Assembly: GCA_015999745.1 (NCBI GenBank)
Contig: JAECQP010000003.1
Coordinates: 1-64,000, forward strand
DNA length: 64,000 nucleotides
Source: Sphingobacteriia bacterium
GTDB taxonomy: Bacteria > Bacteroidota > Bacteroidia > Chitinophagales > Chitinophagaceae
Reading direction: 5' to 3'
The notes beneath the pieces were generated by a model that was given only the letters and a program-made list of their open reading frames with translations, did not search any database and had not been told where the DNA came from. Every line of letters begins with the position of its first letter. Within the stretch, counting starts at the first letter, position 1. Shown in pieces: positions 1-64,000 of this stretch. Position numbers and translations under genes: made by a program.

Positions 1-2
1 TT

Positions 3-1475
3 TCCTATCAACTGGACAACAAAACCAAACTCACTGCAGAATACACCTACCAAAATGCACATATGAGTGATGTAGGCGCTTACTATGTATTCAGCACAAA
101 TGGTTTTGCAACACTTCCGGTGAACTTCACTTCGCTGCCTGCCGGTATGCCCGCAACAAATATTAATGACCATAGTTTTCTCGTGAATCTCCAGCATCAA
201 CTGAACAGTAACTGGAAATTCACTGCACAGGTGGGTCATTTCAGGTACAAACAACAGGGATCTTCGCTCTGGCCTGCTGCTGTTTATTCCAATGGCACCA
301 TGCTGAGAGCTGCCAGCAGTTGGGATGCAAAAAGCCAGATGACCATGGCGCAGTTTTTCCTGAATGGTGAACTGAATAGCGGAAACATCCATCATCGCAT
401 ACTCACCGGTGTGGATGTGAGCAATAAATCTTATTTCGCCGATTGGGGACAGTATCATATGCTCGACTCTGCAGGCGGTGAATTCAATACACGGCTGCCC
501 AATCTGGGCGTTCCCCCTAACGGTTATCCCAACTTCAATTACTCCACTCCGCTCGAAGCCAGGGCGGTTGCTGCCGGAGGATTGATGGACCAGCGTTACA
601 CCAGCATCTATGTTCAGGATGAACTGGGCTTCCTGGAAAATAAATTCAGGCTTACACTCGCAGGAAGATATACAGACGTTAGCCAGTCTCAATGGGGAGG
701 AGCGCTTCAACAGGCAAAACATGTTACACCCCGTATTGGAATAAGCATTTCTTTAGACAAAGCCACTTCTTTCTATGGATTATATGATCAGGCATTCCTT
801 CCTCAGGCCGGCAGACTTGCTAATGGAGGTGAAGTAAAACCACTCACCGGAAACAATACTGAATTTGGGATCAAACGCGATTGGGCCGGTGGTACATGGA
901 ACACCACTTTATCGGTTTACAGGATTCTCAAAAACAACGAATTAACCAGTGATCCCAACAGCCCGCCGGCTGCTGGTCTTAGCATTGTTCTGGGTAAAAA
1001 GAGAGCGCAGGGGATTGAACTGGACATCAAGGGTAAAATCACCAACGAACTCAGCCTGATTGCCAACTATGCATTAACAAGCTCTACTGTTATTGAAGTG
1101 GCCGACGGTATTACCAGTATGAAAGTAGGCGATATCGTTCCGGGCTATTCCAAACATACGGTTAACAGTTGGCTGAGTTATAAAATTCAGCAAGGGGCGC
1201 TCAAAGGCACCGGATTTTCTGCAGGCTTTACCTGGCTGGCAGACCGGAAAACTTATTGGGAAACACCTGCCACCAATACCGTACCCCTTCCCGATTATTT
1301 TAAACTGGATGCAGGATTGTTCTGGGAAAAAGACCAATTAAAAATCACGGCCAATGTGTTCAACGTATTGAACAGTTACCTGTACGGCGGTTCTTACTAT
1401 TCATGGCTTACTGCCTATTACTGGCAAACCGATCCTCCGCGTAACCTCAGATTAAGTTTGGCATACCGCTTTTAA
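3..1475 (+). CDS. TonB-dependent siderophore receptor, 3' part
   Basis: This is the C-terminal 490 residues of an outer-membrane receptor cut by the window edge. The frame stays open to position 3 upstream of the first ATG (63), so that ATG is internal. The visible part is the beta-barrel: alternating amphipathic strands, a middle segment typical of TonB-siderophore receptors (residues YGLYDQAFLPQAG in the barrel), and the terminal segment NLRLSLAYRF ending in Phe, the usual outer-membrane insertion signal. The plug domain and TonB box lie outside. The family imports ferric siderophores using TonB energy. The PepSY gene 20 bases downstream is a common partner, which supports iron uptake. The exact siderophore cannot be told from the barrel. 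Confidence 0.9.
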   Translation, partial: SYQLDNKTKLTAEYTYQNAHMSDVGAYYVFSTNGFATLPVNFTSLPAGMPATNINDHSFLVNLQHQLNSNWKFTAQVGHFRYKQQGSSLWPAAVYSNGTMLRAASSWDAKSQMTMAQFFLNGELNSGNIHHRILTGVDVSNKSYFADWGQYHMLDSAGGEFNTRLPNLGVPPNGYPNFNYSTPLEARAVAAGGLMDQRYTSIYVQDELGFLENKFRLTLAGRYTDVSQSQWGGALQQAKHVTPRIGISISLDKATSFYGLYDQAFLPQAGRLANGGEVKPLTGNNTEFGIKRDWAGGTWNTTLSVYRILKNNELTSDPNSPPAAGLSIVLGKKRAQGIELDIKGKITNELSLIANYALTSSTVIEVADGITSMKVGDIVPGYSKHTVNSWLSYKIQQGALKGTGFSAGFTWLADRKTYWETPATNTVPLPDYFKLDAGLFWEKDQLKITANVFNVLNSYLYGGSYYSWLTAYYWQTDPPRNLRLSLAYRF

Positions 1476-1495
1476 TTACAGCAAGAAAACATGAA

Positions 1496-2641
1496 ATGAC
1501 CATTAAAAAGATTGTTGGAAAAATACATCTCTGGCTCGGACTCACGTCCGGGCTGGTGGTTGTATTACTGGGTCTTACCGGGTGCTTGCTTGCTTTTGAG
1601 GCAGAGATCAGGAATGCAACAGAACCATTCAGAAAAGTTGAGGAGCAAAAAAAAGCATACCTGCTTCCATCCCGGTTAAAAGCCATCGCCGATCAGCAGC
1701 TTCAGTTTGGGAAGGCCCTTGGGGTGGAATATCCCGGACGCAACAAAGCCGCAGTGGCCGCTTACTATGATGAAAAGCGCTATGAACTGCTGTTTATGAA
1801 TCCCTATACCGGGGAAGTGCTGAAGTACAAAAACATGAACAGGGATTTTTTCCGGATTGTGCTGGACGGGCACTTCTATCTATGGTTACCGCATTCAATC
1901 GGCCAGCCGATCGCCGCTTCGGCCACATTGGTATTTCTGCTAATGCTCATCAGCGGACTGATCCTCTGGTGGCCCAAAAACAAAGCTGCACGCAAACAGC
2001 GATTCTCTGTTCAATGGTCGGCAAAATGGCGCAGGAAAAATTATGACCTGCACAATGTATTGGGCTTTTATATAACATGGATTGCTATTTTTATTGCAGT
2101 CACCGGTCTTGTTTTTGGTTTTGAGTGGTTTGCCAAATCGGTTTACTGGGTTACGAGCGGAGGGAAAACCATGGTGGAACACAAACACCCGCTCTCCGAT
2201 TCCACACAGCCCCGCAACAGTATAAATATGGCCGATCATTTATGGAAGCAACACCTTATAACGGTACAACCGAATGAAAGCATTGGTGTGTATTTTGCCA
2301 GTCTCAGATCCGATCCTGTGGAAGTGGTAGTGAATCACCTGCCCGGCACGTATTATCAATCAGATTACTTTCATTATGATCAGTACACCGGCAAAGAGCT
2401 GGTAGCCACCGGAAGCTATGCGGGCAGGTTTAAAGATGCCCGACTGGCCGATAAGATTGTCAGGATGAATTACGACATACATGTGGGTGCTATTCTGGGA
2501 ATTAGCGGAAAACTATTGGCTTTCTTTGCCAGCCTGGTTGCGGCAAGTTTGCCCATAACAGGGTTTTATATCTGGTGGGGAAGAAAGTATAAAAAAACAC
2601 CGGCCCGTGAAATCACCTGTTCCTCTATCGTAGTATCGTAA
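1496..2641 (+). CDS. PepSY-associated TM helix protein (iron-regulated membrane protein)
   Basis: This 381-residue inner-membrane protein has the PepSY_TM layout. It has one membrane segment near residues 16-36 after the motif KIHLWLGL, a periplasmic PepSY-like region, two to three further segments around residues 140-215 (containing LILWWPK and DLHNVLGFY) and a last one near 345-365 ending in GFYIWW. Conserved His residues in the helices are typical of this family, some members of which are thought to reduce ferric siderophores. It follows the receptor by 20 bases on the same strand, so the two are probably one iron-uptake operon. Its last 17 bases overlap the convergent end of the large repeat protein. 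Family assignment is firm; the reductase role is inferred. Confidence 0.88.
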   Translation: MTIKKIVGKIHLWLGLTSGLVVVLLGLTGCLLAFEAEIRNATEPFRKVEEQKKAYLLPSRLKAIADQQLQFGKALGVEYPGRNKAAVAAYYDEKRYELLFMNPYTGEVLKYKNMNRDFFRIVLDGHFYLWLPHSIGQPIAASATLVFLLMLISGLILWWPKNKAARKQRFSVQWSAKWRRKNYDLHNVLGFYITWIAIFIAVTGLVFGFEWFAKSVYWVTSGGKTMVEHKHPLSDSTQPRNSINMADHLWKQHLITVQPNESIGVYFASLRSDPVEVVVNHLPGTYYQSDYFHYDQYTGKELVATGSYAGRFKDARLADKIVRMNYDIHVGAILGISGKLLAFFASLVAASLPITGFYIWWGRKYKKTPAREITCSSIVVS

Positions 2642-5600
2642 CAGATCCGGCATACCTGTTCTGTACATATTCCTCAAACCTAGGCTCAATGATATAATAA
2701 TAAGTTGCTACCGGCAGGGGCTTGCCTTCGTAGGTTCCATCCCATGGTTTTACATAACCGTCTTTTGCCTGGAATACCAGTTTACCATAGCGATCAAATA
2801 CGGAAACATCTGCATATGGGTATTTATACAGTTCTGTGATCACCCACTCATCGTGGATGCCGTCGCCATTAGGGGAGAACACATTCGGGATGCGGATGGG
2901 TTTTAATACAATCAATTTAACCTGATCGGTAGACAAACAACGATCCGCATTGGTAACCTGAAGGGTAAGCACCTGGTCTTCCTCTCCGCTGAATACCGGG
3001 TTTTTCAGGGTCGGGTCGTTCAGATTCAATGCAGGAGACCATTTGTACAACTGCACATCGCTGCTTACAACCGGGCTCAACACATAAGGCATTTTTGTAA
3101 ATACGTACTGATCTTTACCTGCATTGACAGAAGGGACCGGGGCAATACTCACCGACAGTGCATCACTCACCGCCAGGCATTTACCATTATCGGTAGTGGT
3201 TAACTGCAGGCGGAAATTACCGGAAGCAATATCGGCAGCGGAAGGAACATAGGTTGCCCGAAGGTCATTGGCCGAGGGAACAAAACTGCCGGTTCCTGAA
3301 CTACTCCAAACAACCTGCTGTGCATTGCGAATGATCCCGTTCAGCAATACCGTGGAATCATTGGCACATACCCTTGCATCAGGTCCCGCATTGGTTACCG
3401 GGGCGTCGGTAATGGTAACCCTTACGGTAGATACTGATGGCCTGCAGGCGCCGTTATTGGTAGAAGTCAAAGACAGTACCACTGTTCCCGCAGTAGTATC
3501 ACTGCTGCTTGGGATATAAGCGCCGGTTAAATTGGATGTTGGAGAACTGAATCTTCCTGTACCCGAACTGCTCCAGACACCCGTTGTGGTTCCCCCCTGC
3601 ACAATACCGGATAAATAAACAACCGGGTTATTAGCACAAACCACCTGATCATTTCCGGCAGATGTACTTGCCGGAATATCTACATGCAAAAAGGTATAAG
3701 CCGTATCGCTCTCGCATCCGTTTACCGTTACAGTTACTTCGTATTTACCGGTATCACTCACATTCGCAGCAGGTATAACCGGGTCGGGAATATCTGCAAA
3801 ATAATTGCCCGGGCCTCTCCATTGGTAGGTTGCACCGGTTACGGATGATGCCCTTAACTGGAATACATCATTTACACAAACCGGATTGCTGTTCACCACT
3901 ACCGGCCTGTCGGGTTTGGGCAACACATTTACAACCGTTGAACGATCGGCACTGGTGCAGCCATTGATCGTAACATTGGCGTTGTATACGCCAGCCATGG
4001 AGGAAGTAATCGCAGCAATGGTCAGCGCCGGTTTACTGCCAGTGATACTCATGGGACCGGACCATTGATAAAGGGCACCCGGTGCCCCTACCACACTAAG
4101 CGTTAATCTTCCTCCTTCGCAAACAGGATCAACCGGGTTAATCACCGGAGGAGCCGGAATAGGCTTCACATCTGTTGTGATACTATTGGCCACACCAGGA
4201 CAACCCGCCACTGCAACAGCTACCTGGTAAACACCTGTTTTGCTACTGGTAAAAGAAGGAATCTCTACCTGTTGGGCAACTGCCGAAAACCCGTTCGGAC
4301 CCGTCCAGGTGTATATGCCGGACTTTACCGTATCGGCTGTCATCCGGAGGGTCTGGCCTTCGCATACAGGTCCGTTGGTAGTAACATTTACTACAGAGGG
4401 CAAAGGGTTTACAACAGCAGTCGTAACGGCCATATCGCTGGCGCAACCGTTTACAGAAACGGTTAATGAATAGTTGCCATCAGCCGCAACACCGGCGCTG
4501 CCGATCAAAGGATTTTGCACAGCAGCGGTAAAACCGTTTGGACCATTCCATTGATACATTGCACCACTCAGTACAGGTGTATTCAACTGCAACGGGGCGC
4601 CTTCGCAAATGGGTGAGGTATTACTGGCCGATGGTGTAGCAGGCTTAGGTGTAACGGCAACTGTTACGACGCTGTTACTGCTCTTACATCCGCTCACAGC
4701 AATGCTGGCAGTGTAAACCCCGGTATTGACTGCAGTAACAGAATCAATTTTCATTCCTGAGCTGTTACTGCTGAATCCGGATGGCCCGGTCCAACTGTAC
4801 ACGGCTCCGGTAACCGGCGCCATATTGATAGATAAAGTAGCATATTCACAAACAATACCTACCGGGCTAATTACAGGAGCAGCCGGTGTTGGAATCATTT
4901 TCAGGTCAATATTATTGGAAACACCCGGGCATCCTGCAACATTTACAGCTACCTGGTAAATCCCCTGGGAAAGCGTACTCAGTGCGGGAATATTGATTTG
5001 CCGCGTTGATGCCACAAATCCGCCGGGGCCCGTCCAGAAATATACCGCTGCAGTTATATCGGCGGCCACCAGGCTCACCGGTTGCCCTTCGCAGGCCGGT
5101 CCGCTGCTGGTGATCTGAACAACTCCCGGCAATGGATTTACAATAGCGGCGGTGTTTCCCGCATTACTGGTACATCCGTTCACCGTAACGGTTAATGCAT
5201 AATCCCCTTTTGCTGTTAGTGCAACGCCGGTTAATAATGGATTTTGTGTGACCGAGGAAAACCCGTTCGGCCCGGTCCATTGATAGCTGGCGCCGGCAAG
5301 TGCAGGGGTGCTTAACTGAAGGGAAGCTCCTTCGCAAACCGGTGAATTATTTGCGGCTAGCGGCACTGCAGGTTGCGGGGTCACCGAAACATTTACCGTA
5401 CTGTTGTTGCTGGTGCAACCATTCACGGTAAGATTGGCTGTATATATTCCGGCCCTGGATAAAGTCATTGAATCGATCTGAAATCCCTGGCCGATCGTAT
5501 TGAACCCAAGCGGCCCGGACCAGTTGTACGTAGCGCCTGCTACGGCAACCATACTGACATTCAGTGTTGAATTTTCACAAACAGTAGCAACCGGATTAAT

Positions 5601-8600
5601 GGCTGGTGCGGCAGGTGTTGCTTTTACCTGTACGGCAGTAGTAGTGCCGGCACTGGCACATCCACTCACCAGTACTGCTACATGGTAGGTACCTGCTGCA
5701 GTTTGAGTACTATTGCTGATTAGCGGATTTTGCAGGGAAGATACAAACCCATTGGGGCCGGTCCACTGGTAGGTGGCACCGATTACAATGGATGCATTCA
5801 ACTGAAGGGGATATCCTTCGCAAACGGGAGACGAACTGGTAATAACCGGCGCAGCAGGAATAGGATTCACTACAGCAACTGTTGAAGCAGCAACACTTTT
5901 ACATCCGTTCACTGTAAGCGTCACAGCATACGTACCGGCCTGTGCCAGGGTTGCATTCAGAATCTGAGGTTCTCGTATAAGGGAGGAGAATCCATTGGGC
6001 CCCGTCCATTCATAACCGGCTCCTGCTCTTACAGGGGTCGTAAATTGAAGGAGCTCTCCTTCGCATACAGCCCCCAGTGTGGCAGCAGTGGGTGCAACCG
6101 GAATCGGATTTACAGTAAGCCTGTATTGAAATGGCGTACCGGCACATCCGTTTGAACTGGGTATTATTTCGTAGACCACATCAACCGGAACACCCAGGAT
6201 GCTGTTCAATGTTTCTCCTATGTAATCCGTTGTTTGTCCTGTTACTACATTATTGCTGATTCCCGGAACCGCTACGCGTTGCCACAGATAGCTGCTTCCG
6301 GCAATATCACTCGTAATGGTGTAGGCCGGCGAAGTAGCCGTACAGATAGCCCCTGTGGAAGCGCTTGTAATAACAGGACGTTGATTCACTGTAACAGTTA
6401 CTGCAGTTCTTGCTCCTTCACAGGATGCTGCAGAAGTTGCGCTCACATAATACACAGCATTCAACTGAAGAAGGGGTGTATTATAGGTCGTTCCTGTACC
6501 CAGCAGATTACCTGCAGATGCAGCATCATACCACTTGTAAGTGCCGCCGGGTGAGTAAGCGGTAAGGGTCGCAATGGTATTGGAACACACTGCCATAGTG
6601 GTAACTCCCGGGGCGGCAGGTGTTGGATTGAACGAAATAACGACCTGGTCTGTTGCGGCAGTACATGGCCCAACGTTATCCGGATCGTTGGAGGTCAACT
6701 GCAGAATCGCCTGCATAGCGCCAACTACAGGTGTAAACCTGGTAGCGGGTTGTGCTGCATTGGAAAAGCTGCCTGTTCCTGAAACCACCGACCAGGTGCC
6801 GGAAGATGCAGCACCACTTACTACACCAGTCAGATCAACTGCTGTACCCTCACAAACTAACTGATCAATGCCGGCGTTGACAATAGCCCGTGGGTTAATT
6901 ACAATATCATAAGTTGCTGTTGCCCCGCTGCAACCTGCTGCTGCAGGAATATTATTGGTAATAGTATAGCTTCCCGGGGCACTGTTAGCCAAATCAATTT
7001 CGCCCGTGGTATTATTATTAAAAACCAACCCGGCTCCTGAAGAGAATACACCTGCACTCGCCCCTGCAGGAAAACCGGGAAGCGGATTTGTTTGCATCAC
7101 GCATAGCGGAGTAACATAACTAAACGTTGCAACCGGTGTGGTATTAGTGATCCGGACAGCAGCGCTACTGGTATAAGCGCAGGCGCCTCCTGTTACAAAT
7201 GTGATGGTATATAAATTGACCGCACTTGTTGGTAATGTGATCGTACCTGTAGCTGGGTCAATATCCAACCCTGCAGGTGTTGCACTGAATACACCGGTTG
7301 CTCCTCCCATGATCACCGGGGTGGGATTGATAGCGCCGGAAACACAAAACGTACCTCCGCTGTAGGTAAATGCCGGATCCTCAAATGGAGTAACATTCAC
7401 CACCACCGGTGTTCTTGCACCGGTACATCCTGCTGCAGAAGTAGCATCTATATAATAAGTGGTGCCGGCTGTTAATGTAGGCGTTGTATAACTGGAATTC
7501 GATACCAGCAGTGTTCCGCCGGTTGCGGCATTGTACCAGTTGTATGAACCTCCCGGAGCTGTTGCGGTTAATGTAGCAGTGGTACCGGAACAAATCGTAG
7601 CCCCTGCAGCAGTTGGTGCAACGGGTGTTGGATTAACAACTATTTCTACAGCCGTTCTTGCCGGGCTTAAACAACCGTTTACTTCAGCCGATAAATAGTA
7701 GATGGTGTTTGCAGCTAACACAGGTGTATTGTATCCGGCACCGGTGCTAAGTAAATTCCCGGCAGTTGCCGCATCATACCAACGATAGGTACCTCCCGGC
7801 GTGAGTGCGGTTAATGTACCCGAATTGCCGCTGCAAATGGCAGGGGCAGTGGCTGTTGGATTGGCGGGCAATGGCGTAACTGTAATGGTTACACCGCTTC
7901 TGGGGCCTGTACAACCGGCAATAGTAGATTGCACATAGTATATAGTTGAAGTGCCCAACGAAGGCGTTGTATAACCGGATCCGGTTGTAAGCAGCGTTCC
8001 CCCTGATGCTGCATCATACCATTCATAGGTTCCCCCCGGTGCAGTGGCTGTCATCGTAGCGGTGCCTCCTTCGCAAATGGTGGATGGCGTAACGGCAGGT
8101 GCAACAGGTACCGGCGTAACCCCTACTGCCACGGAAATTCTTGGACTGGTACAACCATTCACGGTTGTTTGAACATAATAAGTTGTGGCCGTAGTTAATG
8201 AAGGGGTAGTGTATTCGTCAACCGCAGCTAACAGGTTACCACCGGATGCTGCATCAAACCATTGATAGAATCCACCCGGCGCAGTGGCGGTTAGTGTAGC
8301 AGTGGTTCCATAACAAACGGTTGCTCCGGAAACAGTTGGCGCATCCGGTGTGGTAGATGAAGTTACCACAGCACTGGCGGTAACAGCAGGGCAACCAACC
8401 GTATTATCGTTAACGGATATGGTATAGGTTCCCGCAACACCTGCGGTAATGGAAGTTGCAGCGGAACCTGTATTCCAGGAATAAGTATAGGGAGCATTTC
8501 CCCCGGTTACGGTAGTGGTCAGTTCAACGCTACTGCCGGAACAGATAGTAGGATTGGCAGGTGTTACGGCAACTGTCATTGGGGTCACGGTATAAACGCG

Positions 8601-9266
8601 AATGGTGTCTCTCCTCAAACCGGTGCAGGCGCCGGTACCGCTTACTTCATAATCAATATAAGCGGGAGCGCCTGCCTGAGGGGTTACAGTAACAGAAGTA
8701 GCTCCGGTAACTGAACTTAAATAATTATTGTAATCACCCGCAGCGCCCGGATAAACAGATGTCCAGTTTACAGTTGCAGCGCCCACCCCGGTTACACTCA
8801 TTGTACCGGAACAATTCTGCCGCAATAAAAGATCTTCAGATCCTTTAATGATACTTGAAGCAGTAAGGGTGTAAGTAACGGGATTGGAGCCTGGTTTACA
8901 AAATGAAATACATACACTGGTTTTGCCGGTAATACAGGCAGGTGTACCAATTGGGATCAACGGGCCACAATCTATGGAATAAAAGCTGGCGCCCGTAATC
9001 TGACTGGTTGAAAAATTCAGCAGGTCTGATCCGGGATTCAGGATTACATTAAAACGGATACAGCTATTATCACTTCCGCTTGTCCCTACACAGGCCGTAC
9101 CATTTCTGGCTGCATCAATAGACTGTGCGGTATCTTTTGCTGCAGAAAAATCAAATGTATAGATAGCAGATGTACCTGTTCCGCATTGGGCCATCAATCC
9201 TGCTCCTGGCAGAAACAACAAAATTAATAGCAGGAATAGCCAAATGAGTTGCATGCCCCTTCGCAT
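2625..9266 (-). CDS. Giant secreted Ig-like repeat protein with gliding-motility C-terminal domain
   Basis: This protein has 2213 residues if started at the ATG at 9266, which has AAAGGA about nine bases upstream and gives MRRGMQ followed by a clean hydrophobic signal peptide ending at LMAQ. The open frame extends to 9317, but that extension spoils the signal peptide. After a Cys-rich N-terminal region come PKD/Ig-like domains of several types: four tandem CSG...PGGTYxWYDAA domains (about 7380-8350) and one more near 6500; ten tandem CEG...YQWTGPNGF domains (about 3690-6112); two GNDQVVCANN-type domains; a final PKD-like domain; and the hallmark IPNVFSPNGDGIHDEW with a C-terminal GSVTILR. That ending is the gliding motility-associated (type B) sorting domain recognised by the type IX secretion system. 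The protein is therefore exported and surface-attached, probably an adhesin. No enzyme domain is visible. Confidence 0.92.
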   Translation of the reverse strand: MRRGMQLIWLFLLLILLFLPGAGLMAQCGTGTSAIYTFDFSAAKDTAQSIDAARNGTACVGTSGSDNSCIRFNVILNPGSDLLNFSTSQITGASFYSIDCGPLIPIGTPACITGKTSVCISFCKPGSNPVTYTLTASSIIKGSEDLLLRQNCSGTMSVTGVGAATVNWTSVYPGAAGDYNNYLSSVTGATSVTVTPQAGAPAYIDYEVSGTGACTGLRRDTIRVYTVTPMTVAVTPANPTICSGSSVELTTTVTGGNAPYTYSWNTGSAATSITAGVAGTYTISVNDNTVGCPAVTASAVVTSSTTPDAPTVSGATVCYGTTATLTATAPGGFYQWFDAASGGNLLAAVDEYTTPSLTTATTYYVQTTVNGCTSPRISVAVGVTPVPVAPAVTPSTICEGGTATMTATAPGGTYEWYDAASGGTLLTTGSGYTTPSLGTSTIYYVQSTIAGCTGPRSGVTITVTPLPANPTATAPAICSGNSGTLTALTPGGTYRWYDAATAGNLLSTGAGYNTPVLAANTIYYLSAEVNGCLSPARTAVEIVVNPTPVAPTAAGATICSGTTATLTATAPGGSYNWYNAATGGTLLVSNSSYTTPTLTAGTTYYIDATSAAGCTGARTPVVVNVTPFEDPAFTYSGGTFCVSGAINPTPVIMGGATGVFSATPAGLDIDPATGTITLPTSAVNLYTITFVTGGACAYTSSAAVRITNTTPVATFSYVTPLCVMQTNPLPGFPAGASAGVFSSGAGLVFNNNTTGEIDLANSAPGSYTITNNIPAAAGCSGATATYDIVINPRAIVNAGIDQLVCEGTAVDLTGVVSGAASSGTWSVVSGTGSFSNAAQPATRFTPVVGAMQAILQLTSNDPDNVGPCTAATDQVVISFNPTPAAPGVTTMAVCSNTIATLTAYSPGGTYKWYDAASAGNLLGTGTTYNTPLLQLNAVYYVSATSAASCEGARTAVTVTVNQRPVITSASTGAICTATSPAYTITSDIAGSSYLWQRVAVPGISNNVVTGQTTDYIGETLNSILGVPVDVVYEIIPSSNGCAGTPFQYRLTVNPIPVAPTAATLGAVCEGELLQFTTPVRAGAGYEWTGPNGFSSLIREPQILNATLAQAGTYAVTLTVNGCKSVAASTVAVVNPIPAAPVITSSSPVCEGYPLQLNASIVIGATYQWTGPNGFVSSLQNPLISNSTQTAAGTYHVAVLVSGCASAGTTTAVQVKATPAAPAINPVATVCENSTLNVSMVAVAGATYNWSGPLGFNTIGQGFQIDSMTLSRAGIYTANLTVNGCTSNNSTVNVSVTPQPAVPLAANNSPVCEGASLQLSTPALAGASYQWTGPNGFSSVTQNPLLTGVALTAKGDYALTVTVNGCTSNAGNTAAIVNPLPGVVQITSSGPACEGQPVSLVAADITAAVYFWTGPGGFVASTRQINIPALSTLSQGIYQVAVNVAGCPGVSNNIDLKMIPTPAAPVISPVGIVCEYATLSINMAPVTGAVYSWTGPSGFSSNSSGMKIDSVTAVNTGVYTASIAVSGCKSSNSVVTVAVTPKPATPSASNTSPICEGAPLQLNTPVLSGAMYQWNGPNGFTAAVQNPLIGSAGVAADGNYSLTVSVNGCASDMAVTTAVVNPLPSVVNVTTNGPVCEGQTLRMTADTVKSGIYTWTGPNGFSAVAQQVEIPSFTSSKTGVYQVAVAVAGCPGVANSITTDVKPIPAPPVINPVDPVCEGGRLTLSVVGAPGALYQWSGPMSITGSKPALTIAAITSSMAGVYNANVTINGCTSADRSTVVNVLPKPDRPVVVNSNPVCVNDVFQLRASSVTGATYQWRGPGNYFADIPDPVIPAANVSDTGKYEVTVTVNGCESDTAYTFLHVDIPASTSAGNDQVVCANNPVVYLSGIVQGGTTTGVWSSSGTGRFSSPTSNLTGAYIPSSSDTTAGTVVLSLTSTNNGACRPSVSTVRVTITDAPVTNAGPDARVCANDSTVLLNGIIRNAQQVVWSSSGTGSFVPSANDLRATYVPSAADIASGNFRLQLTTTDNGKCLAVSDALSVSIAPVPSVNAGKDQYVFTKMPYVLSPVVSSDVQLYKWSPALNLNDPTLKNPVFSGEEDQVLTLQVTNADRCLSTDQVKLIVLKPIRIPNVFSPNGDGIHDEWVITELYKYPYADVSVFDRYGKLVFQAKDGYVKPWDGTYEGKPLPVATYYYIIEPRFEEYVQNRYAGSVTILR
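3690..6112 (-). repeat. Ten tandem ~242-bp Ig-like coding repeats with a three-domain super-period
   Basis: Within the giant gene, ten consecutive domains of about 81 codons each share C(E)G ... YxWxGPxGF ... G.Y ... V.V.GC. The domains fall into three subtypes recurring in order. Their lead-ins are PAAPxIxPV, then TPxPAxPxAxNxSP, then PLPxVVxxTxxGP. Units of this triplet begin near 5630, 4893 and 4165, a period of about 730 bp; the last unit has only two domains. This implies duplication of whole three-domain blocks. Confidence 0.8.
7380..8350 (-). repeat. Four tandem ~242-bp Ig-like coding repeats (WYDAASGG type)
   Basis: Four consecutive domains of about 81 codons near the N-terminal third of the giant protein share CxGxxATLTAxxPGG, YxWYDAA, LLxTG, YTTPxL, TTYYV and GCTGxR. 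A fifth copy sits apart near 6380-6630. They are a different Ig-like subtype from the ten-fold array nearer the C-terminus. Confidence 0.78.
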
Positions 9267-9444
9267 GAAACACATTCCTTTGCAGCTATCGGTGATATTA
9301 GATTTTGTAAACCTCAATTATCGGGGGATTGGTTCTACTACGAAATTACCCCACAACCCATAACAACAATAGCTTTTGGTAAAAAAAAGAAGGACGTAGA
9401 CGTCTAACTACAAATATGTTTTTTAGTGTGGCAGACAGCGTTTT

Positions 9445-11043
9445 TCAGCGCTTGGGTATCTGTATTATTTTTAATTTCTGAAGGCGGGTTTCTTCCAGAT
9501 CCAGGTCATGTTCCAGTTCCTTAAATAGTTTCTGGTCAATCATCCGCTGGTATTGAAGTTGAAAGAGCTTTTTACGTTTGGCTCTTACCGCTTCCAGCAT
9601 CAGCCGTTTAGACAATTGTTTTTCCAGCAACTGATCTCTGGACTTAATTGTATTAAATTCAAGCACTCTTGTATAATACATATCTCTAATCTCTCCAGCG
9701 GCATTGCTTTCCAGGTTTTCATTATGGATAATTTCTTCTACCCTGTTCAATGCTGCTTTGGCAAGCAACTGCAAAATATCTGAGGAAGGCTGCTCGGCAG
9801 GCGCCCCGCCATCTATATTAATCTTTTTAATAAACCACGGAAGGGTAAGTCCCTGCGCTACCAATGTTATTACAATTACAGAAAATACGATAAAAAGGAT
9901 CAGGTTACGATGCGGAAATTCCATTCCATTATCCATTACCAACGGAATGGAAAAGGCGGCGGCCAATGACACCACCCCTCTCATTCCTGAGTAAGCAATC
10001 ACAGAACTGTATTTGAACGAGGGAAAAAGCGGATCCAGCTTCATGGCTACGCGCAACTTATCGGCAATAAAATGTATGGCGAATACAAAAACAAAACGAA
10101 TCAGAATTGCAGCAAGCGCAATGAGAAATCCTTCCAGCATCAGGTGCCACAAGGGCTCACCTTTAATACCTGCAATGATATATGGAATCTGTAACCCGAT
10201 TAAAATAAAAATAACCCCTTCGAGCAGGATCACTACAAAATTCCAGACAGCCGTTGCCTGCAACCGCGTGCTGGCTTTGTGGAAGGTTTGTTCCTTGCTG
10301 CCCACATAAAGCCCGGCGGCCACCACACTTAACACCGCACTGCAATGCAACTGCTCTGCAGCCAGGTAGGCCGCATAGGCCGTAATAAAAGTAACCCCGG
10401 TTTCAATGGCCGGATCCATCTGCCAGCGTTTCCTTACATAAACGGCAATCGCCGCAATAGTTAATCCGGTAAAGATTCCCGCAAAAACCACCCATATAAA
10501 TTTGCCCGCCGCATCCGTTAAAGAAAAATGCCCGGTGGTAACCGCTACCAGTGCAAATTGAAATGCAATCAATGCACTGGCATCATTCACCAGGCTTTCT
10601 CCTTCCAGTATACTGATGATTTTTTTAGGAATCACCATCTTTTTAAAAACAGCAGTGGCAGCTACTGCATCGGGTGGTGAAATGATGGCTCCCAGCAAAA
10701 ATCCTGTTGCCAGGGTAAAACCGGGCAACAGCGTTTTAGCAATAAAACCGATTCCCAGTGTGGTAACAAATACCATAGTAAATGCAAGAATGGCAATAGG
10801 TTTACGGTTTTGCTTGAACTCATACCAATTGGTATTGAATGCCGCAATATATAATATCGGGGGAAGAAACACCAGCATTACAATAGAAGGGTCCAGGAAG
10901 ATTTTCGGGAAAGAAGGAATGGCTCCAAGCAGTAATCCTACAATAGTCAGCAACACGGGAAACAGTACATTGATCTTTGCGGCAATGACCGACAATGCAA
11001 CCACACAAATCAGCAGGATAATGATTGTTTCGATAATCGACAT
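9445..11043 (-). CDS. Na+/H+ antiporter, CPA1 (NhaP) type
   Basis: This 532-residue inner-membrane protein has about twelve hydrophobic segments over the first 410 residues and a charged cytosolic tail rich in Glu/Lys/Arg (about 420-532). The CPA1 signature is present: SPPDAVA followed by GESLVNDASALIAF, with the ND and SPPD aspartates expected to bind cation and protons. The family exchanges Na+ or K+ for H+ and controls pH and salt. It is the last gene of a minus-strand block and starts 14 bases after the patatin gene ends, so it is probably cotranscribed. The block also contains a second, unrelated antiporter at 14848-16026. Confidence 0.9.
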   Translation of the reverse strand: MSIIETIIILLICVVALSVIAAKINVLFPVLLTIVGLLLGAIPSFPKIFLDPSIVMLVFLPPILYIAAFNTNWYEFKQNRKPIAILAFTMVFVTTLGIGFIAKTLLPGFTLATGFLLGAIISPPDAVAATAVFKKMVIPKKIISILEGESLVNDASALIAFQFALVAVTTGHFSLTDAAGKFIWVVFAGIFTGLTIAAIAVYVRKRWQMDPAIETGVTFITAYAAYLAAEQLHCSAVLSVVAAGLYVGSKEQTFHKASTRLQATAVWNFVVILLEGVIFILIGLQIPYIIAGIKGEPLWHLMLEGFLIALAAILIRFVFVFAIHFIADKLRVAMKLDPLFPSFKYSSVIAYSGMRGVVSLAAAFSIPLVMDNGMEFPHRNLILFIVFSVIVITLVAQGLTLPWFIKKINIDGGAPAEQPSSDILQLLAKAALNRVEEIIHNENLESNAAGEIRDMYYTRVLEFNTIKSRDQLLEKQLSKRLMLEAVRAKRKKLFQLQYQRMIDQKLFKELEHDLDLEETRLQKLKIIQIPKR

Positions 11044-11057
11044 AGAAGATCCTTTAC

Positions 11058-11843
11058 TTATGATTGTTCATGCAGCTTCTCCACCAGTTGATCCAGTTCA
11101 TCCTTATACTCCCGGGCAGTTGCATAACCAACCTCAAAAATAGCATCTGCTGCTTTTACATCGTACATATTATAGGCATGAAGCGGGCTCTCAATAAACA
11201 CATCACACAAATGTGTTTTAGCATATACATTCTTCGAGATAGCCAGGTGAAAACAACGATCCATATAATTCACAATCTTAAAAGAAGAATGATTGCTGAT
11301 CCCTTCTTCCAGTTTATTTACATAGGAACCAATAATAATATCGCAATTGCTGAGCAGGGGTTCAACGGGGAAATTATTCACCAGTCCTCCGTCTACAAGG
11401 AGATGATTGCCCATCTGTACCGAATTGAATACCACCGGAACAGAACAGGATGCAATAATAGCTTCCACCAGGGGACCCTCCGAAAAGGTAATTTCCTTCC
11501 CTTTATTCAGATCTGTTGCTGTTGCATGAAAAGGTATTTTGAGCGTCTTGAAATCATCCTCCGTAAAAATCTCCTTCAGCACTTTACGCAGCATATCCAT
11601 CGACAAAAAACCATTCTGCCTGAAGTTGATACTGCTCCAGCCAAAAGAGATATTGTCTTTCATGATCTTCAGGATTTCCTCAGGTTTTTTTCCGGCAGCA
11701 TACAAACCACCGGCAATAGCGCCGGCGCTGGTCCCGGATATGGCATGTGGATAAATCTTCAGCTCTTCCAGGTATTTGATGATACCCAGATGAGCAAAGC
11801 CCCTGGTACCTCCACCGGATAATACATAGCCAACTCTTTTCAT
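11058..11843 (-). CDS. Patatin-like phospholipase (RssA/YjjU type)
   Basis: This 261-residue cytosolic hydrolase has the complete patatin catalytic set. It has the oxyanion loop SGGGTRG (residues 9-15), the nucleophile elbow G37-T-S39-A-G41, and the DGG motif with Asp151. Length and layout match the bacterial single-domain RssA-like subgroup, which hydrolyses acyl esters of lipids. No signal peptide is present. It lies 34 bases downstream of the FAD/Fe-S oxidase gene and 14 bases upstream of the antiporter gene. The substrate is not known. Confidence 0.9.
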   Translation of the reverse strand: MKRVGYVLSGGGTRGFAHLGIIKYLEELKIYPHAISGTSAGAIAGGLYAAGKKPEEILKIMKDNISFGWSSINFRQNGFLSMDMLRKVLKEIFTEDDFKTLKIPFHATATDLNKGKEITFSEGPLVEAIIASCSVPVVFNSVQMGNHLLVDGGLVNNFPVEPLLSNCDIIIGSYVNKLEEGISNHSSFKIVNYMDRCFHLAISKNVYAKTHLCDVFIESPLHAYNMYDVKAADAIFEVGYATAREYKDELDQLVEKLHEQS

Positions 11844-11877
11844 ATTTCGATTTTCTTAAAGTTATGCAAAAGCGCCT

Positions 11878-14802
11878 TTATCGGCTCAACAAAGCATTGT
11901 ACAGAATTTCCACCGGATGCATTGCAACCACACCGGTACCATCTTTTATCTGGTGTCTGCAGGAAGTGCCCGCAGCCGCCACTATACAATCCGCATCCAG
12001 TTTACGTACTGCAGGAAATAATACCAGTTCCCCTACCTGCTGTGATACGGCGTAATGTTCTTCCTCATATCCAAAGGAGCCGGCCATACCGCAACAACCC
12101 GAAGGGATCACAGTCACAGTATAGTTTTCAGGAAGGCTCAGGATTTTTTTAACCGGATCCTGCGAAGACAATACTTTCTGGTAGCAGTGCCCATGCAGGG
12201 AAACCTGCTTTTTCTCCTGGTGAAAGGATGCTGAACTGATCCTTCCTTTTTCCATTTCGCGCTCAATAAACTCCTCTACCGTGTACGTATGTTTAGCCAG
12301 GTGGCGGGCATTTGTCTTATTGTTTTCATCGGCCAGGTCAATGTATTCATCTCGCAGTGTTAATACAGCGGAAGGTTCAATACCAATGATGGGTAATTCT
12401 TCAGAAACCAACGGCGCTAACCGTGCAATATTATGATTAGCCACTGCAGCCGCTTTCCGGACCATACCCTTGGATAAATAGGTTCTGCCGCTTTCCTTAT
12501 GATCCGGAATCATGATCTGGTAGCCCAATGCTTCCAGCAACAGGATGGATTTCTGGCCAACGGCTACATCCAGGAAATTGGTGAACTCGTCGCAGAACAA
12601 CAGGACGGTTCCGGTATGGGCTGTCCCTGCAACACGCTTGCCGAACCATTGCAACAGTTGCGTTTTAGGAAGCAGGGGGATACTGCGTTCAGGATGAAAA
12701 CCAACCATTTTATTGGCTATTCTCCGAAGGGTTGCGTTCCCGAAAATAAAATTATAGATGGGGGCAAAAGCACTGGCCAGTTTCATCTGCGCTACAAAGT
12801 TTCCAATCATTTTTGCGCGGAACGGTGTACCGTTCTTGTCGTAATACTGTTGCAGAAACTCTGCCTTCATTTTAGTGATATCCACACTGGAAGGGCATTC
12901 AATCTTACACCCTTTACAACTCAGGCAAAGATCCATTGCCTCCTTGATTTCGTTGTGGTTGTATGGATAGAGATCATTGGCATTACTCAGGAACTGCCTT
13001 AAAATATTGGCCCTTGCACGGGTTGTATTTTTTTCACTCCTTGTTGCCATATAACTGGGACACATCAGCCCGCCGCTGATCTCCGATTTACGGCAATCGC
13101 CGGAGCCGGAGCATTTTTCTGCAAGCCGGAGTATACCGCCATCTTCCGAAAAATCAAACAGGGTTTTACCAACAGAAGAACGATTGGCCGGGCTTACCCT
13201 CAGGTGGGTATCCATGGCAGGTGTATCCGTAATTTTTCCGGCATTGAATATGCGTTGCGGATCAAAGCAGTGTTTTACCTGCCTGAACAGCTCATAGGTT
13301 TCTTTGCCTACCATATCGGGGATAAACTCTCCTCTTAAACGGCCGTCTCCATGTTCACCCGAAAGTGAGCCATTATATTTCTTCACCAATGCCGACGTGT
13401 CTTTCAGTATGCCTCTGAACTGTTTTAATCCGGCTTCGGATTTCAGGTTCACAATCGGTTCTACATGCAGCTCACCGGCACCGGCATGTGCATAGAAAGA
13501 GGCTTTCACTTTATATTGATCCAGTATCTGCTGCAGATCACTGATATAGCAGGGCAGATCGTCGGTAGAAACAGCGCAGTCTTCAATTAAGTTTACAGGC
13601 TGTGCATCTCCTTTCAGGTTGCGGAGCAGACCCAATCCTGCCTTACGGATATCCCAGGCAAATTTGGTATCGGCATTATATAGTACAGGATATGCATATC
13701 CCAGGTTATTCTTCCGAAGGTCTTCGATCAGTCCGTTAATTTTTTCCCCGAGCTGTTCCCCGGTATGCTCCATGAATTCCACCATCAGAATGGCTTCCGG
13801 ATCGCCCTCCATAAAGAAGCGGTTCTTATGATATTCCGGATGATCAATGGTAAAATCCATGATCAGTTTATCTACCAGTTCAGAAGCCATCGGCGCATGC
13901 TTCAGGCAAATAATATTGGCCCTTAGGGATTCGTTGATAGACTTGCAATGAATACAAACTACTCCCACTTCCCGCGGAGGAAGATCCAGCAGGTTCAGCT
14001 TTACTTCTGTGATAAAAGCCAGGGTTCCCTCCGATCCTGCCAGCAGCTTACACATATTGAACGGTTGCCCGCCTGCAGCAAACGGCTCCATGGCCAGCAA
14101 GCTGTCGAGCGCATAACCCGAGTTTCTTCTCACTACAGAAGCGGCCGGAAAATTATTCAGGATCAATTCCTGGTGTTCTTGTGTATTTAATAAGGTAAAT
14201 AATTCCCTGCTGATTTCGCCCTTTAATCCAGGCCCTGCTTTAGCGGTCATCAGATCTTCGGCCCCAAATACCGTTTCCGTTCCATCACTTAAAATCACTT
14301 TCGCTTCCAGTAAATGATCCCGGGCCGCACCCCAAACAATGCTGTGCAGTCCACAAGAATTGTTACCGATCATTCCCCCGATCATGGCCCTGCTGGCGGT
14401 GGAGGTTTCCGGGCCAAACATCAATCCGAATCCTTTCAGGTAATGATTCAGATCATCCCTGATTACCCCTACCTGTACCCGGACCCATTTCTCGGCTACA
14501 TTCACTTCTATAATCTGGTTGAAATATTTGGAGATATCTACCACAATCCCGCTTCCCACTACCTGTCCGGCAAGTGAGGTACCGGCTGCCCTCGGGATCA
14601 GGGTGATTTTTTGCCGGCTCGCAAATCGAACCAGGCGCTGAATATCTTCCACTGTCAGAGGCAGTGCAACTGCCATTGGTTTTTCCTGGTATACGGAGGC
14701 GTCCGTCGCATAGGCCATTAACTGCACCTGGTGAGCGGAGGAGGAATCAAAATAGATTTCTCCGGCAAATTCCCGCTGTAAATCCTTTAACAACTGATCC
14801 AT
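11878..14802 (-). CDS. FAD-linked and Fe-S oxidase, D-lactate/D-2-hydroxyglutarate dehydrogenase type
   Basis: This is a 974-residue three-part enzyme. The N-terminal PCMH-type FAD-binding domain carries PRAAGTSLAGQ and GGMIGNNSCG. The FAD-linked oxidase C-terminal domain carries YAHAGAGELHVEP and SGEHGDGRLRG, where the conserved His residues bind metal and substrate. Then come a two-cluster Fe-S domain with CLSCKGCKIECP near residue 625 and a terminal CCG cysteine-rich domain (SGCCGMAGSFGYE). This architecture matches the YdiJ-like family, which oxidises D-2-hydroxyacids and passes electrons to the respiratory chain. I start at the ATG at 14802; a TTG two codons upstream is possible. Gaps of 34 and 45 bases place it in the middle of the five-gene block. 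The exact substrate is inferred only from the family. Confidence 0.88.
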   Translation of the reverse strand: MDQLLKDLQREFAGEIYFDSSSAHQVQLMAYATDASVYQEKPMAVALPLTVEDIQRLVRFASRQKITLIPRAAGTSLAGQVVGSGIVVDISKYFNQIIEVNVAEKWVRVQVGVIRDDLNHYLKGFGLMFGPETSTASRAMIGGMIGNNSCGLHSIVWGAARDHLLEAKVILSDGTETVFGAEDLMTAKAGPGLKGEISRELFTLLNTQEHQELILNNFPAASVVRRNSGYALDSLLAMEPFAAGGQPFNMCKLLAGSEGTLAFITEVKLNLLDLPPREVGVVCIHCKSINESLRANIICLKHAPMASELVDKLIMDFTIDHPEYHKNRFFMEGDPEAILMVEFMEHTGEQLGEKINGLIEDLRKNNLGYAYPVLYNADTKFAWDIRKAGLGLLRNLKGDAQPVNLIEDCAVSTDDLPCYISDLQQILDQYKVKASFYAHAGAGELHVEPIVNLKSEAGLKQFRGILKDTSALVKKYNGSLSGEHGDGRLRGEFIPDMVGKETYELFRQVKHCFDPQRIFNAGKITDTPAMDTHLRVSPANRSSVGKTLFDFSEDGGILRLAEKCSGSGDCRKSEISGGLMCPSYMATRSEKNTTRARANILRQFLSNANDLYPYNHNEIKEAMDLCLSCKGCKIECPSSVDITKMKAEFLQQYYDKNGTPFRAKMIGNFVAQMKLASAFAPIYNFIFGNATLRRIANKMVGFHPERSIPLLPKTQLLQWFGKRVAGTAHTGTVLLFCDEFTNFLDVAVGQKSILLLEALGYQIMIPDHKESGRTYLSKGMVRKAAAVANHNIARLAPLVSEELPIIGIEPSAVLTLRDEYIDLADENNKTNARHLAKHTYTVEEFIEREMEKGRISSASFHQEKKQVSLHGHCYQKVLSSQDPVKKILSLPENYTVTVIPSGCCGMAGSFGYEEEHYAVSQQVGELVLFPAVRKLDADCIVAAAGTSCRHQIKDGTGVVAMHPVEILYNALLSR

Positions 14803-14847
14803 ACGCAAATCTAAACAGAATGCCGAATAATCTCCCGATCTTATTGA

Positions 14848-16026
14848 TCACCTTACCTGGAGTGCCGTTTTTTTCTGCTTCACCAGGCCAAACATCATAA
14901 AGAGTGCGGTCAGGATAATTACCTGTATAATCAGCGATTTACCCGCAAGCGGAATTTGCTGTTCCAGTGGTACCGACAGGAACAGCAATATGGTGATCAA
15001 CCCCCGCGGGGCGATATACAGTAATGGATTTAGTGGTAGTTGAAACAGCCGGAGAAACAGGCCCCGAATGATAAAAATGGAGGCAGTAATGACTGCCGCC
15101 CACACGATGGTTTCTGTATTAAAGAGCTCTGCCGTTTCAATCAAAAAACCAAAAAGCAGGAAGAACAATGCCCTGATCAGAAAAGCTATTTCGGTTGTCA
15201 GCTCCCGGAATTTATGCACTTCTTTATTGAAATCAACCGGGTGCAGGTTTTCAATAAACCGGAACCGCCGGAGCTCATCAATATTTCCCAGGAATAACCC
15301 AAAAAGCAGGATGAAGATCAATCCGGGCAGGTGATAATATTTGGATATGGCATAAATCAGAACCACCATCAGGATAATCGGCACATATTTAATAGGGTGT
15401 TTGATTTTGTTCAGGAAGAACGCCAGGCCAATTGTTGCAATAAATGAAATGATCAGGATAATGATCAGCTCCAGGAAAAAATTTCCCACAGAGCCGCTGC
15501 CAATATTGTCGTTCAGGGTAATAAAATTAAAAAAGATCACCCCAAAAATATCCGAAAGGCTGCTTTCATAAGTAATGAATTCCCGGCTGGTCGCCAGAAG
15601 GTTTTTGGCGCTGGGTATGGCAATAGCGCTGCTGATAATTGCCAATGGTATTGAATTGGCCAGGCTGTTTTTAAAAGAATACCCGCCATACTGTTGAAAC
15701 ACCCATGCCAGCCCCAGGCTCATTGCCAACATGGGAATCAGTGCAATGAGAGAGGACTTCAAAATGAGTGGAAATTTGGTTTGATTGAGTTCCAGTTCCA
15801 GCGAACCTTCCAGCACAATCAGAATAAGTCCTACAGTTCCAAGTACCGGCAGCACCGGGTTCAGGTCCGGTAAAGCAACTTCTGTAAATGAAGCCAGTTG
15901 CTTTACCATCCATCCCAATGCTAATAACAGGATTACAGATGGAACCCTGGTCTTGGAAGCGCTAAGATCAAAAACATACGCCAGCAACAATAAAACACAG
16001 ATCGTAATTATAATTGTAGTGCTCAT
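14848..16026 (-). CDS. Cation:proton antiporter (CPA family)
   Basis: This 392-residue protein has about twelve membrane segments and almost no soluble tail. The segment with AIISSAIAIPSA and the following ESSLSDIFGV are the discontinuous-helix region of cation/proton antiporters, with acidic residues replacing the ND pair of the CPA1 protein at 9445. It is therefore a different subfamily from the neighbour in the same block. It starts 8 bases after the end of the DapB-like gene and precedes the FAD/Fe-S oxidase. Ion specificity cannot be read from the sequence. Confidence 0.82.
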   Translation of the reverse strand: MSTTIIITICVLLLLAYVFDLSASKTRVPSVILLLALGWMVKQLASFTEVALPDLNPVLPVLGTVGLILIVLEGSLELELNQTKFPLILKSSLIALIPMLAMSLGLAWVFQQYGGYSFKNSLANSIPLAIISSAIAIPSAKNLLATSREFITYESSLSDIFGVIFFNFITLNDNIGSGSVGNFFLELIIILIISFIATIGLAFFLNKIKHPIKYVPIILMVVLIYAISKYYHLPGLIFILLFGLFLGNIDELRRFRFIENLHPVDFNKEVHKFRELTTEIAFLIRALFFLLFGFLIETAELFNTETIVWAAVITASIFIIRGLFLRLFQLPLNPLLYIAPRGLITILLFLSVPLEQQIPLAGKSLIIQVIILTALFMMFGLVKQKKTALQVR

Positions 16027-16034
16027 CTTTGCAA

Positions 16035-16790
16035 TTATCGGGTTGAGAAATAGGGCAATAAAATATCATCGAAATTGTACAATCCTTCCTTTTTATGGAT
16101 GATATTTTCTGCAACAAATACAACTCCATTTCCAAAAGCCTCCCTCGCAATAGACTCATGGATCAGTCGCACTGTTTGATAAGGGAACCCGAATATTATT
16201 TCGTGCTTGCCTACAATACCTCCTGCCCGCACAGAATTGATGACAGCATCTTCCATCTCAAGTGCTTCTGCAATCTTCACCGCAGTACCGGACACCCCTA
16301 TCTTCCCCTTAAAATGCTCCTCTACAATCTGAATATCCACCCAGGGTGCAATTTTCTTCAACAGCTTTGCAGCATATAAAAGATAGTTGACACCCAGGGT
16401 AATATTGGGCGACCAGAAAACAGTAGTAATTGCTGATAGTTCTTTCAGATATTCCTTTTCAGCTTCGGTATAATGCGAAATCGCAGAAATGATTTTAACG
16501 CCGCGGTCTGCAGCAGCCTGACCATAGGTATAGATGCCCGAAACGTCGGAGAAATCGATAATAATGTCTACCGGATACCGATCCAGCAAATCTCCCGCGG
16601 TAATTGCAGTATTGGAAAACACCCTGCCCGGATCCTCCGACTCTATCCCCAATATTTCTGCAACGAACATATTCTCCTGAAGTTTTCTTTTCCGCAATAC
16701 CCATTCCAGGGAAAGGGAATTATTCTGTAAAATCACGGAAGCCACAGCTTTACCTGTTTTACCAAAGCCCACTAATCCGACTTTCATCAT
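16035..16790 (-). CDS. DapB-like oxidoreductase with altered catalytic motif
   Basis: This protein has 250 residues from the ATG at 16787 (251 from 16790); the open frame further upstream starts at TTG and adds an unlikely tail. The N-terminal Rossmann fold has G7-F-G9-K-T-G12. The dihydrodipicolinate-reductase C-terminal landmarks are recognisable: SPNITLGVN (126-134), SGTA (166-169), RAGGIVGKHEIIFG (187-200) and the H-x-(S/A)-x-R element IHESIAR (209-215). The motif that should read HHxxKxDAPSGTA is instead EEHFKGKIGVSGTA. The first His (158) and Lys (162) remain, the second His is Phe159, and DAP is lost with one residue deleted. No lysine or cell-wall gene is adjacent. It may be a paralogue with another substrate. 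It heads the five-gene block. Confidence 0.72.
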   Translation of the reverse strand: MMKVGLVGFGKTGKAVASVILQNNSLSLEWVLRKRKLQENMFVAEILGIESEDPGRVFSNTAITAGDLLDRYPVDIIIDFSDVSGIYTYGQAAADRGVKIISAISHYTEAEKEYLKELSAITTVFWSPNITLGVNYLLYAAKLLKKIAPWVDIQIVEEHFKGKIGVSGTAVKIAEALEMEDAVINSVRAGGIVGKHEIIFGFPYQTVRLIHESIAREAFGNGVVFVAENIIHKKEGLYNFDDILLPYFSTR

Positions 16791-16962
16791 ATAGCATTTT
16801 TTTTGGTGATACAATCGGTAGCCTTCCATCAGCAAAATCCTTGCCGAAGTCTGTTTTTCAAAAATGAACTATGATATTACTCATATTTATACCCGATTGA
16901 TATCATTGTTTAAGAAACGCGTTGTGAATAGTTTCATATAATAATTTAAAGTAGTATATTAT

Positions 16963-16987
16963 GCTTAAAATTGAAACGATTTTAAGC
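16963..16987. promoter_or_regulatory. Perfect 9-bp inverted repeat upstream of the PFOR operon
   Basis: Arms GCTTAAAAT (16963-16971) and ATTTTAAGC (16979-16987) are exact inverse complements with a 7-base spacer. The repeat lies 26-50 bases before the start codon of the GltD-like gene, in the 222-base divergent space shared with the DapB-like gene. Size and symmetry suit a dimeric repressor or activator, or a hairpin in the leader RNA. No run of T follows, so a terminator is unlikely. Confidence 0.5.
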
Positions 16988-17012
16988 TTGTTCTGTTTAA
17001 ACCAATTTAACT

Positions 17013-18659
17013 ATGTCAGCATCAGACATTACCAGACCAGTAGACCTTACCATACATGCAGAAGGCACAGGTCCGCTCAGAACCCGTCAACCGGTTTACG
17101 TTGATTTCATGCCACCTTGTAACAGCGCCTGCCCGTCGGGAGAAAATATCCAGGCATGGATGGCATTTGCCCAGGCAGGTAATTACCAGGAAGCCTTCCA
17201 GAAAATCATGGAAGACAATCCCTTCCCCGCTATTATGGGCAGAGTATGTGTGAAACCCTGCGAAACGGGCTGTAACAGAAACCATATAGACGATACCGTG
17301 AACATTCACGCAGTAGAAAGATTTATTGGCGATGAAGCCATCCGCCAGAAATGGCCCGTTCGCTTCAAGGCAAAACCAACCGGCAAAAGAATACTGGTAG
17401 TGGGATCTGGCCCCAGTGGTTTATCTGCCGCCTATCACCTGGCCAGAATGGGTCATACAGTAGAAATATTTGAAGCCGATCGTCATCCCGGCGGTCTTTT
17501 GTGGAAGGGTATCCCAGAATACCGTTTACCAAAGGAACTGCTGGATGCGGAAATCAGCCGCATCTTGCAAATGGGTGTAACGATCCGGCTAAATTATAAA
17601 GTAACCGACCTGCAGGCAGAAAAGGAAAACGGCAATTTTGATGCTGTATACCTGGGAATTGGTGCGCAGTTGATTCAGGATGAAAACATCCCTTACGATA
17701 ACAGCGTATTAATTAAAGACGCTTTTGGTTTCTTTAACGATGTGGCCACCAACAACACGGCTGTATACATGCAGAAAAAAGTAGTGGTATATGGCGGAGG
17801 CAAACTGGCGCTCTATCTCTCCAGGATACTAAAACGTTTTGGTTGTGAAGTGACCGTTTACTTTCCCGGCGATAAAAAAATGATGCCCGCTTACGATTAT
17901 GAAACAGAAGATGCATTGGCAGAAGGCGTTGAAATCAACCTGCTGCATGGCCTCAGCATTATAAAAGACAGGCAGGTGGTACTGGAAAAAATGAAGGTGG
18001 AAAAGGGTAAAGCTATCGGTACCGGAACCTTTGAAAACGCTGAAGCAGAGGTACTGATCATTGCCAACAAGCAGGAAAGCGATGCAGGCTTCCTGCGAAG
18101 CCTGGAAGGCATTCAGATCAATCCCGATGGAACCGTGGTGATTGATGCACAGCGAATGACCGGGTACAAAGGCATATTTGCCGGAGGCGACATGTTGCCC
18201 GGCGAAAACAGGAGCTCTACCATTGCTATTGGACATGGTAAGAAAGCAGCGCGCTATATTAACAGCTTCCTCGAAAATACAGCGTATATCAAACCGGAGA
18301 AACATCCGACCGCCGGGTATCGCAAACTGCATATGTGGTACAAAACCGATGCACCGCAAAAAGAACAGGATAAGCTGGCCCCCGAAGAAGCCATTCAGAA
18401 TTTTGAAGAAGTCATCGGTGGATTGTCAGAGGCTGAAGCAAGATTTGAGGCACAGCGTTGCCTGAGTTGTGGTAACTGTTTTGAATGTGATGGCTGCTTT
18501 GGCGCCTGTCCGGAAGATGCTATTATCAAACTGGGTAAGGGTAACCGCTATAAGTTCAACCTGGACGCCTGCACCGGATGCGGTGTATGTTATGAGCAAT
18601 GCCCTTGTCACGCCATTGAAATGATTCCTGAACCCGTTAATCCTGTAAGCAATGTCTAA
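17013..18659 (+). CDS. GltD-like NAD(P)-binding flavoprotein with C-terminal 2x[4Fe-4S]
   Basis: This protein has 548 residues. The N-terminal Fe-S domain of the dihydropyrimidine dehydrogenase/GltD family has Cys36, Cys40 and, after a gap, Cys79, Cys83, Cys87. The FAD Rossmann motif is G131-S-G133-P-S-G136. A second nucleotide-binding segment (VVYGGGKLALYLS, where the family usually has GGGNVA) follows, and GGD near 395 is the FAD contact. Unlike GltD, it ends in a ferredoxin domain with an unusually Cys-rich first cluster (C483, C486, C489, C492, C495, C499) and a second set C520, C523, C526, C530. This suits electron exchange between ferredoxin and NAD(P)H. Its last 8 bases overlap the nifJ start, indicating translational coupling. 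Partner and direction of electron flow are inferred. Confidence 0.85.
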   Translation: MSASDITRPVDLTIHAEGTGPLRTRQPVYVDFMPPCNSACPSGENIQAWMAFAQAGNYQEAFQKIMEDNPFPAIMGRVCVKPCETGCNRNHIDDTVNIHAVERFIGDEAIRQKWPVRFKAKPTGKRILVVGSGPSGLSAAYHLARMGHTVEIFEADRHPGGLLWKGIPEYRLPKELLDAEISRILQMGVTIRLNYKVTDLQAEKENGNFDAVYLGIGAQLIQDENIPYDNSVLIKDAFGFFNDVATNNTAVYMQKKVVVYGGGKLALYLSRILKRFGCEVTVYFPGDKKMMPAYDYETEDALAEGVEINLLHGLSIIKDRQVVLEKMKVEKGKAIGTGTFENAEAEVLIIANKQESDAGFLRSLEGIQINPDGTVVIDAQRMTGYKGIFAGGDMLPGENRSSTIAIGHGKKAARYINSFLENTAYIKPEKHPTAGYRKLHMWYKTDAPQKEQDKLAPEEAIQNFEEVIGGLSEAEARFEAQRCLSCGNCFECDGCFGACPEDAIIKLGKGNRYKFNLDACTGCGVCYEQCPCHAIEMIPEPVNPVSNV

Positions 18660-21600
18660 TACTAAGAATATAATCTCTACCATTGATGGTAACGAAGCGG
18701 CAGCGTATATTGCTTACCGCGTGAATGAAGTGTGCGCCATCTACCCGATCACACCCTCATCTACCATGGCCGAACTGGCAGATGAATGGAGCGCTAAAGG
18801 CATTAAGAACATTTGGGGAAATATTCCCGATGTAATGGAAATGCAGAGCGAGGCCGGAGCTGCCGGCACCGTACATGGCGCCTTACAAACCGGGTCGCTC
18901 ACTACTACTTTTACGGCATCACAGGGGTTGATGCTGATGCTCCCCAATATGTACAAAATTGCGGGCGAGTTAACCCCCACCGTATTCCATGTAGCGGCAC
19001 GTTCGCTGGCTGCACAGGGCTTATCGATCTTTGGCGATCACCAGGATGTAATGGCGGCAAGAACTACCGGTTTTGCCATGCTGGGTTCTGCCAGCGTTCA
19101 GGAAGCACACGACTTTGCATTGATTGCACAGGCAGCTACTTTAAAATCCCGTATCCCGATCGTGCATTTCTTTGATGGTTTCCGTACCTCTCATGAGGTG
19201 AACAAGCTGGAACTGCTCTCCAACGAACAGATCAAATCCATGCTTCCCGACGAACTGATCATAGCACACCGCAACAGGGGGCTGAATCCGGAACATCCAT
19301 TCATCAGGGGTACTGCACAAAACCCGGATGTATATTTCCAGGGCAGAGAAACCGTAAATACATTCTATAACAACATGTCGGGCATTGTAGAAGAAGTGAT
19401 GAATGACTTCTATAAAATGACCGGCAGAAAATATGAACTGTTCCAGTACTCAGGTGCACCTGATGCCGACAGGCTCATTGTGGTAATGGGTTCAGGCGGA
19501 GAAACCGTAGATGAAACAGTAAAAGCCCTGAACGCTGCCGGAGAAAAAACCGGTGTGCTGCAGGTGCGCTTATACCGGCCATTCTCCCTGGAACATTTTA
19601 TTAAAGCATTACCAGCCACTGTAAAATCAATCGCCATTCTCGACAGAACCAAAGAGTCCGGTGCAGCTGGTGAACCCATGTACCAGGACGTACTGGCTAC
19701 CCTGGTGGAAGCATTCCAGAAAGGGAAAATCAAACACCTCCCCAAACTGATTGGCGGGCGTTACGGGCTTTCTTCCAAGGAGTTTACACCAGCCATGGTA
19801 AAAGCTGTTTTTGATGAACTGAAAAAAGAAGATCCTAAAAACGGATTCACCGTAGGTATCAACGATGATGTTACCCATCTGAGTTTATCCTATGATCCAT
19901 CCTTTAAACTGGATGAATCCGAATGGCGCCAGGGCCTGTTCTTTGGACTGGGGGCCGATGGCACCGTAGGCGCCAATAAAAACACCATTAAGATTATCGG
20001 GGAAAATACCGATTTATACGGACAGGGCTACTTTGTATACGATTCCAAAAAATCCGGTGCAAGAACCGTATCTCACCTGCGTTTCGGGCCAAAACCCATC
20101 CGTGCACCATACCTGATCAGCCAGGCCGACTTCATTGCCTGCCATCAGTTCAACTTTACCGAAAAAGTAGAAATGCTGGAGTTTGCCTGTGAAGGCGCCA
20201 CCTTCCTGCTGAACAGTCCGTACAGCAAAAATGAAGTTTGGGACAAACTCACCGGGCAGGTACAAAAAAGCATCATCAACAAGAAAATCAAATTTTATGT
20301 AATTGATGCAACCACTGTCGCGAGAGATACAGGAATGAATGGCAGAATCAATACCATCATGCAGACCTGCTATTTTGCATTATCCGGTGTATTACCCAGA
20401 GAAGAAGCCATTAAGCAGATCAAGAAAGCCATTGAAAAAACCTATTACAAGAAAGGCCCTAAAGTAATTGAACAAAACTTCCTTGCAGTAGATGCCACAC
20501 TGGCCAACATGCATGAAGTGAAATATCCCGGAACCGTTTCTGCAGCCGATCATAAGCTGATGACCGTTTCCGATAAAGCGCCCGATTTTGTGAAGAATGT
20601 AACCGCTGTAATGATGGCCGATCATGGAGATCAGTTACCGGTGAGCATGATGCCGATTGATGGCACTTATCCAAGCGGTACCACTCAGTGGGAAAAAAGA
20701 AATGTATCCGATCGTGTTGCTGTTTGGGAGCCGGACCTCTGCATCCAGTGCGGCAACTGCGCCTATGTTTGCCCCCACAGTGTTATCAGGGCCAAGTTTT
20801 ACCACAAGGATAATCTGAAGAAAGCGCCCGAAGGATTTAAACATGCCAATATCAATGCGAGGGGATTTCCGGAAACACAATATTCTTTACAGGTATACCT
20901 GGAAGACTGTACCGGTTGTAATTTATGTGTGGAAGTTTGTCCTGCCACCAATCCTGCCAATCGTGCACAGAAGGCGATTAACCTGGGGGAGAAAGAACCG
21001 ATACTGGAGGTGGAAAGACAGAACATTGCGCATTTTGAAAACATCACCTGGAACGACCGTTCAAAAATTGATTTCTCTACCGTACATGGAGCACAGTTCC
21101 TGGAACCCTTATTTGAATTCTCCGGCGCCTGCGCAGGTTGTGGTGAAACGCCTTACCTGAAACTCCTGTCTCAGTTATTCGGGGATCGTTTGCTGATTGC
21201 GAATGCAACCGGTTGTTCTTCTATCTACGGCGGCAACCTGCCCACCACTCCATGGACTTCCAACAAAGACGGAAGAGGTCCGGCCTGGGCCAACTCCCTG
21301 TTCGAAGACAATGCCGAGTTTGGATTGGGCATGCGGATCACTGCCGACAAGCAACTGGCCATCGCCAAACAATACCTGCTGGAACTGAAGGATCAGCTTG
21401 GTGAAGAATTGGTGAACGAGATCCTGAATGCACCACAAACGCTGGAGTCCGAACTGGCCAAACAACAGTTGCGCGTCCAGTTACTGAAAGAGCAATTAAA
21501 AGCCATCAATGCACCTGCTGCACATCACCTGCTATCGGTAGCTGATCAGTTGGTACGCAGAAGCGTATGGCTGGTGGGGGGAGACGGATGGGCTTACGAT

Positions 21601-22227
21601 ATTGGCTATGGCGGTGTAGACCATGCACTGGCCAGCGGAAGAAATGTAAAGATCCTGGTAATGGATACCGAAGTATATTCCAACACCGGCGGACAGTCTT
21701 CCAAATCCACTCCTACTGCGGCAACAGCCAAGTTTGCAGCGGGTGGCAAAGCCGGGGGCAAGAAAGACATGGCTATGCAAGCCATCTCCTATGGTAATGT
21801 GTATGTGGCCCGGATTGCATTCGGCGCCAATCCGCAGCAAACCCTGCTGGCAATGCGCGAAGCAGAAGCTTACGACGGCCCTGCATTGATTTTGGCATAC
21901 AGCCATTGTATTGCGCATGGTTACGATCTCAAAAACGGATTGGACCAGCAGAATAAAGCAGTGGCAAGCGGTCACTGGCCTTTGCTGCGCTACAACCCAA
22001 CACTGAGACTGAAAAACCAGAACCCGTTTGTGCTGGATTCTCCAAGACCTACTATTGGCCTGAAGGATTACGCGTACAACGAATTGCGTTATAAGGTGCT
22101 TACCCTTACCAATCCGGAAGAAGCAGAGCGCCTGATGAAACATGCGCAGGAGCTGGTGAACCTGAAATGGAGAAACTACGAAGAACTGGCTACTAAAAAA
22201 GCAAGCGATTTTGTTCCTTTGGCATAA
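18652..22227 (+). CDS. nifJ: Pyruvate:ferredoxin (flavodoxin) oxidoreductase
   Basis: This 1191-residue single-chain PFOR is the full length for the family. It oxidises pyruvate and CoA to acetyl-CoA and CO2 and reduces ferredoxin or flavodoxin. Domains in order: an N-terminal pyrimidine-binding domain (YPITPSS), a transketolase-C-like domain, the gamma domain, an 8Fe ferredoxin insert with C697-x2-C700-x2-C703-x3-C707 and C753-x2-C756-x2-C759-x3-C763, then the third-cluster/TPP domain beginning with CAGCGE (C827, C830) and carrying GDGWAYDIGYGG and NTGGQSSKSTPT for TPP-Mg binding. All expected motifs are intact. It is coupled to the upstream GltD-like gene and is 15 bases before the DHOD-like gene. 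The oxygen lability of PFOR suggests low-oxygen use. Confidence 0.95.
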   Translation: MSNTKNIISTIDGNEAAAYIAYRVNEVCAIYPITPSSTMAELADEWSAKGIKNIWGNIPDVMEMQSEAGAAGTVHGALQTGSLTTTFTASQGLMLMLPNMYKIAGELTPTVFHVAARSLAAQGLSIFGDHQDVMAARTTGFAMLGSASVQEAHDFALIAQAATLKSRIPIVHFFDGFRTSHEVNKLELLSNEQIKSMLPDELIIAHRNRGLNPEHPFIRGTAQNPDVYFQGRETVNTFYNNMSGIVEEVMNDFYKMTGRKYELFQYSGAPDADRLIVVMGSGGETVDETVKALNAAGEKTGVLQVRLYRPFSLEHFIKALPATVKSIAILDRTKESGAAGEPMYQDVLATLVEAFQKGKIKHLPKLIGGRYGLSSKEFTPAMVKAVFDELKKEDPKNGFTVGINDDVTHLSLSYDPSFKLDESEWRQGLFFGLGADGTVGANKNTIKIIGENTDLYGQGYFVYDSKKSGARTVSHLRFGPKPIRAPYLISQADFIACHQFNFTEKVEMLEFACEGATFLLNSPYSKNEVWDKLTGQVQKSIINKKIKFYVIDATTVARDTGMNGRINTIMQTCYFALSGVLPREEAIKQIKKAIEKTYYKKGPKVIEQNFLAVDATLANMHEVKYPGTVSAADHKLMTVSDKAPDFVKNVTAVMMADHGDQLPVSMMPIDGTYPSGTTQWEKRNVSDRVAVWEPDLCIQCGNCAYVCPHSVIRAKFYHKDNLKKAPEGFKHANINARGFPETQYSLQVYLEDCTGCNLCVEVCPATNPANRAQKAINLGEKEPILEVERQNIAHFENITWNDRSKIDFSTVHGAQFLEPLFEFSGACAGCGETPYLKLLSQLFGDRLLIANATGCSSIYGGNLPTTPWTSNKDGRGPAWANSLFEDNAEFGLGMRITADKQLAIAKQYLLELKDQLGEELVNEILNAPQTLESELAKQQLRVQLLKEQLKAINAPAAHHLLSVADQLVRRSVWLVGGDGWAYDIGYGGVDHALASGRNVKILVMDTEVYSNTGGQSSKSTPTAATAKFAAGGKAGGKKDMAMQAISYGNVYVARIAFGANPQQTLLAMREAEAYDGPALILAYSHCIAHGYDLKNGLDQQNKAVASGHWPLLRYNPTLRLKNQNPFVLDSPRPTIGLKDYAYNELRYKVLTLTNPEEAERLMKHAQELVNLKWRNYEELATKKASDFVPLA

Positions 22228-22242
22228 ACTAAAAACAAGCAC

Positions 22243-23229
22243 ATGAAGATACAAGCATCCTATATGGGGCTGGAGCTGAACGCTCCGATCATTGTTTCGG
22301 CCTGCACCTTATCTAACCATACAGACAATATTGTTCAAATGGAAGATAATGGCGCCGGAGCTGTTGTCATGTTCTCCCTCTTCGAAGAACAGATTAAAAA
22401 AGAAGAGGCCGGTTTTAAAAATATCCTATCCAATACGTCCAATGCCTTCCCCGAGGCATTGGACTATTTTCCTGAACTGGATGAATACAATATGGGTAGC
22501 GATGAGTACCTCGAGCATATCCGGAAAGCCAAAGAAAGGGTGAAAATTCCCATCATCGGCAGCCTGAACGGTATCAGCAACGAAGGCTGGATTGAGTATT
22601 CCAAAAAAATGGAACAGGCCGGGGCCGATGCTATTGAGATCAATATCTTTTTCATCCCCGCAGATCTCGCTATCTCTTCGGCCGAAGTGGAGCACCGTTA
22701 TCTCAACATCATTGAAACCGTGAAGAATACCGTGAAAATTCCGGTGGCCGTAAAGCTTAACCCATACTTCAGCTCCATCGGGAATATGTCCTTGCGAATG
22801 CAGGGAGCGGGCGCTGATGCCCTGGTATTATTCAATCGTTTTTACCAGCCCGATTTCGACATCAATGAACTGCTGATCAAAACCGATCTGCATTACAGCG
22901 ACTCCAATGAAATCCGGCTGCCGCTTTTATGGACTGCTTTGCTGTACGGGAAAACCAATATATCGCTGGCAGCCACCACCGGAGTGCAGAGTGCCATTGA
23001 AGTGATCAAATACTTACTGGCCGGGGCAGATGTGGTTATGACAGCATCCTCGTTGTACAAAAACGGAATTCCTTATCTGAAGATGATGAACAAGGAACTG
23101 CAGGACTGGATGTATATGATGGGATTTGAAGACCTGAAATCATTCCGTGGTTTACTGAGCCAGCAACATGTTGCAGATCCAACGGCTTATGAGCGGGCCA
23201 ACTATATTAAAATCCTGGAAGGCGCATAA
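22243..23229 (+). CDS. Dihydroorotate dehydrogenase-like protein
   Basis: This 328-residue TIM-barrel flavoprotein is of the DHOD/PreA superfamily. It has the N-terminal strand and substrate region (LNAPIIVSACTLS), the central GADAIEINIF strand, PVAVKLNPYF with the conserved Lys that contacts FMN, and GADVVMTASSLYKNG near the FMN phosphate site. It lacks the C-terminal ferredoxin domain found in PreA and the length of PyrD class 2. It is third in an operon with the GltD-like protein and PFOR, not with pyrimidine genes, so a role in pyrimidine synthesis is doubtful. It may act as an electron-transfer or reductase partner; the true substrate is unknown. Confidence 0.82.
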   Translation: MKIQASYMGLELNAPIIVSACTLSNHTDNIVQMEDNGAGAVVMFSLFEEQIKKEEAGFKNILSNTSNAFPEALDYFPELDEYNMGSDEYLEHIRKAKERVKIPIIGSLNGISNEGWIEYSKKMEQAGADAIEINIFFIPADLAISSAEVEHRYLNIIETVKNTVKIPVAVKLNPYFSSIGNMSLRMQGAGADALVLFNRFYQPDFDINELLIKTDLHYSDSNEIRLPLLWTALLYGKTNISLAATTGVQSAIEVIKYLLAGADVVMTASSLYKNGIPYLKMMNKELQDWMYMMGFEDLKSFRGLLSQQHVADPTAYERANYIKILEGA

Positions 23230-23264
23230 GTATTTCCTACAAAGGTAAGATGGGATAGCGAAAA

Positions 23265-23612
23265 CTAATGATGCTCGTAATAAGGGATCTCATCATGGCT
23301 TTCAGTTTCCTCTTGTTTCCAGTAAGCAGGTGTAACCACATGCCCGTTCCTGGTTTTCAGCAGCCTGCCATAAATGGCATTGATGGGATTAAATGTATAA
23401 TCGCTGACACCCACGGTATAGGTTTCCGGAACCAGTGACGGATCAGCCGGTGCATCTTTAGGCGCAGGCGAGGAAACAGCCACTACAACAAATCCGTTAT
23501 AGCCCAGCAGGTCTTTCAGGAAAGCGAGTCTTTCCGGAGATACCTGCTTCTCCACGATACCACATTTAATACCGTCCAGTTCTTCAAATTCGTGATTTTT
23601 ATTAATAGCCAT
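23265..23612 (-). CDS. Uncharacterised 115-residue protein at the end of the nuo operon
   Basis: I do not recognise a family. It is a soluble protein with no signal peptide or membrane segment. The first 50 residues look like a mixed alpha/beta fold (LAFLKDLLGYNGFVVVAVSS). The middle is Pro-rich (APKDAPADPSLVPE), followed by TYTVGVSDYTFNPINAIYGRLLKT, and the end is acidic with several His. It starts 7 bases after the nuoN stop on the same strand, so it is very likely the last gene of the complex I operon. It could be an accessory or assembly factor, but nothing in the sequence proves it. It ends 35 bases from the convergent DHOD-like gene. Confidence 0.65.
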   Translation of the reverse strand: MAINKNHEFEELDGIKCGIVEKQVSPERLAFLKDLLGYNGFVVVAVSSPAPKDAPADPSLVPETYTVGVSDYTFNPINAIYGRLLKTRNGHVVTPAYWKQEETESHDEIPYYEHH

Positions 23613-23619
23613 AATGCAA

Positions 23620-25017
23620 CTAATGTAGTGATTGAATATAATCGTAAATCCAGCCCATCATTCCGGTCAGTACAATACCAATGCCGCAAATAATCATTCC
23701 CAGTTTGGGGGCAGCGCCGATCTTAATAGCAGGAACAGGTGTATCGTTCTGGTCCATGAAGATGGCCCTTATAACACGAAGATAATAGTATAGCGAAATG
23801 ATCATGTTCAGTGCGGCAATCAGCAGGTATATATAACTTCCTTTGGAACCTCCTGCTGTCAGCAGGAACAACTTACCAAAGAAGCCCGCAGTTGGGGGAA
23901 TTCCTGCCAGGGAAAACAGCGCCAGCGCCATCACCCAGCCCAGGAAGGGATTGGTTTGATAGAGCCCTTTGTAGTCATCAATATTTTCCTTGCCGCTGTT
24001 CTCTCCGATCACTGTAGCCACACCAAATGCAGCCAGGTTGGAGAACAGGTAAACCAGCACAAAATAAACGACTGCCGTAGAACTGCCAATGTCTCCACTA
24101 CTAACACCTACCAGTATAAAACCCACCTGGGCAATGGATGAAAAAGCCAGGAACCGCTTGATATTCTGCTGGCGAACGGCAAAAAGGTTACCGATCAGCA
24201 TGGATGCAACAGACAGGATCACGATCAATAGGTACCAGGTGGTTTCAATGGGTTGAAACACTTTATATAAAACCGTCATCAAAATAAAGGCCACAGCGCC
24301 CTTGGATACAACCGATAAAAAAGCGGTAACCGGAACCGGCGCCCCTTCATACACATCTGCTGTCCATAAATGAAATGGAACAATCGACAGTTTAAACGCA
24401 AGTGCACTGAACAGGAAAATAAATGCCATGATGAACAGGCCCGATCCATCCGCCAGTTGAGGCAGTTCTGTAAAACTGATGGTGCCAGTAATACCATATA
24501 TCAGGGAAATACCAAAAAGGAGAATACCTGAAGAAAAGGCGGAAGAAAGGATCAGTTTCATGGCGCCTTCAGAAGACCTTTTTTTATCCAGATCAAAATT
24601 GGTCATAGCAGCAACAGGAATGGTAGCCAGTTCCAGGGAAAGATAAAAGATCAACAGGTTGCCCCCTGAAATCATAAAGTACATGCCCAGCAATGCAGAG
24701 AGCATCAGCAAAAAGAATTCAGCAAGATGTGCCGTTTTCTTTAACCAATCGGAACAGAGTAAGGAAATCAGGTACACGCCCAAACCCAGTATATTCTTTT
24801 GCAAAGCGATCAACGGTGTAGTATGGTACATATTACCAAAAAGCGATCCTTCCCCGTTAAAGAAGAAACCCAGTATCAGGTTCGCCAGCAAAAGCGTTTG
24901 CACCAATGGAAGCAACCGGTCATTGTTCATCCCCTTGCCTACCTTAATAAACAACAGCAGGAAAATAATGGCGGTCACCATCAGTTCATTTTTCATCAAT
25001 AGGAGCAATTCATTCAT
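23620..25017 (-). CDS. nuoN: NADH-quinone oxidoreductase subunit N
   Basis: This 465-residue antiporter-like membrane subunit of complex I has about fourteen hydrophobic segments. The proton-channel region reads HLWTADVYEGAPVPVTAFLSVVSKGA, with the Lys of the broken helix and the Glu of the upstream segment (LSLELATIPV) both present. It follows nuoM by 11 bases and is followed by the 115-residue gene. Together with NuoL and NuoM it pumps protons in the membrane arm. Confidence 0.95.
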   Translation of the reverse strand: MNELLLLMKNELMVTAIIFLLLFIKVGKGMNNDRLLPLVQTLLLANLILGFFFNGEGSLFGNMYHTTPLIALQKNILGLGVYLISLLCSDWLKKTAHLAEFFLLMLSALLGMYFMISGGNLLIFYLSLELATIPVAAMTNFDLDKKRSSEGAMKLILSSAFSSGILLFGISLIYGITGTISFTELPQLADGSGLFIMAFIFLFSALAFKLSIVPFHLWTADVYEGAPVPVTAFLSVVSKGAVAFILMTVLYKVFQPIETTWYLLIVILSVASMLIGNLFAVRQQNIKRFLAFSSIAQVGFILVGVSSGDIGSSTAVVYFVLVYLFSNLAAFGVATVIGENSGKENIDDYKGLYQTNPFLGWVMALALFSLAGIPPTAGFFGKLFLLTAGGSKGSYIYLLIAALNMIISLYYYLRVIRAIFMDQNDTPVPAIKIGAAPKLGMIICGIGIVLTGMMGWIYDYIQSLH

Positions 25018-25028
25018 CCTGTTATAAT

Positions 25029-26507
25029 TTATTTTCCAGCAATTCTGTTCACAATAATTTCAGCACCCGGCGTCAGCAGTTCATTCAGCCATCCCGGAGC
25101 AAGACCAATACTTAAGATTCCTGCCAGCAGTATGATTGCCGCGAGTTTCTCGTTCCAGGCGGCATCTTTCAGTTGCAGGTGTTCCGGATTGGTAACAGGG
25201 CCCATCGCCGTTTTACCAACCGCTCTGAGAATATACACGGCTGTAACCACAATCGACATAGCAGCGGCAATGGTTGCAACACGGTGGAACACATCATCGT
25301 TTTCCCAGGAGCCTACAAACACCGTCATTTCTGCCACGAATCCGCTTAATCCGGGCAGGCCCAGGGAACACAGTCCTACCAAAAACAATACAGTGGTAAT
25401 AAAGGGCATCACTTTCATGAGCCCACCCATTTCATTGACCATACGGGTATGGGTTCTGTCGTAAATCATCCCGATCACAGCAAAGAAAAGGGCCGTCATC
25501 AAACCGTGAGAAATCATCTGCATCAATGCGCCGGTTACCGCGGTTTGCGTGAGCATACCAATCGCCAGCAGGCTGAATCCTACGTGGCTCACCGAAGAGT
25601 ACGCATTAATGTATTTCAGGTCTTTCTGCATCATGGTCACAAATGCACCATACAATATGGCAATGGAAGAAAGTACAATGATAATATTGGCGTATTCCCT
25701 GGCGCCTTCGGGCAACAGGTAAACGGCTACCCTTAAACAACCGTATCCGCCCAGTTTCATAGAAATCCCTGCCAGGAACATGGAACCCGCAGTTGGTGCG
25801 GAGGAGTGACCGTCGGGCACCCAGGTATGCAAAGGAAAGAGTGCGGTGAACACACCAAATCCGAGGAACATGAAAGGAAAGATCAGATTTTGCCTGTCGG
25901 TGGGAATCTGAGCATTGGCCAGGTTCATGATATCAAAATCGTGTCCGCCGGAAAAATACAGTCCCAGCATACCCACAATAATCAACCCCGAGCCCATCAT
26001 CAGCATCAGTACCAGTTTATTGGCGCTGTATTCTTTTTTACCGCTACCCCAGATGCCGATCAGCAGGTATTTGGGAACCACCGAAATTTCGAGGAAAAAA
26101 AAGAGTACAAATAAATTAAGTGAAATGAAGAATCCATAAGCGCCCAAGGCCAGGAGGATCAGGAGAAAATAAAACTCCTTGGTCATTTTTTCTATATTCC
26201 AGGAAACCAGCACACCTGCTATCACCACAAGCGCGGTAAGCAGGATCATAGAAACAGAGATCCCATCCACCCCTATATGAAAATGGATATTCAGCGCATC
26301 GATCAGGGGAAAGTTCTGTTCAAACAACATTTGAGCAGCCTGCCCTGCCGATCGCTCGGCACGGAAAACAAACAGCAACAATAAGGCAAACAGCAATTGA
26401 ACAACAGATCCTGCCAGGGAAATCCATCTAACCTGCTGTTTGGTACGGGACAGCAGTACTGCAATGGCAGTAAGTAAAGGAGCTCCTAATAGTAATAATA
26501 GATTCAT
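25029..26507 (-). CDS. nuoM: NADH-quinone oxidoreductase subunit M
   Basis: This 492-residue antiporter-like subunit starts at the ATG at 26507; the codon before it is TTG. Its hallmarks are FFFLEISVVPKYLLIG with the channel Glu and FPLHTWVPDGHSSAPTAGSMFLAGISMKLGGYG with the channel Lys residues. About fourteen membrane segments are visible. It lies 23 bases downstream of nuoL. All key charged residues for proton translocation appear intact. Confidence 0.95.
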   Translation of the reverse strand: MNLLLLLGAPLLTAIAVLLSRTKQQVRWISLAGSVVQLLFALLLLFVFRAERSAGQAAQMLFEQNFPLIDALNIHFHIGVDGISVSMILLTALVVIAGVLVSWNIEKMTKEFYFLLILLALGAYGFFISLNLFVLFFFLEISVVPKYLLIGIWGSGKKEYSANKLVLMLMMGSGLIIVGMLGLYFSGGHDFDIMNLANAQIPTDRQNLIFPFMFLGFGVFTALFPLHTWVPDGHSSAPTAGSMFLAGISMKLGGYGCLRVAVYLLPEGAREYANIIIVLSSIAILYGAFVTMMQKDLKYINAYSSVSHVGFSLLAIGMLTQTAVTGALMQMISHGLMTALFFAVIGMIYDRTHTRMVNEMGGLMKVMPFITTVLFLVGLCSLGLPGLSGFVAEMTVFVGSWENDDVFHRVATIAAAMSIVVTAVYILRAVGKTAMGPVTNPEHLQLKDAAWNEKLAAIILLAGILSIGLAPGWLNELLTPGAEIIVNRIAGK

Positions 26508-26530
26508 CAATTCTTATTTAGCAATGGCTC

Positions 26531-28462
26531 TCACCATACATATATGAACAATACAGATAACACAATCACTGTACTCAATACATAAATACCGTATTGTTGC
26601 ACTTTACCGGACTGCATTTTCTTAATTCCTTCTGATACAGACAATGTTACATTTCCTGTAAAATTCACCAGCCCATCCACCACATTCCGGTCGAACCAGG
26701 CAGCCGGACGGCCAACCAGGTTGAAGAGGACTTTTTTAGTGATTAGCAGGTATAATTCATCTATATAAAATTTATGATAGGCTGCAGTGTATAACCCGCC
26801 CAGTGAAGCGCTAACCCTGGCTGGCTTGTCATTTTTCAATTTGTACATTACCAGTGCAGCAAAGATGCCGGCAAGTCCCAATGCAACCGGTGCAATGGAA
26901 AAAGATAAATGAAAATGAGATTCCAATGGTTTCCCGTCGGAACTTACCAATGTTCCAAAAGGGATGAATCCGGCGAATAAAGCGCCCGCAGCCAGTAATA
27001 CCAGCGGCAGTACCATGGCAAAACCACCCTCTCCATGATGTTCCCCATGCGGATGATACGGTTTGCTCCAGAAAATATTGAAGTACAAACGGAACATGTA
27101 AAAAGCGGTAATACCGGAAGTGATCAATGCAATATAATAAATGGCCTGGTTGTGCTGATAAGCAGCAAGCAATATCTCTTCCTTACTGAAGAATCCTGCC
27201 AGCGGCGGCACGCCCGCAATAGCCAGGCAGGCAATCAGGAACGTGATATGTGTAATGGGCAGGTATTTTCGGAGGCCACCCATATCCTTCATTTCGTTAC
27301 TGTGTACATAGTGAATCACCGAACCTGCACCCAGGAACAAGAGGGCTTTGAACATGGCGTGTGTAAACAGGTGGAAGATGGAAGCGGTATAACCCAGCCC
27401 CTCTTCGCCGCCGTATTTGGATACGCCCAGTGCAAACATCATGTACCCGATCTGCGACATGGTGGAATACGCCAGCACTCTTTTAATATCGGTTTGCGTA
27501 CAGGCAATGATTGCGGCGAAAATGGCAGACACAGCGCCAACCCAGCCAATTCCTTCCAGCACTTCAGGTGTAGTAATGGCGAAAACAGGAAATAACCTGG
27601 CAACAAGGTATACACCCGCCACCACCATGGTGGCGGCATGGATCAGGGCAGATACCGGAGTAGGACCTTCCATGGCGTCCGGCAGCCAGATATGCAGGGG
27701 AAACATAGCGCTCTTACCTGCACCACCAATGAATACCAGCACAGCACCCCAGGTTAATGCGGAAATACCCATGAAAGAATAACCGGCAGCGGTTTGCAGT
27801 TCGGAAGAACCGGGTGTGGTAAGCCGCTGAATCAGTTCGGCAAAACTCAGTGTATTGGAACAATAACTCAGTATCAGTATTCCGATCAGGAATCCGAGGT
27901 CGGCAAAACGGGTAACAATAAATGCTTTCTTGCTGGCCGCTACTGCACTCGGTTTTTCATAATAGAAGCCAATCAGCAGAAAGGAAGACACCCCAACCAG
28001 CTCCCAGAAAATATAGATCTGGAAAATATTGGTTGCCAGTACCAGTCCCAGCATGGAGAAGGAGAACAGGCCCAGGAAGGAATAATAGACCGGGAAGCGC
28101 GCTTCTCCCTTCATATAACCCAGGCTGTATATATGCACCATCAGCGACACAAAGGTTACCACCACCAGCATCACCACAGAAATAGGATCAATCATCAGTC
28201 CCATGTCGATGGAGAGGGTTTTGGAAAATTGCAGCCATACAAACTGCAATGGAACAAACTGCTGATAAACGCCGTTCACTTTCCCGTACACAAAGAAATA
28301 TTCATATGCGGTCTGGAAAGCGAGTAAGCAGGAAATCAGCAACAGTAAAGTGCCGATTAAGCCAGCGGTTTTACTGAAATACTTTTTGCCGAATAAACCC
28401 AGCAACAAAAAACCTGCAAAGGGCAACAAAGGAATCAGGGCTATATTAATGGCGTTGGGCAT
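26531..28462 (-). CDS. nuoL: NADH-quinone oxidoreductase subunit L
   Basis: This 643-residue protein is the largest membrane subunit, with about sixteen segments. It includes the long lateral helix region and the terminal anchor (TVIVLSVLFIYVW). The channel motifs FWELVGVSSFLLIGFYYEKPSA and HIWLPDAMEGPTPVSALIHAATMVVAGVYL are complete. The His-rich stretch near residue 475 (HPHGEHHGEGG) lies in a loop. It is 3 bases downstream of nuoK. It couples quinone reduction to proton export at the distal end of the arm. Confidence 0.96.
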   Translation of the reverse strand: MPNAINIALIPLLPFAGFLLLGLFGKKYFSKTAGLIGTLLLLISCLLAFQTAYEYFFVYGKVNGVYQQFVPLQFVWLQFSKTLSIDMGLMIDPISVVMLVVVTFVSLMVHIYSLGYMKGEARFPVYYSFLGLFSFSMLGLVLATNIFQIYIFWELVGVSSFLLIGFYYEKPSAVAASKKAFIVTRFADLGFLIGILILSYCSNTLSFAELIQRLTTPGSSELQTAAGYSFMGISALTWGAVLVFIGGAGKSAMFPLHIWLPDAMEGPTPVSALIHAATMVVAGVYLVARLFPVFAITTPEVLEGIGWVGAVSAIFAAIIACTQTDIKRVLAYSTMSQIGYMMFALGVSKYGGEEGLGYTASIFHLFTHAMFKALLFLGAGSVIHYVHSNEMKDMGGLRKYLPITHITFLIACLAIAGVPPLAGFFSKEEILLAAYQHNQAIYYIALITSGITAFYMFRLYFNIFWSKPYHPHGEHHGEGGFAMVLPLVLLAAGALFAGFIPFGTLVSSDGKPLESHFHLSFSIAPVALGLAGIFAALVMYKLKNDKPARVSASLGGLYTAAYHKFYIDELYLLITKKVLFNLVGRPAAWFDRNVVDGLVNFTGNVTLSVSEGIKKMQSGKVQQYGIYVLSTVIVLSVLFIYVW

Positions 28463-28465
28463 GGG

Positions 28466-28780
28466 TTAATACTTTAAGTCTTCTGCGGATGCTACATCAA
28501 TGGACTGGTGGCTGCGGTAGAGGTTAATAATGATGGCAATTCCTACGGCGGCTTCGGCAGCAGCAATCGCAATAACAAATACCGTAAAGAACAACCCGTC
28601 CATTTTTCCGGGCCAGAGATATTTATTGAATGCTATAAAATTGAGGTTAACACTGTTCAATATCAGCTCGGTACTCATCAGCATCGTAATCAGGTTTCTC
28701 CTGGTGAAGAAGCCATAAACGCCAATAAAGAAGAGTGCGGCGCTGATAAATAAAATATGGTAAAGTCCTGGTTCCATCAT
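28466..28780 (-). CDS. nuoK: NADH-quinone oxidoreductase subunit K
   Basis: This 104-residue protein has three membrane helices. The two membrane Glu residues essential for proton transfer in this subunit are present: Glu38 in STELILNSVNLNF and Glu76 in AAAEAAVG. Its start overlaps the end of nuoJ by four bases, typical of the nuoJK pair. Confidence 0.95.
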   Translation of the reverse strand: MMEPGLYHILFISAALFFIGVYGFFTRRNLITMLMSTELILNSVNLNFIAFNKYLWPGKMDGLFFTVFVIAIAAAEAAVGIAIIINLYRSHQSIDVASAEDLKY

Positions 28781-29298
28781 TTTGTTTCCGGTTTACTTCT
28801 TAATGCAATAACAATACAGCCCACCAGTGCGGCAAGCAATAAAATAGAAATCACTTCAAAAGGCAGTGCATACCCACTTTCACTGACGTTCAGCATATTG
28901 TTGCCGATATTGGCAACCGTAGGCAATACTGCAGCTTCGGTCCCTGCTTTAAAATCGTGCTGAAATACCTGTAACAGGGTCAGTGCAAATCCGCAGAACA
29001 CCGCCAGGGCTGAAAACAGTTGCCGGTTTAGCACCGGTTTGGCTAGTTTTTCACCCGCCTGTTGTGTCAGGAATATGGAGAAGATGATCAGCACAATGAT
29101 CCCTCCCACATATACCACAATTTGCACAGCAGCAATGAATTCATACTCCATCCAGAAATAAAGACCAGCAATACCAATCAGCGCAAAGAGCACATAAATG
29201 GCCGCACGGAAAATATGCCGGGTAGTTACAGACAACAGGCCGCAGGTTAATGTAAGCGCTGCGAGCAAATAAAATAGTATGGTTGATCCGCTTATCAT
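28777..29298 (-). CDS. nuoJ: NADH-quinone oxidoreductase subunit J
   Basis: This 173-residue protein has five membrane segments. The third contains the conserved stretch YVGGIIVLIIFSIFLT, the pi-bulge helix region of NuoJ. It overlaps nuoI upstream and nuoK downstream by four bases each, showing tight translational coupling. The length is normal for the family. Confidence 0.94.
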   Translation of the reverse strand: MISGSTILFYLLAALTLTCGLLSVTTRHIFRAAIYVLFALIGIAGLYFWMEYEFIAAVQIVVYVGGIIVLIIFSIFLTQQAGEKLAKPVLNRQLFSALAVFCGFALTLLQVFQHDFKAGTEAAVLPTVANIGNNMLNVSESGYALPFEVISILLLAALVGCIVIALRSKPETK

Positions 29299-29771
29299 TC
29301 TACACCTTCCATGATTTTAGAACCGGGGTTATTTAATATTTTTGTCAGTTTACTTCTGTCGTACACACTGTGTTCGAAGGTCTGGGCCATTTTGATGGCA
29401 TCAGAAGGGCATGCCGTAACACAGAGGTTGCACATCGTACAAAGTTCCAGGTGATATACCAGTTTATCAATGGCTTTCTTCTTCTTTCCTTCGGGAGTAA
29501 TATCGAACTTTGTGACTACTTTAATGGTACCGTTCGGGCAAGCCAGTTCACAGGCGGTACAGCCCGTACATCTGTGCTCATTATTTTCATCATGCGGCAT
29601 CACCACTTCTCCCTTAAACCGGTCTGCCAGTTTCAGGGTGGCCCGGTTATCCGGATATTGTTCGGTAATGATTTCCTTGTGGTGCGTAAAATAGTACCCG
29701 GTACGGCGCATGCCCACCACCAGCGATTTTACCGCTCCGTACACCTCTTTTATATAGTCTTTTAAAAACAT
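29295..29771 (-). CDS. nuoI: NADH-quinone oxidoreductase subunit I
   Basis: This 158-residue peripheral subunit carries two [4Fe-4S] clusters (N6a and N6b). The ligands are C68, C71, C74, C78 and C111, C114, C117, C121, each cluster's last Cys being shared with the other motif in the ferredoxin fold. The N-terminal amphipathic region lacks a membrane span. In a complex without NuoEFG this subunit would be the most exposed cluster and the likely docking point for ferredoxin; that role is inferred. It lies 21 bases after nuoH. Confidence 0.95.
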   Translation of the reverse strand: MFLKDYIKEVYGAVKSLVVGMRRTGYYFTHHKEIITEQYPDNRATLKLADRFKGEVVMPHDENNEHRCTGCTACELACPNGTIKVVTKFDITPEGKKKKAIDKLVYHLELCTMCNLCVTACPSDAIKMAQTFEHSVYDRSKLTKILNNPGSKIMEGVE

Positions 29772-29792
29772 TTTCTCAGTTTATATCTATCG

Positions 29793-30869
29793 TTAAAAGT
29801 GCCAGCCCAATATGGCCAATGCTGTCATCAGCAACAGGTTTACCATGCTGATGGGTAATAAATATTTCCATTCCAGGTTTAACAACTGATCAATACGCAG
29901 CCTGGGGAAAGTCCACCGGAACCACATGATCAGGAAAATCAGGAAAAAAGTTTTTCCAAAGAACCATATACTGGAAGGGATGTAATCCATGATGTGATTG
30001 AATGCTTCCCAGTTCCCGATATGGAAGGGCATCCATCCGCCCAGGAACAGGGTGGCGCCGATTGCGCATACAATGAATACGTTTACGTATTCTGAGAGAA
30101 AGAACAGAGCGAATTTCATACCGGAATATTCTGTATGAAAGCCGGCTGTCAGCTCAGACTCCGCTTCCGCCAGGTCGAACGGGGCCCGGTTGGTTTCTGC
30201 AGTTACGGCAATCATGAAAATCACAAAAGCAATGATTGCGGGAATATGTCCTTTGAACAGCCACCAGCCATTGGCCTGAGACTGCACAATTTCAGAAATC
30301 TGTAAGCTGCCGGTCAATACAACAATAGAGAGAATAGCCAGGCCGGCAGACAATTCGTAGCTCACAATCTGCGCACCGCTTCTCATGGCGCCCATGAGCG
30401 AATATTTATTGTTGCTGCTCCATCCGGCCATCAGGATACTGATCACCATAATGGAAGAGACAGAAGACACATACAATACTCCGATATTTAAATCCCAGAG
30501 TTGAAAATCTTTCGCAAATGCGATGGGCGCCATCAGCAACATGGCCACAATCATTGCAACAAACGGGGCCAGGTTAAACAGGAATTTATCAGCGCCATCC
30601 GGAGTCATGCCCTCTTTCACCAGCAGCTTCACCGTATCTGCTGCAGATTGTAATAACCCCTTAGGTCCTACCCTGTTGGGTCCGAGGCGGATCTGGATCC
30701 ATGCCGCCACTTTCCTTTCCATGATCACCAGCACCAGCCCCAGCACGGCAAACAGGCCAATGATGGCCACACCGGCGATCACCATTTCCAGGATAAGCGC
30801 AATGGTAGGATTGAAGGTTGTACTCAACCATTCATGAATTGAACCGGCTATTTGGCTTAAACTCCACAT
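29793..30869 (-). CDS. nuoH: NADH-quinone oxidoreductase subunit H
   Basis: This 358-residue membrane subunit forms the quinone chamber. The family motifs are complete: RLGPNRVGPKGLLQSAADTVKL in the first cytosolic loop and RAPFDLAEAESELTAGFHTEYSG with the Glu cluster of the E-channel. Eight to nine membrane segments are visible. Its ATG lies one base beyond the nuoD stop codon, so no room exists for nuoE, nuoF or nuoG between D and H, where many bacteria keep them. Confidence 0.96.
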   Translation of the reverse strand: MWSLSQIAGSIHEWLSTTFNPTIALILEMVIAGVAIIGLFAVLGLVLVIMERKVAAWIQIRLGPNRVGPKGLLQSAADTVKLLVKEGMTPDGADKFLFNLAPFVAMIVAMLLMAPIAFAKDFQLWDLNIGVLYVSSVSSIMVISILMAGWSSNNKYSLMGAMRSGAQIVSYELSAGLAILSIVVLTGSLQISEIVQSQANGWWLFKGHIPAIIAFVIFMIAVTAETNRAPFDLAEAESELTAGFHTEYSGMKFALFFLSEYVNVFIVCAIGATLFLGGWMPFHIGNWEAFNHIMDYIPSSIWFFGKTFFLIFLIMWFRWTFPRLRIDQLLNLEWKYLLPISMVNLLLMTALAILGWHF

Positions 30870-30870
30870 A

Positions 30871-31986
30871 TTATCTGTCTATATCAGGTATTACTAAATC
30901 AAGTGTCCCCATCATGGCAACCAGATCGCCCAGTTTGCTCCCTGTTGCAATTTTATTAAGCACGGAAAGATTGGAAAAACCGGGTGAACGATATTTAATC
31001 CTGTAAGGAGTTGTTCCACCCTCACTTACGATATACACCCCCAGTTCACCGCGGGCTGTTTCCACCCGCTGGTAAAATTCCCCCTTGGGCAATTTCAATA
31101 CAGCCTTGGTTTTGGCCTGATAATCTCCCTCGGGGATATTGTCAATCAGTTGTTCTATAATGCGTACAGACTGCTCCATTTCCCGAACCCTCACCAGGTA
31201 ACGTGCAAAGGAATCGCAGCCTGTTTCCAGGACCTCGTCAAACTCCAGCTTATCATATATTTCGTAGGGGTATATCTTACGAACATCGGAACGAACGCCA
31301 CTGCCCCTTGTTACAGGCCCGGAGCATCCATAGGAAATGGCATCTTCGGGGCTTAAATAGCCAACGCCTTTCATCCTGTTCTGAAAAATAATATTACCGG
31401 TTACCAGTTCATCATATTCATGGATCTTGCGCTTATACAATTGAATGAACTCCTTTACTTTTCGCTGAAAATCCGGATGCAGATCCTGCAATACTCCTCC
31501 GGGAACCATATAGTTCATTGTCAACCGCGCACCGCAGGTTTCTTCCATAATTTCATTGATGGTTTCCCTTTCGCGGAAAGCATAAAAGAAGGGGGTCAGT
31601 GCACCAAGGTCCATTGCCATTGCACCCCACCATAATTCATGGGAAGCAATGCGGGTCAGTTCGTCCATGAGCACACGGATCACCTGCGCCCTTGCCGGAA
31701 CTTCCACCTGGAGACCTTTCTCTACACACAATGCACAAGCATGGTTGTTGATATGGGCGCTCAGATAATCCATCCGGCTCGTAACATAAATAAACTGACG
31801 ATAAGTAAGGCTTTCACTCATCTTTTCGATGGAGCGGTGTATATAGCCTAAATGCGGTTCCACATTCTTGATGGTTTCTCCGTTCAGTGTAATCACCAGG
31901 TGCAATACACCATGCGTTGCAGGGTGTTGCGGGCCTACATTAATGATTAAATCACCTTCCATTGTTTTGCCTAATTCTTCAACCAT
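30871..31986 (-). CDS. nuoD: NADH-quinone oxidoreductase subunit D
   Basis: This 371-residue 49-kDa-type subunit is not fused to NuoC. The N-terminal NVGPQHPATHGVLHL (residues 16-30) holds the quinone-site His. LGYIHRSIEKM and the C-terminal DLVAMMGTLDLVIPDIDR are also family landmarks. It starts one base after the nuoC stop. It forms the quinone-reduction site with NuoB and NuoH. The length is somewhat short but normal for an unfused NuoD. Confidence 0.95.
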   Translation of the reverse strand: MVEELGKTMEGDLIINVGPQHPATHGVLHLVITLNGETIKNVEPHLGYIHRSIEKMSESLTYRQFIYVTSRMDYLSAHINNHACALCVEKGLQVEVPARAQVIRVLMDELTRIASHELWWGAMAMDLGALTPFFYAFRERETINEIMEETCGARLTMNYMVPGGVLQDLHPDFQRKVKEFIQLYKRKIHEYDELVTGNIIFQNRMKGVGYLSPEDAISYGCSGPVTRGSGVRSDVRKIYPYEIYDKLEFDEVLETGCDSFARYLVRVREMEQSVRIIEQLIDNIPEGDYQAKTKAVLKLPKGEFYQRVETARGELGVYIVSEGGTTPYRIKYRSPGFSNLSVLNKIATGSKLGDLVAMMGTLDLVIPDIDR

Positions 31987-31987
31987 A

Positions 31988-32446
31988 TCAAAGTTTGATC
32001 ATATTAATAGGATCCTCGAAATCTTTTCTCAAGGGATTCCTGCCTTCCCAGCCATCGGGTAAAATCAATAACCGCAGATCGGGATGGTTCAGAAAGTTTA
32101 CTCCGAACATTTCGTATACTTCTCTTTCATGAAACTCAGCAGTTCTCCAGATTGCAGACAGGGTTTCCACTTCCGGTTTGTTCCTGTCGAGTTTCACTTT
32201 CACTACCATGTTGTGACGATATTGGGTAGAGCTGAGATGGTACACCATGGTTAAGTGGGTTTTCCAGTCTACACAGGTAAGGCAAAACAGGTAATCAAAA
32301 TTCAGGGCCGGATTGTTGCGGAGCGCCTGTGCCAGCGCTAACCAGTCAGCGGCCTCCACCTGCACATTCACCCATTCACCCCCTTCTTCAAAAGTGGCGG
32401 CCGGAAGCAATTCTGTTATTGTAGCCTTCAGTTCTTCGTTCTGCAT
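31988..32446 (-). CDS. nuoC: NADH-quinone oxidoreductase subunit C
   Basis: This 152-residue 30-kDa-type subunit starts at the ATG at 32446, just past the end of nuoB. The longer open frame upstream to 32551 only overlaps nuoB and is not credible. The hallmark EREVYEMFGVNF and the terminal LILPDGWEGRNPLRKDF are intact. It is a scaffold in the peripheral arm next to NuoD. Confidence 0.94.
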   Translation of the reverse strand: MQNEELKATITELLPAATFEEGGEWVNVQVEAADWLALAQALRNNPALNFDYLFCLTCVDWKTHLTMVYHLSSTQYRHNMVVKVKLDRNKPEVETLSAIWRTAEFHEREVYEMFGVNFLNHPDLRLLILPDGWEGRNPLRKDFEDPINMIKL

Positions 32447-32448
32447 AA

Positions 32449-32985
32449 TTATTGGTTTCCTGATCTGATCTGTTCCCTGGTTAAACCGCTTTTGATTTTC
32501 TCCTGCAGGCTGATTAATGCATGCAGCAGGGCTTCGGGCCTGGGAGGACAACCAGCCACATATACATCCACAGGAATGATGTGATCGGCGCCTTTCACCA
32601 CAGAATAGGTATTATAAAAGAAGGGGCCACCGCTGATAGCGCAGGCACCCATAGCAATTACATATTTAGGATCGGCCATCTGGTCGTACAGACGCTTGAG
32701 CACAGGGGCCATTTTATTCACAATGGTTCCGGCAATAATGATTACGTCCGCCTGGCGGGGAGTAGCCCTGGCTACCTCAAATCCAAAACGGGAAAAATCA
32801 TATTTAGCGCCTGCTACAGACATCATTTCGATACCGCAGCAGCTGGTAGCAAAGGTCAATGGCCACAGGGAATTGGACCTGGCCCAGTTGATCACATCGT
32901 CCAGTTTGCTCAGTACGATCCCGCCGCCGGGCGTTTCATGAATCCGGCCCGGAAAATCAATGGCAGTATTGTTGGTTTCTGTCAT
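32449..32985 (-). CDS. nuoB: NADH-quinone oxidoreductase subunit B
   Basis: This protein has 178 residues from the ATG at 32985; a GTG three codons earlier is less likely. It binds cluster N2, the last Fe-S centre before quinone, through C49, C50, C115 and C146 ([25 protein letters not shown]). All four ligands are present. It follows nuoA by 15 bases and is followed directly by nuoC. Confidence 0.96.
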
Positions 32986-33000
32986 GCTTATCACTTATTA

Positions 33001-33351
33001 TTATATCCATTTCAATGCACCTTTTTTATGTGCATAGAGAAAGCCCATGAAGAGAATAAAAAAGAAAATCAGGATCTCGGCAAAAGCCAGCCAGCCGGTG
33101 GTTTTTGCCACGACGGCCCAGGGATAAAGGAATACCAGTTCCACATCAAAAATCAGGAAGATCAGCGCAAAAAGGTAATACCCTACATTCAACTGGATCC
33201 AGGTTTTGCCCACGGTAGGAATACCGCACTCAATGGGTTCTCCTTTTTGTTTGTTGGTGGAGGCTTTTAATACAAACCGGGAGATGAGAATCGCAATGCC
33301 GGAAAAGGCAACGGCTGCAATAATCAACACAATCAGCGAGGCAGAGCCCAT
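33001..33351 (-). CDS. nuoA: NADH-quinone oxidoreductase subunit A
   Basis: This is a 116-residue membrane subunit with three helices and the conserved cytosolic loop containing the motif around ECGI. The acidic segment FLIFDVELVFLYPW in helix 2 is the family signature. It is the first gene of the nuo operon, divergent from the beta-lactamase/D-aminoacylase fusion across 128 bases that hold candidate regulatory repeats. Confidence 0.95.
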   Translation of the reverse strand: MGSASLIVLIIAAVAFSGIAILISRFVLKASTNKQKGEPIECGIPTVGKTWIQLNVGYYLFALIFLIFDVELVFLYPWAVVAKTTGWLAFAEILIFFFILFMGFLYAHKKGALKWI

Positions 33352-33383
33352 ATGCTTTCTATTTGTACGAATATAGGAACTAT

Positions 33384-33451
33384 ATGATAAAACAAAACAT
33401 GAGAATTATCATCATTTTACCTGATTTATCCACTATCTATTTTATGATAAT
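33384..33451. promoter_or_regulatory. Three ATGATAAT-like elements between nuoA and the divergent hydrolase
   Basis: The 128-base divergent space contains ATGATAAA (33384-33391), ATTATCAT (33405-33412) and ATGATAAT (33444-33451); the last two are exact inverse copies. GATAAT/ATTATC hexamers are also the building blocks of Fur boxes, but the spacing here is irregular. They could be operators for the nuo operon, the hydrolase gene, or both. Confidence 0.3.
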
Positions 33452-33479
33452 CTAACAAACTGTTGTTACATTTAAACCC

Positions 33480-36026
33480 ATGAAAAAAACATTGAAACCT
33501 GCACTGTTGTTGCTCCTGATTATTACAGGATTAATAACGCTCAACGCGCAGTTTAAACCTGCACAGATCAAAACCATTGATTCTGCATTCACAGCATTGG
33601 AAAACAAAGCGATGTTCAACGGGGTAGTCATTTTAGCGGACCATGGAAAAATCGTGTACAGTAAAACAGCGGGAAACGCATCTGCCGGCTCAGAAAAGCC
33701 ATTGACACTTTCTTCTTCCTTTAACCTGGCATCACTTACCAAGCAGTTCATATCAATGATGATCATGCAACTGAAGGAGCGGCAGCAACTGCAATACGAA
33801 GACAAACTGCAGCAATACTTTCCTGCATTTCCCTACCCCGATATCACCATCAGGCATTTACTGACGCATACCTCCGGGTTACCCGAATATTTTGAACTGG
33901 CCGACCGGTTCAGGAATACCCTCGATACCCTGAGTAATACCAAAGTACTGGAAGCCCTGACCCTTTACAAGCCCGCCCTGCGCTTTACACCGGGCAGCCA
34001 GTGGGAATACAGCAATACAGGATACGTATTGCTCAGCAGCCTGATCAGCCGGCTTACCGGGCAACCAATCGAAACCGCGTTTCAGCAAAACATCTGTGCA
34101 CCCCTGGGTATGAAAAACAGTTTTGCCTATTATCATCATATGAAGATCCCCCTGCAACCCCATCAAACAAGGGTGCTGGGGTTTGAGCGGGTGAATGGGA
34201 AAAATCAACCCAACGACCTGATCAGAATGGATGGAGCCGTGGGTGATGGTAATTTTTATTCCTCAGCAGAAAACCTCCTGAAATGGGACCAGGCATTGTA
34301 TACCGGCCAGTTGGTTTCTGCGGCAACCCTGCAGGAAGCATTCACCCCGGTGAAGCTAAGCAATGGCAAAACAGAAAACTACGGGTTTGGCTGGCAAATC
34401 AACCGGAATGGCGCACAGGTATCTCATACCGGCGGCTGGGTAGGATTCAGGAATTCCATCGACAGAAACCTCGATCAGCAGACCACTGTCATTGTACTCA
34501 GCAATAGCAGTAACGGAAAGTTCAGAAGAATCATCAATGATATACTGGAAGGAAGGCAGGCCAGCATTCCCTACACGCAGTTAATCACCAACGTACAAAT
34601 CATCGACGGAACGGGTGTGCCTGCTGTGAAAGGCGCGGTAAGAATGGAGAACGATATCATCTCCGAAAAAGGCGACCTGCAACCGTTTAAAGGGGAACCC
34701 GTAACAGATGGACAGGGATTGGTACTCGCACCCGGATTCATCGACTCCCACAGCCATCATTTTGGCGGACTGAAATCCAAACCGGAGGCACTGCCAACCG
34801 CCAACCAGGGCATTACCACTATCGCCATTGGGCAAGACGGCGACAGTTATCCAATGGATACCCTGTCGGCCTTTTTCCGGCAACGTCCCGTTGCAGTGAA
34901 TGTGGCTTCCTACACCGGCCACTCCAGCTTAAGAAGGGCGGCCCTGGGAGCAGGAAATTTGTTCCGGACATCCACCCCTGCCGAACTGGACAGCATGAAA
35001 CTGGCGCTGGCCGCTGAAATGCAAAAAGGATCTTTCGGTTTGGCTACCGGCCTGGAATATGAATCCGCTTTTTATTCCAACAAAGATGAAGTAATTGAAC
35101 TATCCAAAGTGGCTGCGCAATACAATGGCCGGTACATCAGCCATATCCGCAGCGAAGACATCAACCTGAATGAAGCCATTGAAGAGATTATCGAAATAGG
35201 TCGCAATGCAAAAATCCCGGTGCAGATTTCGCATATTAAAATAGCCAAAAAAGGCCTCTGGAGAACCGCGCCACAGCTACTGGCGCGTTTACAAACAGCC
35301 AGAGCCGAAGGCGTTCAGATCACCGCAGATGTGTATCCCTATAATTTCTGGAACTCTACACTTAAAATCCTGTTCCCCAACAGGGATTATACCAATCCGG
35401 TCAGCGCCGAATTTGCCGTAACCCAGTTGTTTGATGCAGACCAGTCCATACTGATCCGCTTTGCGCCGGAGCGCTCTTATGAAGGAAAAACCATTGGCGC
35501 TATTGCCGCCCTCAGAAAGGAAAAAACATCTGCCACGCTCATGGCGCTGATTGCCATGGCTGCGGCATTCGACCAAAAGAACCCGGATTATGCGGGCAGC
35601 ACCGAAACCATTATGGGCAAGGCAATGGACGACCAGGATGTAGCCGATTTCATCAGTTGGCCGCATGCCAATATCTGTTCAGACGGTTCATCCGGCGGGC
35701 ATCCGCGCGGGCACGGATCCTTCACAAGGATTTTGGGAAGGTATGTACGGGAACAAAAACTCATGCCCCTGGAAACAGCGGTATATAAAATGACCGGCTT
35801 ATCTGCAGAACACCTGGGCATCAAAAACAGGGGCGTCATCAGCAGCGGTAATTACGCCGACCTCGTGCTTTTCAACCCTGCCACCGTAATAGACCGTGCC
35901 GATGTGAAAAACGGCACTAAACTGTCGGAGGGAATTGAAAAAGTTTGGGTGAATGGGGTGTTGATTTACCAAAATGGACAGGCAACCGGAAATTATCCCG
36001 GCACACTCATCAAAAACAATCATTAA
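33480..36026 (+). CDS. Secreted class C beta-lactamase-like hydrolase fused to D-aminoacylase
   Basis: This protein has 848 residues with a signal peptide ending near ALNAQ (residue 24). The N-terminal serine beta-lactamase/DD-peptidase domain (about 30-355) has S85-L-T-K88, Y177-S-N and H316-T-G. The C-terminal amidohydrolase domain (about 365-845) resembles N-acyl-D-amino-acid deacylase, with H424-S-H426 for metal, H555 in SHIRSED, H585 in ISHIKIAKKG and a late D near DGSSGGHPRGHGS. The Cys metal ligand usually found in GNCG is Asp453 here (GQDG). The fusion suggests successive cleavage of D-amino-acid peptides, such as cell-wall fragments, in the periplasm. It heads a cassette with DgcN-like and epimerase genes 20 bases downstream. 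Confidence 0.88.
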   Translation: MKKTLKPALLLLLIITGLITLNAQFKPAQIKTIDSAFTALENKAMFNGVVILADHGKIVYSKTAGNASAGSEKPLTLSSSFNLASLTKQFISMMIMQLKERQQLQYEDKLQQYFPAFPYPDITIRHLLTHTSGLPEYFELADRFRNTLDTLSNTKVLEALTLYKPALRFTPGSQWEYSNTGYVLLSSLISRLTGQPIETAFQQNICAPLGMKNSFAYYHHMKIPLQPHQTRVLGFERVNGKNQPNDLIRMDGAVGDGNFYSSAENLLKWDQALYTGQLVSAATLQEAFTPVKLSNGKTENYGFGWQINRNGAQVSHTGGWVGFRNSIDRNLDQQTTVIVLSNSSNGKFRRIINDILEGRQASIPYTQLITNVQIIDGTGVPAVKGAVRMENDIISEKGDLQPFKGEPVTDGQGLVLAPGFIDSHSHHFGGLKSKPEALPTANQGITTIAIGQDGDSYPMDTLSAFFRQRPVAVNVASYTGHSSLRRAALGAGNLFRTSTPAELDSMKLALAAEMQKGSFGLATGLEYESAFYSNKDEVIELSKVAAQYNGRYISHIRSEDINLNEAIEEIIEIGRNAKIPVQISHIKIAKKGLWRTAPQLLARLQTARAEGVQITADVYPYNFWNSTLKILFPNRDYTNPVSAEFAVTQLFDADQSILIRFAPERSYEGKTIGAIAALRKEKTSATLMALIAMAAAFDQKNPDYAGSTETIMGKAMDDQDVADFISWPHANICSDGSSGGHPRGHGSFTRILGRYVREQKLMPLETAVYKMTGLSAEHLGIKNRGVISSGNYADLVLFNPATVIDRADVKNGTKLSEGIEKVWVNGVLIYQNGQATGNYPGTLIKNNH

Positions 36027-36046
36027 TCTATAAAAGCGAGGATATA

Positions 36047-37096
36047 ATGAACAATGCATTGGTATTAACAAACGGATTGCTGAAAACCAGTGATGCTAAA
36101 ACAGCACATGGACTGATCAGGGGAACGGAACGTTTCACCATCAAAGGCGTAATAGACAACGAAGCAACTGCAGGACAGGATGCCGGAGAAATATTGGACG
36201 GAAAAAAAAGAAATATACCGGTGTATGCCAACCTGGAGTCCGCCACAGGAGGGCCGGATGCGATACAGTTCCTGGTGATCGGCGTGGCTACAGTAGGCGG
36301 ATATCTTCCGGCCGATATGCTGGAGATCGTTCGGGCTGCCATACAGAAAGGAATCTCCATTGTAAACGGGCTGCATGAATACCTGAACGATCGGCCAGAC
36401 ATAGTGGAACTGGCCAAAGACTTTGGAGTGGAGCTGATAGACGTCCGCAGGCCCAAAAAAAGAGCGAATCTGCACTTTTGGGGTGGTGAAATATTCAATG
36501 TTACATCCACCATTGTTGCAGTGATCGGAATGGATTGTGCAATGGGCAAACGAACAACAGCCAGGATGCTGAAAGAAGCCTGTATCGCCAACGGACTGAA
36601 AGCAGAAATGGTGTATACCGGTCAGACCGGTTGGTTACAGGGTGGCAAATACGGGTTCATCTTCGACTCTACCCTCAACGATTTCGTATCGGGAGAACTG
36701 GAGCACTCCATTGTAAGTTGCTGGAAAGAAACCGGCGCCGACGTAATCTTCCTGGAGGGTCAGTCATCTCTGCGCAATCCCAGTGGTCCCTGCGGCCTGG
36801 AACTGCTGATCTCCGGCAATGCCAAACAGGTAGTACTGGTACATGCACCCAAAAGGGTTTACTTCGACGATGATCCGCATTGGGGGAAAATCCCGAGTGT
36901 AGAATCTGAGATAGAGATCATTGAAAAATTTGGTTCTAAAGTAATTGCACTGGCCATCAATACACAGGGATGCACCAACGAAGAGGCTTATGCATTTCAA
37001 AAACAGTATGAAGATTCCCTGAAGATACCGGTACTCCTGCCCATACAGGAAGGCGTAGAAAAAATTATTCCAGCACTGAAGAAACTGAAAGCATGA
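36047..37096 (+). CDS. DUF1611 protein, DgcN-like (D-glutamate N-acetyltransferase family)
   Basis: This protein has 349 residues from the ATG at 36047; the open frame reaching back into the upstream gene is not credible. The N-terminal Rossmann-like domain (about 1-150) precedes a P-loop domain with G161-M-D-C-A-M-G-K-R-T-T171. This is the DUF1611 layout. Members called DgcN act with a racemase, DgcA, in D-glutamate use by way of N-acetyl-D-glutamate. The next gene, overlapping by four bases, is an enolase-superfamily epimerase, matching the known dgcN-dgcA pairing. Family membership is clear; the reaction here is inferred. Confidence 0.8.
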   Translation: MNNALVLTNGLLKTSDAKTAHGLIRGTERFTIKGVIDNEATAGQDAGEILDGKKRNIPVYANLESATGGPDAIQFLVIGVATVGGYLPADMLEIVRAAIQKGISIVNGLHEYLNDRPDIVELAKDFGVELIDVRRPKKRANLHFWGGEIFNVTSTIVAVIGMDCAMGKRTTARMLKEACIANGLKAEMVYTGQTGWLQGGKYGFIFDSTLNDFVSGELEHSIVSCWKETGADVIFLEGQSSLRNPSGPCGLELLISGNAKQVVLVHAPKRVYFDDDPHWGKIPSVESEIEIIEKFGSKVIALAINTQGCTNEEAYAFQKQYEDSLKIPVLLPIQEGVEKIIPALKKLKA

Positions 37097-38160
37097 AGAT
37101 TATTTCCATCCGTAGTTATTCCAAGAAACTCGCTTTAAAAAAGCCCTATACCATTGCATACAACACCTATTCCGATGTGGAGCTGGTGTTTACAGAAATA
37201 GAACTGGAAAACGGGATAACCGGCATCGGTTCAGCAAGCCCTTCGGAAGATGTGGTGGGTGAAAGCCCGGCTCATACCCTGGTGAACCTGCAAACCGAAT
37301 TTGTGCATCGCCTGGTGGGCAGGGATATTCGTCATTTCAGGCAACTGGTTTTCGAAACCAAAAAGCATTTTCACCACCTGCCTGGAACGCAGGCGGCCAT
37401 TGATCTTGCATTGCATGATGCCTTTGGGAAATACCTGGGCATTCCTGTAGTGGATTTTTATGGCAGAAAGATCAAATCCTTACCAACCTCCGTAACCATA
37501 GGGATCAAGCCGCTTGCAGAAACCTTGGCGGATGCTGCAGCATACGCACAGATGGGATTCAGGGTGCTGAAAGTAAAGACAGGGCTGAATGTAGAAGAAG
37601 ACATAGAGCGGATTGCTAAATTGTATGAACGTTATCAGCACAAATTGACCATTCGTGTGGATGCCAACCAGGGCTATACCATTGAAGCGCTCAGGCAGTT
37701 TATAACAGGTACCCGCTCCTGTGCTGTAGAACTGATAGAGCAGCCCATGCCGGTAGGAACGGAAAAAGGATTATTGGTATTAGACGATGCTACCCGCAGG
37801 ATCATTGCAGGCGATGAATCCATCAAAGATCCTGCCGCCGCATTGGAATTCAGTGCAAAGCCGCAGCCCTTCGGCATTTACAATATCAAGCTGATGAAAT
37901 GCGGAGGCTTGCTGGGAGCGCAGGAAATTGCCGGCATTGCAGAACATGCAGGCATTGAGCTGTTCTGGGGATGCAACGATGAAAGCATACTGAGCATTGC
38001 GGCAGCCCTGCATATAGCTTATGCATGCCCCAACACCCGGTACCTGGATCTGGATGGAAGCCTGGACCTGGCGGAAGACCTGGTAACAGGGGGATTCCGG
38101 CTGGAGGAAGGTCATATGATGATCAACAACCAGCCCGGGTTTGGCATAACAAAAATGTAG
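37093..38160 (+). CDS. Dipeptide epimerase (L-Ala-D/L-Glu type) or DgcA-like racemase
   Basis: This 355-residue enolase-superfamily enzyme has all catalytic residues: K160-x-K162 (LKVKTG), metal ligands D190, E216 and D241, and the opposite base K266 (NIKLMKCGG). The D319-L-D321 motif near the C-terminus (YLDLDG) is the dipeptide-ammonium binding element of Ala-Glu epimerases. Such enzymes convert the L-Ala-D-Glu dipeptide from peptidoglycan to L-Ala-L-Glu. A DgcA-type racemase on N-acetylglutamate is the alternative suggested by the DgcN-like neighbour. It overlaps the upstream gene by four bases and ends 6 bases before the convergent TonB receptor. Confidence 0.88.
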   Translation: MKIISIRSYSKKLALKKPYTIAYNTYSDVELVFTEIELENGITGIGSASPSEDVVGESPAHTLVNLQTEFVHRLVGRDIRHFRQLVFETKKHFHHLPGTQAAIDLALHDAFGKYLGIPVVDFYGRKIKSLPTSVTIGIKPLAETLADAAAYAQMGFRVLKVKTGLNVEEDIERIAKLYERYQHKLTIRVDANQGYTIEALRQFITGTRSCAVELIEQPMPVGTEKGLLVLDDATRRIIAGDESIKDPAAALEFSAKPQPFGIYNIKLMKCGGLLGAQEIAGIAEHAGIELFWGCNDESILSIAAALHIAYACPNTRYLDLDGSLDLAEDLVTGGFRLEEGHMMINNQPGFGITKM

Positions 38161-38166
38161 CTGGGA

Positions 38167-40212
38167 TCAGATTTTTACCCTGAAACCGATAAAAATATTT
38201 CTTCCGGCGCCATTGATGCCACTGCCATGCGTGCGGTAATCGGTATTGAGTGCATTCATCAAACCCGCGCGTACAGAAAGGCTCTTTAACTCATAGCCGG
38301 CATAAAGGTTCAACAGGTACCAGCCTGCAGTACCTGCAGCACCAATTCTGTTATCATCTATATCACCCTGTGCCAGGCGGTGCTGTGCAGCGGCATAGAT
38401 ATTTTCAATGGAGTAACGGAACAGTCCTGCCTTATAAGTAAGCGCAGTTCTTCCGTTAAACGGAGGCACCCTGCGCAGGGGTTCGTTCCTGGAAGTGTTC
38501 TGGCCATAGGCATAAGAGGCATTGGTTTCGGCTATGAAGCGATCGGCGAATTTATACTGAAGTTCTGCTTCAATACCACGCACATAAGATTCCTGGCTGT
38601 TTTCTTTCACATACACATTGTAACCACCTACCTGTTGCCCCGGAACCTGTACCCTGGTGATCAGATCGGTCAACTGCATGTTGAACAAAGCGAGCGATCC
38701 TTTCCATTTATTGCCACTGTAACGGTAGCCAATTTCGGTATTGTAAGATTTCTCCGGCCGCAGACCATATGCAGGAACTTCATAACGGAAATCTACGAGG
38801 CCCAGGGTACCCATATCATCAATATTGGGTGCCCGGTAACCGGTGCTGAATGAAGCATACACGCTTTGAGCAGTACTGATTTTATACAATAAAGAGAAGT
38901 TGGAAACAAGGGAAGCGGGGCGCACAGTAACGGTACCCAGCTTATATACAGAACCGGCAGTATCTTCTATGCGGATGGCGAATTTGTTGTAACGGAGTCC
39001 GGCTTCAATCTGAAAACGGTTCAGGGAAATATGATGCAAACTATATATCGAAAAGTTACCGGTGCTGGCCTGATCAGGATAAAGACCACGCTGGGCCAGT
39101 ACAGCGCCTGAACTCAGGGTAATTTGCTCTTTGGTGCTGTTCACTTTGTCGTGATAATATTCAATGCCGCTGTTGGCAGTCCATCTTTTAGACAATACAG
39201 AGGAAATATCGGCGGTGAGGCCGAGGGTATTGATGATGTCCTTCTCTTCAAATTTATTTGCAGCCCCGTTCTTCATGTATTTACGTTCTTCCCTGTTTTG
39301 CTGTGTGGAAGCAATCAGTGTGATATTGCTGAGTAAAGGAAGAGTGGTTGATTTTTCCAGGCGCAGGTAACTCAGTTTCCTCACCTGCGGATCAAAAATG
39401 GAATACTTGAAATTCTCCAGTTGTACTTTGTGATACAACGGCACATCGCGCTGTACCAGCTGTTGATGCGTCATAGTGAGTACCGTGCTGCTGTTCAGCG
39501 CCAGTTTGAGTTTCAGGTCGTACGACTGTTCACCGTAACCGGAAGGCGATTGCACGCCGGTTCCCGCACCACCCGGCAGGTCACCAAAAGTTCTGGCAGT
39601 ATAACCGCCCTGAAAGGCGATCTTTTTATTTTGGTAGCTGAGCTCCGCCCTGCCGCTGTATTCAATATTGGAACTAACGGCTTTACCATACACGGTAGCG
39701 CCCCATTTAGATTGATTGGCAAACTGAGGCTCCTTGGTAAATACCTGGATCACTCCTCCCATTGCATCAGAACCATATTGTACGGAACCTGTACCACGCA
39801 CCACCTCAATAGAATGTAAGTTGTAAATATCTACCGTATTAAAATACTGATTGGGGCCGTAACGGTAAGTAGAGTTATTCAAACGGATGCCATCAATCAT
39901 CAGCAGGTTCTGGTTACCGGTCAGTCCCCTCACAAAAGGGGAACCGCCACCGTGGTTGGTTTTCTGCACAAACACGCCTGCAGCGCCGCTCAGCGCTTCC
40001 GGCGTAGTGCGAAACTGATAATCATTGATCTGCTCGGAACTGATTTTATTATAGGAGTATGGGGTCTGTAAAAAACCTCCGGGGCTTTTGGTAGCCGTTA
40101 CGATCACCTCTTTCAGGCGAAAGGTGGAATCTGTTTCAATGACTGCAGCTTTTTGTGCAGGCAGGATAAACGGAAACAGTAAAAGCGAAGCGGATCCTAA
40201 AATTTTGATCAT
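38167..40212 (-). CDS. TonB-dependent receptor (hemoglobin/transferrin-like)
   Basis: This protein has 681 residues from the ATG at 40212, which directly gives a signal peptide ending at LPAQ; the longer frame to 40281 would bury it. The N-terminal TonB-box-like stretch is followed by a plug domain (KEVIVTATKSPGG, then GGGSPFVRGLTGNQNLLMIDGIRLNN and VVRGTGSVQYGSDAMGGVI). A 22-strand-type barrel ends in FIGFRVKI. The plug wording is that of the hemoglobin/transferrin/lactoferrin receptor group. It lacks the carboxypeptidase-like N-terminal extension of SusC proteins. A heme or metal ligand is likely; identity is not proven. Confidence 0.88.
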   Translation of the reverse strand: MIKILGSASLLLFPFILPAQKAAVIETDSTFRLKEVIVTATKSPGGFLQTPYSYNKISSEQINDYQFRTTPEALSGAAGVFVQKTNHGGGSPFVRGLTGNQNLLMIDGIRLNNSTYRYGPNQYFNTVDIYNLHSIEVVRGTGSVQYGSDAMGGVIQVFTKEPQFANQSKWGATVYGKAVSSNIEYSGRAELSYQNKKIAFQGGYTARTFGDLPGGAGTGVQSPSGYGEQSYDLKLKLALNSSTVLTMTHQQLVQRDVPLYHKVQLENFKYSIFDPQVRKLSYLRLEKSTTLPLLSNITLIASTQQNREERKYMKNGAANKFEEKDIINTLGLTADISSVLSKRWTANSGIEYYHDKVNSTKEQITLSSGAVLAQRGLYPDQASTGNFSIYSLHHISLNRFQIEAGLRYNKFAIRIEDTAGSVYKLGTVTVRPASLVSNFSLLYKISTAQSVYASFSTGYRAPNIDDMGTLGLVDFRYEVPAYGLRPEKSYNTEIGYRYSGNKWKGSLALFNMQLTDLITRVQVPGQQVGGYNVYVKENSQESYVRGIEAELQYKFADRFIAETNASYAYGQNTSRNEPLRRVPPFNGRTALTYKAGLFRYSIENIYAAAQHRLAQGDIDDNRIGAAGTAGWYLLNLYAGYELKSLSVRAGLMNALNTDYRTHGSGINGAGRNIFIGFRVKI

Positions 40213-40275
40213 AGACCAGTCAGATTGATTGTTTGAATGGGGTAAAAATAGTTGCACGCCCCTAAACATAAGACC

Positions 40276-40288
40276 GATCATTATTATC
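40276..40288. promoter_or_regulatory. GATAAT-type element upstream of the TonB receptor
   Basis: On the minus strand the bases read GATAATAATGATC, 64-76 bases before the receptor start codon. The order of hexamers partly matches a Fur box (GATAATGATAATC). It is only a 13-base partial match, and no neighbouring gene proves iron control. Confidence 0.25.
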
Positions 40289-40342
40289 TTAAAATTAATT
40301 TAGGTAAAGGGATAAACAAACCCTTTGTACTGACCAGTACGC

Positions 40343-40531
40343 CTATAAAAGCTTATTTCGTTTCCAGAAACCGGATCTGGCGGGAGACTTTTCGGACTTC
40401 ACAAAATCCTTGATCTGGTCCGGGAAATGCGCCTTTGTCCAATCGGGCAATCCATCATACCAAACAAGATCATCCTGGTTAAGGGGCTTGTTTTTGAGCA
40501 TTTCGAGGGTGTAAGGCCCCCGCATATGCAT
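40343..40531 (-). pseudogene. GYF_2 (DUF4339) domain gene, possibly frameshifted at its 5' end
   Basis: Sixty-two codons encode most of a GYF_2 domain: GPYTLEMLKNKPL, then DDLVWYDGLPDWTKA, the family's usual core. The first beta-strand, normally a Tyr-rich stretch before GPY, is missing after the ATG at 40531. It can be found in other frames just upstream: an open frame from 40614 reads LRYDGNEN, and ATGAAAATC at about 40554 leads into two stop codons. A single shift near 40510 would join the pieces. It may be a decayed gene or a short protein starting late. It lies 94 bases after the S41 protease stop. Confidence 0.45.
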
Positions 40532-40608
40532 CCTGTTTTCAGTACTAGATTTTCATTTCCATCGTATCGTAATTTTAAAATACTGCTTCCTGCTGCGAAT
40601 AAAATAAC

Positions 40609-40624
40609 TACCAACAGGTTGGTA
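40609..40624 (-). terminator. Short hairpin just after the S41 protease stop codon
   Basis: TACCAAC and GTTGGTA form a 7-bp inverted repeat separated by two bases, directly after the TAG at 40625-40627; in RNA this would be a six-pair stem with a four-base loop. The following bases (AGTTATTTTATT) are T-rich but not a clean run of T. It is a weak terminator candidate. Confidence 0.3.
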
Positions 40625-42214
40625 CTATTTCAGTGTTCCAAGGGCTTTCCTGATCACCGGGTCATGTTGATTGGCGATCATGAAATATCCCTGATCTCTC
40701 CACAAATGCCTGGCAACCAATGCCTTGAATCTGTCCAGAATGGCCTGCCTGCCAGTTGCGTTTACCGGTGAAAGGTCAATCTGATCCTTTTTGGCATAAT
40801 CTGCAAGCGCCGCCCATTCTGCATTTCCGGGTAAATACCCTGTGCTGAAACTTTCGGGGCTTTTAAATTGGTTGAACAAGGCGTTGCGCTGTACAAAATA
40901 CTGGTAAGCAAAATTATTGAGTGAGCCGGTCATCAGCAACTGAATAAACTGATTGCTGAAACGGGCGGAATCAAAAGCAATTACGGTATCGGGGGTAATA
41001 CCTCCCCCACCGTAAACAATTTTACCGGATTGGGTTTTATAAATTTTCCGGGCAGAATCGCCAAGGTCCTTCTTAGCGGAACTGTCGTTTTGATGAAAGC
41101 GGTTGATCAGTTCATCCTGATACGCTTTCACTCCTTTATCATAAGACTTCTGAATATTGCGTCCCAGGGGGGTGAAATACCTGGCAACGGTTAAACGAAC
41201 GGCAGCGCCATCACTTAGCTGAAACTGCTGCTGCACCAGTCCTTTACCAAAGGATCTTCTGCCAATAATGGTAGCCCGGTCCCAGTCCTGTAAAGCACCT
41301 GCCAGCACCTCGCTGGCAGAAGCCGAAGTTTCATCAATCAGTACCACCAGTTTACCCTTTTCAAAAAGGCCGGGGCGTTTGCAGCGGTATTCCATGCGGG
41401 GAGCATGTTCTCCTTCTGTATAAACAATCAATTTATTATCGTCCAGGAATTCATCGGCAATATCCACGGCTTCCTTCATCAGTCCGCCCCCATTGCCACG
41501 CAGGTCTACAATCAGGCTCTGCATTTTTTGCGCCTGCAGTTTTTCGAGGTTTTGCATAAACTCCTCATAAGTACGTTCGGCAAATTTATTGATCCGGATA
41601 TAGCCCTTACCAGGCTCCACCAGGTAGGCGGCATCAATGGAATTGACCGGAATTACATTGCGGGTAATGGTAACGGATTGAATGTTTTTATTACGCAGGT
41701 ATTTCACTTTTACCTGAGAATTCACCTCGCCCCTGAACAGGGAACGAATCTTGTCGGCATCTACTTTCTTACCGGATACGGCAATGGTATCTGACACAGC
41801 CAGGAGCTGATCTCCCAGAAGCAGGCCGGCCTTTTCTGCCGGACCATCTTTCATCACCGACATCACATTCACCGTATCATCAATCATCCTGAACTCAATG
41901 CCAATGCCCTGAAAATTACCCATCATTTCCTCGTTCACGGCACTCAGCTCTTTGGCAGGAATAAATACGGAATGCGGATCCAGGTGTTCCAGTAATTGAG
42001 TAGCTACGAGCGCATTAATGCTGTCTTCAGAAACCTTGTCTACATATTTATTTTTGATCAGTTCGGTCAGTTCCTGGATGGAAGATCTGCTGGAAACCGT
42101 TAGGAATCTGGACGCCATTGTTTTTTCCTTTAACTGAAATCCAATGATCATCCCCACAATCATCACCATTGCGAAGAGAAGCGGCAACCAAATCTGCAGT
42201 TTTCTGGAACCCAT
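40625..42214 (-). CDS. S41 family C-terminal processing protease
   Basis: This 529-residue protein has an N-terminal membrane anchor (residues 8-27), a PDZ domain (about 100-185, GIGIEF and GPAEKAGLLLGDQLL) and a peptidase S41 domain. The catalytic dyad is Ser299 in ETSASASE and Lys324 in SFGKGLVQ, 25 residues apart as in Prc/CtpA. The substrate-carboxylate region is also present. The protease cleaves C-terminal tails of periplasmic proteins. A C-terminal domain of about 150 residues follows, usual in Bacteroidota members. Divergent from the sugar kinase gene. Confidence 0.93.
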   Translation of the reverse strand: MGSRKLQIWLPLLFAMVMIVGMIIGFQLKEKTMASRFLTVSSRSSIQELTELIKNKYVDKVSEDSINALVATQLLEHLDPHSVFIPAKELSAVNEEMMGNFQGIGIEFRMIDDTVNVMSVMKDGPAEKAGLLLGDQLLAVSDTIAVSGKKVDADKIRSLFRGEVNSQVKVKYLRNKNIQSVTITRNVIPVNSIDAAYLVEPGKGYIRINKFAERTYEEFMQNLEKLQAQKMQSLIVDLRGNGGGLMKEAVDIADEFLDDNKLIVYTEGEHAPRMEYRCKRPGLFEKGKLVVLIDETSASASEVLAGALQDWDRATIIGRRSFGKGLVQQQFQLSDGAAVRLTVARYFTPLGRNIQKSYDKGVKAYQDELINRFHQNDSSAKKDLGDSARKIYKTQSGKIVYGGGGITPDTVIAFDSARFSNQFIQLLMTGSLNNFAYQYFVQRNALFNQFKSPESFSTGYLPGNAEWAALADYAKKDQIDLSPVNATGRQAILDRFKALVARHLWRDQGYFMIANQHDPVIRKALGTLK

Positions 42215-42281
42215 ATAACACAGTTATTTGTTTCTGTAAGTGTGCAAATATCTATATTTATATCCGAATTAAACTTTCTCT

Positions 42282-43121
42282 ATGTCTGCCATACTGATTG
42301 CCGACAGCGGATCCTCCAAATGTGAGTGGTGCCTGCTGGAAAACGGCAAAAAAAAGAAGATTATTACGCCCGCCATCAGTCCCTATTTTGTGAGTCCTGA
42401 AGAAACCTTTTCCATACTGGAAAGCAAGCTTATACCAAAGCTGGGTAAGGCTTCTGTAACGGAAATTCATTTTTACGGCACAGGTTTAAGAGACCAGGCC
42501 AATGCCAGAAACATGAAGCAGGTGCTTAAAAGACTGTTGCCCGGGTCCACCATAGAAGTACAGCACGACCTGATGGGGGCGGCAAGGGCCTTATGCGGTA
42601 CCGGCAAGGGAATTGCCTGTATTTTGGGAACCGGTTCCAATTCCTGCTATTTCAACGGAAAGAAAATCGAAAAAAACAGCCCCGGGCTGGGGTATGTTCT
42701 GGGGGATGAGGGCAGTGGAGCCTACCTGGGCAAAAAAGTGATCCAGTACTACCTCTACAAGACATTCGACGAGGATCTCAGCGCCCGCTTTGAGAAACGG
42801 TTCAATGAAACACATGAAAGCATTCTTTACAATGTATATAAAATGCCCCTGCCCAACCGCTACCTGGCATCATTCGCCATATTCCTGGCCGAAAACAGGG
42901 GGCATTTCATGATTGAAAATATACTGGAAGACGGGTTGAACGATTTCTTTTTCACACACTTGTATAAGTATAAAGAAAGCTGGACCCTGCCCATTCACTT
43001 CATTGGAAGTATTGCATTTGGATTTAGAGATGTTTTAAAGGAACTTTGCGCCGGTTATGAGCTGGAACTTGGCAGGGTTTTGAAAACCCCGATGCAGGGG
43101 CTGGTAGAATATCATCAATAA
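42282..43121 (+). CDS. BadF/BadG-type N-acetylhexosamine kinase (GlcNAc or MurNAc kinase)
   Basis: This 279-residue ASKHA-fold kinase has phosphate-1 loop D8-S-G-S-S-K13 and phosphate-2 loop ILGTGSNSC near residue 110. GDEGSGAYLG near 145 is the sugar/adenosine-site motif of eukaryotic-type GlcNAc kinases and of MurK. Ten bases downstream is murQ, whose substrate is MurNAc 6-phosphate. A kinase acting on MurNAc, or on both MurNAc and GlcNAc, would therefore fit best. Specificity is inferred from context, not from residues. Confidence 0.85.
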   Translation: MSAILIADSGSSKCEWCLLENGKKKKIITPAISPYFVSPEETFSILESKLIPKLGKASVTEIHFYGTGLRDQANARNMKQVLKRLLPGSTIEVQHDLMGAARALCGTGKGIACILGTGSNSCYFNGKKIEKNSPGLGYVLGDEGSGAYLGKKVIQYYLYKTFDEDLSARFEKRFNETHESILYNVYKMPLPNRYLASFAIFLAENRGHFMIENILEDGLNDFFFTHLYKYKESWTLPIHFIGSIAFGFRDVLKELCAGYELELGRVLKTPMQGLVEYHQ

Positions 43122-43130
43122 AAGCAATTT

Positions 43131-43946
43131 ATGTCGGACTTTATAAAAGTTACAGAACAGGCGTCTACCTACAGGCACCTGGAACAAATGTCGATTCACG
43201 AGTTACTTCAGAATATCAATAACGAAGACAAGACCGTTCCTTACGCAGTAGAAAAAGCCATGCCTCAGATTGAGAAACTGGTTGCGGCCATCAGCGATAA
43301 AATGCTGGCAGGCGGAAGGCTTTTTTACATAGGTGCAGGAACCAGCGGAAGACTGGGCATCGTGGATGCCAGTGAGTGCCCTCCTACTTTTGGCGTTCCT
43401 TACGGTCTGGTGATCGGGTTGATTGCAGGGGGAGAAAAAGCCATTACACAGGCGGTGGAATTTGCAGAAGACAGTGCAGAAGAAGGCTGGGTAGATCTGG
43501 AGAAACATTTCATCAGCGATAAAGACGTGGTAGTGGGGCTGGCGGCCAGCGGTACCACCCCTTATGTGATCGGGGCACTGGAAGAATGCCGGAAAAGAGG
43601 AATCATTACCGGCAGCATCAGTTGTAACCCCAACTCGCCGGTATCCGCAGCGGCAGACTATCCGGTAGAAGTAGTGGTAGGGCCGGAGTTCGTAACAGGC
43701 AGCACCCGTATGAAAAGCGGTACAGCACAGAAGCTGGTATTGAATATGATCTCCACCTCCATTATGATTCAACTGGGCCGCGTGGAAGACAACAAAATGG
43801 TCAACATGCAGCTCAGCAATGTAAAGTTGGTAGACCGTGGTGTTAAGATGGTGATGGACAAACTCGCTATCAGCGATTATGAAAAAGCCAAAGACCTCCT
43901 GCTGAAACACGGAAGTGTGAAAAAAGCAGTGGAAGCCGTCAGTTAA
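43131..43946 (+). CDS. murQ: N-acetylmuramic acid 6-phosphate etherase
   Basis: This 271-residue SIS-domain enzyme removes D-lactate from MurNAc 6-phosphate to give GlcNAc 6-phosphate. The signatures are GAGTSGRLGIVDASECPPTFG, AASGTTPYVIGAL and GSTRMKSGTAQKLVLNMIST, with the catalytic Glu in the DASE segment. It is about 25 residues shorter than the E. coli enzyme, the difference falling at the C-terminus. It sits between the sugar kinase and an uncharacterised gene that begins 4 bases after its stop codon. Confidence 0.95.
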   Translation: MSDFIKVTEQASTYRHLEQMSIHELLQNINNEDKTVPYAVEKAMPQIEKLVAAISDKMLAGGRLFYIGAGTSGRLGIVDASECPPTFGVPYGLVIGLIAGGEKAITQAVEFAEDSAEEGWVDLEKHFISDKDVVVGLAASGTTPYVIGALEECRKRGIITGSISCNPNSPVSAAADYPVEVVVGPEFVTGSTRMKSGTAQKLVLNMISTSIMIQLGRVEDNKMVNMQLSNVKLVDRGVKMVMDKLAISDYEKAKDLLLKHGSVKKAVEAVS

Positions 43947-43950
43947 TAAC

Positions 43951-44517
43951 ATGCACGAAATAGAACCTTTTTTTAACTGGAGACATCTATATGTAGCCGA
44001 GGAAGATCCGCGTTCGCCCTTTTACGGCAGGTCCTACAGCGAATTTGAATTTTCCCAGACTGTTTACAATTTCTATATTCATCCGCAATGGGACGACTTC
44101 GGCAGCAGAACCCTGTACCTGAAAATTATTTATGTAGATTATGAACTCAATTTTGCCATCATCGAAATGATTGGCGAATGGAATGACGCCATAGAGAACG
44201 ATATCATGGAACTGAAAAGGGAAGTGATTGAACTGTTGGCATCGCAGGGTATCAGTAAATATGTGCTGATCACCGAAAATGTGCTGAACTATCACAGCAG
44301 CGACAAGGAATATTACCAGGAATGGTACGAGGAAGTGAGTGAAGAAAACGGCTGGATCGTAGCCCTTAATATGCCGGAAGCCACCCAGCAGGATTTCAGA
44401 AAGAAGAAACTCAACTACTATATAGAGTTAATGGACATCCCCGACTGGCGGGTGTACAAGCCCTATCACCTGTTTAAGAAAATAGATGATATCCTGTCTA
44501 AAAGAATCACCCTGTAA
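43951..44517 (+). CDS. Uncharacterised 188-residue protein following murQ
   Basis: I do not recognise a named family. It is soluble, acidic and rich in Tyr and Trp (FFNWRHLYVAEEDPRSPFYGRSYSEF, then IHPQWDDFGSRTLYLKI). The central part looks like a beta sheet followed by a helix (IENDIMELKREVIELLASQGISKYVLITENVL), and the end is LNYYIELMDIPDWRVYKPYHLFKKIDDIL. No signal peptide or membrane span. Spacing of 4 bases after murQ makes cotranscription almost certain, so a role in cell-wall sugar recycling or its control is possible. Nothing catalytic is visible. Confidence 0.75.
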   Translation: MHEIEPFFNWRHLYVAEEDPRSPFYGRSYSEFEFSQTVYNFYIHPQWDDFGSRTLYLKIIYVDYELNFAIIEMIGEWNDAIENDIMELKREVIELLASQGISKYVLITENVLNYHSSDKEYYQEWYEEVSEENGWIVALNMPEATQQDFRKKKLNYYIELMDIPDWRVYKPYHLFKKIDDILSKRITL

Positions 44518-44680
44518 ATTCAAATATAAACAACTCCGTTATCTGATAATTCCAATCCTTTTGCTCACCAGTTTATTCGGTCGTGCACAGTCCTGGCAGG
44601 ACACACTTACCATACGGAGGACAGCCCGGCATAAGCGGAACATACCTGCTATTTCAGGAAGCGCTGACCAATTTAACTGA
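44486..44680 (+). CDS. Possible small exported peptide or gene remnant
   Basis: The 64-codon frame begins inside the end of the preceding gene and contains a convincing export signal: basic YKQLR, a hydrophobic run (YLIIPILLLTSLF) and AQS as a cleavage site, followed by only about 30 residues. The length after the signal and the lack of a clean start suggest either a small secreted peptide or the 5' remnant of a deleted gene. It ends 5 bases before the convergent ABC gene. Confidence 0.35.
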   Translation: MISCLKESPCKFKYKQLRYLIIPILLLTSLFGRAQSWQDTLTIRRTARHKRNIPAISGSADQFN

Positions 44681-44685
44681 TCAAT

Positions 44686-45657
44686 TCAACTGATCGATTT
44701 GAGGGTCAGTTGTACCTTTTCGCCGGGATTGAAGAGATAAGCACTGGTCCTGACTTTAACTGGCAGACCATCGGCCAAAACATGGACCATATAATAGCTT
44801 CCGTAAAAAAACACCTGTTGAACCGTTCCCGCAACAGATGCATCCTGAACCGAACCAAAGCTGAGCTGTTCCGGTCGCAACAGCACTCTTTTACCCGCTA
44901 CAGATTCACCCAACATGTTTACAAAAGCGGGGTGCAGGTTGGTATCAATTAAATTGTATTCACCCAATAAAGCAGCGGTATATTCATCCACAGGATGGTA
45001 ATACAACTGCTGCGGTGTTCCCTCCTGAACCAGCGAACCGTTGCGCATGATCATGATGCTGTCGGCCCAGGACAAAGTATCAGCAGCATCATGAGAAACA
45101 AGTATGCAGGTGATATACAGTTTGTTGCCTATGTCTTCTATCACCGATTTGATGGTATCTTTGTGCACACGATCCAGGTTGGAGAAAGGCTCATCCAGCA
45201 ACAACAAGGAGGGGGCGGTAGTAAGCAATGCAGCCAAAGCGATCCGTTGCTTCTCTCCGCCGGAAAGCTCATCGGTTTTGCGTTTCAGTAAATGCTGAAT
45301 CTGGCAGATCACATAAACCATATCTGCTTCATCCTGCGGAAGCTTGTTCGCCATTGCCAGCAATTCCTCAATGCGGTAATTATTTCTCAACTCAAAATGC
45401 TGGGAGAGATAGGCAATCTTTGGATGTCCCGGCAAGAGCCGTTCCAGGGGGCCCAATACTCTTTTCCCTTCAAACAAAACAACACCGCTATCGGGCTGAA
45501 GAAGACCGGCAATCATTTTCAGCAAGGTACTTTTGCCCGAACCGGTTTCACCGGCAATAGCAATCCGCTGCAAACGTTTCTGCGTAAAGCTGATGGGCTT
45601 TACGATTTCGCGCCCCTGCTCCACTTTAGAAATGCCATTAACGGTTAAGAATGCCAT
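44686..45657 (-). CDS. ABC transporter ATP-binding protein with TOBE-like C-terminus
   Basis: This 323-residue ATPase has Walker A G36-E-T-G-S-G-K-S43, signature LSGGEKQ (131-137), Walker B LLLLDEP (151-157) and the switch His in VSHDAADTL. Residues 240-320 form a TOBE-like regulatory domain, as in CysA, PotA and MalK importers. No permease or binding-protein gene lies next to it. It starts 18 bases after the SulP gene on the same strand, so the two are probably cotranscribed. Its membrane partner must be encoded elsewhere, or it has another role. Confidence 0.85.
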   Translation of the reverse strand: MAFLTVNGISKVEQGREIVKPISFTQKRLQRIAIAGETGSGKSTLLKMIAGLLQPDSGVVLFEGKRVLGPLERLLPGHPKIAYLSQHFELRNNYRIEELLAMANKLPQDEADMVYVICQIQHLLKRKTDELSGGEKQRIALAALLTTAPSLLLLDEPFSNLDRVHKDTIKSVIEDIGNKLYITCILVSHDAADTLSWADSIMIMRNGSLVQEGTPQQLYYHPVDEYTAALLGEYNLIDTNLHPAFVNMLGESVAGKRVLLRPEQLSFGSVQDASVAGTVQQVFFYGSYYMVHVLADGLPVKVRTSAYLFNPGEKVQLTLKSIS

Positions 45658-45675
45658 AGAGGGAAAGATAATGGA

Positions 45676-47226
45676 TTAATGAACAGCTGTAACGTTTACT
45701 TTTTCAATACCCATCAGGTGCACTTCAATGTGACGCTCATGCGCCTTACTGTCGAACTCACTGATTACTTCCAGGATATCATAATCAATAAAATAACTTT
45801 CTGTACCATCAATGGTCAGTATGCTGTATTCCGGAATCTTATCCAGCGCTCTACGGAGTTTTACTTTATTCAGGAAAGTGACGTTGGAATTCAGTTTAAT
45901 CAGGAACACCGCCGTTTCATGCTTCATTTCTTTGGTCACATTATAATCGGCCCTGAAATTATTCAGGATGATATAGTAAACGGACATCAGCAAACCAATA
46001 CAAACGCCGATCAGCAAATCGGTGGCCAGAATGATGGAGATGGTCAGGATAAAGGGGACGAACTGCTTGCGTCCCAGGCTCCACATATTTCTAAACAACT
46101 TGGGTTTTGTAAGGTTATAACCGGTAACAAACAAAATTGCCGCCAGCGAAGCATAAGGAATCTTGTTCAGCAAAAAAGGAATGAACAAAACCGCCATCAA
46201 CATAAACACACCGTGTGTGATGGCGGAAAGCTTAGACTTGGCGCCAGCATCCGCATTGGCCGCCCCCCTTACTACTACTGCAGTCATGGGCAGTGCGCCC
46301 ACCATACCACAGGCCATATTGCCCACTCCCTGTGCAATCAGTTCCCTGTTTACGGGAGTGATCCGGTTCCTTCTGTCGAGCTTGTCAACAGCTTCCACAC
46401 AAAGCAGGGTTTCGAGGGTGGCCAGCAAACCAATGACAAGGCCGTCTTTCCAAACCTGCGAAACAGAAAAGGCCTTGGAAAAATCAGGAAAAACGATGCT
46501 GGAAAAGATATCGGAAGGAACATTCACCAGTTGATTAGATTGTAAAGCCATTGCGGGAAAGAACTGAATAAAAACAAAATTAAGCAGTACCCCGGCCAGC
46601 ACTCCCATCAGCGGGGCTGGAATCATTTTTAATTTTTTGGCGACAGGGTGTTGCATACCCAGTATCACGGAAAAAGAAATAACAGCAATAACGATAGCCC
46701 CACGGGTAATATGTTTGTTGAATTCGGAAAGATTACCCAATACATTTTTAGAAGAGAACAAATCCAGGAAACCTTCAGTCCAGAAATGGGGTTCGGAATA
46801 ACCCAGCATCAGCGGAATCTGTTTAGACACCAGGATAATACCAATCGCAGCCAGCATTCCCTTGATAACGGCAGAGGGAAAATAACTGGCGAATATACCC
46901 AGCCGCAGCAAGCCCAGTACCAGTTGAAATAAACCGGCCACCATGATCGACAGGATAAATACATTGTAATTGCCGATAGAGATAATCGAAGCGGCAACCA
47001 CGGTAGACAAACCAGCCGCAGGGCCAGAAACACCTAGTTGTGAACCACTAATTATACCCACCACAATACCCCCAATAATACCAGACATCAGCCCGGCATA
47101 CAAAGGAGCGCCTGAGGCCAGGGCAATCCCAAGGCAAAGGGGCAATGCAACTAAAAAAACAGATAAACCTGCGGGAAGATCGTGCTTAAACCAAATGAGC
47201 CGATAATACCTGATTGTACGCTTCAT
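45676..47226 (-). CDS. SulP family anion transporter with STAS domain
   Basis: This 516-residue protein has about ten to twelve membrane segments over residues 15-410 and a C-terminal STAS domain (about 430-510, with ILTIDGTESYFIDYDILEV). SulP landmarks are the N-terminal PAGLSVFLVALPLCLGIALASGAP region and the central GMVGALPMTAVVVRGAANADAGAKS. The family carries sulfate, bicarbonate or other anions, driven by Na+ or H+. The substrate is not deducible. It precedes the ABC ATPase by 18 bases. Confidence 0.9.
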   Translation of the reverse strand: MKRTIRYYRLIWFKHDLPAGLSVFLVALPLCLGIALASGAPLYAGLMSGIIGGIVVGIISGSQLGVSGPAAGLSTVVAASIISIGNYNVFILSIMVAGLFQLVLGLLRLGIFASYFPSAVIKGMLAAIGIILVSKQIPLMLGYSEPHFWTEGFLDLFSSKNVLGNLSEFNKHITRGAIVIAVISFSVILGMQHPVAKKLKMIPAPLMGVLAGVLLNFVFIQFFPAMALQSNQLVNVPSDIFSSIVFPDFSKAFSVSQVWKDGLVIGLLATLETLLCVEAVDKLDRRNRITPVNRELIAQGVGNMACGMVGALPMTAVVVRGAANADAGAKSKLSAITHGVFMLMAVLFIPFLLNKIPYASLAAILFVTGYNLTKPKLFRNMWSLGRKQFVPFILTISIILATDLLIGVCIGLLMSVYYIILNNFRADYNVTKEMKHETAVFLIKLNSNVTFLNKVKLRRALDKIPEYSILTIDGTESYFIDYDILEVISEFDSKAHERHIEVHLMGIEKVNVTAVH

Positions 47227-47280
47227 TCGAATTTTTATTTAGAAAAGAATACACAAAGATAATATTTATTAATTTAGGCT

Positions 47281-48453
47281 ATGATTACCGACACGCTCCG
47301 CTCGCAATTCCTCCTGAGAAAAGACATCACATTCCTGAATTTCGGTTCCTTTGGAGCCTGCCCCAGTCCTGTATTTAACCGTTATCAGCAATACCAGCTG
47401 GAACTGGAACAGGAGCCTGTACAGTTCATCGTAAAAACCGGCTTGGAATACCTTAAAGCGTCCCGGATTGCCCTGGGAACTTACCTCAACTGTAATGAAG
47501 ATGATCTTGTATTTGTAACCAACCCCTCCTATGCAGTAAACCTGATCGCCAAAAGCCTGAAACTGGAACCGGGGGATGAGATCCTTACCACCGATCTCGA
47601 ATACGGGGCCTGCGACAGAACCTTTCAATATTATTGTGAAAAAGCCGGCGCCCGTTATGTACGCCAGCCAATCGGTTTGCCGCTCACCGGCAAGGAGCAG
47701 TTTACGGAAGATTTGCTGAAAGGCCTGAGCGCCAAAACAAAAATGATCTTCATCAGCCATATCACCAGTTCCACTGCCCTGCGCTTTCCGGTAGAAGAAA
47801 TCTGCGCCATTGCCAAATCAAAAGGCATACTGGTGTTTGTGGATGGCGCACACGGTCCTGCACAAACGGAAGTTAACCTAAGCGCCCTGAATGCCGATAT
47901 CTATACAGGGGCTTGTCATAAATGGATGATGGCGCCTAAAGGATGTTCCTTTTTATATGTAAAAAGAGAACTACAGCACTTGTTCGACCCGCTGGTGATC
48001 AGTTGGGGATTCAACAGCACTACCCCATCTCATTCCAAATTCCTGGATTATCATCAAACGCAGGGTACCAGGGATTTTTCCGCATTCTGCACCGTACCGG
48101 CGGTCATCGACTTTCTGCAACAGCATAACTGGGCCGCCGTATCGAAGGAATGCAGAGCAATGGTACAGGCCAATGCGCTGCGCTTCTGCGAATTGCTGAA
48201 AAGCGAGCCATTGGCGCCTGTGAACGACGATTTCATCCTGCAACTATTCAGTGTGCCCATCAATACCCCGGAGCCTGAAACATTGAAAGACCTGTTGTTC
48301 AACAAATACAAAATTGAAATACCGGTGATGCCTCATGCAGATAAAGTGTACCTGCGCTATTCCATCCAGGCGTTCAATACACAGCAGGACCTGGACATAC
48401 TGGAAGATGCACTGAAAAATATCATTCAAACAACCAACCTGATTAAGGTATAA
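47281..48453 (+). CDS. Aminotransferase class V (isopenicillin-N-epimerase-like)
   Basis: This 390-residue PLP enzyme of fold type I has the Asp contacting the PLP ring nitrogen in VFVDGAHGPAQ (near 184) and the Schiff-base Lys in TGACHKWMMAPKG (near 215). The N-terminal region FGSFGACPSPV and the Arg-rich end (YLRYSIQAFNT) bind substrate carboxylates. The family includes epimerases, cysteine desulfurase-like and sulfur-amino-acid lyases. The gene stands alone between divergent SulP and convergent VF530 genes, so context does not settle the substrate. Confidence 0.85.
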   Translation: MITDTLRSQFLLRKDITFLNFGSFGACPSPVFNRYQQYQLELEQEPVQFIVKTGLEYLKASRIALGTYLNCNEDDLVFVTNPSYAVNLIAKSLKLEPGDEILTTDLEYGACDRTFQYYCEKAGARYVRQPIGLPLTGKEQFTEDLLKGLSAKTKMIFISHITSSTALRFPVEEICAIAKSKGILVFVDGAHGPAQTEVNLSALNADIYTGACHKWMMAPKGCSFLYVKRELQHLFDPLVISWGFNSTTPSHSKFLDYHQTQGTRDFSAFCTVPAVIDFLQQHNWAAVSKECRAMVQANALRFCELLKSEPLAPVNDDFILQLFSVPINTPEPETLKDLLFNKYKIEIPVMPHADKVYLRYSIQAFNTQQDLDILEDALKNIIQTTNLIKV

Positions 48454-48468
48454 CCAGGACTTCTGAAA

Positions 48469-48684
48469 CTAAAGCGTGCTGATGTAAAGGTCTTCCACCT
48501 TTTTACGGGCCCAGGGGGTTTTGCGCAGAAAGGTTAAACTGGACTTGATACTTGGATTGTTCTTAAAGCAATTAATATTGATGATCCTTGCCAGGTCTTC
48601 CCAGCCAAAATGCTGCACCAGGTAGGTCAGAATAAACTCCAGGGTTTTGCCATGCAGCGGATCTTTAGATTCGAAAGGTTTCAT
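48469..48684 (-). CDS. VF530 family DNA-binding protein (DUF2132)
   Basis: This 71-residue basic protein matches the small VF530 family through [22 protein letters not shown], the following [24 protein letters not shown] and its helical make-up. Members bind double-stranded DNA; their role is unclear. The start codon sits in one arm of an 11-bp inverted repeat (48681-48718), which may control the gene. Confidence 0.9.
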
Positions 48685-48718
48685 GATTATGAAGATAATA
48701 CAATCTCCATAATCATGA
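48681..48718 (-). promoter_or_regulatory. 11-bp inverted repeat covering the VF530 start codon
   Basis: TCATGATTATG (48681-48691) and CATAATCATGA (48708-48718) are exact inverse complements with 16 bases between. The ATG of the VF530 gene lies in the arm at 48682-48684. In the mRNA this could form a hairpin hiding the start codon; in DNA it could be an operator for the gene's own product. Confidence 0.5.
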
Positions 48719-48752
48719 ATGGGTGATCATTCCAGCAGTTGAAAACCATTTT

Positions 48753-49253
48753 TTACTGCGTATCGGTATCGGCAGTTGGGCCATACATACCCGGAACAGG
48801 GATATCCAGCAGGCGCAGGTATACTGTTAATTGGGCACGATGGTGATAGAGATGGTTCAGGCACCAGGTACGCACTACAGATTCCTTAGGAAGGGTGAAA
48901 TAAACCACATCCCCATTGCGCATAGTCCAGTTTTTGGCAAAATCCTCCTCCTTTGCATTTTGCAGGATTGTTTCGGATTTCGCCAACAGGTCATCGAAAT
49001 AGTTCAGCAGTTCTTCTGTAGAATTGACTTCTTTTCGTATACCGCTGTCTTTGGAAAAATCCAGCTCATCCTGAACCAGGCATTCCTTCCACCATCCGTT
49101 GATCTCAGCCACATGGAGGGCCAGTCTTTTCAGGGTCATGGATTTCTCATGCGGTTTAAACCCGGCCTTGTCAAAAGGGATAGCCGCTAAAATCAGGCGG
49201 GTATTAACAGATTCCTGTTTCAATTCTGCCAAAAATTTACCAGCAATACTCAT
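48753..49253 (-). CDS. DinB family protein (putative metal-dependent hydrolase fold)
   Basis: This protein has 166 residues from the ATG at 49253, four-helix-bundle type. The three metal His positions of DinB/YfiT proteins are visible: His in LALHVAEINGWW, and the pair in CLNHLYHHRAQLTVYL near the C-terminus. The open frame upstream to 49301 gives an unlikely start. It is divergent from the metallo-hydrolase gene. Function is unknown; many members act in bacillithiol-type thiol transfer or stress responses. Confidence 0.88.
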   Translation of the reverse strand: MSIAGKFLAELKQESVNTRLILAAIPFDKAGFKPHEKSMTLKRLALHVAEINGWWKECLVQDELDFSKDSGIRKEVNSTEELLNYFDDLLAKSETILQNAKEEDFAKNWTMRNGDVVYFTLPKESVVRTWCLNHLYHHRAQLTVYLRLLDIPVPGMYGPTADTDTQ

Positions 49254-49306
49254 GTTTTTATTTTTAAAGTTTAAGAAGCTGAATATACACTTTCTTTGCA
49301 TTTCAT

Positions 49307-50134
49307 ATGTCCCTTTTTATTGCATCATTAAACTCCGGCAGCAACGGCAACTGCTATTATATTGGCAATCAATCCGAAGCGGTATTGATTGACGCAGGGC
49401 TATCCTGCAGAGAAATAGAAATACGCATGAAAATGCGATCGCTGCAGATCGAAAAGGTGAAAGCCATTTTTGTTTCTCACGAACATACGGATCATATAAA
49501 AGGGGTATCCACACTGGCCCATAAATACAAACTACCGGTTTACATTACACCCGGAACCGCCGAAAACGGGCCAAGATTAATTAAACATCTGTCACAACCC
49601 TTCACCGCACATCAGCCTATACAAATCGGAGATATAACAGTTATTCCATTTGGCAAGGAACATGATGCCGCCGACCCGCATAGCTTTGTAGTGAGCCATG
49701 CAGGCATTAATATCGGCGTGATCACCGATATCGGCACAGTATGCGATCAGGTGACCCACTATTTCAAACAATGTCACGCAGCGTTCCTCGAATCCAATTA
49801 CGATGAAGAAATGCTGGCAAACGGAAAATATCCCCAACTGCTGAAAAACCGGATCAGCGGAGGGAAGGGGCATATTTCCAATACCCAGGCGCTGGAGCTG
49901 TTTATTGCCCACAAGCCGCCTTTTATGACACACCTGCTGCTCTCCCATCTCTCCAGGGAGAACAACACTCCTGAGCGTGCTAAAGCCATATTTGAACCAT
50001 TTGCCGGAAATACGCTGGTCACAGTCGCTTCCCGGTACGAAGCCAGCGAGGTGTATCAGATCAGTCATCCGGAACCGGTGGAGATCGTTATCCCAAGGAT
50101 ACGGGTTCAGGCCGTACAAATAAGCTTATTTTAA
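49307..50134 (+). CDS. Metallo-beta-lactamase fold hydrolase (YycJ/WalJ type)
   Basis: This 275-residue protein has the metal motif S-H58-E-H60-T-D62-H63 and later His/Asp ligands (GKEHDAADPHSF, GVITDIG and LLSHLSRENN). N-terminal LNSGSNGNCYYI is characteristic of the YycJ-like subgroup, cytosolic nuclease or phosphodiesterase-like enzymes linked in Firmicutes to cell-wall signalling. Here the usual walRK neighbours are absent. No signal peptide. Confidence 0.9.
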   Translation: MSLFIASLNSGSNGNCYYIGNQSEAVLIDAGLSCREIEIRMKMRSLQIEKVKAIFVSHEHTDHIKGVSTLAHKYKLPVYITPGTAENGPRLIKHLSQPFTAHQPIQIGDITVIPFGKEHDAADPHSFVVSHAGINIGVITDIGTVCDQVTHYFKQCHAAFLESNYDEEMLANGKYPQLLKNRISGGKGHISNTQALELFIAHKPPFMTHLLLSHLSRENNTPERAKAIFEPFAGNTLVTVASRYEASEVYQISHPEPVEIVIPRIRVQAVQISLF

Positions 50135-50210
50135 GGTTCACTGCCAATTTACTTGTATTGTTATTCCGGAGATAATTGATTAAATTGTAGATGAAACAAA
50201 TCAATCCGTT

Positions 50211-50618
50211 ATGAAACACTATCACATTGTTTCGAGGATAGCGATTTACATGCTTTCGGTTGTTCTGATCATTTTTGGTATTTGTCACTTTCTCTATCCC
50301 CGCGACCTCTTCGTTTATGTTCCTGTATTCATGGTAGGTGGAATACTCTATGCGTACATTGTAGGAGGAATTTTCATCCTGGTGGGGTTGTCCTTCTTAA
50401 CCAACCAGTACGTGAAATTTACCAGTTACCTGCTGGTGGTACTGATGTTGGTCTTCATTCTGAGTATCCATGTTCCCAATTACCTGAATGCCGGTAACAG
50501 AGACATGAAGATGCTGGCCCTCATCAATATCCTGAAGGATACGGTGATCATGGGATTTGTAATGCATATTGCTGCCGGTGCGCATCATCAGCATCTGCAT
50601 TTTGAAGAAAGCGACTAG
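50211..50618 (+). CDS. DoxX-like four-helix membrane protein
   Basis: This 135-residue protein has four hydrophobic segments (about 10-25, 38-60, 70-88, 108-125). A short His-rich cytosolic or periplasmic tail (HHQHLHFEE) may bind metal. The length and spacing resemble the DoxX/DoxD-like group, but no diagnostic residue is visible, so the name is tentative. It precedes the ChaN-like gene by 16 bases on the same strand and may be cotranscribed. Confidence 0.7.
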   Translation: MKHYHIVSRIAIYMLSVVLIIFGICHFLYPRDLFVYVPVFMVGGILYAYIVGGIFILVGLSFLTNQYVKFTSYLLVVLMLVFILSIHVPNYLNAGNRDMKMLALINILKDTVIMGFVMHIAAGAHHQHLHFEESD

Positions 50619-50634
50619 ATACCTATATTGAGGT

Positions 50635-51489
50635 ATGAAAAAACAGCTTCTTCTGCTAACACTTCTTTTAAGTGCAGTGGGTGTATTTGCCCAGGGCAAA
50701 ACGCCGTATATCATTTACAATTCCAAAGGCCGCCAGGTTACTTATCAAAAAATGATCCGGATACTGAAGGAAAAGGACATTGTGCTTTTTGGGGAATATC
50801 ACAACAACGCCATTGCGCACTGGCTGCAACTGGAGGTAACCAAAGACCTGCATCAGAACAGGCAAATGGTGCTGGGGGCAGAAATGTTTGAAGCCGACAA
50901 CCAGGATGCCCTGAATAAATACATGGAGGGGAAACTCAGTTCCCGGGGGCTGGATTCCAATGCAAGGCTCTGGAGGAATTACGCAACAGACTACGCGCCT
51001 TTGGTAAACTATGCCAAAGCCAACCAACTACCATTTATAGCAACCAACATTCCAAGGAAGTATGCGGCAATGGTCAGTAAAGGAGGATTCACCCGGCTCG
51101 ACAGTTTAACAGCGGAAGAAAAAAAATGGATAGCCCCCTTACCCATAGCCTATGATAAAAACCTGCCGGGCTATGTAAAGATGATGGAAATGATGGCCGG
51201 GCATGGCAGCGAAAATATGCCCAAAGCGCAGGCGAGCAAGGATGCGACCATGGCGCATTTTATTTTGCGCAACCTGCAGGCAGGTTCATTGTTCCTGCAT
51301 TATAACGGCTCCTATCATTCCGATTTTTATGATGGTATCAACTGGTACCTGAAACGGGAAAAGCCGGACCTGAAATACGGCACAATTTCAACGGTAAGCC
51401 AGAAAAACATCAAAAGCCTGCTCGCCGAAAACAAGGGCAAAGCAGACTTTATTATTTGTGTAGATGAAGATATGACCAATACCTACTGA
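50635..51489 (+). CDS. ChaN-like exported protein
   Basis: This 284-residue protein has a signal peptide cleaved after Ala19. The ChaN/DUF399 signature is ILKEKDIVLFGEYHNNAIAHWLQL, with the conserved Glu-x-His, followed by VLGAEMFEADNQ and a late HYNGSYHSDFYDG. The family fold is alpha/beta and related to the TraB/erythromycin-esterase group; ChaN of Campylobacter binds heme as a lipoprotein. No lipobox Cys is seen here, so it is probably periplasmic. It overlaps the convergent NamZ gene by seven bases. Confidence 0.85.
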   Translation: MKKQLLLLTLLLSAVGVFAQGKTPYIIYNSKGRQVTYQKMIRILKEKDIVLFGEYHNNAIAHWLQLEVTKDLHQNRQMVLGAEMFEADNQDALNKYMEGKLSSRGLDSNARLWRNYATDYAPLVNYAKANQLPFIATNIPRKYAAMVSKGGFTRLDSLTAEEKKWIAPLPIAYDKNLPGYVKMMEMMAGHGSENMPKAQASKDATMAHFILRNLQAGSLFLHYNGSYHSDFYDGINWYLKREKPDLKYGTISTVSQKNIKSLLAENKGKADFIICVDEDMTNTY

Positions 51490-52724
51490 TAAAGCAGGTA
51501 CTTCCTGCGCATGGCTTTGTATGCCGATAAACCCGGCTCCCAGGAAGCATATATTTCCTGAACGGATTTACCGGCTTCCACCTGCTGCCTGAAAAGATCA
51601 GTACCTGCCAGTTTATTGATGTCACCAATTTCCTTACTCTGGCTTTTGTCGAAAAAATGAGCCTTATCAGGGAAATTATTATAAAGATCGATCATCCACT
51701 GAATATGGATTCGCTTGGTTTTACGCAGTTCAGCAATATCAAAATTGCGCAGATCCAGTCCGTAACATTCCTTGTTAATGTGTAGTGGCGTTTCACTCAT
51801 ACCGGGAATACTGACAGGTGTATAAGAAAAATCATACTTCCCTTTTAAGAGCGGGCTGCCAAAAACGGTAAAAGGAAACTGCGTGCCTCTTCCGTGGTTC
51901 AGCACCGTGCCTTCGAACCAGCAGGTGGTTGGATAAAGCATAATGCTTTGCTGGGTGTTGAGGTTGGGAGAAGGCTTCACAGGAAGGGTGTACTCCATAT
52001 CGTGTGTATAGTTGGCCACTTTAATGATCTTCAGTTTGCACTGCAGTTTATTGGGCAACCATCCTTCGCCATTCAGCATCTGCGCAAACTCGGCAATGGT
52101 CATGCCATGTGCAACAGGGATGGGATACATGCCAATACCCGATTTAAATTTCATATCCAGTACAGGGCCATCCACGAGGTAACCATTGGGATTGGGCCGG
52201 TCGAGGATCAGGAGTTCCTTGTTGTTTTCCGCACAGGCTTCCATGATATGGCCCAGCACGTTAATGTATGTGTAAAAACGACAGCCTACATCCTGGATAT
52301 CGAAGATCATTACATCCACATCGGCCAGGTCTTCCTTAGACGGCTTACGTTTAGGGCCATAGAGCGAAATCACGGCAACACCCGTTGCAGGATCTTTCTC
52401 ATCCTTCACTTTAACCCCGGCGCTGGCATTGCCCCTGAACCCGTGTTCGGGGCCAAACACTTTCACGATATTGATACCACGATTCAGCATACTGTCTACA
52501 AAATGCATTTTGCCCACAATCGTAGTAGGGTTCGCCAGCAGCGCCACCCGCTTGCCTTTTAAATAAGGCAGGTATAGATTAGTTTGGTCTGCCCCCGTAA
52601 TAATAGGGTTGGGTTTAGGGACATTGATATTAGCGATCGCAACAATGGCAAAAAAGCCCGCTGCTACTAAAAGCAGCGAAGGTTTCAGGCAATAGGATCT
52701 GAATAACCGGGGTAAATTTTTCAT
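51483..52724 (-). CDS. Exo-beta-N-acetylmuramidase NamZ-like (DUF1343)
   Basis: This protein has 413 residues from the ATG at 52724; the frame to 52754 only adds an unlikely tail. An N-terminal hydrophobic segment (about 15-35) serves as signal or anchor. DUF1343 landmarks are VFGPEHGFRGNASAG, VMIFDIQDVGCRFYTYINVLGHIMEA, LDRPNPNG and FPFTVFGSP. Characterised members (NamZ) release MurNAc from the non-reducing end of muropeptide glycan. This fits the kinase and MurQ genes at 42282-43946 that would use MurNAc. Family is certain; activity is inferred. Confidence 0.88.
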   Translation of the reverse strand: MKNLPRLFRSYCLKPSLLLVAAGFFAIVAIANINVPKPNPIITGADQTNLYLPYLKGKRVALLANPTTIVGKMHFVDSMLNRGINIVKVFGPEHGFRGNASAGVKVKDEKDPATGVAVISLYGPKRKPSKEDLADVDVMIFDIQDVGCRFYTYINVLGHIMEACAENNKELLILDRPNPNGYLVDGPVLDMKFKSGIGMYPIPVAHGMTIAEFAQMLNGEGWLPNKLQCKLKIIKVANYTHDMEYTLPVKPSPNLNTQQSIMLYPTTCWFEGTVLNHGRGTQFPFTVFGSPLLKGKYDFSYTPVSIPGMSETPLHINKECYGLDLRNFDIAELRKTKRIHIQWMIDLYNNFPDKAHFFDKSQSKEIGDINKLAGTDLFRQQVEAGKSVQEIYASWEPGLSAYKAMRRKYLLYQ

Positions 52725-52769
52725 ATGGTAATAATACGAAAAAATATACACCACAACCTGAACGGCCTG

Positions 52770-53363
52770 CTAAAAGGTATTCGTATCCGGGTTGTCAAAC
52801 GCTGAAACAACCTGTTTTGTCCAGTTCTCAATACATTCAGATTCCGCCCTGTCGGCCCTGTCAAAAAAGAAATGTTGCTTTACATCAAGCCCGCAATAAC
52901 TGTAAATCCCTTTGTCTGATGTAAGTAATAACGCTTTATCCATGCCAATGCCGGCATATTCTGCAGCAGACTTACCGTGCGTATTAATTATTACAGCTTG
53001 CCTGCCATTCAACAATCCTTTCTGAACACCTGCGTTGTACTCATAGGCAAATCCATAACTGAAAACCCGGTCTATATATCCTTTCAAAATGGCCGGCATA
53101 CCGGTCCACCAGATCGGGTAAATAAATGTTATATGGTCTGCCCGAGAAATAAACGCCTGCTCCTTCTGAACGCCGGCATCAACGGCCCCCATCCGCTGCC
53201 CTTTCATGTCTTCCAATGACAATACCGGGTTAAAGTTAATCCGGTACAAGTCCCTGACTTCAATTTCATGGCCCGCATTCTGCAATACTTCAACAACTGT
53301 TTTTTTAAAATGATTGTTCAGGCTTTGATCGTTTGGGTGCGCATAAATAATAAGATGTTTCAT
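52770..53363 (-). CDS. NAD(P)H-dependent quinone oxidoreductase (flavodoxin-like fold)
   Basis: This protein has 197 residues from the ATG at 53363; the upstream extension to 53450 overlaps the AraC gene and is rejected. The flavodoxin-2 fold is seen from MKHLIIYAHPNDQSLNNHF and the flavin loop ITFIYPIWWTGMPAILKGYIDRVFSYGFAYE, which is the diagnostic segment of MdaB/KefF/NQO1-type enzymes. It reduces quinones by two electrons using NAD(P)H. It lies 76 bases downstream of the AraC regulator on the same strand, which may control it. Confidence 0.9.
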   Translation of the reverse strand: MKHLIIYAHPNDQSLNNHFKKTVVEVLQNAGHEIEVRDLYRINFNPVLSLEDMKGQRMGAVDAGVQKEQAFISRADHITFIYPIWWTGMPAILKGYIDRVFSYGFAYEYNAGVQKGLLNGRQAVIINTHGKSAAEYAGIGMDKALLLTSDKGIYSYCGLDVKQHFFFDRADRAESECIENWTKQVVSAFDNPDTNTF

Positions 53364-53439
53364 GTGGTTACTTTTATATGATTGAATGATATAAAAGTAG
53401 CATGAGCGGGCAGCTAAAAATTGTAAGAAAACGAAACCG

Positions 53440-54264
53440 CTACAGTTCACGGGGGCAGCAGATGTCCTGCTGAAATTTCATGAACCGGGCAGGTGAAAGA
53501 TTGAGAAAGAACTTAAAGTCGTGAATCAATTGGCTTTGATCATAATAGCCACATTGATCAATCACTTCAAACCAGTCCGGTTTAACCTGCTTAATGGCAA
53601 AATCCCGGATTAACTCAACCGCTTTCAGGAACCGGTAGTACCGGTTTATTTCCTTCGCAGAATACCCCAGATATTGTTTATGACGGAGTTGGATATTTCT
53701 TTCGCTTTGGTTCATTTTCCTCGCGATGGTTTTGACAGGGTCCAGAACTGTATCATCGAAAGTTGTCAGTAATTCAGAAGTAGCAGAACGGTTTTTAAGA
53801 TAGGGTTTACAGAAATCAAGGATATAATTCACCTTTTCCTGCTGACTGTTCATTTTTTTTAATTCATGCCACAAATCGGCGAAGCAATGTTCCTTTATCA
53901 ATTCGTCCGGGTTAACGGGTACCTGTTCTGCAAGAACAGCATTCCCAAAAAAACGATAAAAAGCATCCCCTTTAAAGTTAGCCACCAGAATTTCAGTGCC
54001 GGCCGGTAAAGTATAATCGAACGCATTTTTAATGGGGCCCAGAATCATACATTGATTCACTTTGATCTCCGTATTTTGCTTTGACCTAAGCAAAGCGCCA
54101 GGCCCGCAATTGAAAATTAAAATGGTTTGAAAAGAGGGCAATAGGGTTTTGGTCTGATGCTGCCCCGATTTATTGGCTGCATAATAAAAATGGGTAACCA
54201 CTTCTTCAAAGCCGATGGGAGTCGCAATGCGTAAATCGTGATATTCCTGGTCGTTATTGCGCAT
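53440..54264 (-). CDS. AraC family transcriptional regulator
   Basis: This protein has 274 residues from the ATG at 54264; the longer frame overlaps the upstream secreted-protein gene. The N-terminal sensor part (about 1-150) is mostly beta. The C-terminal AraC domain (about 165-270) contains KMNQSERNIQLRHKQYLGYSAKEINRYYRFLKAV for the first helix-turn-helix and linker, and CGYYDQSQLIHDFKFFLNLSPARF for the second. The DUF6597-like sensor layout is common in Bacteroidota. The quinone reductase gene downstream is a likely target. Confidence 0.88.
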   Translation of the reverse strand: MRNNDQEYHDLRIATPIGFEEVVTHFYYAANKSGQHQTKTLLPSFQTILIFNCGPGALLRSKQNTEIKVNQCMILGPIKNAFDYTLPAGTEILVANFKGDAFYRFFGNAVLAEQVPVNPDELIKEHCFADLWHELKKMNSQQEKVNYILDFCKPYLKNRSATSELLTTFDDTVLDPVKTIARKMNQSERNIQLRHKQYLGYSAKEINRYYRFLKAVELIRDFAIKQVKPDWFEVIDQCGYYDQSQLIHDFKFFLNLSPARFMKFQQDICCPREL

Positions 54265-54274
54265 CGGTTGAGGT

Positions 54275-54946
54275 TTATTGTTTAAGGTGAAGGCCGGAAA
54301 AATGCGCCAGGGTGCCCGGACCAATCCACAAACCAATACTACCGGCCACATCAGCGCCCAGTTTTAGGTCATTAACAATTAAAGTGGGCTGCGTATTACC
54401 ATGTACATAGAGTTTTGCAGAAGCCCCCTTTACCTCAATTTTCACCTTGGTCCACGCTCCTGGTACAAGGTCAACATAGGACTCATATTTTTCAGGAAAC
54501 TCCTTTCGGAGTTTATGCCAGGGAAAATCCGGAAAGGAAATATACTGAACAGAATGGTTTCTCCTAACCTGATCGTCAGCACGGCCATTGGTGGGGCGGA
54601 TATAGATGCACTCAAACTTTGAATTGTCGTTGTTGATCCTGAAAGCCAACCCCACAAATCCTCTTGCCTGATCGGAAGAACCCGCGCCCGGCTGGCCGGA
54701 CAGTTCCACTTCAATGATGCCATCTTTAAAAAGGAAATCATTCAGCTTAACAAAAGTAGTTTCAGATGTTACGCCATTGCCGGCTACTTCCAGGGCTTTT
54801 TTGCCGGCATAGTTCGTTTCCCTGGTATTTACATTTACCTGAACCAGCTTTTTATTACCAAACAGATTGACAGGCTGCCCGGAAATCTGGGCAGCAACAT
54901 TTAATGCGGAAAGCAGGAAACCGCAAAAGAAGAGTATTATTTTCAT
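54275..54946 (-). CDS. Exported lectin/glucanase-fold protein (DUF1080-like)
   Basis: This 223-residue protein has a signal peptide ending near NVAAQ. The mature part is a single concanavalin-A-like jelly roll: FKDGIIEVELSG, GFVGLAFRINNDNSKFECIYIRPTNG, AWTKVKIEVKGASAKLYVHG and GSIGLWIGPGTLAHFSGLHL are successive beta strands of the 3-keto-disaccharide hydrolase/DUF1080 type. It is shorter than the enzymes and may only bind glycan. It precedes the AraC gene by 10 bases. Confidence 0.75.
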   Translation of the reverse strand: MKIILFFCGFLLSALNVAAQISGQPVNLFGNKKLVQVNVNTRETNYAGKKALEVAGNGVTSETTFVKLNDFLFKDGIIEVELSGQPGAGSSDQARGFVGLAFRINNDNSKFECIYIRPTNGRADDQVRRNHSVQYISFPDFPWHKLRKEFPEKYESYVDLVPGAWTKVKIEVKGASAKLYVHGNTQPTLIVNDLKLGADVAGSIGLWIGPGTLAHFSGLHLKQ

Positions 54947-55064
54947 ACATTAATAATACAAATACTTTTCCGGGGGGGGAATACCGAATTTGATGAAGGG
55001 GCAGGAATGGTGATGAATGCATCAGCAACGCCCTGGAAAAAACTGTTTAATTGCCGCAACACCT

Positions 55065-55268
55065 TCATCCGTTTTGCTTTTTAATCGCTTTGACCAATCG
55101 GGCATTTCTTCTATCGGCACGTGAATTCTGCAGGGAAATAACAGCCCATATTGCAGCCGGGATCCAGCCAATCAGGGTAATTTGAAGAACCAGGCAGATA
55201 ATGCCTGTAATGATCCTGCCTCTAAGGATAAATGACAGAAACGGGAAGAAAATAGCCAGTAAGGTCAT
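55065..55268 (-). CDS. YqaE/Pmp3-family small membrane protein
   Basis: This protein has 67 residues from the ATG at 55268; the track to a TTG at 55274 is not needed. Two hydrophobic helices are separated by a short basic turn (FILRGRIITGI and ITLIGWIPAAIWAVISL), the UPF0057/Pmp3 arrangement, with a basic tail. Members are stress-induced proteolipids affecting membrane potential. Confidence 0.82.
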   Translation of the reverse strand: MTLLAIFFPFLSFILRGRIITGIICLVLQITLIGWIPAAIWAVISLQNSRADRRNARLVKAIKKQNG

Positions 55269-55322
55269 TGTCAACTTTCTTACAAGTTAAAACTATTCCG
55301 ATATTATCAACGGATTCGGCAA

Positions 55323-55964
55323 TTATTTTCCGCCAAACTTCTCCTTGTAATAATCCACCTTAAAATCGTGAACAGGTGTAGGAGAGTCTTTGTATAGCTG
55401 TTTATTTTTCAAATAGCGTTCAGACCTGGCAATTCCCATATTAGAAGCCCCGGAAGGGGAATAAAGAATGGTCAGTTGAACAGGACGTCCAAAAAAACGA
55501 CTATCCAGAACCGTTTCCCGCATTTCCCTGATCTCTTTGGTTATGGAAAGCCCTAAGATATCCACGTAGAACAGTTTAAAAGCATTATTCCTCCCAAAAC
55601 CACTGGTAAACAGTATTTCCCTGACCTTGCTGTTCCGGATTTCTTCCCTGAGCTTCAGATTCAGCTCAACGGGAATCAGATCCTGATCCAGCGCTGAGGG
55701 TTTCTTTCTGTCACATTGAACAATCGTATCACTGACTGCAATTTTTCTTTTGTTCAGAAATTGCAATATACCTTCCAGTTGAATCGGCTTTTTCAATTCC
55801 GTAGGGAATGCTTCGCTCAGAATTGTCCAGATACTTGCTACATTGCCATAGAAAAAAGGAATGCTAAAGTTATGATGGTCATGGGGATGGATCGTTCCCA
55901 CAATCAGTCGTTCGCTATCCTTTGCAATCGGGTATTTATCCAGGTATTGATGGACGGTTCTCAT
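55323..55964 (-). CDS. Uracil-DNA-glycosylase-like protein
   Basis: This 213-residue protein shows the UDG-superfamily pattern at low identity. Motif 1 is near G23-T-I-H-P27, followed by PFFYGNVASIW (36-46), as in the mug/deoxyinosine glycosylase group (GTxPS ... FYYGxPxNxFW). A C-terminal LYSPSGASN (near 170) stands where the second motif SxSPA is expected. The His and Ser substitutions make enzyme activity uncertain. It overlaps the end of the HxlR regulator by four bases, so both are translated from one message. Confidence 0.6.
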   Translation of the reverse strand: MRTVHQYLDKYPIAKDSERLIVGTIHPHDHHNFSIPFFYGNVASIWTILSEAFPTELKKPIQLEGILQFLNKRKIAVSDTIVQCDRKKPSALDQDLIPVELNLKLREEIRNSKVREILFTSGFGRNNAFKLFYVDILGLSITKEIREMRETVLDSRFFGRPVQLTILYSPSGASNMGIARSERYLKNKQLYKDSPTPVHDFKVDYYKEKFGGK

Positions 55965-56338
55965 TTTTTGTATTTATTACCGGCACCCATGATCTTTTTT
56001 CTATGCGCAGTTCCCCATTCATACATGGCCAGCAGCACTTTGTCTAACGACAGCCCATATTGAGTGATTTCATACTCCACCGTGGCAGGGACGGTATCAT
56101 AAACAGTTCTGGTAATCATCTTATTCATTTCAAGGTCTCTCAGCTCTTTTGAGAGCATGCGGGGAGATATACCCGGCACAGAGCGTTCAATTTCTTTAAA
56201 CCTTTTTTTACCCTCCATTAAAGAGCTTAAGATAGGTAGTTTCCATTTACCGCTTAAAAAATCGAGGGTATCGTTAACCGCCTGCGCAAACTCAACAGGA
56301 CAGTTGGGAAGACTGAGACCACATTCCTGCTTTATCAT
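55961..56338 (-). CDS. HxlR (DUF24) family winged-helix regulator
   Basis: This 125-residue regulator has the HxlR core FLSGKWKLPILSSLMEGKKRFKEIERSVPGISPRMLSKELRDLE, the helix-turn-helix and wing. Two Cys lie near the N-terminus (C6 and C13, the latter in NCPVEF); a Cys at this place is the redox or electrophile sensor in YodB, CatR and HypR. Seventeen bases upstream of its start is a perfect 32-bp palindrome, expected to be its operator. The divergent SDR/DoxX pair is the likely target. Confidence 0.92.
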   Translation of the reverse strand: MIKQECGLSLPNCPVEFAQAVNDTLDFLSGKWKLPILSSLMEGKKRFKEIERSVPGISPRMLSKELRDLEMNKMITRTVYDTVPATVEYEITQYGLSLDKVLLAMYEWGTAHRKKIMGAGNKYKK

Positions 56339-56355
56339 GTTCTTTTTCTATTGGT

Positions 56356-56387
56356 ATACCAGAGTATACCGGTATACTCTGGTATAG
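56356..56387. promoter_or_regulatory. Perfect 32-bp palindrome, probable HxlR operator
   Basis: The half-site TATACCAGAGTATACC (56356-56371) is followed directly by its exact inverse complement (56372-56387). It contains four GTATA(C) elements arranged symmetrically. It lies in the 116-base divergent space, 17 bases before the HxlR start and 67 bases before the SDR start, where bound regulator could block both promoters. Confidence 0.8.
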
Positions 56388-56454
56388 TAGTTACAAAAGT
56401 ATAGCAAAGATAGATAATTTTACCCTTATTCCATCACACTTAATATTATTTAAA

Positions 56455-57330
56455 ATGATTTTAGTAACAGGCGCAACAGGGCAATTCGGAAAAACAACCA
56501 TCCATGCGCTGCTGAATAAAAACGTACCTGCCGGTAGTATATCGGCTTTGGTAAGGGATTTAACCAAGGCAACGGATTTGAAGGAAAAAGGGATTCACCT
56601 CAAAACAGGAGACTACGACGACGCAACATCTCTTCTTTCAGCTTTGAGGGGGGTAAATAAATTGCTGTTGGTATCCGGAAATGATATTCCCAACAGGGCC
56701 AGGCAGCAGAGAAATGTGGTAGAAGCGGCAGTAGCGGCAGGCGTTACCCATATTGTTTACACCAGCTTTTTGCGCAGAAACGAAACAGCCGGCTCCCCTA
56801 TTGCTGCAGTAGCAGCCTCTCATATTGAAACGGAGCGTATCATTAAAGAAAGCGGCATCCCCTACACCATTATGCGCAATAGTTTATATGCAGACATATT
56901 ACCGGGTTTTATGGGAGAAAAGGTTCTAGAAACAGGAATATACCTCCCGGCAGGCAACGGAAGCGCCTCTTTTGCATTAAGGCAGGATATGGCTGAGGCC
57001 GCAGCTGAGATACTGACCGGCAGTGGGCATGAAAACAAAGATTATATCATAGCCAATGAGCGCAATTATACAATGCATGATGTTGCAGCCATGCTGAGTG
57101 AGCTTTCAGGAGCAGAAATCCCCTATACAAGCCCCACAACCGCAACTTACACAGATACGCTTTCCAAAGCAGGTGTACCGGAGGAATACATACAATTGAT
57201 TGCCGGTTTCAGCGAAGCAATTGAACAAGGCGAGTTTGAAACCTCCCACTCCGATTTGAGAAAACTGCTAGGTCGAACACCTACAGACATCAAAGAATAC
57301 CTGAAATCCGTTTACTTCTCCACCAACTAA
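56455..57330 (+). CDS. NmrA-like SDR/NAD(P)H:quinone oxidoreductase (QOR2 type)
   Basis: This 291-residue atypical SDR has N-terminal G6-A-T-G9-Q-F-G12 for NAD(P), then VNKLLLVSGNDIPNRARQQRNVVEAAVAAGVTHIVYTSFL, the typical NmrA/QOR2 segment with no classical YxxxK active site. Similar proteins reduce quinones or sense NAD(P)H. It is divergent from an HxlR regulator and 12 bases before the DoxX gene, an arrangement typical of thiol/quinone-stress modules. Confidence 0.88.
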   Translation: MILVTGATGQFGKTTIHALLNKNVPAGSISALVRDLTKATDLKEKGIHLKTGDYDDATSLLSALRGVNKLLLVSGNDIPNRARQQRNVVEAAVAAGVTHIVYTSFLRRNETAGSPIAAVAASHIETERIIKESGIPYTIMRNSLYADILPGFMGEKVLETGIYLPAGNGSASFALRQDMAEAAAEILTGSGHENKDYIIANERNYTMHDVAAMLSELSGAEIPYTSPTTATYTDTLSKAGVPEEYIQLIAGFSEAIEQGEFETSHSDLRKLLGRTPTDIKEYLKSVYFSTN

Positions 57331-57342
57331 ACCTATAACAAA

Positions 57343-57723
57343 ATGAAAAAAAACAAAATAATCTATTGGGTAACCACAGGAATTATATCAGCCATGATGC
57401 TGTTCAGTGCATACGGGTATTTCAACAATCCGGATATCAAAGCGGGATTCACGCATTTGGGATTCCCGGACTATTTCAGAATAGAACTGGGTATTGCCAA
57501 GCTTGCGGGCGCTTTGTTGCTGGTGATACCGGTAATACCAAACACAGTTAAAGGGCTCACCTATTCTGGATTTGCCTTTACTTTTTTATCAGCCGCTCTT
57601 GCTCATGCGGCGAGCGGGGATCCTGCTTCGGCCATCATCACCCCACTGGTATTTCTGGCGATCCTTACCGTATCCTATGCTTACCATCAAAAATTGAAGC
57701 ACCGAACAGCCCCAATCATTTAG
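57343..57723 (+). CDS. DoxX-like membrane protein
   Basis: This 126-residue protein has four hydrophobic helices: 10-27, 45-65 with the family motif LGIAKLAGALLLVIP, 70-90 and 97-112. It is the DoxX_2/DUF4870-like type seen next to SDR and HxlR genes; in Bacillus, CatD of this family is controlled by an HxlR-type repressor. Its last four bases overlap the end of the convergent peptidase gene. It probably works with the SDR in detoxification. Confidence 0.82.
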   Translation: MKKNKIIYWVTTGIISAMMLFSAYGYFNNPDIKAGFTHLGFPDYFRIELGIAKLAGALLLVIPVIPNTVKGLTYSGFAFTFLSAALAHAASGDPASAIITPLVFLAILTVSYAYHQKLKHRTAPII

Positions 57724-59294
57724 TTATCATACCCACCGGCGCGCTTGGATTTAACGGGTGCAGGCCATTTTTGCGGACCATTGGGGCCGTTCGGCAGTAT
57801 GGCTTTTTCAGTGGAACTACGCTCAGGATCTTCACAGGCCATGTACACCAGGATAGCGGTCAGGATGGCATTGCTGCGTACATCATCAAACACAATTTTA
57901 TCGTAGGTATCCCTGTTGGTATGCCAGGTATAATTGAAATAAGACCAGTTCAACGCACCCAGTGAAAATGCGGGTACTCCAACTGCTACAAAGGAAGCAT
58001 GATCCGAACCGCCGCCACCGGGCATTCCGGGGAAATTGGTTTTGATGGAATCTGTAATTGATTTAGGTACAGCAGCCAGCCAGCGGCCCAGGTAGTCTTT
58101 GGCGTTGGCATAACCGGAACCGCCGATATTGACGATCCTTCCGGTACCATTGTCCTGGTTGAACAGGGCCTGGAGGTTGGAAACAACCTCAGGATGATCT
58201 TCTACAAATGCGCGGGAACCGTTCAGTCCCTGCTCCTCACTGCCCCAGTGTCCTACCAGGATGGTTCTTTTGGGATGAGGATATACCGCTTTTAAAATGC
58301 GCATGGCCTCCATCATCACCAACGTACCGGTACCATTATCAGTAGCGCCGGTACCACCGTCCCATGAATCGAAGTGTGCGGAGAGCATTACATATTCATT
58401 GGGCTTTTCAGTGCCTTTGATTTCAGCAAGGGTATTAAAGGTTGGGACCGTTCCCAATTCCTTAGACTGGGTATATATAGAAATAGAAGGTTGTTTGCCC
58501 GACTCGGTTAAGCGATAGAGCAATCCATAATCTTCCAGTGCAATATCCACAGTGGGAATTTTTTTCGTAAAAGCAGCGAAGATTTTATTGACGCCAAAGC
58601 CACTGGACCAGTTGCTGGCCACGATCCCCGCAGCGCCTGCTTTTTCGAGTGCGTCGGCCAGTTTGGCGTTGGAAAGGCCTGTTTTGCTGATGCGCTTTTT
58701 CCAGGCATCAGCCAGCGCAGTACGCTCAGCTTTCATTTTCTCAATAGAAGCTTTGGTACCAAACTCGTTCCAGTTATAATCCGGACGACCTGTGGGCTGC
58801 GGCATAGAGATCAGGACAAACTTCCCCTTTACATTGGGTAACCATTGTTGAAAAGCAAGAGAATCTGCAGCATCAGCCAGGATAATGGTTTCAGCCGTCA
58901 CCGGCTTTTTGGTTGCAGGGCTGAATGCCAGTTGGGTTCCTTCGATAGAGCGTGTCCATGGAGCCCCCATATCAATATGGGTAACGCCCCTGTCCCAACC
59001 GCGCCAGGTGCCATAGTTTTCCCGACGGGCGGGAATGCCCCATTGACCATACTGCGCAATCGCCCAGTCACTTGCCTGAACCATTTTGCCGGAACCAACC
59101 AGCCGGGGTCCAACCCCATCCATCAGTTCATGGGCCAGTCTTTTAAGTTGGGAACGGTCGTTCGCTTCCTGAACGATCGCAGCAACAGTGGCTTCTGTAC
59201 TGCTCACCTGTGCCGTAACAGAGAGCGAAACCAGGCTCAGCCCAACTACCAGCCCGGCCGCCTTTGTATGCAAAGTGGAGATCAAAATTTTCAT
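57720..59294 (-). CDS. Exported M28 family zinc aminopeptidase
   Basis: This protein has 524 residues from the ATG at 59294, with a signal peptide ending near SVTAQ. A PA-type insert (about 140-260) precedes the peptidase core. The zinc ligands are seen in SAHFDSWDGGTGATDNGTG (His and Asp), GHWGSEEQGLNGS (catalytic Glu and Glu ligand), LFNQDNGTG (Asp) and FPGMPGGGGSDHASF (His). All sites for two zinc ions are present. It would cleave N-terminal residues from peptides in the periplasm. Confidence 0.9.
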   Translation of the reverse strand: MKILISTLHTKAAGLVVGLSLVSLSVTAQVSSTEATVAAIVQEANDRSQLKRLAHELMDGVGPRLVGSGKMVQASDWAIAQYGQWGIPARRENYGTWRGWDRGVTHIDMGAPWTRSIEGTQLAFSPATKKPVTAETIILADAADSLAFQQWLPNVKGKFVLISMPQPTGRPDYNWNEFGTKASIEKMKAERTALADAWKKRISKTGLSNAKLADALEKAGAAGIVASNWSSGFGVNKIFAAFTKKIPTVDIALEDYGLLYRLTESGKQPSISIYTQSKELGTVPTFNTLAEIKGTEKPNEYVMLSAHFDSWDGGTGATDNGTGTLVMMEAMRILKAVYPHPKRTILVGHWGSEEQGLNGSRAFVEDHPEVVSNLQALFNQDNGTGRIVNIGGSGYANAKDYLGRWLAAVPKSITDSIKTNFPGMPGGGGSDHASFVAVGVPAFSLGALNWSYFNYTWHTNRDTYDKIVFDDVRSNAILTAILVYMACEDPERSSTEKAILPNGPNGPQKWPAPVKSKRAGGYDN

Positions 59295-59440
59295 GGGATA
59301 ATGATACAAAAGAAATGCGTACCGCCCCAGGATACAGAAGAGATTGTGATGGATGGATGAATGTCCGGCAATTTTTTCAATAACATTACAGTATGTATTT
59401 CAAAAAATTTTATAGTGCTATATATAATTAAGCGGTTAAA

Positions 59441-61393
59441 TTAGTTCCTGCGGGCCTTATCCCTGTTGTAAATGGTAAAAAACGGGATATCTGCCAGCAG
59501 TGAAAAATTGATCCTCGTTACACTCCTATTCGATTCTGTAATAGCGGCATTCCCGCTTTCATATTTAATGGTTCTGAGGTTCGGAATATAGCTAAAATGA
59601 ATCCCCGCTGAAACAGGCAGCTTAGGGCAGTTTACCAGTAGTCCGATTCCTGGTGAAAAGAAATGTTCCAATCGCAGGTTGGAATAAGATACCGTATCGT
59701 TATTCAATCTTTGATTTACCATAGACCCCAGATCTAAAAAACTCACAAAAGGGGTAAGAAATCCTTTCCCAACTGTTACTGATATTCCTATTGGGGCAGA
59801 TAAACCAATATTTCCTTTTGTTTGATTCTTCTGGCTGCCATAAGCTGTTTCCCAACCTCCCGCCAACCCTACATAGCCATTCAGCGATATATTAAAACTG
59901 CTGTGCCTTTTAATGGAAGCGCTTCCAATCGGCAAGGCATAGGCATTCAGCAGCTTTTCCATATCCGCTGCATTTTCTACTGTTGCCAGTTGCGACACAA
60001 ATGCAATGGTACGGGAAAACTTCATTTCCTTGCTCATATATGCACCAAATTCAATCGTCAACCGGGGAATAACCTGCTGGTAGTCCTTTTTCAGTATAGC
60101 TTCAAATATTGCAATGTATTTTCCGGGAACATCAACAACAGTATCATTGATCAGGTAGCGTTCATTGATTGCAGAAATATTTTTCAAGGCGCCAACAAAC
60201 TGACCCACTGATAGATTGACATTATTTATATAGGTCATGATCTCCTCGGGGGTCTTTAAATCAAACCCCCTGGACTTTACATAACTGTAAGTATTATTTA
60301 ACTTGTTCACAAACCTGACCAGGTCCTGCATCTTAGTTGCCAGCGGTACAATATTATCGGCATTCCTTACTTCCAGGTAATTTCTAAATTCCGGAACCTG
60401 AATCATTTGCTGATACAACAGCCCATAAAAATACCTCACTTCAGGTTTCTTTAAAGACACCTCTGTTGCCGGCAGAATGTTCAGGGGGTTAACCCATATA
60501 TCCCTGCTGCCTGCTGTATCTAATAAGGCCTGTGAAATAAGGTCCGCCGCATTAAGTATTTTGTAAACAGAGGAGTCTGAAGAATACTGTTCGTTCGCCA
60601 GTGATGTAACCAGCCGGTCTAAAGATTGTCCTTGTTGACTGTATTCAACAATATAGCTTCCCAGAAACAACATATCCTTCATTTTCGGGTTATTTTGCAA
60701 TAAAGGAAAAATGCCTTCGGGGTTTCTTATTATATTTTTGGGCAACTGCTCAATATCAAACTGAGCGGTATGCCTCAACTGTAATAAATCGGCAGTATAA
60801 TAAGAAGACGATCCTGAGCCGTACAGCTTTTCTATATAAGTAAATGTTTTTGGAAAAACAGACCTGATCAGTTGAGCATCTTTCTCAGTGTTGATTTGTT
60901 TGAACATCTGATCAATCGCCACATGTAAGGCTTCCTGCTTAAATCTGCCAGCCATAAAATTTGCAATTCCGTTTATAGCGGAGGCCTGCCAGCCTGCAGA
61001 TCCAAGACCGCCTGCAACCAATTCCAAAGATGAATAACTGATCGCTTTATCAACGGCCGTTCCTGTTCTCCCGCCTCCCATCACAGAATCCGGCATCATG
61101 TAATAGTTTTGCTTTGGCAGGATATCAGGAGGATAAATTCCCAACAAATGATCCTTTAGAAAAGGATTGGCCAGCAGTTCCTGATCATTGCCATATTTAT
61201 AGATTTTTTCCCTGAAAGCTTCAACAAAACTATTGATAATAAACGTGGTATCTTTTGTACTACGGGGAATACTATTTATGATATTGGCTAATTCCAGGGC
61301 ATCCAAATAGGTCTTTTGCTTGTTATATTGGGCAAACAGACCGGAACTACAAACCAGCGTCAATACAATCAGGAAGTATATCTTTTGCAGCAT
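59441..61393 (-). CDS. Uncharacterised 650-residue exported protein with C-terminal barrel-like region
   Basis: I do not recognise a family. A signal peptide ends after Ala21. Residues 25-490 are mainly helical, with many short amphipathic helices (for example IAIFEAILKKDYQQVIPRLTIEF cut at a loop). Residues about 500-645 are alternating strands: HSSFNISLNGYVGLAGGW, GNIGLSAPIGISVTVG, LEHFFSPGIGLLVNC and SVTRINFSLLADIPFF. These resemble a small outer-membrane beta-barrel, but the last residues (DKARRN) are not the usual aromatic end. It follows the 272-residue gene by 64 bases on the same strand and may be its partner. Confidence 0.7.
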   Translation of the reverse strand: MLQKIYFLIVLTLVCSSGLFAQYNKQKTYLDALELANIINSIPRSTKDTTFIINSFVEAFREKIYKYGNDQELLANPFLKDHLLGIYPPDILPKQNYYMMPDSVMGGGRTGTAVDKAISYSSLELVAGGLGSAGWQASAINGIANFMAGRFKQEALHVAIDQMFKQINTEKDAQLIRSVFPKTFTYIEKLYGSGSSSYYTADLLQLRHTAQFDIEQLPKNIIRNPEGIFPLLQNNPKMKDMLFLGSYIVEYSQQGQSLDRLVTSLANEQYSSDSSVYKILNAADLISQALLDTAGSRDIWVNPLNILPATEVSLKKPEVRYFYGLLYQQMIQVPEFRNYLEVRNADNIVPLATKMQDLVRFVNKLNNTYSYVKSRGFDLKTPEEIMTYINNVNLSVGQFVGALKNISAINERYLINDTVVDVPGKYIAIFEAILKKDYQQVIPRLTIEFGAYMSKEMKFSRTIAFVSQLATVENAADMEKLLNAYALPIGSASIKRHSSFNISLNGYVGLAGGWETAYGSQKNQTKGNIGLSAPIGISVTVGKGFLTPFVSFLDLGSMVNQRLNNDTVSYSNLRLEHFFSPGIGLLVNCPKLPVSAGIHFSYIPNLRTIKYESGNAAITESNRSVTRINFSLLADIPFFTIYNRDKARRN

Positions 61394-61457
61394 AGGGCAA
61401 TATTTAATTTAGAAATTATACGAAGGCAGCCATGCAATAAGAAGATCATCTACCGGA

Positions 61458-62276
61458 TCAGGAACGATAGGCTGAAGATATATTCGGCTCGGCAAACACC
61501 CTTGCATATACACTGGTGTCTTCCCGCAAGGAAGATTGAATTCCGGAAGGTGCAAACCAATATCCGTTTTGGTCCATGATCTGCAATCCCATTGTCCCCA
61601 GCATAAATGGCACATTTGCCCAGGGAGTGGTTGTTCCCTTTAATCTTTTATATTCAAAAACAGACCAGCCACTGGGCTGTCCCGGGATATACGGACCGGG
61701 AATACCTGTAACAGGGGACGTATAAAACCTTTGCCAGTTATTATTAGCATCCAGTAAAAGCACCAGGTTTCTGTCCAGTTTTTTCTCAAAATAGTTCTGA
61801 AACCTGAATACCGTCACATACTCACCATTCGGCGCCTGCATTTTTATGCCGTATTGTTTTGAGAAATCATCTGTAATAATGCAACTGAAAAAGTTTCCAT
61901 GCGCATCTCTGGCCCAGTCCCCGGTTCCCCAATCAAACACCGTTACATATGGCTTTACTCCCTTTTGATATACGGTAAGAAATTCCAGTGGAGCTATGTT
62001 TTTAGGCTCTGAGGTAAGATAGATCAAATCATCTCCGTAAACCTTAATATCATTCCTGTTATAGATATGATACCCGAATATGCCAAAACTCGGAACATCT
62101 ATCATTACCCCGTTAAAACAGGTATCGTATGGATCTTTCGGCAGGCTTACACAGCCTATCTTAAAACCATGTACTCTTTCCGGCTGTTTAACCTCTGATG
62201 CCGTTTCAATAAGATCTCCTTTAATTTCGGTCAGATCAAGCGATTCAAGGCTTTCCGGAATAAATGGTGTAAACAT
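61458..62276 (-). CDS. Uncharacterised 272-residue protein
   Basis: I do not recognise a family. No signal peptide is visible and the protein starts MFTPFIPESLESLDL. It is rich in beta strands, aromatic residues and Gly/Pro: GIFGYHIYNRNDIKVYGDDLIYL, PYVTVFDWGTGDWARDAHGNF, EYVTVFRFQNYFEKK and GPYIPGQPSGWSVFEYKRL suggest a beta-sandwich or propeller-like fold. It lies 64 bases upstream of the 650-residue exported protein on the same strand. The gene is more AT-rich than its neighbours. Function unknown. Confidence 0.65.
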   Translation of the reverse strand: MFTPFIPESLESLDLTEIKGDLIETASEVKQPERVHGFKIGCVSLPKDPYDTCFNGVMIDVPSFGIFGYHIYNRNDIKVYGDDLIYLTSEPKNIAPLEFLTVYQKGVKPYVTVFDWGTGDWARDAHGNFFSCIITDDFSKQYGIKMQAPNGEYVTVFRFQNYFEKKLDRNLVLLLDANNNWQRFYTSPVTGIPGPYIPGQPSGWSVFEYKRLKGTTTPWANVPFMLGTMGLQIMDQNGYWFAPSGIQSSLREDTSVYARVFAEPNISSAYRS

Positions 62277-62416
62277 AATGCGGGTAATTTAAGTTGCGCG
62301 TTAAGGTATTTGCTGATTCAACAGTAAAATATCCTTTTCCCGGGACTTATGGCACTTTTTACATATACAGACCAGAAGACTTCACAAAGCAGCAGGAATC
62401 TTTAACCGGAACGGTC

Positions 62417-63835
62417 CTACATAACCGTAAACCCGCTTTCAAACACCCTGAACCGCGCGTCCAGGTCTTTGATCAGTCTGCGCTTCACCACAGGATCTTC
62501 AATAAAACTATATTCAAGACTATTATATACCAACTGCTTAATGGCAGCATAGGAGAAGTCTTTATATCGTTTAGCCAGCAGTACGTACTGCTCCGTCATA
62601 TTGGTTCTGAGCACACCGGCATCATCGGTGCTGATCACCATGGGTACACTGAACGCTTTATATAGCAAGATTGGATGACGGCCTTCTTTTATTTTCAGAA
62701 TAAACTCATTACTGACCAGGTTGATTTCAACAGTCACCTTGTTCTTAGCCATGTAGCGCAACAACTCATAGTTGTTTGCTTCATGTGCAATATCCACCCC
62801 ATGCCCTATCCGGCTGGCTCTGGCAGTATGCACGGCAGCGCCAATATGCCAGGTAAGCGCTTCGGGCAGTACCAGCCCCAATGCCAGTTCTCCTGCATGC
62901 AGGGAGTTTCGGACTTTTGGGTAGCGGGTATTACAATACTTATACATCACCATGTGCAGCCAGTAATCCTTCATGGAAGTTTCGCCATGCTCGGGTGAAA
63001 CAATGTTCACCCCATCAATGATCGGGCTGAGGTCTGCAGAAATAAAAGCCGCAACCAGGTCGCGGAACAGGGTCACAGGCTCCATGAAACGCAACACAAA
63101 GTTCTGGTAACGCATGGTAAAAAGGGAATCGTCCAATCGCAGTGTATGATGCAATTTTTCAATCAGTTCAACATTGTATTTGCGGGCATCGGCTGCGATG
63201 TTCTTTTGTACCAGGTACGTATACAAAGTATCCAGCGTTTTAAATACAGCCTCCTCGTTGCGGGTTGCCTGATAATTCCTTAAACGTTCATTCAATTGAA
63301 CAAAATCCTCCACAGAAACGGTTGAGGGAATCGTTGTAAGCTGGGTTTCAATGTAACTCAGGTTTTCCCGGATAGCTCTTTGCTTCAATTCCGTTAAACC
63401 AGCTTCAAAGCTTCCGCCAATCGCTGCCCCAAACTTATCGAAAGACTCAAAAAATTGCTTATCGGATGGATAGTGCGCATCGTTGTAATCCTTCACAGAC
63501 CATTTCCGGATCAACAAGTCTTTGTACAAATCCAGCGCTCCCCGGCTCTTTACGGCAGATAAGCGTTCCCAACTGCCGGTTACCGGTTGCTCCGCGGCAA
63601 CAGTCATCGTGGCCGCATTCACAAAAAAATCTGCTTCAATGGCATGTGCCAGCAGCGTTTCTGCATAAACAGATCCGCCGTAATGGTGATGCAGGTCGCC
63701 TCCCTTCGGCATCCGGGAAAAGAATGCAGTCAATGCTGCATCATTGTTCCTGATTTTTTCAAAATACTGGCTTACCGGTTGAGCATGACCAACAAAAACA
63801 ACAATCCATAAAAGAAAGGAGTAGCATATTTTCAT
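62417..63835 (-). CDS. Exported adenosine deaminase-like protein (ADGF type)
   Basis: This 472-residue protein has a signal peptide ending near VGHAQ. The deaminase metal and active-site set is present: MPKGGDLHHHYGGS (His pair), SLHAGELALG (His, Glu), SRIGHGVDIA (His) and STDDAGVL (Asp pair). The N-terminal 100 residues are the extended part of secreted adenosine deaminase growth-factor-like enzymes. It would convert adenosine or a related purine to inosine outside the cytoplasm. Confidence 0.88.
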   Translation of the reverse strand: MKICYSFLLWIVVFVGHAQPVSQYFEKIRNNDAALTAFFSRMPKGGDLHHHYGGSVYAETLLAHAIEADFFVNAATMTVAAEQPVTGSWERLSAVKSRGALDLYKDLLIRKWSVKDYNDAHYPSDKQFFESFDKFGAAIGGSFEAGLTELKQRAIRENLSYIETQLTTIPSTVSVEDFVQLNERLRNYQATRNEEAVFKTLDTLYTYLVQKNIAADARKYNVELIEKLHHTLRLDDSLFTMRYQNFVLRFMEPVTLFRDLVAAFISADLSPIIDGVNIVSPEHGETSMKDYWLHMVMYKYCNTRYPKVRNSLHAGELALGLVLPEALTWHIGAAVHTARASRIGHGVDIAHEANNYELLRYMAKNKVTVEINLVSNEFILKIKEGRHPILLYKAFSVPMVISTDDAGVLRTNMTEQYVLLAKRYKDFSYAAIKQLVYNSLEYSFIEDPVVKRRLIKDLDARFRVFESGFTVM

Positions 63836-63877
63836 CCCTCTAAAATAGAAAATACTTCAATCAGTTGCGGTTTGAAT

Positions 63878-64000
63878 TTAATGACCAAAAGTACTGTCAG
63901 ACTCTGCCAATTGCTTCAGGGCCTGATTCATGTCCACAAAATTCTTTCGGGTATCTTCTCCAACCTGCTTCAGAATAGCAGTACTCAGGATACCGGAAAA
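63878..64000 (-). CDS. 3' end of an unidentified gene
   Basis: The minus-strand frame is open from the window edge to a TAA at 63878-63880, giving 40 residues ending ALKQLAESDSTFGH. It is helical, hydrophilic and followed 42 bases later by the deaminase gene on the same strand. Too little remains to name a family. Confidence 0.55.
   Translation of the reverse strand, partial: FSGILSTAILKQVGEDTRKNFVDMNQALKQLAESDSTFGH

Follow-up and report, generated by a model that had tools for sequence, protein, structure and literature searches.

A broad, seemingly undescribed family of exported bacterial proteins whose genes are linked to those of varying leaderless peptidases

Some gene clusters that combine one conserved protein with various peptidases have proved to act against phages; in the nuclease–protease pairs of Hachiman and AVAST and in the caspase–nuclease loci called canu, as described in the parts of PMC12799240 covered here, the partner of the peptidase is a pro-nuclease activated by cleavage. 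In the NucA–peptidase conflict systems that Kaur et al. 2020 list as System 3, a single operon or polypeptide brings together trypsin-like and S8 peptidases, some of which have transmembrane (TM) segments, again according to part of the paper (PMC7159879), whose main text uses neither “outer membrane” nor “signal peptide.” These nuclease–protease and caspase–nuclease loci and NucA–peptidase systems are the nearest kinds to the locus described here, and the portions of the two papers covered mention no exported component in them. Our locus lies in a 64,000-nucleotide stretch of a Sphingobacteriia bacterium genome (hereafter the window) and holds the genes for a larger protein (BIG) and a smaller one (SMALL), which are arranged with their flanks and features as follows; G040 denotes the genome of a close relative.

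57720..59294, minus strand: M28-family peptidase, left flank (Pfam PF04389, E 1.1e-36), common to G040
59372..62425, no strand: variable-site cassette with both genes inside, the stretch not common to G040
59441..61393, minus strand: BIG (650 aa), an exported protein, helical up to a strand-rich C-terminus, from a broad unnamed family
59459..59938, minus strand: strand-rich, putatively barrel-like end of BIG, residues ~486–645 (moment profile and consensus)
59939..61321, minus strand: helical region of BIG, residues ~25–485 (hydrophobic-moment profile and conservation in 56 members)
61331..61393, minus strand: Sec signal peptide of BIG, residues ~1–21, read from the sequence by eye
61458..62276, minus strand: SMALL, 272 aa, leaderless by eye, of no known family, in a slot held by peptidases in many relatives
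62417..63835, minus strand: adenosine deaminase-like protein, right flank (Pfam PF00962, E 2.2e-18), common to G040

The two open reading frames (ORFs) are as a preliminary description of the window had given them, namely 650 and 272 aa in length, 64 bp apart, and both on the minus strand, and they are more than chance ORFs because both have homologues elsewhere. BIG begins with MLQKIYFLIVLTLVCSSGLFAQ, which by eye is a Sec signal peptide. A hydrophobic-moment profile with 25-residue blocks was mostly helix-like as far as residue 475 or so and mostly strand-like beyond it, with block 601–625 as the exception there; the leader and the profile thus agree with the earlier picture of an exported protein that is helical and then strand-rich, apart from that one opposite block. 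A single-sequence AF2 model placed helices before residue 485 and strands after 535, but its mean pLDDT was only 34 and the layout is hence not usable as evidence. Pfam, NCBIfam, and PADLOC were empty up to E 1 for BIG as well as for SMALL, which agrees with the earlier remark that neither product matches a known family, and a PHROG search with both reached a best E of 0.2, i.e., the chance level. The PDB hits of BIG to designed helical bundles, with a best E of 0.0021, were judged to be chance or coiled-coil similarity. BIG is probably an outer-membrane protein of which the strand-rich end would form the barrel; among the 56 BIG members scanned, no Pfam barrel family was matched, including those of type V (autotransporter or two-partner) secretion.

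Homologues of BIG were found by a single-sequence search in 10 of 100 genomes, its own included, and hence in nine of the 99 others. With a profile made from ten members (A1), BIG was found in 89 of the 396 genomes of the window's order and in 17 of the 392 of its phylum, the own genome being counted in both; genomes supplying rows of A1 match by construction and are included in these counts where drawn. The window's BIG gives a significant match to the family over both the helical and the C-terminal regions, and being itself a row of A1, it does so by construction, so that the independent support comes from the single-sequence search. When 56 of the 88 BIGs were aligned (A6), R150, E154, P181, and D213 (window numbering), which lie in the helical region, were near-invariant, as were several Gly and Pro residues of the C-terminal part, and the family consensus terminates near VDIP. 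A signal-peptide-like N-terminus was picked up by a crude pattern in 62 of the 88 family ORFs, many of which have uncertain starts. Searches with the 56 members returned isolated single-member matches only in Pfam and NCBIfam and, in the PDB, designed helical bundles and other chains that aligned mainly with the helical part. The family appears to be broad and patchy, has no convincing match in Pfam, NCBIfam, or the PDB, and is seemingly undescribed. Neither gene turned out to have many orthologues with a known fold and role: BIG has many relatives without an assigned role, and one was found for SMALL.

BIG was absent from the plasmids and viral contigs searched, and no additional copy was detected in the six genomes searched from the family of its nearest relative. 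This relative (in locus L015) is 37–38% identical to the window's BIG, and the pair sits on a long branch of the tree. Its gene (L015:10008-11507, minus strand) lacks the strand-rich end, encoding only 499 aa, and shares 4 bp with a 1196-aa ORF having a beta-helix match (L015:6421-10011, minus strand), an arrangement that may represent a fusion, a deletion, or an assembly join.

The neighborhood of BIG was examined in 89 loci, the window included, which are the better-scoring part of the BIG matches and not all of them; genes were the longest-ORF calls of our scripts, and 88 loci had a called BIG, L071 being dropped because the caller chose a longer ORF on the opposite strand. A subtilase gene was located directly upstream of BIG (position −1) in 23 of the 88 loci versus 1 of 784 other positions (Fisher p 1.6e-23), and when one locus was taken per genus, with the window as its own group, in 17 of 48 versus 0 of 469 elsewhere; this positional control concerns subtilases only. 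These 23 loci cover 19 genera and six families, and the subtilase is on the same strand as BIG in 23/23 and separated from it by no more than 20 nt, or overlapping with it, in 19/23. The Asp–His–Ser triad was kept in all of the 24 subtilases from our local search (the 24th, in L090, is not adjacent to BIG), and an N-terminal hydrophobic segment was present in none of the 24. The seeds of the local model were three of the partner subtilases, and dissimilar subtilases elsewhere could therefore be missed; the Pfam tallies of the neighbors are independent of this model. PADLOC's “subtilase” model (PDLC03014) matched all three S8 partners scanned (1.4e-16 to 2.2e-19), two of which also matched IetS weakly (best 2.8e-9), and such matches would fit a defense role.

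Pfam was run on 57 neighbors (gap to BIG of up to 100, at least 100 aa, the window's excluded) from the first 69 BIG loci, the 19 later loci lying outside this set. At E ≤0.01, the 37 upstream neighbors included 19 Peptidase_S8, three Trypsin_2, one CHAT, and one Agglutinin_C; three Trypsin_2, one Peptidase_C11, two CHAP, and two PG_binding_1 were among the 20 downstream. Trypsin-like genes, which were sought at all positions, occurred at −1 (six loci) and +1 (three loci) only. The total of 11 is made up of nine detected by a local profile (seeds L023, L110, and L112) and of L078 and L105, assigned by motifs alone, in which a trypsin-like end with no Pfam match is fused to a membrane protein; Pfam at E 0.01 backs three upstream and three downstream trypsin-like genes, a tally that does not identify which, and the L023 protein has a Pfam E of 0.012 only. 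CHAT genes were present in eight related loci (two by Pfam and six by similarity); they are interrelated, have leader-like starts, and lie 71–350 bp from BIG, and L072 has a further CHAT-like gene downstream of BIG on the opposite strand. Also found were a C11 gene downstream in L088, a C70 gene two genes upstream in L113, and Agglutinin_C in L096 and its relative L106. A peptidase is thus near BIG in 46 of the 88 loci, four downstream genes (three trypsin-like and one C11) being counted, and none was recognized in the other 42, which include L015 and the window. What the evidence supports best is a genetic link between BIG, as a conserved exported component, and leaderless peptidases that vary in kind.

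Some other genes were observed on the downstream side. The gene after BIG in L082 (8057-8782, plus strand) matches YLATT (YEATS-Like-Associating Three TM, PF20303; E 1.3e-27), and that in L085 (8301-9254, plus strand) combines TM-like segments with an OmpA match (E 1.6e-4) that is weak and falls under the Pfam cut-off. Related genes with no evident leader directly follow BIG in L089 (4882-5823, minus strand) and L104 (4493-5434, minus strand), and we take them to be the two downstream CHAP/PG_binding_1 members, which are endolysin-like.

In 17 of the 88 loci, BIG is preceded by a related membrane protein at −1 (fused), −2, or −3, and 71 loci are without it. Its hydrophobic segments number three in 15 and two in 2 of these 17 proteins, and 15 of the 17 loci also have a subtilase or trypsin-like partner. 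The flanking charges suggest a cytosolic C-terminus for the membrane protein, and in three loci (L078, L104, and L105) the last TM segment is followed by a protease-like part with GDSG, on the side that carries positive charge and is presumably cytosolic. Eight members searched against Pfam gave nothing better than E 0.0077, and a query of the window's genome with one membrane-protein sequence gave no match, an uninformative negative.

A quick tree of 73 BIGs, 15 long or partial ones being excluded, supports the view that partner types were gained, lost, and exchanged several times. By its starred branches, the S8 label must have been gained or lost at least seven times and the trypsin-like label at least four times, and all partner labels together require 18 changes, whereas shuffled labels require 38.7 on average. 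Subtilase and trypsin-like partners, four of each, are intermixed within a group of eight that has a support of 90 and partly open inner forks. The partners are therefore inherited, gained or lost, and probably exchanged. In the genus of the window, L081 has BIG with both a subtilase and the membrane protein, and L019 and L021 have BIG without either.

BIG and SMALL sit at a variable site. DNA homology with G040 (locus L168) ends at 59371 and restarts at 62426; the flanking M28 peptidase, which has its own leader-like start and is kept in G040, is about 85% (84.9%) identical in nucleotides, and the adenosine deaminase about 81% (80.8%), the latter identity also being given as 85%. Neither BIG nor SMALL was found in the G040 genome, where their position is occupied by an ORF (L168:7058-8107, minus strand) that matches the SocA/Panacea and MqsA antitoxins. 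A second genome has the deaminase (64% identity) in a different setting. Of the acquisition by transfer that the preliminary description had tentatively suggested, this comparison shows the variable site, with another gene between the same flanks in G040, but neither a direction nor a means of transfer. The cassette borders have no convincing end repeats, and promoter-like sites were fewer than in shuffled sequences, with terminator-like sites about equal to them. In base composition, BIG has the lowest GC (0.409) of the 43 window ORFs of at least 150 aa (mean 0.461, sd 0.023), and SMALL (GC 0.425) has the lowest GC3 (0.414). The two genes are thus AT-rich, as had been noticed, but the compositional signal is modest because their codon-usage distances are within range (51st and 77th percentile). 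Elsewhere in the window, a 213-aa ORF (55323-55964, minus strand) with a GC of 0.419 has no Pfam match up to E 1.

SMALL appears to be almost unique, and in the window it fills the slot that peptidases often occupy beside BIG elsewhere. It holds position −1 on the same strand at a spacing of 64 bp, longer than most peptidase gaps, and no peptidase partner is directly beside BIG here; the M28 gene downstream is not taken as one, given its own leader-like start and its presence in G040, where BIG was not found. With exact peptide patterns, which detect close relatives only, a search over 84,980 species found one relative (56% identity), and its 14.6-kb locus (L014) has no BIG; BIG was not found in the genome of that relative either, in a search run without a positive control. 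A NUMOD4-type gene (L014:2218-3303, minus strand) near this relative hints at mobility there. SMALL was matched in 1 of 100 relatives' genomes and 1 of 385 phylum genomes, in both cases its own, and at E 0.01 in 4 of 396 order genomes, namely its own and three with short matches (E 0.0028–0.0061) that were judged to be chance; it was absent from the viral contigs, phages, and plasmids searched. The idea of a conserved two-gene unit is accordingly not upheld, since the relative of SMALL is without BIG and the commonest neighbor of BIG is a subtilase gene; of the surface or secretion-linked system once proposed for the pair, what stays plausible is an envelope or surface-type BIG.

As to its nature, the description of SMALL as “beta-rich” is weakly supported, the moment profile being mixed and an AF2 model from two sequences (pLDDT 38) unusable. 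His70, Asp115, and Ser202 are conserved in the two-sequence alignment with a spacing that we take to be chymotrypsin-like, but two homologues cannot show a triad and we do not claim one; comparison with five trypsin-like partners gave no similarity (hhalign probability 0.1), Pfam gave no match, and a trypsin-like or other peptidase-family assignment was not adopted. SMALL was not similar to other genes of the BIG loci (best other E 0.057), and its PDB hits to GH1-type enzymes (best E 0.012) and GH11 xylanases (E 0.27) were judged to be chance or coiled-coil similarity.

The most likely reading, at a probability of roughly one half, is a protease-coupled module in which BIG serves at the envelope and the partners change. 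BIG would then be the exported, probably outer-membrane-anchored component, and its helical part, on the periplasmic side, would cooperate with the leaderless, presumably cytosolic peptidase encoded just upstream; in a subset of loci, an inner-membrane protein of about three TM segments would go along with the peptidase or be fused to it. A likely use would be the coupling of an envelope event to proteolysis inside the cell, with BIG staying constant and the peptidase clan (subtilase, trypsin-like, and others) varying among relatives. The peptidase position is held by SMALL in the window, and the locus would thus represent a reduced form of the module, or one with a new partner, at a variable site. 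What speaks against such a module is that 42 loci are without a recognized peptidase and that some neighbors are other enzymes, the upstream ones including two 5'-nucleotidase-like genes and one gamma-glutamyltranspeptidase gene. The leader-like starts and the distances of the CHAT genes, the 71 loci that lack the membrane protein, the wider gap in the window, and the missing similarity of SMALL to the trypsin-like partners and to other genes of the loci also count against it. In a more far-reaching form, which we regard as doubtful, BIG, the inner-membrane protein, and the leaderless peptidase would span the envelope as an undescribed device by which an event at the surface leads to cytosolic proteolysis, peptidases of different clans would plug into one conserved outer component, and SMALL would be a new output module, either a non-peptidase or an unrecognized peptidase. 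Somewhat better placed, though still tentative, is the view that a hotspot has brought SMALL and BIG next to each other as unrelated cargo, with BIG alone linked to peptidases, which is compatible with our preferred reading of BIG; the BIG-free surroundings of SMALL's only relative, the 64-bp gap, and the lack of SMALL beside the nearest kin of BIG in L015 favor it, whereas both genes being in one non-homologous block, on the same strand, and low in GC speaks against it.

Two further possibilities assign BIG another task. In the role of an export helper, BIG, together with the membrane protein in loci that have it, would export its leaderless partner or display it on the surface, the partner being SMALL in this case and a peptidase elsewhere, and SH3b-like N-termini and endolysin-like neighbors would act in the wall. 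The leaderless subtilases, the putative SH3b-like N-terminal stretches seen by eye in some partners, and the occurrence of CHAP and PG_binding_1 each in 2 of the 20 downstream neighbors would be consistent with this; nonetheless, the region of about 160 residues corresponds to a barrel of about eight strands, which is too narrow for the passage of a folded enzyme, and 71 of the 88 loci have no membrane partner, so that we consider an export helper unlikely. Less probable still is a lytic effector, in which the peptidase would activate or release BIG, or the helical part of BIG would disrupt the envelope when triggered, leading to cell death as in protease-triggered bacterial immunity. Several peptidase clans beside one conserved protein, as in the nuclease–protease and caspase–nuclease loci (PMC12799240, in part), and the endolysin-like downstream neighbors argue for an effector, but BIG is exported by its own leader and the subtilases are leaderless, and the two would hence not meet without a further step; also, the two BIGs scanned with PADLOC gave no match.

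Returning to BIG as the envelope part of a protease-coupled module, the family is present in about a fifth of the sampled order genomes, and a growable, testable member should therefore exist. Bacterial gasdermins resemble BIG in being non-enzymatic proteins that adjoin interchangeable proteases, but gasdermins, which work from inside the cell, are not known to carry a Sec leader, whereas BIG has an N-terminal leader (by eye) and no Pfam match. The three S8 partners scanned are like the defense subtilases of PADLOC (PDLC03014, and in two of them weakly IetS of the IetAS pair); these matches may, however, reflect general subtilase similarity. The BIG–peptidase pairing is not named in the portions covered of PMC12799240, PMC7159879, and PMC8195603 or in the other literature searched, a partial search that does not show its absence in print. 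Trypsin-like and S8 peptidases, TM segments, and a shared operon or polypeptide are features in common with the NucA–peptidase systems (PMC7159879, in part); no NucA-type match was among the families listed for the 37 upstream neighbors or among the best 25 of the 29 families for the 20 downstream ones, in a scan of the genes directly adjoining BIG. An exported envelope component like that of the BIG clusters is not described in the parts of PMC12799240 covered here. Unlike the Hachiman/AVAST and canu loci as presented there, BIG is exported, helical, and putatively barrel-like and is known here from sequence, not from defense activity; like them, the BIG loci are short gene clusters in which one conserved partner is joined by peptidases of different families.
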